A DNA stretch of 64,000 bases from Lota lota. Lineage: Eukaryota; Chordata; Actinopteri; Gadiformes; Lotidae. Below the pieces are notes generated by a model. The model searched no databases, was not told the DNA's origin, and was given only the letters and a program-made list of their open reading frames with translations. Shown piece by piece: positions 1 through 64,000 of this stretch. How positions within the stretch are numbered: position 1 is the first letter of the stretch; every line of letters starts with the position of its first letter. Position numbers and translations under genes: made by a program. The stretch spans positions 713,501-777,500 of the forward strand of contig JACYXH010000239.1 of the NCBI GenBank assembly GCA_026745465.1. The letters run 5' to 3'.

Positions 1-1041
1 AGTGTAGGAACTACAAGTGTTGAACGCCCACACGTAAGACAGCACAGCGGCAGAACAAGTACAAAGCAAAAATAAATACACACTCCCAGAATGTTGTGGA
101 ATATTTGGAGATTGGATGAAAAATCATAAAGTGGAGAGGTAGTCGACAGTCTGGCACGTTAGCAGTCGGCATAGCAACGTCTCCTGGACTTCTCATTTAA
201 ACGGGCCGTGTACTGAGCCTACCGTCAGCTAGAGAACTAGGTTGAGAACGTCAAAAAAAAAAAAGCCTTATTCCCCAACATACATCCTTCGCTCTACTCA
301 GCCTGAATATGGCGATTCAGACCGATTCATCTCAAAGAATACCCTAAAGGTCAACAGCGTCATGATGATGATTACATGATTTGAATCAGGTGTCACACTG
401 GTTTCAAGGAGGTATAAAGGGACAATCTGGTTTGAAAAGTTATCGGGTGTGAGACAACATTGGTTCCCTAGTGTCTCGGTGCCTTCTGGACTTTAGTGCA
501 CAAGCTTAGCATGGAGGGGAGAGAGATAAAGGCGTTCAAGCTTTCTATCAATTTAGTCCGTGACGAATCAGGTCGGTTCTATAAAGCTTAGGATTCTAAT
601 TTGGAGCATTCTAGAACAGCGGGTCCATATTGAACCTTCACCCGCGATGCTCAAATCCCCTCTATTAACTTCACTGTAAACTTTCAACAGTAGGGAAATT
701 CAAATGACATAAAAAAAAATTAACTCCCAAGCATTAAATCACCACAGTTAAAAAGAGAGAAGAAAAAAAAAGAAAACTGTCCGGATTTCTTGTTCTTTCA
801 CTGAATTTAAACTGCAGGACTGACAGAAGGAGTGCAGTGTTTGACAAAGGGCTAAACGTTTCCAAAATGACCTCCAGCTCTGCATTGGGAGACGGAGGCG
901 TTTTGGCCCTCTGGATGGTGTTTGTGTTTGGCTGGATGTTACGGTCTCCTCCCCCTCCAGCGTCTGGGATCCTCCACCAAGGTGTCAGCGTTCGGGCGTC
1001 CACTGTACATGCAGACCGCCCAGCTCTCGCCTCAGGCCGGC
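1..1041 (-). other. 3' flank / probable 3' UTR of cnih1
   Basis: This stretch lies downstream of the cnih1 stop codon on the minus strand. I see no conserved coding frame; the short open frames on both strands overlap each other and resemble nothing. It is probably 3' UTR plus flank. I could not find a clear AATAAA on the minus strand here, so the true transcript end may lie beyond the left edge. Confidence 0.5.
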
Positions 1042-4000
1042 TTAGGAGCTCACCAGCACGTAGATCATCCTGGAGGTCCAAGAGACACATGCAAGGTACG
1101 TGATACGGCGCTTTTACTTTGACAATCAAAACACCTTTTTAAAAATAGATGCACTTAAAAGATTCATAGCGTCGTACCCATAGATAGATAAATAAGACGG
1201 CCATTACTTTATAAAAATCATCTACTCCTCACCCCTTCAAAATAAAAGCACTGAAATTCTAAATGGTGCCATAATGGTGAGCATACCCGTAGAGATAGTA
1301 GAAAAAGGAGAGGAGGTAGAAAGCCAGCTTGCACCAGCCTTCCTTTTGACAGTAGGCCAGGATGTCGGCATTCATGATGGTGGTGGGGTCGTACAGTCCA
1401 GGCCCACTCATCACCGGTCGGGTCGTATACCTGTGGCACAGTCCAGACCGACCAATCAGAGCCAGCGCTCAAAAAGGTGTCGTTCATTGGTCTACATGAC
1501 AAACTTTGAACCGATTTTGAAGGTAGGAAACTATTTGGATCATTTAATACATTTACCATTTAGTTATTTAGCTGATGTTTTGATCCATAGCTACTTATAA
1601 GTGAAGATACATGTGATCAAGGGACAGGTAGGGATTAGGACTCTCGCTATAGGATGCCTACAGGTAGACTGCAGAATACGGTACCTTTCAGCTTGGAGTG
1701 GCTCTCCTAGCCCCTAAGCCATCTGGCCCCATACTTATTATATAGCCTACGTATCTTCATGCAGATACATTTAGTTAATGTATGCATCTAAATGCAATCG
1801 ATTTGTAGGTAAAGGACGACAGACACAGGATAAAACCTTTAGATGCTAAGCCAGGGTATATGCAGGTGAATGCAGGTTAAGTTAGCTAAACACCACCAAC
1901 GCCACCTCTGGAGAAACAAGGCTATTGCAATCGTCGTTCATTTGTGTCTTAAATAGGCACCTGGCGTTAATTTGTGTGCAATTGCAATAACCTGCTGCTC
2001 TCATTCATTTTCCAGTGTGCCACTTTAGACTCTAGACCTCTTGGACTGGGATTTAAGATCTAGACAGTGACAGACAAGTTGTAATAATCCTAATGCCCAA
2101 GATCCCAGCATGTTGCTAAGAGGTCTCTTTTTGAGACGCCAGAGACAAAAAGGACCAAACACCTCTTCTCCAAAAAGGACGTGCAGTCCCTTCGGCTACA
2201 TGTCACTAAGGAGCAGGTTGGGGGGGGGGGGGGGGGACGCCTACAGGTACACTAGGTAGACATCGGGGCAGGGACCCAGTACGTCTGGACCAGCCCGTGG
2301 ACCAGCCCGTGGACCAGCCCGGCCGCTACAGGACGATCACCCACCTCCAGACGTGGTAGGCCAGCAGCGGCATGTTGAGGCCCAGCGTGAGCCACTCGGC
2401 CGCACAGAAGAACATGACGCAGAAGAAGACATGGATCAGGTACTCTGGCAGAACCAACTACACAAACACAACACAAACACAGTCAGAAGGCTGGGACGGT
2501 ACATCTGAACAGAGAAATATAGACCGCTGTGGGCAGTGAACACTTGCAGGCCGTGACTTGTTTTTACGGTCTTTGTCGGGTATACTGAAGATGTTGTAAA
2601 TCGTTTAACCCAAATGTGGGGTCTGAGTTTTTAATTAAAACTAGAGTATAAGGGTATGGAGTAGCCACTGGTTGTGTTTAAGAAACGACCCTAGCACTCT
2701 AATGAGGAAGACATCAGTGATTTTAAGTCTTTAAATGGCAGGCTGACCTTCACAAAGGACAAGTAAAGCACAGGCGGCCTACAGAGGTTTGACATACATT
2801 GGTCCTTGCACTATTTGAAGCTGCCTTTTGTGCGGCAAGGTCAAGGATGTTTTGAAATAAATGCATTTGCATGGTTGAGGGCTAGCATGGGCAGCAGGTC
2901 ATGTTTTGCAGCCAGTGGGCTTTTGAGAGAAAGATATCGAGAGAGAGAGAGACAGAGAAAGAGAGATCTACCCAACAGTGCTGCAGTATCATGCACTGTG
3001 TAAAGTGACACACCATGTTAAGCATCATGCATCACTGCTGGGGGTACACACGTTAAGACTCTACAGATACACATATAAAGCTAAGCTATGCAGGCTGTGT
3101 TGGTGCATCTCAACAACGATCACCCCTTTTACTACAGGGAGGAGGGCCCGTCTGAACACCGCTCCCACGGGGGACACACACTCGAAGGACGAGGAAAGGG
3201 GGGGGGGGACCATGCCAGTTATGGAAGCACCCGCTACTAGGGGCTACTGGGAGGGTGGGAGGCCAGGCCCGGGCAGATGGAGTCGCCACATGGAAGCCAT
3301 GCATGCATGTAGAGCCCAGGCTGGGGCTGAGCACCACACGCCCACAGATGGAGAGGTGAGTGGGAGGTGGATGGGGTGAGGTGCAGAGTGGGGGGTGGAG
3401 GTGGTGAAATCCTGCACTGTGTTGCCAGAAAATGTATGACCAGCCTATTGAGGGGAAGATTAAATTGAGCTGAGGGGAAAGGATGCAGAATGTTACGGAA
3501 CTACGGACCGCTCAGATGACCACGATGGGACAGAAATAGACGATTCTGGTTAAGAGACAAGACTCCTCCCACTTCTAAAATTGATATACTGAGATATTGC
3601 TGAGCTAGGATTAGTGTTCCACTGCCATCTGCTCCAAACCCCAGGTGATTTTTCTGTAGCTTTAAAGCCAAAACAATCCACCTATTTTACATAAAATTAA
3701 AATCACAATAGCTTCCACCAGATACCTTTTGAGACAGGGAGTAGTTGAAACATGTATTTTAGGTCGAAACGTACAGTAAATTAAGATTGACATCTAACAA
3801 GCACCTATCTCATCACTTGTGTGTACCCAAAAACATCCTTCCGACCTTAATCTCCCCAAATATCTCTGCAAGTCTAGATGGATTCCGTGGGCTGAATTTA
3901 TAAGTGTATTGATAATTTACCAATAACTATAAAAACACTAAATGCAAACAGAGGGGAGGTTGTAATCAAGATCATGCATGTCTTGAGCATTTGCAAGTCT

Positions 4001-4842
4001 TTTCAGTTAACACGCGCGTGCTTCGTTTCATCAAGAACGTTGGGAGAATGTACCGTTGATCAATGATTGCATTCTTCATTCGAGGGTGCTGCTGTCCAAT
4101 GTTTTAATGCACACCAGGGCCTCTATACAATACGTTTACAGCAACAGGCTCTTTGATTCATTTAACCTCCGTGTAAACTTCTTCTCCTCTTGAATATTAA
4201 CAATACGACTGCAGCTGGAATGTTTGTAAAAATAAAGGGGACAAAAATCGAACTAGGGGATTTTACACCCATTAGAGACTCAAAAACAGACTTTTGCCTT
4301 CTGTGGTAGCCTTGCTAGCAAGTTGGGACTGATGCCCTTAGATATAATCTAGTCTCTTCCATTTTCAATTAGTTAACTGAAAAAACCTTTGCAAACACTC
4401 CACCGTGCAGAATGACATACCGCAGACTGTACTGAGCGGGCATTCTTTAAAGTTTGGTACAAACCTTCAATGCAATTTTGATTCTTTTAATCTTTTTGAC
4501 CTTTTCAACTGTCTTTTGGCCGTTAACAAAAAGAAAAAAAAGCTGATTAGAAAACCAAAATAAAATGCGTTAAGAGTTTGACAGCTGACAAATCACTCCT
4601 GGTTTACAACAGGCAGGTTATTTTGCAGAAAGCTGCAGAGAAATCGATTCAAAATGTCTACAAGGCGCATAAACGCATCCTGAAATAACATTCAACAAAA
4701 GCATAAGAGCATGCGTGGAAAGAGGCAAGGGAAAAAGTCAAACTATTGATGCGTCCCTTACCGGATTTAAAGTGTTACATTGATCTATAGGGTTCTTGTA
4801 GTCCGTTTTCAGCTCATCGAAGGCGATAATCTGGAGAGACAA

Positions 4843-4940
<98 letters not shown>

Positions 4941-5600
4941 ACAATGATTCTTGGTTTTAATTGTCATTTGTTAAGTGTAAACAGTACTAATAATACCATA
5001 TCAAAGCAACGGTCAGATGAAATCACTGAGCCATGCAGTCACGGGATTAACTTCCGTCCAAAGGTTAGTCGGCGTTGGCTAGCTAGCATGTCTAGCTATA
5101 GCTATCCGTCTAGATCGTTATAATAGGTTAATATAACAGCACTCATAACACATGTATACAAAGATCAAATGGACGTTATACGTATAGGTAGTTAATAAGT
5201 GTGTGACAGGCTGGTCTATTTTCTGGGTGGTACCGTTAGCTAGCCAAAGGGTGTGTGAGTGTGTGTGCGCGCGCGTGCCATTCATTCTAGAACGGACGCG
5301 TTCCCGGTGACACATTCTGTACCCGCAACACGGGACCTTAGATGGGATTCTCCACAATAAAATGAAAGAGGATCCGCGTTGAGACGACCTGCAACGAACC
5401 CATAGTGGATGCGAACAACGCATCACAAACCCCATCCTTACATAAACGTTAGCCTGCGTTATCGGCTCGGTCGCATCGGATAGGACGTACGACGATTATG
5501 AACAAACAGTGATACTTACGTGCCAAATCGCGAAGAAGATAAGGGCTGCTGTGAGCAATAGAGCAAGCATATAACAAAAGGCCGCGAATGTGAACGCCAT
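1042..5600 (-). CDS. cnih1: Protein cornichon homolog 1 (cnih1), 5 coding exons, complete
   Basis: Cargo receptor for ER-to-Golgi (COPII) export of TGF-alpha-type growth factors and other membrane cargo; a small polytopic ER membrane protein. Exons in transcript order: 5600-5520, 4830-4762, 2457-2345, 1430-1287, 1069-1042; 435 nt, 144 aa, the same length as human CNIH1. The N-terminus reads [20 protein letters not shown] (first TM segment), exon 2 carries [20 protein letters not shown], the hallmark cornichon motif, exon 4 carries [20 protein letters not shown], and the end is MIYVLVSS. Donors are GTAAGT, GTAAGG, GTGGGT and GTATGC, all with AG acceptors, and phases agree throughout. Intron 1 holds a (GT)n tract only about 15 bases from the exon 2 acceptor. 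Intron 2 (2458-4761) shows only a GA-rich patch near 2936-2966, and intron 3 has a 12-bp minisatellite next to its donor. The cornichon identity is certain; CNIH1 over CNIH2/3 rests on near-identity to human CNIH1. Confidence 0.97.
1590..1730 (-). repeat. tRNA-derived SINE fragment (degenerate)
   Basis: In cnih1 intron 3's downstream part. The plus strand shows the decayed reverse complement of the SINE body seen elsewhere in the window (GGGACAGGTAGGGATTAGGA, then AGGATGCCTACAGGTAGACT). It is recognisable only by comparison with the better copies at 37497 and 8305. Confidence 0.5.
2221..2322. repeat. Poly-G tract and 12-bp minisatellite (ACCAGCCCGTGG)n beside cnih1 exon 3 donor
   Basis: A run of about 17 G at 2220-2236 is followed at 2286-2322 by about three copies of ACCAGCCCGTGG. 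On the cnih1 sense strand the minisatellite starts about 25 bases after the exon 3 donor. Confidence 0.8.
4845..4938. repeat. (GT)n microsatellite, about 47 units
   Basis: Uninterrupted GT dinucleotide in cnih1 intron 1; on the sense strand it is (AC)n lying immediately before the short TTTTGTCTCTCCAG acceptor of exon 2. Confidence 0.97.
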
Positions 5601-5804
5601 TTTTTCCTACAGCTTGGTCTCGGGACGTAGCCGTAGCCACAGATTTGAGATCTGTCACCACTATGTCGTCACACAAGTGGTTTGGTCACAGCTATCGCGA
5701 GATTTCGTTGTAGAACGGCAAAATAATGTCCCCTATATTTGCTGTTAAATTATTCCGTTTCTCGTCGTTAGCCTAATGTGGGGAAAAACAAGACAAGCAA
5801 CGCA
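5601..5804 (-). promoter_or_regulatory. cnih1 5' flank and 5' UTR
   Basis: Sequence directly upstream (minus strand) of the cnih1 ATG, moderately CpG rich. I see no TATA box at a sensible distance and cannot place the transcription start. Confidence 0.4.
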
Positions 5805-5823
5805 GGAATTTAAACATCACTAT

Positions 5824-5829
5824 TTTATT
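5824..5829 (-). terminator. Candidate poly(A) signal AATAAA for gmfb
   Basis: TTTATT on the plus strand, AATAAA on the minus, within CCCAATAAAATAGTG, at the far end of the gmfb-cnih1 interval. Confidence 0.45.
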
Positions 5830-6549
5830 GGGTGAATATTGGACATCGTACAAATTATTAATATTTAATAATATTTCACAAGTTACACTGATGCCACGAT
5901 GCCCAACAGCTATGCAAAGTACATTTATTGTACGGTTTACTACATAGACTAGATTATGTTGGAAAAATATGTATATCCACAGGACTTAACCAAATGCATG
6001 TCTCAACCCCCTGTCGTTCAAACACACAGCCTACGTTTATGGAAACGAAGTCCTGTACAGTAGTTTACCACTCACCATCAAGAAATTCTCGTTTTTGTAT
6101 TCATTCGTTTGAAACATTGCACATATTCAATAAAATACATAAGTTCAGCATTAAGCAGCCTCCCTTCTATCAAATCAACATCTTATTTAAAAAATGTTTT
6201 TGGCATTTTGTTTGAAGAGGCTTCCGGATTAGGAAGGTGTCGAGCTTCATTTTAGATTAGAAATTAACCAAGACTCCCAGAAAGCAAAACAACGATCCCA
6301 ATCTCATGGATTAACATCTTTCATAGGACAGGTCCTGTACCTTCTGTTGAGAGCGTGACAGAAATTGACAAAACCATCTTGACTAATGCAGATTAACCAA
6401 TGCAAATGAATGAATTTAATGAATAAAATAATCAGAAAAGGGTCACATGATTTAACAACCTTCTTGCTACAGAAAATACTGTTTATATTTCCCCAGTTTG
6501 GCCTCCTAATCTCCCATTAATACAAAATGAAAAAGAAGCAACAGGAAGT

Positions 6550-6581
<32 letters not shown>

Positions 6582-6892
6582 TAGCATGATGCCACACTTG
6601 ATGTGGAAATCTTCTGCCAGCAACTGCCAAATAAGCCACACCCCTTTTAAAATCTGTTTCGGTCTGTTGCCTATAAACAGGCAGAGATAGCGTCAGGCGC
6701 CTGAATTCTGCCACTCTTGCGCTCTTTGTGTACAAGTTGAAAGAAAAGTTTGCATTTGATTTCCAAATATAAAAAGGAATATTGATGTTCGGTAAACTGA
6801 CCTCAAGGCTGGGACAAGCACGATGTAATCAAAGTACAAAAACTTGACGTTTGGATCACCACAATTGTCATTTAAAACAACAAAAAAACTAG

Positions 6893-6975
6893 CTATGGGC
6901 CTTTGTCAGCTTGCGGCCATCTTGGCTCTAAACGCTAGCTAGGTGGAGGGAACTGAATGCGCCACATGCGTGGAT
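6893..6975. mobile_element. Hairpin MITE, diverged copy
   Basis: Carries the family core GCGGCCATCTTGGCTCTAAA followed by CGCTAGCTAGGTGGAGGGAA, and its ends TGGGCCTTTGTC / ATAAGGCCCA are inverted. Related copies are at 52384 and 54388. Confidence 0.6.
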
Positions 6976-8076
6976 AAGGCCCATGATCATCCACTATGAC
7001 AGGTGTACGTAGCTAGTTTAAGAGTAGACCCTGTATTTGACGGAAAAGGCTGTCCTGGCTGCAGACTGAGGCGTTGTGTTAAAATGGTACGGACGCCATT
7101 TCAGGAATGATTCAGTAGAAATGGAATACAAAGTTCACCGAGATTTAGACAGCTCAATGGTGGGCCTAAAAAGTCATACCTCGCAATCCTATCACAGTAA
7201 ATAACACTATATTCAGCATGCACCAGTGGGAATCTGTGAGAGAGAGAGTAAATAGTTTCATGTATAATCCCTCTTTCCTTTATGTTGACGTTGGTTGTCA
7301 TTAGGTCTCAGGTGTGCTACTTGTAAACGTATGGACTTGATATAGTCTGGAGTCCAACAGAGGATGCCCTTACATCCCCGGACCTAAAGCCTCGATCTCT
7401 GATTGCAGCAATGATTATTCAACGTTGTCAGAAGGAAGCAACGTAAACCAATTACAAACTATATGAAGTATTATTATTTTTTTCAATAATCCCAAGAAGC
7501 CACTACTAATACAATTATAGCTACTATTATAACACTGTACAAATATGTATATATTGAAATAATGAGGTTGAACTTTAAGAGACAGCTAGTTAAGGACTTA
7601 TTTAGGGTAAGTCAATGTCAAAATGCGTTTAGTCTTATCCGGTTTGAGGGCCAGACCAGAGAGTTCTCAGCCCTACAGAGATGGTTTCATGACGGACTGC
7701 ACTGCACTGGCACAAGGAAAACATTCTATGAGAAAAACAATACAAAGCAGATCTGCATGAAATGGCATCTCCAAAAATAGTTGTTCCAGGTTTTTCTTTT
7801 TTTATTCACCTTCTCCCACTGGTGTGGTGTTTCGTAAATCGAGGCCATTTTAGGAATTGCGTGACTATGAAAGATATTGATTGTCCTATCCTACTGGAGT
7901 TCTGTGTGGTTAAGGGTGAAGGGGAACAGTACACACTATTTGATCCAGACGTACAACGAGCATCGGGCAAACCATGGCCCCCACCCCTTTTTTTAAAAAC
8001 AAATAAAACAAATTTTCTTTTTAAAAGGACACGACTCGGGTTGTGCCGTCTCGATTCCTTCGTTACCGTGGCGACC

Positions 8077-11334
<3,258 letters not shown>

Positions 11335-12571
11335 GTTGACAGACCAAACACGGGCTAGACCTGCAGATGCTGTGGGTGGAAGCTTTGAATGTGTTTTTTC
11401 TTTTACTTCCCCAAACCAAAATGAAATATCGTATGACTGGTTCGACCACTCCTCACCAATTTCAATTCCAAAAACAGACATCGTCAAATATAATAACATG
11501 CATTGGATTAACCACTAGTGCTAATTTGTATTATGTTCCAAACTCATCATTTAACTGATATATGGACAAACAAAAGCCATTTTCATGTTGTTTTATTGTT
11601 TTATTGCTTGCAAAATGTACCGGATACTAATTTCAGACAGATAAATGTTTAAAATACCAATCAGCATCATTATGAATAAACATTTTTATTATAAGAATGT
11701 GTTACAGTTAACACATATTTTTGTGGTTGATTCTAAATATAATTTAAAAAGGGGTTTCGGAGATATTTGGATGGCAATAAATACAATGTTTCTATCGACG
11801 CCAATTTTAATAAATATATAAAAATATATATACACATGACCGTGGAGGCTACATAGGAATACACCAACGTTGTTATTATTATTACAACGCATTATTAAAT
11901 TGACTGAACAACATACTTTTGGAAGAACTCCCTGGTGACGTCTCCATAAAGGGGCGTGTCCACTTCCTTTCCAATAAGAAGGAGGAGAAGGAGAACACCT
12001 GTAGGCAAGCCAGAGTTAGATGCTGTAGTTGTGTGTTTGAGTGTGTGTGTGTGTGTGTGTGTGTGTTCATTGCAGCTGTATGCTACGATATCTACACACT
12101 CTGGCTACTCCTATCATCCACCACTCTTTCAAAACTTCATAAAGTGTCAGCTTTGTCCTGATAACGACCCACTCGAAAGGCGATTTCTCATCTCATCTCA
12201 TCTCATCTCATCTCATGAGTGAGGTACAGTCAATGCTCAACTTACTGTACTTTAGCCTCTTGTCTTTAGCTACAATTAAAACGCGTAGCTAACGACTGAG
12301 GGCTAATTATCGGCTAAATAGCTCGTTAATCATCCACGGGTGGCAGAATCACACGTAGATGTTTGAGTAAATGTTAGAATCGCTCTTAGGTGTTGTTGTG
12401 AGCTAAATAATGATACGGATTGTTGTAATAAGTAACTTTATGGTGGATGTGAGTTGCCAACCAGGATCAGGGAAACACTCTGTACTTTAGCATTTTTCTG
12501 ATATATGGTGTTATTTACAGCTAAATATCATTCGCTGTGATACTCCTTTGATACTCCTTTTGTTCTAAATC
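11335..12571. promoter_or_regulatory. Divergent gmfb / lgals3 promoter interval (unit 1)
   Basis: 1.24 kb between the gmfb ATG (minus) and the lgals3 copy A ATG (plus). It contains a CRE-like TGACGTC (11936-11942), a GGGGCGTGTCC GC/KLF-like box just after it, a short GT run (about 12038-12066) and a (TCTCA)n run (about 12186-12216). The same interval is preserved in unit 2 at 19780-21038 without the long TCTCA run. Head-to-head genes across a conserved duplicated interval suggest a shared promoter; that is inference. Confidence 0.55.
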
Positions 12572-15500
12572 ATGGAATTTTCGGTGAGTAGAAATAGTTG
12601 TATTTCATGTAGGCTACGCCTAGGCATCGCCTTATGGGCTTGTCCCATAAGGCGTGTCAAAGGTGTCAAAACCAAGGTGAGACCATGGAATCAGAGAGGA
12701 ATGCACGGCCTATCACAAATTGTAACAATTGTGGAGGTAGCCACGCAGCTACGAGAGAAAATTGCCCAGCATATGGTCAACAGTGTCACACATGTAAGAA
12801 ATGGAACCATTACAAAACGTGTTGCAGATCAACACAGCAGCACCATAGCACACAGAGACATAGGAAATCTGTCAATCAACTAGAACCAGCCCGAGCCACG
12901 AGTAGTAGCGATGATGATTCATACTATGTGGATGGAATAACACTGGAGAACGTTGACACAGTATACTCTCGTGCTAAGGAGAAAGGTGAAGCATTCACCA
13001 CTGTCCACGTCAATGGCAAGCCCATCGAAATGAAAGTCGATACAGGGGCAAAATGCAACGTCATGTCACATGATACATTCAAACGTGTGAAGAACAGGGA
13101 AGAAATAGACTGTTCAAGAATCAAAAAGAGATGGAACAAACACGTTTCTAAACCTGAGAAACATCCCTCGAGATGCACAGCTAGGCTCACCGGCACAAAG
13201 ACTTATGTCAAGGCAGTTGCTAGAGCCTGCAGCCCGTAACACCCAACAAGTCCAGGCTCAACTCCTAAAGAAAAGACTCTCCCAAAGGCGGAGTTATGAC
13301 AAGTCAAGCCGTCCACTACGGGCCCTGTCTGAAGGTGAAGCAGTCAGGATGCAGACCCCCCAAGGGTACAACCGCATGGGCATGGTAAAAGAGGTCTGTA
13401 GGGAACCAAGATCCTACCACATCCAGTCTGAAGGCAGGGAGTACAGGAGAAATCGCAGACGTATCCTACCTGTAGCCGAGCCACCTCCAGAGTTGTCCAC
13501 CGACGCAGACCCGCAGCACTTCAATCCAGCTGTAGAGGAAACTCCCCATCCCTTTGCAGAGAAGCCCAACTGCATAGACTCTGAAACGACCCCAGCTCAA
13601 GAGCCCATAGCTCTGATGGCAACACGCATCAGTGGGTGCCCATACCAAACACGCTCAGGTCGTGTTAGTAGGCCGAACCCCAAATACAAAGACTGAGTGA
13701 TTTGAATGTGTGGACATTAAGCACAACATGCTCAGTCTTGCAAAATGTTCTGAAAGATTGTTATGTAGTTTTGAGTTAGATTACATGCCATGTTTTGTTT
13801 TCTTCCATACCTAATAGCTTGTTTGGATGAACATTGAAATGTTATTATTTATCTTAGCCATGTTTTGTTTTGTGTTAGGGCTACAAGCTATAGAGAGAGG
13901 ATGTAGATCATTCGCAATGTGCTGTTTGAATGTGCTCCTATGGCAGCCACCGTACTTGACTGTGCATGCGCAGTGGTGGGGGCGCCCCTCTAGGTATTCT
14001 GGTAGTAACATAATGTTGGTCTAGGACTTACCATTGTGTTAAAATAAAAGTACTACTCTTACAAAGTATTCCCTCCATATCTGGTCATTCAACATCCACT
14101 ATCAAAGTCTATGCGGTAGCCGTTTCGGCTGGCCGTGCAGAATATGACGGAAAACCGGTTTTCAGTCACCCACTAGTCAAGAGATTATTGTGTGGGATTA
14201 GACGTGTTAAACCTGTTTCTCGTGTGCTTACACCGCATTGGGATCTTCCCACCGTGTTGCGTGGTTTATCCAAGGACCCTTTCGAGCCTCTGTCTCAAGC
14301 CCCTTTGGATGTCCTTTCCTTTAAAACTGCGCTCTTATTAGCTTTGGTTTCTGCCAAACGTGTCGGTGAGTTGGCCGCACTGTCTGTCAGCCCGAGCTGC
14401 TTGATATTGAACGAGGACAGCTCCTTCGCGCTGCTTAGACCCAATCCTGTGTCCCTCCCCAAGAACATATTCAGGTCTTTTCGGTCGAGGGATATTGTGC
14501 TTAAGGCTTTTCACCCCCCCCCCCCCCGCCTCATACTAGTGAAGCGGAGGCGGAGTTGCATCTCCTGTGCCCGGTGCGGGCATTGGCTATGTACGTGAAA
14601 CGATCACCTGAGTTTCGCTCCACACAACAGTTGTTTGTGTGTTATAGCGACGCTGCCAAGGGCCGCGCTCTTTCTAAGCAGCCTCTGTCCCGCTGGATAT
14701 GTAAGGGTGTCTGCTTAGCCTACACTCGGCAGGGCTTAGCGTCCCCTTTGGGTGTTAGAGCTCACTCTGCACAAGGGATGGCCGCTTCGTCGGCCCTATT
14801 CAAGGGAATTTCGGTAGAAGACATTTGCGCGGCTGCGTCATGGTCTTCCCCCGATCCTTTTAATCGCTTTTTACATGTTAGACATGTCCAGGGGCTCACT
14901 CGGCCACTCTGTGTTGGAGTCGGGCTTCCTCTCTACGAATTAGATATTGGTTTATCGCTCATCAGAGCCTGTTACGCTCGTGATGTCGCTCAGCTTCATT
15001 CTCTCTCCGCTGTCACCCGGTGGTGTTACAGCGTGGGCACTGAGCTTAGGAGTGACAGGTTATTATTACTCTGATTACGGTTGGTAACTGCCGTTTAATA
15101 TCCTGTCCTCTATTATTAAACATTGCACAACAGGTTTCCTCCTGCCGCCTCTTTGAGCGTAGGTAGGAAGGGCCTTGTTGCTCGTTGCTTTTGGTAGCTT
15201 GGTTTTCTTCCTAGCTCCGTCCCTATGGTAGCGGACGTAGGAGAAGCCTTGTTTCTCTGCATTCCCTCTTTTTCATGTTAATTGAAATACGGGTTGAGTC
15301 AGAGTTACAGACTCACACTGTTCTCTTTACACGCCTACAATGTATACGCCTACAATCATAGAACTAGAGTTATAATAACTTACCTATCGTTTCTTTCTAT
15401 CATTTCTTTCTTTTTTTACAACTTTATTTATAACCATGTTTATGGCGATGTTTACAACGAGGCCCTATAGTTGAACCTCTTTAGATTATTTTTCAACTAA

Positions 15501-18111
15501 AACTTTATTAGTGATGTGAAGGACAATGTGTGCATAGCCCTAAGGCTCGAGAGTGGACTTTATTAGAACATTGTTCAGCTATAACTTTATTTGTGATTAT
15601 TCCATGATGTGGTGCTAAGGCTCAATAGTTCAGCCTTTTTGAACATTGTCAACTATAACTTTAAGTTACCTTCTATGACAATGTGCGAACAGGCCTGAAG
15701 AGCCATGGTTAAACCTATTCTAATATTTGAACATTGTTCAACGACAACTTTATTTGTGATGTATTTCTATGACAACGTGCTTCAATACCCATTTTCAATG
15801 TTGCTGTCCCTCAAAGGTTTTGGGGTAAACCAATGTAATTGTGGGTATCCATCCTTTACTTATCGATCGTGGTTAGTATATAAGAACAGAATTCCTCCAT
15901 AGTTTACAGGACTAGATCTACTGCTTTAAACTGAATCATTTCTCTCTCTCTCTCTCCCTCTCTCTCTCTCCCTCCCACCCTCTTCATCTTCTCCCTTCGT
16001 CTTCTTCTCCTTCTTCCAGATGGTTCCCTACGACCTGGCCCTTCCCACCGGGATAATGCCCAACCTCCTGATCACCATTGTGGGGGAGCCCATCGATGGG
16101 GATGGCAGGTACCCCCAGAACTTCATCCCTCATTTAGCCGACACTTACCCAAAGATGCTTGCAGTGAATGCAGATGCATGTCATTTAGGAGCAGGCTGGG
16201 AGATGGCTCAATCTCGCTGTAGGAGGCTGACAGGTGGACCGTGGACATGGGGGATCGAACCCAGAACCTTTCCCGGCTGGTGGTTGAATGCCCTAACCAC
16301 TACTCTCTCCTACCTATATTGATGGGGACTATAGATAGGTTATTTTTAGAAGTAGGAGAATATAACAAATATTATACAGTGAGCCTTTTCAACAGTTAGT
16401 GGCTAAGAAGAAATAGGACTTTGTGATCCAAATACATCAGTAAATCATTTATCCATCGTTAAAGTGGTCATATCTAAGATTTGAATGTAAATAAAGGTAT
16501 TTTAAGTCACATCAGAGATATATATATTGCTGATTGAGGTAGCACTATGATGATTGAGCCTATGGCCCACCGAGGAAAGCCCTTGCATTTGCAGTTTTAT
16601 GAGTGTTATGAACTGGAGGTCAGTGGGGTCAGTTGGATCTAAGCTCGCACAGCTATAGAGAATAACTTACAATAACTTCGGCTTGATAAAGAAGAGAATT
16701 ACTCAAGAGTAATAATAATATTGAGCTCTAATCCTGAGGACCTTATCGTACGATATATGGACATGACCTTGATCATTGTAGCTGACTTCGGGATTGCTCA
16801 TTGTCTTTACATGCGTGTTTACATAAAATAATTAACGTCATCAATATTTTAGCCAGCCTCGCTTCTTCTGTCCTCTCGTTGGCGCTGTGTGGGAGGCGGG
16901 GCTCTGAGTGGGAGGCGGGGCTTTGTGTGGGAGGCGGGGCTGTGTGTGGGAGGCGGGGCTGTGTGTGGGAGGCGGGGCTCCGACCGCTCCGCCATACACA
17001 CAGCAGACAGCGACCGGTGAAGATAACCGATTACTCGAGGCTAAACGGTGTTTAAATACCTGTTGGTCTGATGACCGCATCATTTTATATCTTTTTTTTT
17101 GTTCCATTTCCGGTGTCCTTGTTCTTAATTCTTAAGATGTTCGTTCAAATTAAAAGTTTGTTGCTCTTTGAAAGGGTATTATTGCGTTATAATGCTGATA
17201 CATTATCATTATTTAAGTGGCATAAAATGACAACTATAAAGTTTATTGTAATTATTTCTGGGACAATATATCGTCCAACAATTATGGTTATCGTGATGCG
17301 CCTAAATATGGGCATACCGACAAAAAAGTGTAACCGTGGTAGAACCCGCCCAACTGCCGTTACGGGTGCATCACTCAGGGGTGGGGGCGTGATGGGTGGT
17401 GGTGGTGTTGGGTGGAGGACTCAGCAGTCTCTGCTCTCTCCTGCAGGTTCAGCGTGAACTTCATGAAGGGGTCTGACTTGGTGTTCCACTTCAACCCCCG
17501 CATGCCAGAGCAGACCATCGTCAGGAACGCCTACCTGGGGGGCAGCTGGGGCACTGAGGAGTGCGACGGAGGCTTCCCCTTCGCACCCGGACGCCAGTTT
17601 GAGGTAAGACACATAACGTGTTGCATCGGGTTATTCAGCAAACACTTTAATCCAGAGGGACCTGAGGATTCAGAGGGTTGCAGGTAGGCTGAGTTCACTG
17701 GGGAATCGAACCCAGAGGCTTTTGGCTGGGAGTTACTCTCAATCTAATCAAATGTGTCTGCTGAACACACAACCACATGCATGTGCACACACGCACACGC
17801 AGGCTAGGTCAATACAGCTTGCTCCTTTTACTCCATGTGTTCTCAGACCAGTGCCTGTTCTCCTCTGGGGCAGGGCATCCTGCTTGTTAACTGATCTCTC
17901 TCTCTCTCTCTCTCTCGCTCTCGCTCTCGCTCTCGCTCTCGCTCTCGCTCTCCAGCTGAAGATCCTGGTGGAGGTCGACTCGTTCAAGGTGGCGGTGGAC
18001 AGCACCCACGTGCTGGAGTTCCAGCACCGGATGGGGGGTCTGGAGGAGGTGACCCTGGTGCAGATCAGCGGAGACTTGCAGCTCAGCAGCGCCACGGCCA
18101 GCATGATCTAA
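12572..18111 (+). CDS. lgals3 copy A: galectin-3-like gene that lost its Pro/Gly-rich exon
   Basis: Beta-galactoside-binding lectin gene, left copy. Exons seen: 12572-12583 (MEFS), 16020-16108 (MVPYDLALPTGIMPNLLITI and following), 17447-17603 (FHFNPRMPEQTIVRNAYLGG, WGTEEC) and 17956-18111 (FKVAVDSTHVLEFQHRMGGL, ISGDLQLSSATASMI, TAA). The exon holding the N-terminal Pro/Gly domain in copy B is absent; 12600-15412 is foreign sequence with two retroelement fossils instead. Exon 1 ends in phase 0 and the next galectin exon starts in phase 0, so direct splicing gives 414 nt, 137 aa, a prototype-like single-domain galectin. The H-N-R, V-N, W and E sugar-contact residues are present, but the last Arg of the WGxEER motif is Cys. 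It could be a decaying pseudogene or a working CRD-only lectin; sequence alone cannot decide. Confidence 0.7.
12600..14095 (+). mobile_element. Ty3/gypsy-like LTR retrotransposon fossil
   Basis: Parts visible on the plus strand: a gag nucleocapsid region with two Cys/His zinc knuckles (near 12720-12830), a retropepsin region with the DTGA active-site motif (near 13000-13080), then an integrase C-terminal region (near 13205-13695). A non-coding tail with an AATAAA follows at about 14045, perhaps part of the 3' LTR. Most of pol is missing and the element is broken. It is absent from the equivalent place in lgals3 copy B, so it postdates the duplication or was lost there; a young-to-moderate age is likely. 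Confidence 0.8.
14100..15280 (+). mobile_element. DIRS-like tyrosine-recombinase retroelement fossil
   Basis: Open pieces at about 14188-15074 resemble the tyrosine recombinase of teleost DIRS elements, with an SAKRVGELAAL motif, a LLCPVRALAMYVKR stretch and a RAHSAQGMAASSALFKGIS stretch. Only the recombinase end is present and the element is broken. It abuts the gypsy-like fossil directly, and neither is in lgals3 copy B. Confidence 0.7.
15413..15860 (+). repeat. Degenerate tandem array, unit about 85 bp (lgals3 copy A)
   Basis: About five diverged units around the motif AACTATAACTTTATTTGTGA, each followed by a TCTATGACAATGTGC-like stretch. The same array lies in copy B at 22845-23290, so it predates the duplication. 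Confidence 0.7.
16126..16315 (-). repeat. tRNA-derived SINE, reverse orientation
   Basis: Starts CATTTAGCCGACACTTACCC (reversed tail) and ends at a reversed B box (GGGGATCGAACCCAGAACC), 18 bases after the donor of lgals3 copy A exon 2. Only its first 45 bases remain in copy B (23549-23595). Confidence 0.85.
16875..16982. repeat. 17-bp GC-rich minisatellite (GTGTGGGAGGCGGGGCT)n
   Basis: Five to six copies with small variants; each contains a GGGAGGCGGGGC GC-box-like core. It lies in the copy A intron and is absent from copy B. Confidence 0.9.
17628..17740 (-). repeat. SINE fragment (copy A)
   Basis: Reversed tail and B-box ends (TTATTCAGCAAACACTTTAA, then GGGGAATCGAACCCAGAGG) starting about 25 bases after an exon donor. 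The same insertion is at 23950-24085 in copy B, so it predates the duplication. Confidence 0.8.
17898..17955 (+). repeat. (CT)n/(CTCTCG)n tract forming the splice acceptor of lgals3 copy A last exon
   Basis: About ten CT units then seven CTCTCG hexamers run straight into CTCTCCAG. Copy B has a shorter version (24109-24151). Confidence 0.9.
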
Positions 18112-18563
18112 GCCCTCCGCGCCTCGCGGTGGTCCCCATCCAGAACCCCACCCGTTCTGCCGTTCTTCTCTTTTAAAGCATGAAAAAGCGTGTCCTATTG
18201 AATTCTACATTAATATCCAATTCTGCCATGGATCTGGCAGAGCAATTGCAGTGATCATGCATTTCTTGCGTATAAATAAAGATGACAAGAGACAACTTAA
18301 CGAACCGTGTGGATTGTGAATTATGTTACTTAAATGAACCAAAGACTTAAGTTATGAGCTTGGAACATACAGAAAATAAACGTTTTCCCCAAATATCGCC
18401 TCCTAAACTTGTGTCGCGGACTGCGTCCTCCACTGTGCCATGCGCCTTGGTTCAGCCATAGGTCACCATCTAAAATAAGAAGTGCCGCTTCTTACTAGCA
18501 GGGGGCGGTACGATCCCTACAGAGCTGCGCGGGGGAAGAAGACAGCCAGCAGACAGAATCGAA
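18112..18563 (+). other. lgals3 copy A 3' UTR and truncated duplicate of the synj2bp 5' flank
   Basis: After the stop codon the sequence matches the copy B 3' UTR with about 1.2 kb missing. A poly(A) signal is at 18275-18280. From there to 18563 it matches 25756-26043, which lies immediately upstream of synj2bp, ending about 117 bases short of that gene's ATG. Confidence 0.8.
18275..18280 (+). terminator. Poly(A) signal AATAAA, lgals3 copy A
   Basis: AATAAA in GTATAAATAAAGATGAC, conserved at 25756-25761 in copy B. Confidence 0.55.
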
Positions 18564-18700
18564 ACGCTAACAAAATAGCTAACACTATACACCTAGAGAT
18601 GTGTACCAATACAGAGTCCTTGAAATCACTTGACGGTTTTAAAAACTTTTTTTACTTTCACGTTCCTTTATTCTAACGCGCATTTTCTTTCGTTTTGTAC

Positions 18701-18714
18701 TTAGGGTTAGGGTT
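18701..18714 (+). other. Telomere-like motif TTAGGGTTAGGGTT at a deletion junction
   Basis: Two and a third vertebrate telomere hexamers sit exactly between sequence matching gmfb intron 5 (up to 9062) and sequence matching gmfb intron 2 (from 10399). Neither parent locus carries them. Confidence 0.8.
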
Positions 18715-18747
18715 GGTATTATAAACATTGTATGCACCATTATACAG

Positions 18748-19779
18748 TTATACAAAAAATGTGTACGCCTTCAGCTTTTCGACCAGCGCTTCGTCTACGT
18801 CACACACCACTAGAGATTCGCTCTGAAGGCAAACAGGGAAGATGTGAAAGGTCTTGAGAGACACACACACACACACCTCTGTGGTGTGGATGATTATTAT
18901 GGACCTTGTTCACTGGAGTGATCCTATACTATGTGTGTTTACATTGACCCACACAGCATGATGTAGCCTGAATATGTTGTCATTAAGTTAAGCTTTGAGG
19001 GTTCTGTTAATCAATTCTAGAGGATTTTAGTACATGTCCTGCTGGGTTCATACCAGAGGATAGGTCCACAGCACACCAACTCAATTGACGAACACCACTG
19101 AAATATACATGCTTTTGCCCTAATAAAACACATTATTACACATATTTAAAAAAACACAATAGGGCGATATATCCTTTTAAATATCTGAAATATCTGCTTT
19201 CTGCAGATATTTCCTGTTTATGGGCACTACAAACACTCCACCGAATCGAATGTCTTTCCGTCGTGAAAAGCTGGCTACTAACGTTAGGAGTTAACGATAT
19301 TCGCAAAATAACAACATATTCGGTTCGTTGTGGTGCTTTTATTCGGAACTAAACGTAAGACTACAGCGGTGGTATTGGTAAAGACATGCCTGCAAATGTG
19401 CTTTGTGGACAGTTTTGACAGGAAATGAATCACGAACGCTCAGCAACTCATTAAAAAGAACTCCCAGGAAACTATCCAACTAATTGTATCATAATCATAG
19501 GTCTATGCGCTGCTGGTGACACCACAAAGATGCAGAAAATGCAGAAAAACGGAATCTTGATAGGAATGCAAGCTCTATGCGAAGTCCTCAAACCGAGACG
19601 TGCGCGAGCAGATCTCCACCCATACAGGATGTCAACTACAGCTAGCATGCTATCGCTAGCAGACGCGCGAGCCTACTTTCTTACTGATCATTATTATGAC
19701 GCGTGTTAAAGGTAATACTAAGAGGGTAGATCTATGTCAAAACGAGTCCATTCGTTGATTATGTGCCAAAACTGACCAT
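18748..19779 (-). pseudogene. gmfb 5' fragment (duplicate pseudogene)
   Basis: Exon 1 (ATG at 19779-19777, donor GTCAGT instead of GTAAGT) and the first 57 bases of exon 2 (from 18832) survive. After [19 protein letters not shown] the frame runs into a deletion joint, reads YTFFV and stops at 18750-18748. The exon 2 donor and all later exons are missing, so the product would be about 25 residues of an ADF-homology domain and non-functional. The divergent promoter is intact, so it may still be transcribed toward lgals3 copy A. Confidence 0.9.
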
Positions 19780-21038
19780 ATTGAAAGACCAAACACGGGC
19801 TAGACCTGCAGATGCTGTGGGTGGAAGCTTTGAATGTGTTTTTTTTTTATCTTTTTTTTTACTTCCCCAAACCAAAATGAAATATCATATGACTGGTTGG
19901 ACCACTCCTCATCAATTTCAATTCCAAAAACAGACATCGTCAAATATAATAACATGCATTGGATTAACAGCTAGTGCTAATTTGTATTATGTTCCAAACT
20001 CATCATTTAACTGATATATGGACAAACAAAAGTCATTTTCATGTTGTTTTATTGTTTTATTGCTTGCGAAATGTACCGGATACTAATTTCAGACAGATAA
20101 ATGTTTAAAATACCAATCAGCATCATTATGAATAAACATTTTTATTATAAGAATGTGTTACAGTTAACACATATTTTTGTGGTTGATTCTAAATATAATC
20201 TAAAAAGGTGTTTCGTAGATATTCGGATGGCAATAAATACAATGTTTGTAACGACGCCAATTTTAATTAATATATAAAAATATATATACACATTACCGTG
20301 GAGGCTACATAGGAATACACCAACGTTGTTATTATTATTACAACGCATTATTAAATTGACTAAACAACATACTTTTGGAAGAACTCCCTGGTGACGTCTC
20401 CATAAAGGGGCGTGTCCACTTCCTTTCCAACAACAAGAAGAAGGAAGAGAACTCCTGTAGGCAAGCTAGAGTTAGCTGCTGTAGTTGTGTGTTTAAGTGT
20501 GTATGTGTTTGTGTGTTCATTGCAGTTGTATGCTACAATATATACACACTCTGGCTACTCCTATCATCCACCATTCTTTCAAAACTTCATAAAGTGTCAG
20601 CTTTGTCCTGATAACGACCCACTCGAAAGGCGATTTCTCATCTCGTTCGGAGTGGAGTGAGGTACAGTCAATGCTCAACTTACTGTACTTTAGCCTCTTG
20701 TCTTTAGCTACAATTAAAACGCGTAGCTAACGACTGAGGGCTAATTATCGGCTAAATAGCTCGTTAATCATCCACGGGTGGCAGAATCACACGTAGATGT
20801 TTGAGTAAATGTTAGAATCGCTCTTAGGTGTTGTTGTGAGCTAAATAATGATACGGATTGTTGTAATAAGTAACTTTATGGTGGATGTGAGTCGCCAACC
20901 AGGAACAGGGAAGCATACGTTTCTCTGTACTTTTGCATTTTTCTGATATATGGTGTATTTACAGCTAGATGTCATTCGCTGTGATACTCCTTTGATAACT
21001 AGTTAAAGCGGATTTCTATTTAATTTTTGTTCTAGATC
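19780..21038. promoter_or_regulatory. Divergent promoter interval, duplicate (lgals3 copy B side)
   Basis: Near-identical to 11335-12571, including the TGACGTC (20392-20398) and GGGGCGTGTCC elements. This is the only upstream region available to the complete lgals3 copy. Confidence 0.55.
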
Positions 21039-24000
21039 ATGGATTTTTCGGTGAGTAGAAATAGTTTCTATCTTTTTTTTTTTTTCTGATTGACATATCA
21101 GCCTTTCGATTTATATTCCTAAATATATCAAACATATATTCTTTTTATCCAGATAGTAAAAAAAGTATAATTTCCTTTCCTTTCCATGGCAGCTCTCTGA
21201 TGCTATAGGAGATGACGTCTCAGGCAAGGCAAGTAACATAGGGCACACCAACCCATCTGCCCCCGCCGGCCACCCCCCAGCCCCCACCAACCCTGGCTGG
21301 CCCGGCTCTGCCCCCGGGGCCCCCACACAGCCCACGGCCCCCGGCGGCATGCCTGGAGGCCCGTCCGGGCCGGGTGCACCGGGTCAGTTCCCTGGTAGCC
21401 CGTACCACACTGGCCCCCAGGCCCCAGGCCAGTACCCCGGGCCTCCCTCGGTACCCGGGGGATACCCAGCGGGTCCCTGCGTCCCTGGACAGTATCCATC
21501 CGGACCCGGAGCTCCGGGCCAGTTCCCCTCCGGCCCCGGTGCCCCGGGACCCTTCCCTGGGCCTTTCCAAGGGCAGTACCCCCCCGAGGCGGCCCCGGGA
21601 CAGCTCCCCGGAGCCCCGGTCCCCTACCCATCTGGACCCTTTCACTCCGGCCCCGGGGCCCCTCCCGGACCCTACCCCAACATGCCCTTCCCCGGGGGTC
21701 AGCCCGGAGCCGGGAACGGGATCTACGGACCCGGGGACCCAGGGGCCTTCCCCCCTGCCGCCGGCCCGGGGCACTTCCCTGGGTTCCCGGGCGGGGCCTT
21801 CCCTCCCATGCCCCCGGGGACCTGGGGGTCGCCTGGAGGAGGCGGCTTCCCTCCTGCCCCCGGGCCCTTCGGGGCGCCCATGGGGCCCTACGGGGGCCCG
21901 GCCCCTCCAGGCAACATGCTGGTGAGTCTAAAATAGTTCAACATCATCTGCATATCAGCGACTTGCTTGCTTGTGGTGTTCAGTGGTGACTGGTGGTAAT
22001 GGTGGACTCTAGAATGGGTCTGCGGCTCTTCTGGTTGTGGTGGTTGTGGAGTAGGACGACTCTTTGATTGTAGAGCAGGCGGTTATGGTGGTGACGGTGG
22101 GACATTGGGCTGACGGGTTGAAGTCTAGCTGAGGCTGCAAGGTTTTGTGCTGAGGTTGCGCCGCTGGGGGCTGCATTCTTCCGACCCCTCCCCCGTCAGA
22201 GGGTCGCTGGTGCAGTGGGATTGCCGGCTCATGCAGATGAATAAACAAACGGACAGAACCGACTGTACGTGTAGTCATCCACGCTGTATTCTTGTGTTCC
22301 AGTCCAGGTTTTATCCGCCGTATCGTTGACCGCAATCATCTAGTCAGTGACCGATCAAGACCAAGGCGGCGCCTCCCTTGTCTACTGATGGTTTCAGCGG
22401 TTGATTTACAAAAGGCTGCGTTCCTGCAGCTGCAGGTTCACCCGTCATGGCGGGGTGAAAGTGCAGTATGATGTCTGACCTTTTGCATTGTTTCTAAAAA
22501 CAGAAATAAATATATATATATATAAATATACTCAAGCTTATTTTTCATGCAGATTTATCGTTCCCATTCAGTTATGAGCATTACATATAACGTAAACCAC
22601 CATGTCTTCCTGATTACATGAAGTTCTCATCTTACATTAAATTGTAATGATCTTTGTTTTTCCAAGAAATAAAATGGCTCTGGTTTCTAAGTTAGCTTGT
22701 TTGTCCTTATAATATCCCCCATGGTTGCCAGTGACTTGCGTAAGACTGGAGGAAGGTCCACCAGGAGAGGTTGACTCATTGGAACTGTGGTCATTGTGAT
22801 GTGATGTGGAATGTGGGTGAGGTGCAAACCCAACTTCAACTAAAACTTTATTTATAACCATGTTCATGACGATGTATACGACGAGGCCCAATAGAACCTC
22901 TTTAGATTATTTTTCAACTAAAACTTTATTAGTGATGTGAAGGACAATGTGTGCATAGCCCTATGGCTCGAGAGTGGACTTTATTAGAACATTGTTCAGC
23001 TATAACTTTATTTGTGATTATTTCCATGACGTGGTGCTAAGGCTCAATAGTTCAACCTTTTTGAACATTGTCAACTATAACTTTGTTACCTTCTATGACA
23101 ATGTGCGAACAGGCCTGAAGAGCCATGGTTAAACCTATTCTAATATTTGAACATTGTTCAATGACAACTTTATTTGTGATATATTTCTATGACAATATGC
23201 TTCAATACCCTTTTTCACTGTGGCTGTCCCCGCAGAGGTTTTGGGGTAAACCAATGTAATTGTAGGTATTTATCCTTTTTAAATATCGATCATGGTTAGT
23301 ATATAAGAACATAATTCCTCCATAGTTTACAGGACTAGATCTACTGCTTTAAACTGAATCATTTCTCTCTCTCGCTCTCTCTCTCTCTCCCTCCCACCCT
23401 CTTCATCTTCTCCCTTCGTCTTCTTCTCCTTCTTCCAGATGGTTCCCTACGACCTACCCCTTCACGCCGGGATAATGCCCAACCTCCTGATCACCATTGT
23501 GGGGGAGCCCATCCATGGGGGTGGCAGGTACCCCCAGAACTTCATCCCTCATTTAGCTGACACTTATCCAAAGATGCTTGCAGTGAATGCAGATATGCAA
23601 CAAGCGTGGTTATCGTGACGCGCCTAAATATGGGCATACCGACAGAAAAGTGTAACCGTGGTAGAACCCACCCAACTGCCGTTACGGGTGCATCACTCAG
23701 GGGTGGGGGCGTGATGGGTGGTGGTGGTGTTGGGTGGAGGACTCAGCAGTCTCTGCTCTCTCCTGCAGGTTCAACGTGGACTTCATGAAGGGGCCTGACG
23801 TGGTGTTCCACTTCAACCCCCGCATGCCGGAGCAGACCATCGTCAGGAACTCCAACCTGGGGGGCCGCTGGGGCCCCGAGGAGCGCGACGGAGACTTCCC
23901 CTTCGCACCCGGACGCCAGTTTGAGGTAAGACACACAACGTGTTGCATCGGGTTATTCAGCAAACACTTTAATCCAGAGGGACCTGAGGATTCAGAGGGT

Positions 24001-24307
24001 AACAGGTAGGCTGAGTTCACTGGGGAATCGAACCCAGAGGCTTTTGGCTGGGAGTTACGCTCTAACCACTACGCTCTTTCTCTCCATCACCCTCTCTCTC
24101 CACTCCTTCTGATCTCTCTCTCTTCCCCCTTCTCTCGCTCTCGCTCTCCAGCTGAAGATCCTGGTGGAGGACGACTCGTTCAAGGTGGCGGTGGACGGCA
24201 CCCACCTGCTGGAGTTCGAGCACCGGATGGGGGGTCTGGAGGAGGTGACCCTGGTGCGGATCATGGGAGACGTGCGGCTCTTCAGCGCCGCGCCCAGCAT
24301 GATCTAA
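21039..24307 (+). CDS. lgals3: Galectin-3 (lgals3 copy B), 5 coding exons, complete
   Basis: Chimera-type galectin: beta-galactoside lectin of cytosol, nucleus and extracellular space that oligomerises through its N-terminal domain. Exons: 21039-21050 (MDFS), 21193-21921, 23439-23527, 23769-23925, 24152-24307; 1143 nt, 380 aa. Exon 2 starts LSDAIGDD (human LHDALSGS) and encodes about 240 residues of Pro/Gly/Ala/Tyr/Phe repeats such as PGQFP and PGQYP, longer than the human domain (human protein 250 aa). The carbohydrate domain keeps HFNPR, IVRN, N and WGPEER, all the sugar-contact positions. The last strand reads IMGDVRLFSAAPSMI, while copy A (ISGDLQLSSATASMI) is nearer to human ISGDIDLTSASYTMI. 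The exon structure, with a tiny first coding exon, matches human LGALS3. The antisense frames of exon 2 are open only because of its GC-rich composition. Confidence 0.95.
21922..22844 (+). other. lgals3 copy B intron 2, upstream part
   Basis: No coding signal. GGT/GTGG-rich sequence near 21970-22120 and a short (TA) run near 22511. This part has no counterpart in copy A. Confidence 0.5.
22845..23290 (+). repeat. Degenerate tandem array, unit about 85 bp (lgals3 copy B)
   Basis: Partner of the array at 15413-15860, with the same unit order. It forms the downstream part of the intron after the Pro/Gly-rich exon. Confidence 0.7.
23950..24085 (-). repeat. SINE fragment (copy B)
   Basis: Same insertion as at 17628 in copy A, here with a fuller reversed tRNA head (CTCTAACCACTACGCTCTTT). 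Confidence 0.8.
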
Positions 24308-26160
24308 GCCCTCCGCGCCTCGCGGTGGTCCCCATCCAGAACCCCACCCGTTCTGCCAGCCAAACCGGGCCCCCTCTTTAGTCCAGCTGGGGCTAGGACC
24401 CCAGCCTCGCCGGACCCGTTCCCATCTATCGGTAGTGATTCAAGCATTTCTCACAGTTCTTAAACGATAAATGCTGGGAAATTAGCTTTTAAAGCATGAA
24501 AAAGCGTGTCTACATGAATATCCAATTCTGCCATGGATCTGGCAGAGCAATTGCAGTGATCATGCATTTCTTATGGTTTTAAAAGATAAATACCATGAAA
24601 TTAGCTGTTAAAGCATGAACAAATTGATCAGTATTTAATTGTACAGTAATATTCAATTTTGCCAATGATTTGGCGGCCCCCTTGCAGTACCCTCCCTGGC
24701 CACCGGAGGGCGGTAGCCCATAGAATGGTTTCGCTGATCTAACAAAAAACGACAACACCCACTGCAGCACACGCACCGCCACACACTGAGGACTTGAGTG
24801 TAAACCTCACCGCTGTAACCGGAAGCCCTTCTTGTTCAGACCACCTGGTGGAAATATACAGGCTCAGTCAGAAAAATCTACAAATCATATTTTAGGTTAG
24901 TATTATGTTCACCAGAAGTGAGCATCTAAACCACTTTGTGTCTATAAAGAGTTGCCTGCGTGGTGGTTTGCTACACAATTGTATTCCTTTGTATTTTCAA
25001 CTAAAAGACGTTAAGCTGACCTTTTACCACTAATACGACTAATAAACTATCACGACTCACATTGCAGACCAAAAGGAACGAGTTGTGCGCTCTTTATGTT
25101 TGACTCCATAGCAACACACTTCGCCATGTGTCAATCTGTGTTCACTCTGCTGTGCTTTGTATGGTCAAAATAGGCTTTTTTTCCCCAGATCCATCTGCAT
25201 GACTTGGTTTACTGTTGGCTGATAATCAATGAGCTGTCTTTCACGAAACGAGACGACCGATCAGGCATTTGAACCACCAGCTTGTTACTTATTAGGTCGG
25301 GGGTCATGTTAGTTTTATTTATTTTTTAGGGCCCCTGTTTTACCACTAGGTGTGACATTGATTAGCCATTACTAGGCATTTCAAAATCGACCCCTTTGGC
25401 GAGATCACAAGTGCCATGGTCTGCCCTGATGAATAAATTAACAATCCCATGTGTGATCGCTACAGGGGAGATCTTGTCAAGGCTGATCCTGGAACCTGGT
25501 GGGGAAATTGGGTGGGGGTGGGGGGGCTTGACGCAATATTTATGAGCCATGTTTGTCCCCTGCCTTTCTTCAGTACTCGGTATTGTTTTTGGTCACATAA
25601 AGATGTCACATTGAGTTTTACAACATAGGATTTAAATTTGAAGTGTCATAAAACATGAGTAGGGTTTAGAGACTGGAAAGTGATGTGCGGGGCGGGGGCG
25701 GTACAAATGTTTTCGCCGAAGACGTTATGGTTGTATTCCAGATTGTATGCGTATAAATAAAGATGACAAGAGACAACTTAACGAACCGTGTGGATTGTGA
25801 ATTATGTTACTTAAATGAACCAAAGACTTAAGTTATGAACTTGGAACATACAGAAAATAAACGTTTTCCTCAAATATCGCCTTCTAAACTTTTGTCGCGG
25901 ACTACGTCCTCCACTGTGCCATGCGCCTTGGTTCAGCCATAGGTCACCATCTAAAATAAGAAGTGCAGCTTCTTACTAGCAGGGGGCGGTACGATCCCTA
26001 CAGAGCTGCGCGGGGGAAGAAGACAGCCAGCAGACAGAATCGAAAGCGAAGCGATCGATCCAAAGTGCTGGATGAGGGGGGAAAAAAATAGTTTTGTCCC
26101 CCACCCCTTCGGATACACAGGACTGTAAAAAAAAAAGATTCACTGGACCCATTTAAAAAA
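24308..26160 (+). other. lgals3 copy B 3' UTR, then synj2bp 5' flank
   Basis: The poly(A) signal AATAAA lies at 25756-25761. About 24580-25750 is missing from copy A. From about 25760 the sequence is the promoter side and 5' UTR of synj2bp, GC-rich near 25975-26060. Confidence 0.6.
25756..25761 (+). terminator. Poly(A) signal AATAAA, lgals3 copy B
   Basis: AATAAA about 1.45 kb after the stop codon, conserved with 18275 in copy A. Confidence 0.5.
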
Positions 26161-29223
<3,063 letters not shown>

Positions 29224-30930
29224 CCCCCGACGCCGCGCCCTGTCAGCTCTTTCACACGCCAGGTCTAGACACTTCACCCCACACCCCGGGACGACGAAAG
29301 AAACGCTAAACACAGAAAGATTAACAAACGGTAGAGCCATACCTTTTTGGGGGGGTGTTTCGTAGATGTGAATGTTGCCGGTGGCTTGCCCCTATGTTAT
29401 GTATTTATGTACATGTCTCACGCGCTAATCGTAGACTTGTGATCGACGGCGGGCAAATGTAGCGCCCTTACGTCGCGCGTTGTTTCATCGTAGGGTCACT
29501 CTGAGGCGGGGGGGGGGGGGGGGGGGGGGTAGCGACGTAGAGAGACGACTGTAATGTAGCCGTTGCACGCTGCACTGCGTCCTTCGTAATTAGCGTAGGT
29601 CAAAGGTCGCAACATAGCACCCAACATTCCAATGCCCCTCACCCCCCCCCCCCCCCCCCACCCCCACCCCCCCCTCTGAAATGGTGTCCGACAGTAGAGT
29701 AACGTGTGTGTGTGTGTTACAGCAAAGGCTTGCCTACCATTCCACATCAGTGTTCATTCACAAAGCCTTTCCATTTCAGTAACCAATCGCAGCTCGCATG
29801 CGGCCATGTTCCCCCCCCCCCCCCCCCCCCCCCCACCGCAGGTTGTATGTGTTAAAAAAGAAAAAGGTTTCATGTGCATGTTTTTCAAAAACGAAACACC
29901 AAAAGCCATACCAGGGGGGCTTCCTGTATTGTGTTGTAAGGCGGGGACCATCGAGGAAGGAGAATTGATCTGTAATATATAATGGACTCTGATTGCCTTT
30001 CGTGTCCATTCTGTACTGGTTTGTCTGGTTTGCTCATGACATGGGATTGTGTTGAAATTGTCACGTTCAATGAAACATAGTCACACAGTCACTCGAATGT
30101 TATCATGTTAATGTACCCCGTCATTGTCCACGGACTATTTTGCAAACTAACGCTAATTCGTGTCGCGAAGCCAGTTCCGATGAAGGAAGTCACTTGTTGA
30201 TTGGGTGGACGGTAGTCGGGTGAGTCCTGTTTTTACTAATCGACTGCAGCTACATACTTTATTTTTGAGCCCTTGAGGTTGGGACACAAAGTTCTCGATG
30301 TAAGAAAGACAACCACCACCGACTAGTTGTTTTGCACTATAACCACGGTCTCTTAAATCATTCTGTCATTGCCTAGAAAGCCGAACGGGTGTTTGTGATG
30401 TAGTTGTAATTGCCATGATTTCTTCCTCTTTTTTTCATGATAAGTTTGTGTCAGGCTGATGTCTGGAGTTCAACATAGAGCTAGTGTGTAAATACGTTTC
30501 ATTTGGCCGTGCTGGATGAGATTGGAAGTATGTAAACGTATGCCAGGATGACAGATCAGAATCATTAAATTATGCAAATACTATGTGTTTGAGGACCAAG
30601 CACCTATTAAAATTCATGTTGAATTCTCTTAATTGTGTCTTGGTCTATCGTGGGTGTGGGTGGTTATTTCCAGAGAAAAAAAAACACATTCATAATTTGA
30701 CGTTAGTTTGTTACTGACTCATACATCCAATCCACACACACACATCGGGTTATTGTAGGATGTCGCTACAGAGGCGACTGTGATGTAATCAAATGCTTCC
30801 CCCTCTCAGTGTGCTCTCATTCGGTGAGGGATAGAGTAGTGGTGCTAGTCGCCGTGCAACACTTGGAACGATTCAACGTTGATGGGAACATTTTTTAATA
30901 AATAAATAATATTTTTTAAGAAACCCTACT
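29224..30930 (+). other. synj2bp 3' UTR
   Basis: Non-coding, ending near an AATAAATAAATAA cluster. It contains a G run (about 29507-29529) and two C runs (about 29643-29660 and 29811-29834). Short open frames across these runs are compositional. Confidence 0.6.
30897..30902 (+). terminator. Candidate poly(A) signal, synj2bp
   Basis: AATAAA, overlapping a second AATAAA four bases on. Earlier ATTAAA hexamers near 30565 and 30606 are alternatives. Confidence 0.5.
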
Positions 30931-31811
30931 CGGCGATCTTCGGTTCAGTTACGCGTATATTCCCTGCGGCGACTTGGAACGAAATTGATGCCGACAGAAG
31001 CGAGTGGGGAGAGTGGCTGCGGACTGGACTGTGGAGCAGATCGTCCGCGGCAGATGCCCGATAACTCAGCGGATGTAAACCTCCATATGGTGTCAACATG
31101 GCTCCAGCATCTTCCGTAACTGCTGCACCGCTTGCTGCGGCGTTTTTGGCCTAAAAATGGCTAGTGGTCGATCGGTCCGCTCCAGCTGCCTTTCCGCCGT
31201 TGTGGACGCCCATGAGAGGGAAGTGAAATCGGCAAATGTGGTCTCTGCCTCCAATTTGACTGAATCGTTTGAGGCCTACACTACCCGAAGGATCACGTTT
31301 TTTCGTCGCTCGCTTGTGCTGCCTCTGATCGCTTCGTCAATTCTCATTTTTTAAGGTTTCTCCTGTTGTTGTTTTTTTTTTTTCTGCAAACACAACCCCC
31401 CCGCCACCATCGATTTGTTCTGCAACAGATTTCCCTGTTCCTGGAAGCTGCCGGCGGGCCGCAGTCACCAGTGCCGCTCGATGCGCTCTGCTGGGATTTG
31501 ATTTCAGGGCTTTGCGATTTTTTTAAGTGGAACGAAAAAAATTATTATTTTGACATATTCCCGTGGGTGATTTATTTTTGTTATACAGTTGTCGATCTCA
31601 TTTCTTTGGACATTATTCTGGAAAAACAACTTCCCCTTTTCAGGGGGGGGAGGCGAACCGCTTCCACTGACCAAGGGCTGCCGTCGAACGGTTTCTGATG
31701 TCCGCTCCGGTGTGTGCTGGACTTGTTGTTTAGTGCGGGGCCACTGAGGTGCTGAAACTACGACGACACGTAGGCTACAGGACGTTTGCCTTATCCTCTC
31801 AGGTTTAAATC
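30931..31811 (+). promoter_or_regulatory. desi2 promoter and 5' UTR
   Basis: CpG-rich from about 30950 to 31330. Frames at 31157-31354 and 31366-31698 are open but match nothing and are better read as 5' UTR. TTATCCTCTCAG at 31791-31802 is a good acceptor 9 bases before the ATG, so the coding start may sit in a second exon. Confidence 0.5.
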
Positions 31812-36862
<5,051 letters not shown>

Positions 36863-39200
36863 GGCGGGTCCGACCCCGGGCCCACCTAACTCCTGCTCCT
36901 CCTCCATCACCCCTCCTCGTCCCGCAGACCCGCCGACCTCTGACCTCCTGAACAGGACAGCTTTGTGGTCACTGTAAGACCCGAACCAACCAACCACCTG
37001 ACCTCACACTGCTTCACCTCCGGGTGGGGAAAGAGGCGGGGAAAAACAGAACGAAGATCTCGTCTTGGACCTCAGGCGGAGCGAGACCCCCCCCCCCCCC
37101 CCCCCCCCCCGAGGCAGCCGGTCGGACCGCCGCGTGGCGAGATGGACAGAAGGCCAGCGCGGACCCCCCCCGTACGCTGAGAAGGTCTTGAATGCAGCTC
37201 CTCTCGGGTCTGAGGTTTTCTTAGTAGTTTTGTTTAGTATTTTTCCATGAACCTCTATCCCCGTGTCAGCCTTTTACCCCCCCCCCCCCCCCCGGCTAGC
37301 TGAGACGACACAGACTACCAGGAACTCCTAACCTGCTGACAGTCGGGCAATACTTGTTGGATAACCTCTACGTGGCCTTGTATTCATACTACTAAACCAT
37401 GCTCTCCCCCTGTTCTTCTTTAAGAGGTTTCCGTTGGACCATGTTTTTACAATCTGAAATAGTAACGTAAAGAGTTGTCACTGGTTACCAAACTTCCCGG
37501 CTAGACAATGCTTTGACCCAAAGCGACTTCAGACGGTGAATTTAGATACAGGTCATTAATGAGCAGGTAGGGGTTAGGGCATCTTGCTCAAGGATGCCTG
37601 CAGGTCCGGCTACAGACTGTGGGAATCGATCCCAGTACATGTGGAGTTGGAGTCTAATACCCTACCTTCCAGTGTCAACCTAAATAAGATGAATTGATAC
37701 AACCATGATAGCCTACCTAATCATATGTAAAATTAATGGTTATTTCCATGTAATTATCACCACTGACTGAAATGTCCATATTCCTAGACCACCAATATGT
37801 TTGACAGTAAAAACTTTGAATGGAAGTAGCTTTATGGCAACCAGATGCAATGGGGAATCATGGGAAATGTAGTCTTTATTCCTGTAAATGCTCCTCCCTC
37901 TTCTTTAGCCTTTAACATGCCCATCAACGTCTTAGGAGCAGCAGGTATGAATGGAAACAGAGGTTTGTGATCGTAACATATTTATAACGTAGAAGGGTAA
38001 TGTTAACTTTGAGCCATTTCTAAATCTTTACCAACACTGTTTGATTTAATCTGGCTCCTCTATCTGTCATTGAGGAACTGGCAAAGTTCAGTACAGTCAC
38101 GTTTATGAGGTTTGTGGACAGGATTTTTATTTCGAATCAATGTAAAACAAAGCAGCTCTATAGACAATAAACAAGAACCTGACTTTCTCAAAAAGTAGTT
38201 GATGCTCTTAACTTTTATAATGAAGGGAACTTTATATTACAACAACAACAACTGTGTTACTAACTTCCTTAGTTTGAAATGTAGTTCTCACGTGTACTAC
38301 TGCAATGTACTTATACACCAAGTGTCTGGGTGGAACTTAGTCTAATCACCTTGGTTTTCCACCCAAATCCCTACTTTCATGGCTTTATATTTGTTGACAA
38401 AAAGGCATACCTACCTGTACATGGATAATGTTATTCCAAATGAAATTATTCTGGGTGTTATATTTCTGTGTATATTATTTACTTAGAACAGAACAGTGGC
38501 CCCTTTAAAGTAATGAAACCTTTAATTATTGTAATTCTTAATATATTGATTCAATATTGATTAATTCCTTCATATTAAACAATATGGTGCTGAACTTTAA
38601 CCACCTGGTCTGCGGCTATATTTGTCCCAATGAGATGGAAATAGAAAACGAATGAATACTTGTTTTTCAGTGACGTTTTTGTTGTTTTGTGTTACTGATT
38701 CAATGTAGGCTGTCAATATAGCATTTTAAAATCTCCAAGCATTCGTCTCGTTGAATTGCCGTGTGTTTTTGTTGTTAAATCTGAAACCTTACACCATGCA
38801 TAGGCTATCCTTAGTCTAGCGATCCCTCTCTCAGGAAGGTATGTGGCCATTCGAACAAACAGCAAGTCTTTTAGTTTATGGATGTATGTTTAAACCATCT
38901 ATTTTAATGTATTCCTTTTTTTCATCATCGGTCAAGTCCTGTTACATTTCATCATGTGTCCGCCGTTTTATGATGGTTTTCTTTGATTGTTTTGAATATT
39001 ACGATTGATTACACTTTGGATTGATTACAGTATTCCATGCTCAAAACATTTGGACCGACAAACAGCCAGACAAACGTTTTGATCTCCATTGTATTGTGAC
39101 ATCCATCACCTTGTATGTTCCTTTCCTAATGCAAGAAAGTCTCAAACGGTATGCTGTATTAGAATAAATTCAGACAAATCGAATAACAATGAAATAATTT
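36863..39200 (+). other. desi2 3' UTR and AT-rich flank
   Basis: Starts GC-rich with poly-C runs (about 37088-37110 and 37278-37293), then becomes AT-rich. It contains one reverse SINE (37497-37680). Candidate poly(A) hexamers are AATAAA near 38165 and at 39163-39168. No coding signal. Confidence 0.5.
37497..37680 (-). repeat. tRNA-derived SINE, reverse
   Basis: Contains CCAAAGCGACTTCAGACGGT, CAGGTCATTAATGAGCAGGT, CATCTTGCTCAAGGATGCCT and GGGAATCGATCCCAGTACAT in order, the full reversed body. Confidence 0.85.
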
Positions 39201-40247
39201 TACTGTCTGTGCATCCTAGTCGAGACAAGATACGCATTTTTCAAACTGTTGTTTACTGATTGGACATTATTTACTTTTTAGATTCAACAAATTATTTTCG
39301 TATCCTGTTAAAGGACGCTTTATAGGCCACCAGTGGTCTACATATATCATACTGGCTAAATCAATAGGGCTATATAACCCTTCCCAAAGTATCATTAATG
39401 ACATGCATTATCTGATTTTGTCATCATGTAACAAAACAAACCTCATGATTTCCCCCTAGAAAACATGGCCAACGTGTTAACTCATTAAATAAATAGCGAC
39501 CCCTTTAATCAGGCCACAACAAGCTACAATGTAAATTCGCTTTCAATGTAAATTCGGTTTCAAAGTAGTTCAATGTTCAACTGGGTTGCCATGACCACGA
39601 TATGACTCGTCGGTTTTTTTTATGGTTACTACGGTTGCTAATTATTTCCGTACTTTGGGTAATTTTCGTGAAATATAGCCTTTATATTTTAATGAAGTAA
39701 CATATACACCACCTTAGAAAATCCAAACGTTTTTTATTATTATTATCTTGTACCATGTAATCTGGAGAATATTCCGATTCGAAGAAGCAGCGGATATAAC
39801 CCAACCTGGCAACCCTTCCTCTTCGTCTACTGTCGTTTCGTACTTTACTCCGTCTCGCCATTTTGATCCAGCCACCAAAGCCTCAAGTTGTATCCGACTC
39901 TCAGATTTAACTCGCTGCAGAGAAAACCAGACAAAACTTATGTGAGTATATGTTTGTGATTATATACGTGGATAGAAACAGGGATTCAAAAGTTATTTGT
40001 GAATGTTGTAAATAGATGGCTAAAAGAAGGCTGATTCGACGCCAGTTAAATGCTAGCAGCTAACCTAGCTAACGTTCCCTATCCTAATTAGCATTTATTT
40101 TTTTTGTACTCGTAATACTAGCCGGGTTTCAGTTAAAAATAATACGTTAAAAATAACGTCAGGTCTGGTATGAACCCTCACCCGGCTCATTATATACGGC
40201 TGAACTAGTAGTGAAGTGGCGTGTTCTCTCGCCCCAGTCAGTGCAAC
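39201..40247 (+). promoter_or_regulatory. srsf5 promoter, non-coding exon 1 and intron 1
   Basis: A candidate 5' exon ends at 39941 (CTTAT|GTGAGT). The CGCCATTTTGATCC motif near 39856 is a YY1-type element common in promoters of RNA-binding protein genes. The second exon starts after GCCCCAG at 40238, ten bases before the ATG. Confidence 0.55.
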
Positions 40248-43200
40248 ATGAGCGGGTGTCGTGTGTTCATCGGCCGCCTGAGTCCGCATGCCAGAGAGAG
40301 GGACGTGGAGAAGTTCTTCAAGGGCTACGGACGGATTCGGGAAATCAACCTGAAAAATGGATTCGGTTTTGTGGTAAGTTTTTATTTTATTTTTTAAACG
40401 CATTTGTTTTGTTTTTCCCCTGTCGTCGAATCAATGGACATTTAATAAACGGATCGAACTAATCCCAATGTTTTAATAGGAGTTTGACGACCACAGAGAC
40501 GCCGACGATGCGGTGTACGAGTTGAACGGAAAGGAATTGTGCAGTGAAAGGTATGTGTAGAACTTACAAACGGATATTTATTAATTAGGAAGGACTAAGA
40601 TATAAGTGTATACAATTATATTGCGTCCCCTTGTGGCCAACGTTAATCTAACAACCAGATTAGAAAACTGGGGTTTTGTTTGCGTTGAGACTTAAAGATT
40701 AACAGTAACGCCTAGATACTCTTAATGGATAACAGACTCGGCAGAAGTCCACTAATGTCTAACTTCTTCTTTTTTCCCTTCACTTTCTCAGGGTCACAAT
40801 TGAGCTGGCTCGTTCCAGGAAAGGAAGGGGTGACGGAGCCGGACCAGGGTCCAGCCGCTTCTCTCCACGATTTAGCCAACAGCGCCAGTCCCGCAGCAGT
40901 GGATCCAGGTAGACATCTTGGTTTCCCTCATGGTAGACTCTCATTCTGTTTATTCGTAACCCCACAGAACCAGTATTACAGGTTAGAGGTTCCCCTCCCC
41001 CTTCTCTTCATTGTGAGACCCAGTTATCTGTCGTCGACCTCCAGATATCTTGATACTGTTTGATTTCTTACTTTTAAATGTTAAATATATTACAACTTTT
41101 GTCAGATAGTGCAAGCAACCTAGGGCTCAGCCTGCAATAATGCTGCACACATTGTGTGCACCCCAAATGGCCACGTGACTAACCCAAATAGCGTGACATG
41201 ATGGAACAAGCAGTGCTAATGACTCAATTGTAAACTATCCAATCAAGTACTACATTTAGTTGTGGTATTCCACCGTCCGGTGTTTAGGGCTGCTCCTGTA
41301 CACCCGACATGTTGTCCACTTGCTCAAGCTTATCTCTAACTCATTTGTCATCTTTTTTTGGTCAGGTACGGCCCCCCTGTGCGAACAGACCACAGACTCA
41401 TAGTGGAGAACCTCTCATCTCGTATCAGCTGGCAGGTGAGGGTTTCAATCTGTTTTTTTTTCCATGTATAATAACTCTGCCATCTCTTTCTAATCCTGTA
41501 CTTTCCGAATGCAATGAACAGCCTTTGTTAACCTGTTAAGTCACATCATTGTAACAATGTAGTATGCACAGTATGATTTCAATACATTCAAATTTAGCTT
41601 CAGTGTTCTCTAATTTGACCATGGTTTCTTTCACAGAAGGCACCGTTAATACGGCTGCACTTTTTGTACCTTTTGTACGACTTGTCTTTTTTTTTTTCTT
41701 TAGCAGCTGTTCTCATATGGTTTCGTCTGTTCGGAGCTGCATGATGCACACCCTCGAGTTTGAGAGGGCTGCAGTGCATTGCGCCCTCTCCTGGCTGTTT
41801 GTCTGAATAGTGTCCATTTGGTGCCTCTCCTTACACGCAGTTGCTGCTGGTCTAAGTCTTGGCGGGGCCCCCTAGCGGGTGAAAGTGGTCTAGCGCAGGA
41901 TACGGTAGCTTAAGGAGGTCTGGCGGTTCTGTGGTCTGGCTTCCCCCACGACTGCTGTAACCCCCTCATCCCGTTTGGGTCTTTTTCTGTTGCTGATGGA
42001 GTTTGGGCGGGGGTGTTGAGTGGGGCGCGCACCCCCCCCCCTCCCGTCCTCCTTGCTCTCTGGTGGGTCCTTGCTTGTGGAGGCTGGATTCCCAGGTGAA
42101 GGCCGTGGTCGTTTCTCAAGGGCTTAACACTGCATTGGTTCCCCATTGGTTTTCTATGTGGACTCGTGGCTCTAGGCTTTAATCTACCCCTGGGTATGGA
42201 ACGGTAAGTAGCATAAAACTCATGTGATTGGGGTATTTTTTCTTTTTTTAAGGGGATGGGCTGTTAAAACTGTAGATGAGTAGGGGGAGCTACATATGCA
42301 GGGCTGTAGATGGAGGGACGGTAGTTAAAAGTAGTTAATTATTTACACTGTACTTTGCTGGAACCCCATATTGATTAGCCACAGATTTGTAATTGAGAAA
42401 AATAGACTTGAAAGGATTGTCCACTCAGCAATAGTGTGTGTATATATAAATATAGTCAATGCCCTATCAATACCTTTTTTTACACTATCCTTTTATGTTG
42501 GCACGGCCCATGTAGACATTACTACATTAAGTGTACACATTGAAACTTTATAGGAGGAGAAACTAGCATAACTGCACTGGTGCCTAGATAAGAGCGTTGG
42601 GTCTATGGCAGGACACTCCCTTTTATCTGGCCGAACATCTTTAAGCAAATTTGAAATTTAAGGACCCAATTACTGGGACTTATTTTTTGCCATCAGCATA
42701 TCATTGGCTGATGGAAACTCTCAGTACAAAGCACTTCACCCAACGCCCCACCACTGACACTTACAGGGGTGACTGCTGTTAACTGTCGCCTGCCTTGTGT
42801 TTTTTTATTTTTTCTGACCAGGTTTGAAAAGGATTTCAATGACACTAGACGGTCACTTATTTTGGTCCTTTAATAAACGTCCGTCTGCCTTTTTGCTTTA
42901 ACAGGACCTGAAAGACCTGATGAGGAAAGTAGGTGAAGTCACCTTTGTGGATGCGCACAGAACCAACAAAAATGAAGGGTACGTTGTGGACCTTCTGGAA
43001 AGATCGGGGCCACGCCTGCTTCTTTCCCACATTACTGTCGCATGCGTTGTGTCAAGGGGTGGGGGTTTTGTGTCAGCTTTAACACGGGGGTGCTCTCACT
43101 TTGAAATCCACAGGGTGGTTGAGTTTGCATCTCGCAGTGACATGAAGAATGCCATCTCCAAGCTGGATGGCACAGATTTGAACGGACGCAAGTTGAAGAT

Positions 43201-43741
43201 CTTCGAGGATCGCAGAAGGAGGTGAGAATTGTCAGGGGTTTACAAAATGGACGTCTGTGTGTGGATTTGTCACACGCCGATTTAATTTAAGTTGACAAAA
43301 GTAGTAGACACTTGAAACCTTTTTCCAACTCTGAGCCTACGCTCATGGCATGGGTGGCCCCACGGGGAATCCAAGCCCTGACCCTGGCATTGTGGGTGCC
43401 TTAATGTGTTCAATGAGGGTGAACCTTAATGTTCTCCTTCCTGTCTCCACAGCCAAAGCAAGAGCCGCTCCCGTTCCCGCTCCCGCAGCTACTCCCGCTC
43501 CAAGAGCCGCTCCGTGAGCCGCCGCCGCAGCCGTTCTCCCCGCTCCCCCAGCCGCACCCCGGACCGCAAGTCCTCCAGGGGAGGCAAGCCGGCGGCTCGC
43601 TCCCTCTCCCACTCGCCCTCTCGCTCCAAGTCCCGCTCCAAGTCCCGCTCCAAGTCCCGCTCTCGCTCCCCACCCCCCGCCCAGGCCAAGCAGGCGTCCA
43701 GATCCCGTTCGCGCTCCGCGTCGGTCGGGAGCCGGCACTGA
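40248..43741 (+). CDS. srsf5: Serine/arginine-rich splicing factor 5 (srsf5), 7 coding exons, complete
   Basis: SR protein that binds exonic enhancers and regulates splice-site choice; nuclear. Exons: 40248-40373, 40480-40550, 40792-40908, 41366-41435, 42905-42978, 43114-43221, 43453-43741; 855 nt, 284 aa (human 272). RRM1 at residues 1-70 has RNP2 CRVFIGRL and RNP1 NGFGFVEF, and [20 protein letters not shown] is almost identical to human. The linker is Arg/Gly/Ser rich. RRM2 begins [27 protein letters not shown] is the invariant SR-family motif. The C-terminal RS domain is about 95 residues, with four copies of a CGCTCCAAGTCC coding repeat. Intron 5 (41436-42904) is by far the longest and holds a candidate poison exon. 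Which teleost paralogue (srsf5a or srsf5b) this is cannot be told here. Confidence 0.96.
41841..42203 (+). other. Candidate poison cassette exon in srsf5 intron 5
   Basis: Acceptor CTCCTTACACGCAG ends at 41840 and donor AACG|GTAAGT is at 42203/42204. Read in phase from exon 5 (which ends TGG CAG, phase 0) it gives LLLV and then a stop, so inclusion would trigger nonsense-mediated decay. SR genes commonly autoregulate this way. An alternative acceptor is TTTCTTTAG at 41703. Confidence 0.45.
43330..43415 (-). repeat. tRNA-like SINE head, reverse
   Basis: On the minus strand it has a degraded A/B-box arrangement, with CATTCC/CCAGGGTCAGGG and GATTCC-like boxes and GGGGCCACCCA. It matches the 51440-51530 element and lies in srsf5 intron 7. 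Confidence 0.5.
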
Positions 43742-44835
43742 TGGTTGGCTCCGCCCCCATCCTCACAGCCATAGCGTAACGGACTGATGCACGGAAACCA
43801 CCACCCCCCGCTTGCCGCCGACGTCCTCGTCTTTCAGCGATGAAGGAGCGGCCGCCTCGTGTGGCGGCCAGCTCTTGGTTTGAAAGCGGTGCAGGTCTGC
43901 GGCCGGCGTACACGTGTCCTCTGCAGGAAGTCGTTGGTTCGCTCTCAATGCTCTTGAACATTCTTCTGCAGTAACGTCATTTTGTTGCTTCGTTTCTGTT
44001 CATGAATCTTGTTCTTTTTCTCTTTAAAATCCCTCCACAGTTTGTTGGGAGTTCTGAGTGGTGCGTCGTTTCGTTCGGGTAGCGTAGTCCCTTTTTCGTT
44101 TTTGGACAAACACTTTAGTTTAATGTTTTGTTTTGTTTTAGGTTGAGCTCTCTTTAGAGAGCTCTCCGTCTCCTCTTCAGAGGAAGCCGCGGGCGCGCGG
44201 AGGGAGTCGCCCTCAGCAGCAAGTGTAGTGTTTAAATGTGGGATGTCTATGCGGGGGCATTCACATGATGCTGTGACTTTGCCGTCGATGAATCACCTGG
44301 AGTCCTCTTAACAATTAATTGTTTTTGTTTTTACATTCACTGCCCTGTTTATGTGAAGTAACTGCATGCTCCATTAACTTAAATTCTTTTCCCAGTCCCA
44401 TGTCGGTTAAAACTGGCTGTGATGTAGGCTTCCTTTGGCTTTTTGACGCTTCTGTGTATGTCTATATCAACATTTTTACAGTAATGACCTGGTTTTAATG
44501 TCTTGTCATGTAGTCAGTTTTGTGTGTAAGTACAAATCGTTGATCTCATGACTGCCCACATTAAAGATGCCCATTTGTTTTGTTGTCTCAGAAAACATGA
44601 CGTTTGTCATTGTGTCTCAGTTCAACTGGGGAATGGTCGAATGTGGAGTGGTATTTTCTTAAGGGGAATAACCGACATTAAAAGCAATCTCCAATGTCCC
44701 TTTTGACTATACCTCATTTCAACAGTAGTGATAACTTGCCATGCAAATCAAATATCATTTATAAAGGTGAAAGAAATTGTAAATATTTTGAGTTTTATTA
44801 ACACTTCAATAAAATTTGGTCCAATTTTAAACTGG
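43742..44835 (+). other. srsf5 3' UTR
   Basis: Non-coding, T-rich, ending at the AATAAA at 44808. The palindromic GAGCTCTCTTTAGAGAGCTC at about 44144-44163 could form a hairpin. Confidence 0.7.
44808..44813 (+). terminator. Poly(A) signal AATAAA, srsf5
   Basis: In CACTTCAATAAAATTTGG, about 1.07 kb after the stop, followed by a GT/T-rich stretch. Confidence 0.7.
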
Positions 44836-45579
44836 CTTGTGGTTTTTTTTTCTTCCATTTTACAGATTAATCCTTTTCCTCACAGCATTGTGAGTTAAGC
44901 TTAACCCTCACTGGGACGCCGAGATAAACCAAAAATAAACCTCTGCCCATACGGAGCTCCACACACTGTTGCGTTAGATTATGTGTCCGGGAAGTCTAAC
45001 CCTGTCTCGGTAGCGATCATCAAAAACAACGGCTTACCAGAACGAGCTCCACACATCCGCACATACCGTTGGGTTATACTGTGTCCGAGAAGCGTAACAC
45101 TCGGATGGCGCAATCAACCGCTGCCCAGACAGCTCGCTCATTTATATCTAGCTATAGCTAGATGCTACTTGAACTTGTGCTACCAAGTTGTATGAGTGAG
45201 TTGGGGAGGTGCTGGACCTAGACCCATTGGCTCTACAATGAGCACCCTCTCAATTATTCTGGCGCAGCTCTGGTCTGGCTACTATTCTATGTTTCCTGTT
45301 AATAAATTAACATTTAATTAAGGCTCCCTGTGCCTAAAAACCTTCATTTCTTGTGCGTTATTGAAATGAGATATATCTTCAAAATTTGTCTTTATTGTAT
45401 CCGAATTGTAAACCGTCAAATTGTTCATAGTGTACTTGCTTATTATGTTAAAGTTGACTTATTAATTGAAAGGACCGACGGCATTTCTGAGGGGCGTGGT
45501 TTAGGCACGCCTGCGTACAAAAAAATCACGCTAGAACCCGGAAGTGGATTGGATGCGGACGCACTCACCTGCGCTGATA
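44836..45579 (+). promoter_or_regulatory. srsf5-tmem87a interval and tmem87a 5' region
   Basis: Holds two diverged copies of a unit of roughly 95 bases (around 44952 and 45046: GGAGCTCCACACACTGTTGC / CGAGCTCCACACATCCGCAC). There is no clear coding signal. The tmem87a transcription start should lie near its right end. Confidence 0.45.
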
Positions 45580-53847
<8,268 letters not shown>

Positions 53848-54387
53848 GAGCGGCAGCCGGAAGCTCGGTGCTGGAGAGATGGCCGAGCGGCGCACTGGAC
53901 GCGGAGGAAAAGTCAAAGTTGCTGTCACGTAAATGAGAAACCAAAAAAAAAGAGTAATGATTTGGACACAGCCTATTTTATATTATTATTATTATTATTA
54001 TTTATATTTTAGTTCGTATTTTGGGAGCTATGTGCTACTGGGCGTGGTTCTTGGTTAGCCTGCCTCTGGCTTCCTCTCTCATGTGGCCTGAAGTTATGTA
54101 CTGCAAGATGTAGATTAAATCGCAACCCCTTAAGCTAGTCACTTACATCACTTGTTTGTTTGGCGCCACGTTGCTAATTTATTTACCACCTCAGCCCTAA
54201 ACACACTCAGGCTCAGATGGAGGGTGAATCACAGTTCCAAAAGCCCGATGATGCACTGGAGGATTGTACTTGACTAGGACCTGGTAGGAAATAATGCTGC
54301 ATTCTCACTCCTTACACTACATTGCACATATGACTCGGTGTCCAGCCGAGAAACTGTAAAAGAATGTACAAACTTCTAAAGGAGTCT

Positions 54388-54525
54388 ATGGGCCTTTATT
54401 CACCTAGCGGCCATCTTGGTTCTAAACGCTAGCTGGGTCGGAGGAAGTGAATGCGGATTTCCACATTCAGTTCCTCCACCCAGCTAGCATTTAGAACCAA
54501 GATGGCCACTCTGTGATGATGGCCC
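54388..54525. mobile_element. Hairpin MITE, near-complete palindrome
   Basis: Left arm GCGGCCATCTTGGTTCTAAA followed by CGCTAGCTGGGTCGGAGGAA is mirrored by right arm TTCCTCCACCCAGCTAGCAT followed by TTAGAACCAAGATGGCC. Outer ends TGGGCCT / ATGGCCCA are also inverted. Arms are about 60 bases with a short spacer. It is non-coding, so non-autonomous. Confidence 0.85.
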
Positions 54526-55838
54526 ATTTGAGGCCTTTCAGATAAAGAATCCTTTAAATTATTTTAATCTTAAAATGAACCCATCACTTCAGGATATGCA
54601 GGTCGTATAAGACACTCCGAATTGAATTACTAAAATTCACCGTAGTCTTTGACATATTGCAAATGTTTTGCCCTTTCAACTCCATGTCGTGTAATGAGGC
54701 AGCTTGGGTGAATCTCTCGTTGCACAGATATGTGAAAACATTTAATTTTCTTTGTAGATGTTTATTGCTGCTCCATAGTCATATTGGGACTGGATAGTTA
54801 AAGATAATTTGAGGGGTGAAGGAACAATTGTCTGGGTGTATAAAAAGCTTCCAGGTCCGCCAGTAACCGCTGCAAGAATGACGTTTCCAATCGGCTATTG
54901 AAGAAAATCATACAACTCATCCTGATATATCTACATCCTGTTATATGTAATGTTAAACGAAACAAAGGTTAATGCAGCAACGTCGGACATAATGCACATG
55001 AGAAATAACTTTTCTTTCTACCATTTGTTTATTTCCTAAGCAGCACGCTGATAACTCCAGTGCAACTGACAGAAACGGTTTCTGTAAATGTGCCATTGGC
55101 TGGTTTAAATATTAGGTGACTGGTTTAAATATTAGGTGACTGGTTATTTTCGTACTGTGACATTGCTGCTGGTGCTGAATCTGACTTGGTTGTTTTTCTG
55201 GCGACGCAGATGTTCCTGGTGTGAAAGCAATGTGTTTGAACTCTTGGTTTTGGCATGGCAAAAATAAGAAGTCATTGTTTTCCATTTGACCCTTGACCCC
55301 CAAATCTCCCCAGATCTCCGTCAATTAAGGAATACCTGTATGATAGTTTGGCTTCTAAAAACCTTGTGAAATCTGCTCTAAATTTTGATGTGTTGTGTAG
55401 AATGATACATGACTTGGTCATCATCGCGATAACATTCTTTAGCATTCACACTTCTGCAAAGTCAGTAATGTTTCTTAAGGTCTTAATTGTGTCTGTTGAC
55501 GGTCTAGTCGCAATCTAACCCATGCTTGGCCTGATCTCTATACTGTATATGAGCACTCACCCTATTGTAACACAAAAGGGAATCTTGATCATCCTGTAAA
55601 TTAATCTGGTCTGTGTGACTTCATTTGACAATATTTCGTATTTATTTCTCTGTCTTCACTAAAGACATTCCTCCTAAACTGGATGAATCATATGCCGTCC
55701 ATCTGCGCTCGTCAGATTATGTGTGGGCTTTTGGTGTATATTTGTTTTATTTTACTTGATTCTAGAGAGACTATAGCCCTTGGTTCTGGTTGTTATTAAC
55801 AATTGAATGATATTGTATGGCATTTATGTTTGTCCTGG

Positions 55839-55844
55839 AATAAA
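55839..55844 (+). terminator. Poly(A) signal AATAAA, tmem87a
   Basis: In CCTGGAATAAAGTTTTTATT, followed by GGTGGTGTTCT, a GT-rich downstream element. Confidence 0.7.
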
Positions 55845-55865
55845 GTTTTTATTTAAACGGTGGTG

Positions 55866-56511
55866 TTCTATTATTAGTGACGTCAAGGGGAGACTGGCAC
55901 GGGACGACTGCCCCTGGCTCACTGTACCTTTAATGCTGTCCTCGTGAGTCCGCTGGTTTCAAGTCACGTGCCTGTCAAATCTCCCGTTCCTCCTTCAGGC
56001 AGCGATCAACACAACTCGCCAACTAGCATGTTGTTGGACAACCCAGCCAGCTAACTGACGCTACAAAGGACTTGTGGTGTATATATAAATATTAGTTGAA
56101 CGAGTCTGTGCGAAACTAAAGTCCGTTCCCCGGGTTTCTGGACTGTCACAGGATACCAACGAACCCATGTATTTTTGCTCTGGTCGACTGCTAACTTTGA
56201 AGCTAAGATAGCTTAGCTAGCCGTCAGATGGTTTTGTTATGGTTGAAGTGGTGACTTGAAAACAACAACAACCCGTCTCGGGGATTTCTATACAGCTTGG
56301 GTTCCCTGTGGCGCTGGTACGTTCGTTTCCCTGGCCTCAATATCAGTCGCGATAACGAAACACCCAGTGGATGGAAACATGGCGTAAAGGCGTGTCGCCG
56401 AGACCCGAAGTGTTGTCAGCAGGCTGGGAGACAGTCGGCTGTCTGGCAAGCTCCAGCCGGAGTCGTGGAGTCCATCGCTTAGCACTGAATCGCCCCTTAA
56501 ACTAGTTCGAG
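55866..56511 (+). promoter_or_regulatory. vps39 promoter and 5' UTR
   Basis: CpG-containing interval upstream of the vps39 ATG. An E-box-type CACGTG lies in CAAGTCACGTGCCTG near 55963, of interest because CLEAR/TFEB sites of lysosomal genes contain CACGTG; that link is inference. Confidence 0.45.
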
Positions 56512-59500
56512 ATGCACGACGCGTATGAACCAGTGCCAATCTTGGAAAAGCTCCCCCTCCAGATTGACTGCCTGGCGGCTTGGGGTAAGTTCGTAGACCC
56601 ACAGCTCAACGACTTTTTCCGTTCACAATCATCGTACAGGCCATCAAACTACCGTGGTAGTCCTACGTGCTTCGTACGTTTATTTGGATGTAGAAGGGAT
56701 ACGCGTTGTCGCCGACATGAGTGACTCTCCCGTGACCGACGCGACAGCAGAGCTTGACACTGACAATGCGACATTGTATTGGGGCATGCTTTGCCAGTTA
56801 GCACGGGAGGATTGTATGGAAGAACTTTCTGAACGACGTTGATATGATGTTAAATACCAATTCCATTTGACGCATGTTCATGTTTTGTATCAAGTACGTT
56901 ATAGGCCCAGTTTTTCTACCTAAATACTCCCAAATATGATCTTGTCTTGGCTGTGTGAGCCAAGTTAAAAAGGAACTTGGGTGTCACTGTTGTATTTTTG
57001 TCTGTGCTCCTTTAGAGGACTGGCTTCTGGTGGGGACAAAGCCTGGACACCTCCTTCTCTACCGGATAAAGAAAGATGCAGGTGAGTCGACTGGAGTTTG
57101 TTCCTTGGTGTATCTGCACTGATGTTATTCTTACTGGATTATCTGTAGGTGCGTCCTTGAGTTAAATGCCTAACCCTTAAGTGCTTATTAATATCATGTA
57201 TCTTAGTTGTGTTGGATAAAAACATCTGCCAAATTATCAAAGGGTGGAGAAGGTTAAACAATCAGGCCTGAAGTTGTTGAATAACATTTTTATTATAACT
57301 ACATTATAACTATGCATGTATCTGCATATGAATGCAGAATCTGTAGGCAACGGGCCATTATCTTTGTATCAGAAGCGCTCTGGTTTCCGTTTGTAGTATT
57401 GACCAATCACGTTTGAGCGGGCTTTGGTTGCACACCGGTTAACAGTCCGTGTGGAGATCAACAATCTCGGAACCCATTGGCTATCGCCTGACGACGATAT
57501 ACCTTTTTATTAGCTTTGAGTCTTGACCCGAATATCAGTTCATCCGTTATCCGGCCCAATAAATATTGTGCGTTGTCCCCAGAGGTAAATGGTCATTGTA
57601 CGATGACCGATGGTTTGCGAGGTTGGCCCAGGATTAAAGCTGCTGTTCTCCACAGGCACCAATAGATTTGAGGTGACGCTGGAGAAATCCAACAAGAACT
57701 TCTCAAAGAAGATCCAGCAGGTATACACGTGGATTGTGTTCCAAGTGCTTGATGGCTACATGCTAATCGCTATTCGGTGATCAATATTCCATGTTTTAAT
57801 GAAATCATTCGGTCATGTTGTGAAGTTCTTCTTTGAAGTCTTTCCTGTGTTTGTCTCTGCAGCTCTTCGTGGTTTCCCAGTACAAGATCCTCGTCAGTCT
57901 GCTGGGTAGGGGTTTTCTCGCCACAGTAGAAGTTGTTGTTGTTGTTGTCCTCCTATTGGATCATCGCGTTTTACATTTTAATGAAACCAAATGTTTGCAG
58001 TGGTGAGGTACTGTTGCCTAGCAGCTTTAGAGAAAAGGTTCCCGGTTCTTGGCCTGTCTGAGGACCACATTGTGCTGGTGGTAGATGTGAGATGGTGTGG
58101 TTTTGCTCCACCTCCAGTGGCTTGCTATGCTGGTCTATGTTCCACGGTCCAGATTTTTTATCGATGTAATTGATATGTATCTACAATATGCAGATACTAG
58201 TCTAAATGGAGACTGCATGTTGTGTGACTGGTGAGCGGTGAATGGTACACTGCACTCAAATATGCTATGATTACATGACTGCTTTTTCTAGTGAACAACA
58301 GTGTGCAGTGAGACATCAACGAGGAAGCTTTGTCAAGCCCGGTCCAATCTTGTTTGTTTATACAGTATTCTCTTTAGCTCCCTATGTTGACATCCATTGG
58401 ATACACCATTAGTTTTTTGGTATTGTCCCACAGAGAACAACATCCATGTCCACGACCTCCTGACCTTCCAGCAGATCACCGTGGTTCCCAAGGCCAAAGG
58501 AGCCACCCTGTTCTCCTGCGACCTGCAGGTCAGACACACCCCTCTCTATAGCCTACTCACCATTGATTTTACACTCATGGTCTACCCTACTAATGCATGG
58601 TCTGATGATGTCTTCACGCCTGGCTCATTATTCTACCTGACACTCAAAATCATGATTTAGTAACCTTTAACAATCATCGGTTAGTAACTGGCAGTGAGTC
58701 TATGACTTAGTTATCAACAGTCATGATTTAGGAATTATCAACAATCATCATCATATGATGAATCATAATTTGATTTATTAATATCATTACATGATTTAGT
58801 AGTTGGTATCATCCTGTCATGCAGTAATCAGTGTTTAGTTTTTGTGATTTAGTAATTAGGCTTAAGAGGATTTGCATCAGCCTATGATTTAGTAATAAGT
58901 ATCAGTATGGTTTAGTAATTAGTGTCATATTATAATCTAGTAATCATCACCGTCCTATGATCCGACCTCCTTCTCCCTAGTCCGGCTCCGGTGAGGCCAA
59001 GTTAAGGATGTGTGTTGCTGTCAAGAAGAAGCTGCAGCTGTATTTCTGGAAAGACCGGGAGTTTCACGAGCTCCAGGTTAGACTACGGCATGTGTGACTC
59101 ATGCAAAGTACCACGCCTAAGTTTAAAACAAGTTCTGTCCAATCCAGTGGCTCATACACCACGCTAAGTGTGTGCGTGTGTGTTTCAGGGGGACCTGGGA
59201 GTACCAGACATCCCTAAGTCCATGGCATGGTGTGAGAACTCCATATGTGTGGGTTTCAAACGAGACTATTACCTCATCCGGGTAGGTTTTCCACCACTGA
59301 CTCCAGCGGCAATTGTCTAAGAAAACACTTTATAACGCAACTCTGCCGTTTTGCTCTCTAGCGACCAAGTCTTTCAGCTATACTAGGATATTCCCATTTA
59401 CTCGTTCAGCAGACGCTTTTAGCCCAGTTTACTTACAGTGAGCTGCTTTATATTTAGGGCATCTTACTCCAGGAGTCCTACGGGCAGAGGCAGCCATCAG

Positions 59501-61909
59501 TGTTCAAACCAAGGATCTTAAACACCCTGACCACTAGATGATGTGTCTTCAGCATGTTCTCATCATAGTACACCTTTGACAATGGTTAAATTAACGGTGT
59601 GTGCGTTGATTGGCTAGTGTAGTAGTAGAAGGGGTAGTAGGGGTGTTCGATTCCCAGGCCAAAAGGTACCGGGTTTGATCCCCAATGTCCGCAGCCTAAC
59701 CTGTACTCCCTTGAGCAAGATGCCCTGCATGTGAAAGAACGGTATGGTCTCCACACACCAGAGCTCAAGGGAAGGGCGCATGCATAGAGCGCACGCCGAC
59801 GTGAAGACTTGGAGGAACTGGAACTGGAATTGGTAACAACAACGGGGACGATTTTGGTGCGGTTAGCGATGACCAACTTCCACCAACTGCTTCTACGTAG
59901 AGTTGGTTGAAGAGCCCTCTCAGTAGGTCGCCCCGCCATCGATTTTGCTTCTTCGACCCACTCCTCGTAGAAACAGGGTTCAATTTATATTAGCCGAAGC
60001 GCAATCGCAGTGCCGAGCGCCTTTTATGTCGGCGCTGGGTCTTAGTTATTCCGCCTCCGCCTGTCGTTTCCGACTTGTTTTTTGGCATGCTGATCAATTA
60101 CAACGGCCCCGGACGAGTGAGTCCGGGCGGGATTCAACAAGCCTCCGGCGGTGTGAAGGCCGACGTGGGTGAGCTCAGCTCCCGTTTGGGCGCTGAGCTT
60201 CAGCATCTGTGGGCGGAGGCACTAAGCATGCATGAGCTAAGTCGCCGCTAACTCTTCGCTGTACCAAATGCTAATCTTCTGTGATTCTGTGGGGTTCCTC
60301 TCGGTGGTCCGCGGGCCCAGATGGACGGCCGGGGGTCCATCAAGGAGCTGTTCCCCACGGGGAAGCAGCTGGAGCCGCTGGTGGCGCCGCTGGCCGACGG
60401 CAAGGTGGCGGTGGGCCAGGACGACCTGACCGTGGTGCTCAACGAGGAGGGTGTGTGCACGCAGAAGTGCGCCCTGAACTGGACCGACATCCCCATCACC
60501 ATGGGTACGTGAAATGATCTTCATCACCACAGGCAGGTGAAATGATCTTCATCATCACCATGGGTAGGTGAAGAGATCTTCATCATCACCACGGGCAGGT
60601 GAAATGATCTTGATCATCACCATGGGTAGGTGAAATGATCTTCATCACCATGGGTAGGTGAAATGATCTTCATCATCACCATAGGTAGGTGATATGATCT
60701 TCATCATCACCAGGGTAGTAGTGTTTATGTAAATCCCAAAAACTAAATTTCAACTTTGACAGTTGCGGTAGACATTATTGAGACGGTGTATGCTACATTA
60801 TTGAAACTACTTTTATAAATAACTTGTTAGCCTAGCACAAGGATGTATCCATTTCATTCAATTGTGTCGGCGTTCATTAGTGGTAATCAGAAGAAGCCAG
60901 GTGAACTGATTATGGCAATGCTAATCAAAGACAAACACAATCATGCTAACGCTAATTTAGCAGGTCTCAGGTGTTTAGCGGTAACCTGCTGCTAACCCAA
61001 AGTCAATTTAGCACAAAGCTAGACAGAATAGTACCACTTGATGAAAAGGAAGTAAGTGCTTCCCTACGTATATGTCCCGTTCTCCTTTTAGTCTCTTCCT
61101 CCCTCACGTTCTGGTGTTTTGGTTCCGTTTCCTTCTTTCACCGATTCCTAACTTTGGTCACCACTAGCGCACACGTGTCTGGTTTAACTATCTGGGTGTA
61201 CATTTATTGGTATATCTGCTACCTATTTGACGCGTTCACATTCTTTTTGTTAAGGGTTCAAGGTTCGTATGCGAACAAACTGCCTAACGATTCCACGAGC
61301 AAAGCACTCTGACCAACTTCTTCACTGGGACGTTGATATTATGGAAAGAAGCTGGTCACCAGAATGCTCTGGCCTAAAAATGGGGTCGCAGGCCGGAAAT
61401 GTTGGGAAAAGGAACCACTGACCCAGACGCTGATGCAGAATCCGTTTGAAGTACTACATGTCATGCCTGCTGGAACGCAGAAAGAATAACTCACAGGGGA
61501 AATGAAGGCCTGGAGCCGTGCTTTATTGAGGAATTATAATTTCCTGTGTTATATCATGTCGTTCCTGATGGGGGGGACAGGGTCTCACTGTGTGTCATTC
61601 AGAGTTTCAATGTTTAGTTAGTCTATAATACAATCTAGCTCTCCAAAATGTGTATTAACTATGATGGGATTATGCTAATCGATTGTTAATGATAGTTTTG
61701 ATGACGATATTGCCTAACCCTGGATTTTATCAACATCATGTGTTCATGTAGCGGCCCTTATTATAAAGCTCTGTTGACCACCATATTAATGATGTTAATA
61801 ATGATTGATTCATGAAATAATTTATCAATGTTTTGTTTGTTGTTTTAGTTGGTGTTAAACCGTGTGTGTGTGTGTGTGCGTGTGTCTGTCTGTCTGTGTC
61901 TGTCTGTGT

Positions 61910-61986
<77 letters not shown>

Positions 61987-64000
61987 TCAGAGCACCAGCC
62001 CCCCTACATCATAGCCGTGCTGCCTCGCTACGTGGAGATCCGCACGTTCGAGCCCCGGCTTCTCGTCCAGAGCGTGGAGCTGCAGAGACCCCGCTTCATT
62101 ACATCAGCAGGGTAAGATCATCTTAAATATGAATAACATTCATGTTCATGACATGTTTTTATCAATGTGCATTAAGGTTATTATCCGTGCTCACAGAGAT
62201 TAATGGAATATAATAAAAAATAAAGTATCAATCAATGAAGGAAAGGTTCACCCCTTGTATTCCACTTGTCTCTTATGATGATGGTTGACTCTTGTGGAAC
62301 AGTGGCCTGCAGGGCAGTGTATTTCCACTAGGGGGTGCACGGCAGCCACTGAACGTTTAAAACATGACGTGTTCAGGTTTGGAATTCTCTTGAAGTGGTT
62401 GGAAGGGAATTCTGAATTCGGGGAGTCGGGGTAAGAGGCAGGTTGAGGGCCGTGGATCAGAGGTGCTGTCAAGATCTTCACCAAGAATAATGAACAGACT
62501 GTCTAACAGTAGTAATATTAGATTTGGTGAGTCCTAAGGGAGCACTTTGTAAAACTTTGGTTCGAGAGCACTCAAAATGACAGACGATGTCATATGTACT
62601 TCACAATAAAAGCACATTTGCCGTTCCACCTGCTGCCTGGTTTACAACACTCCTGTGAACCCTTATAATGAACCCCTTAATGTTCTCTCCTCTCAATCCC
62701 GTGTTTTACGATTCTCATCCCGCTGATTTATGTTTCGTGTCATCGTCTCCCCCCCCCCCCCCCCCCCCCCCCCCCCCAGGCCCAACGTGGTGTACGTGGC
62801 CAGCAACCACTTTGTTTGGCGCCTGGTGTCTGTCCCCATCGCCAGCCAGATCCGACAGCTCCTGCAGGACAAACAGTTTGAGCTGGCGCTGCAGCTGGCG
62901 GTGAGTCACCTGACCGGCCGACCCGGTGTCCACTGGTTGGCTCTTTTCCCCGGAAGCTTCCGTCCGTCCTTCTCTGTCCTGTAGCCTAAAAGCTGAATGA
63001 CTGATTGTGTTTACGTTTGTGTTTAGATAGTGTTTACGTTTGTGTTTAGCGGACAGGTAAAGAGGTAACCTTGTACGTTACAGAGTACACCGCAAGCAGG
63101 GAATTAATATTGTTAATTGTTGTCTCACTCGTCAAGGCACACTGTTACACTGAGGTCAAATGTAAAAGTTAATTTTTTTTACCTACAATTCTCAGTCAAG
63201 TTGTCAGTCCCTACAGGCATTAATAAACGTCCATCAGTAGGGGGCGCTGCACACCAAACTAAACGTTTTGAAGTTTTGTTCCCGTCCTTCTTTGACAATG
63301 TGAGTATTTCTCCTCCTGGTTAGAAGATGAAGGACGACTCGGACGGAGATAAGAAGCAGCAGATCCACCACATCCAGAACCTGTACGCCTTCAACCTGTT
63401 CTGCCAGAAGAGGTTCGATGACTCCATGCAGGGGTTCGCCAAGCTGGGCACAGGTACGGCTGCTTAGCAACCAGCCCCAGGCGGTGATGAGGGGGTAGAG
63501 AGAGTCTGCAAGATGGAGAACAAGGATTTGCAAATATGGTTTTCATTAGAGGAACCAAACACAGCGATCAAATTGCATCAACAAAACCTGTGTTTAGTCC
63601 AACACAGGCTATTGCAATCTGTGTTTGTCAACCCACTTGGCACCAATTCTTTCACAAACTAAACGGACCTCATCGTTTGGTGCAATTCCTGGCCATTTGT
63701 GGAGAATATTCTAATAATATAACGTTTTTCTCATGGGGATACAAAAGTGTCCTTCTTGCTAAAGAAATTCCCTCTGTTGAACTATAATGCAATCACGGTT
63801 CCCGTGCTAAACGATACTGTCTTAGAATATGCTATTAATATCTTGACTTAAATATCTCAAATATAAATAAATATCTATATTTCCATCTTGCAATCGCGGT
63901 GCCGTCATGCTAAACAAGGTCCCGGATGTTTCCACCATATTGTGCTAGTCACTGGTCTGGATGGCCCAGATGTTTCCACCATAATGTGCTAGTCACTGGT
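56512..64000 (+). CDS. vps39: Vps39/Vam6 HOPS subunit (vps39), 5' part, exons 1-11, continues past right edge
   Basis: Subunit of the HOPS tethering complex that binds Rab7 and drives late endosome/lysosome fusion; also involved in vacuole-mitochondria contacts. Exons: 56512-56584, 57016-57081, 57656-57720, 57863-57905, 58434-58528, 58981-59076, 59189-59281, 60321-60504, 61991-62111, 62780-62900, 63324-63453; 1087 nt, about 362 of an expected 875 or so residues. The start MHDAYEPVPILEKLPLQIDC is nearly identical to human. The citron-homology (CNH) domain covers roughly residues 15-295, including NRFEVTLEKSNKNFSKKIQQ, RMCVAVKKKLQLYFWKDREF and PKSMAWCENSICVGFKRDYY. The clathrin-repeat part begins with NHFVWRLVSVPIASQIRQLL. 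A short human insert after RIRKD is absent, as in the shorter human isoform. After 63453 (donor GTACGG) the window holds only intron. Confidence 0.96.
57135..57245 (+). repeat. SINE 3' part, degenerate
   Basis: GGTGCGTCCTTGAGTTAAATGCC then TTGGATAAAAACATCTGCCA, the family body and tail. It lies in vps39 intron 2. Confidence 0.65.
59390..59545 (-). repeat. SINE, reverse
   Basis: CAGCAGACGCTTTTAGCCCA, then GGGCATCTTACTCCAGGAGT and a decayed B-box end. It lies in vps39 intron 7. Confidence 0.7.
59630..59755 (+). repeat. SINE head, forward
   Basis: GGTACCGGGTTTGATCCCCA (B box) then CCCTTGAGCAAGATGCCCTG. It sits about 90 bases from the reverse copy, so the two could form an inverted-repeat pair in the vps39 pre-mRNA. 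Confidence 0.75.
60040..60250 (+). other. GC-rich coding-like patch in vps39 intron 7
   Basis: About 60090-60252 is open in one plus-strand frame, including GGVKADVGELSSRLGAELQ and HLWAEALSMHELSRR before a stop. Composition is GC-rich against AT-rich surroundings. I do not recognise it; a transposon remnant is most likely. Confidence 0.35.
60494..60716 (+). repeat. 31-bp minisatellite, about 7 copies, containing a vps39 splice donor
   Basis: Unit around ATCACCATGGGTAGGTGAAA then TGATCTTCATC. The first unit includes the last 11 bases of exon 8 and its donor (CATCACCATGG|GTACGTGA). Several later units carry GG|GTAGGTGA, a plausible extra donor. Confidence 0.95.
61862..61986. repeat. (GT)n tract at the vps39 exon 9 acceptor
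   Basis: Interrupted at the left by (TGTC)n, then pure GT to GTGTGTCTCAG; the acceptor AG is at 61989-61990. Confidence 0.96.
62749..62777 (+). repeat. Poly-C tract forming the vps39 exon 10 acceptor
   Basis: About 29 C directly followed by AG (62778-62779) and exon 10. No other pyrimidine tract is available. Confidence 0.95.
63454..64000 (+). other. vps39 intron 11 (partial)
   Basis: No coding signal. A 44-base unit (GATGTTTCCACCATATTGTG and following) occurs twice, at 63925 and 63969, and is cut by the window end. Confidence 0.7.

Follow-up and report, generated by a model that had tools for sequence, protein, structure and literature searches.

In the 64,000-nucleotide stretch of Lota lota DNA analyzed here (the window; assembly GCA_026745465.1, contig JACYXH010000239.1, forward-strand positions 713,501 to 777,500), two galectin-3 genes stand in tandem. 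The upstream gene, copy A, has lost the exon of its Pro/Gly-rich tail and holds a retroelement in its first intron; the splice acceptor of its start microexon is gone, a key arginine of its sugar-binding site is replaced by cysteine, and the frame of its carbohydrate domain (CRD) is intact. We lean toward regarding copy A as a young duplicate that, having lost these three features, is now decaying. Because copy A has lost a splice site as well as a key sugar-binding residue, a failing or retuned copy is likelier than the natural blocker of the adjoining copy B that an earlier, sequence-only reading had proposed.

Two Galectin-3 Genes in Tandem

With interruptions, the duplicated sequence of copy A extends over 8937-18564 and that of copy B over 18578-26045. 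Copy A is best read as the upstream one of two galectin-3 genes produced by a young tandem duplication; the exons and elements described below lie on the plus strand of the window. The assembly searched comprises 575 Mb in 867 contigs, the window being part of one of them. It also contains a third, distant galectin-3-like gene on the minus strand of contig C80 (1516500-1526400), which has its own long Pro-rich (Pro/Gly) tail and the arginine of the EER motif.

From its translation and splice-site table, copy B looks complete. It consists of a start microexon encoding MDFS with an intact acceptor (21039-21050), a tail exon of 243 codons (21193-21921) and three CRD exons, namely exon 3 (23439-23527), exon 4, which carries the EER arginine (23769-23925), and exon 5 with the stop codon (24152-24307), together encoding 380 amino acids. 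The tail exon is composed of 30% Pro and 25% Gly and contains one PSAP and one PTAP.

Copy A has a start microexon encoding MEFS (12572-12583), with coding bases and a donor (gtgagt) like those of copy B, followed by CRD exon 3, whose first codon is ATG (16020-16108), exon 4 (17447-17603) and exon 5 including the stop codon (17956-18111). The AG/GT splice sites of these CRD exons resemble those of copy B. When MEFS and the three CRD exons are joined in phase, they yield 137 amino acids with zero stops, and neither a frameshift nor a premature stop, the marks of a pseudogene, is found in the joined coding exons. The CRD scores 129.9-130.0 bits against the Pfam family Gal-bind_lectin (PF00337; cut-off 22.1), which places copy A in the galectin superfamily and is nearly equal to the 131.1 bits of copy B. 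Between the two copies the CRD exons show 0 indels in 402 bp, against 14 gaps in 2,073 bp of non-coding sequence. The matching CRD splice sites and the lack of indels argue against decay.

Each copy also contains sequence of its own. Copy B has about 1.2 kb after 24572 that is absent from copy A, and copy A has about 1.1 kb extra (16176-17275) in the intron that separates exon 3 from exon 4, including a short G-rich minisatellite with units of approximately GGGAGGCGGGGCT (16885-16990).

Loss of the Tail Exon and the Inserted Element

The Pro/Gly tail exon, which characterizes chimera-type galectins, is absent from copy A. Searched at the DNA level with the copy B tail exon plus the flank that follows it, the assembly gave a single match, copy B itself; simple repeats and very frequent words are passed over in this search. 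Homology between the copies ends at A12599/B21066 and restarts at A15417/B22841, enclosing 2,817 bp in copy A versus 1,774 bp in copy B.

The foreign block in copy A is best read as one internally deleted DIRS-like retroelement in intron 1 (12600-15397) with a nested gypsy-type fragment (12660-14094). The repeat ends of the outer element (12601-12640 and 15345-15396) find matches in other copies, and its inner part reaches up to 95% identity to multi-copy relatives. The name DIRS is our assignment; no family search returned it, and no Pfam family was found for the recombinase-side frames 14014-14598 and 14505-15071. The gypsy-type fragment, also recognized by multi-copy matches, shares 95-99% identity with its relatives in the gag part and 89-95% in most of the 3' part. 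The frame 12613-13236 gives weak matches to aspartyl-protease families (27.5 bits, cut-off 28.2; 24.8 bits, cut-off 24.3). Dating the insertion by element copies was abandoned, since identities of the gag, 3' and DIRS-like parts are too uneven. The sequence-only reading had described the tail exon as replaced by about 2.8 kb of retroelement fossils; the exon loss is borne out by the assembly search and the breakpoints, and the block looks like a single element with a nested fragment, not a row of independent fossils.

The left end of the element lies within two bases of the homology breakpoint and both repeat ends are present, so the insertion looks biological. To the right of the element, the residue 15398-15416 is similar to the T-rich intron 1 of copy B, at a score that 9.4% of shuffles also reach. 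The likeliest course of events would be that the DIRS-like element, with the gypsy-type fragment inside, came into intron 1 of copy A and that about 1.8 kb with the tail exon were lost in the same or a neighboring event. The microexon acceptor and the EER arginine were lost as well, and copy A would now be a mostly decaying paralogue. A sense AATAAA at 14043, inside the gypsy-type fragment, might moreover bring copy A transcripts to an early end.

The Start Microexon and Possible Splicing

Upstream of the copy A microexon the acceptor dinucleotide has been lost: positions 12567-12568 read AA (TTCTAA), versus AG in the copy B counterpart (TTCTAG, in ...TTTTTGTTCTAG), and 23 bases just upstream of the acceptor are missing in copy A relative to copy B. 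In human LGALS3 a small start exon comes after a UTR exon, and the C80 paralogue shows an acceptor-like ATTTCCACAG ahead of its start codon. Loss of such a conserved splice site is typical of a pseudogene, and the gene could also bypass the microexon. Exon 1 of copy A, earlier taken to be intact, is so in its coding bases and donor and not in its ability to be spliced. Likewise, the proposed splice from 12583 to 16020 into a 137-residue lectin retains its in-phase, stop-free frame, and the junction itself has become doubtful, since with the microexon acceptor destroyed it needs a cryptic site. A candidate for such a site is an AG ending at 12520 in copy A, which speaks against decay.

An alternative route is offered by exon 3, which in both copies begins with ATGG after a strong, pyrimidine-rich acceptor. 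As the exon opens with ATG, a leader spliced straight to 16020 could yield a CRD of 133 amino acids. If copy A makes a product at all, it would presumably be this one, an upstream leader joined directly to exon 3 and translated from the exon 3 ATG, and the resulting CRD would have no tail, would bind sugars more weakly or with a shifted preference, and would probably stay inside the cell. A CRD-only galectin is therefore possible in the sense that a tail-less CRD frame survives and could be expressed.

The Sugar-Binding Site and the Lost Arginine

Copy A differs from copy B in 29 codons, and 27 of these 29 alter the amino acid. One of them is codon 73 (17562-17564), which is TGC (Cys) in copy A and CGC (Arg) in copy B, according to the aligned translations. 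The C80 paralogue and the aligned solved galectin-3 chain both have arginine here, and the position corresponds to human R186. Copy A retains the HFNPR motif, the Asn and the Trp of the sugar-binding set; with its EER arginine replaced by Cys, it lacks the canonical residue set of galectin-3. The earlier description of the CRD exons as intact and phase-compatible thus holds for frame and splice sites (137 amino acids, AG/GT) and fails for the sugar-binding set.

The effect of losing this arginine has been described for human galectin-3, where R186S is reported to raise the Kd from 52 to 1200 µM for methyl-LacNAc and from 110 to 290 µM for methyl-lactose (PMC4933242). The same source gives cell agglutination as absent both with R186S and with human galectin-3C (PMC4933242). 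By analogy, sugar binding of the copy A CRD would be weakened or shifted. Galectin-8N has Ile at the EER arginine position in our alignment and is reported to bind galactobiose at 270 µM (PMC4933242), which argues against a simple "dead lectin" reading of copy A.

These observations leave room for an explanation other than decay, which we consider possible and clearly less probable: copy A could be a working CRD-only galectin with retuned binding, made as a 133-amino-acid protein from a leader and exon 3, its CRD diverging under positive selection. The ATGG opening of exon 3 behind a strong acceptor and the retained Pfam score are in its favor, as is the modest loss of methyl-lactose affinity reported for R186S, a retuning and not an abolition of binding (PMC4933242). 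The remaining evidence on this explanation comes from the comparison of substitution rates.

Substitution Rates and Tests of Decay

Between the copies, 3 of 94.3 synonymous sites (pS, 3.2%), 29 of 316.7 non-synonymous sites (pN, 9.2%) and 81 of 2,073 non-coding sites (3.9%) differ. pN exceeds the non-coding level (p = 1.2e-4, one-sided Fisher) as well as pS (p = 0.039), and pS agrees with the overall non-coding level. The non-coding baselines were chosen by us, and three were tried (81/2,073, 57/1,209 and 18/341); against 57/1,209, the two most diverged large non-coding blocks alone, the excess of pN persists (p = 0.0028) and counts in favor of a retuned galectin. A pN above the non-coding level points to selection on at least one copy, perhaps copy A, and to that extent argues against decay. 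It is no proof that copy A is maintained, since copy B, or both copies before the breakage, could carry the changes. Neutral dN/dS in the copy A CRD had been named beforehand as an outcome that would contradict a functional lectin; neutrality is not seen for the A/B pair, and the excess cannot be assigned to the copy A CRD.

Against a retuned galectin, the changes resist assignment by lineage: compared with the C80 paralogue and the solved galectin-3 chain, 6 fit copy A, 2 fit copy B and 18 of 26 are ambiguous. Nor are the differences significantly kept off conserved columns: paralogue and solved chain agree at 57 of 132 columns, and 8 of the 26 differences lie there (hypergeometric P = 0.11). 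A branch codon model in which the C80 paralogue served as outgroup (four models, no power, outgroup branch saturated) gave a shared A/B omega of 1.49 that is not separable from 1 (lnL -1058.50 vs -1058.79). The free branch omegas of 0.68 (A) and 14.54 (B) were discarded as not meaningful. A transition/transversion contrast between exons and non-coding sequence (p = 0.087) was left unused.

The preservation of the copy A frame is itself weak evidence of function, since the chance of at least one stop under neutrality is low, at 12%, 22% and 40% for 8, 16 and 32 neutral substitutions. Two profile-decay tests, which both start from the copy B sequence instead of the ancestor, disagree in their results. 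With the Pfam profile, copy A (130.0 bits) scores above 9/9 simulations with 8 and 9/9 with 16 substitutions, and this standing above all 18 neutral simulations, with a score close to that of copy B, argues against decay. With a local profile (copy A 128.8, copy B 135.5; 1,000 simulations each), 37.7% of simulations score at least as high as copy A at 8 substitutions, 5.3% at 16 and 1.3% at 20, so neutral change in copy A is not rejected at 8 substitutions, which in turn weighs against a retuned galectin.

In its most specific form, that alternative holds that element insertion and exon deletion made a genome-encoded single-CRD galectin starting from the exon 3 ATG, and that positive selection retuned its sugar site through the Arg to Cys exchange and neighboring changes; copy A would then be a natural galectin-3C gene with a new specificity and no antagonist. 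We hold this fuller scenario to be somewhat less probable than a retuned galectin in general.

Divergence along the duplication is patchy, with 6/298 differences in the 3' flank and 18/341 in the upstream intergenic blocks. Upstream of the start codon, 238 consecutive bases are identical between the copies (12217-12454 vs 20655-20892), and the neighboring non-coding blocks differ by about 4-5%. The identical stretch may be a kept promoter, a first-intron element or a conversion tract; a kept promoter would look like this, which is a further point against decay. The same patchiness could be taken to mean that the splice site, the Cys codon or the rate contrast is distorted, either by a mistake in the assembly or by patchy gene conversion between the copies. 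We regard such an artefact as very unlikely in view of the match between pS (3.2%) and the non-coding level (3.9%), the excess that persists against the fastest blocks and the biological appearance of the element, with its breakpoint-matching left end and both repeat ends.

Secretion, the Antagonist Model and Known Systems

The sequence-only reading had cast the 137-amino-acid MEFS-CRD protein as a natural glycan-competing antagonist of copy B. Its frame exists, human galectin-3C is described as keeping carbohydrate binding and is expected to be dominant negative (PMC3135605), and a natural galectin-3C is known from salmon mucus (PMC7074318). This salmon form, however, is reported to agglutinate cells and bacteria instead of merely blocking (PMC7074318). 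The protein would also require the lost microexon acceptor, and to compete with copy B its CRD must recognize the same glycans, against which stands the loss of the R186 equivalent, with a weakening of LacNAc binding to be expected if the R186S data apply (PMC4933242). In addition, the N-terminal part of galectin-3 is stated to be required for secretion, with P(S/T)AP named (PMC7074318); without its tail, copy A is without P(S/T)AP, and with tail and export motifs absent a secreted glycan competitor is unlikely. Taken together, we judge the antagonist model highly improbable.

Copy A shares with galectin-3 (LGALS3) the CRD family, exon order, phases and start microexon, copy B being a complete member, and differs in lacking the tail exon, a working microexon acceptor and the EER arginine. 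Like galectin-3C it is a lone galectin-3 CRD, but the galectin-3C forms, described from engineering and from salmon mucus, keep the sugar-binding set, whereas copy A has Cys for the arginine (PMC3135605, PMC7074318). Salmon galectin-3C is tentatively attributed to protein cleavage, a metalloprotease being suggested, whereas in copy A the tail is missing from the gene (PMC7074318). The human R186S mutant has lost the same arginine; it is engineered, has Ser instead of Cys and keeps its tail, whereas copy A is natural and tail-less (PMC4933242, PMC9527582). Among the matches listed in a narrow literature search, none was a genome-encoded tail-less galectin-3 paralogue. Galectin-8N, like copy A, has the galectin fold and departs from the canonical residue set. 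GRIFIN and the galectin-related proteins are also galectins with altered sugar sites; these and galectin-8N are old family members, whereas copy A is a young tandem duplicate.

An expressed copy A would be a natural experiment in which the tail, the contact made by R186 and the secretion of galectin-3 come apart; in the cited work they were separated by engineered mutants and cleavage (PMC3135605, PMC4933242, PMC7074318). If it is dead, copy A is an ordinary young duplicate with an exon lost beside a retroelement. The amino-acid change that separates the two CRDs is faster than neutral and merits attention under either reading. Elsewhere in the window, a minisatellite-like stretch at 53300-53800 is open in several frames on both strands and is probably non-coding.
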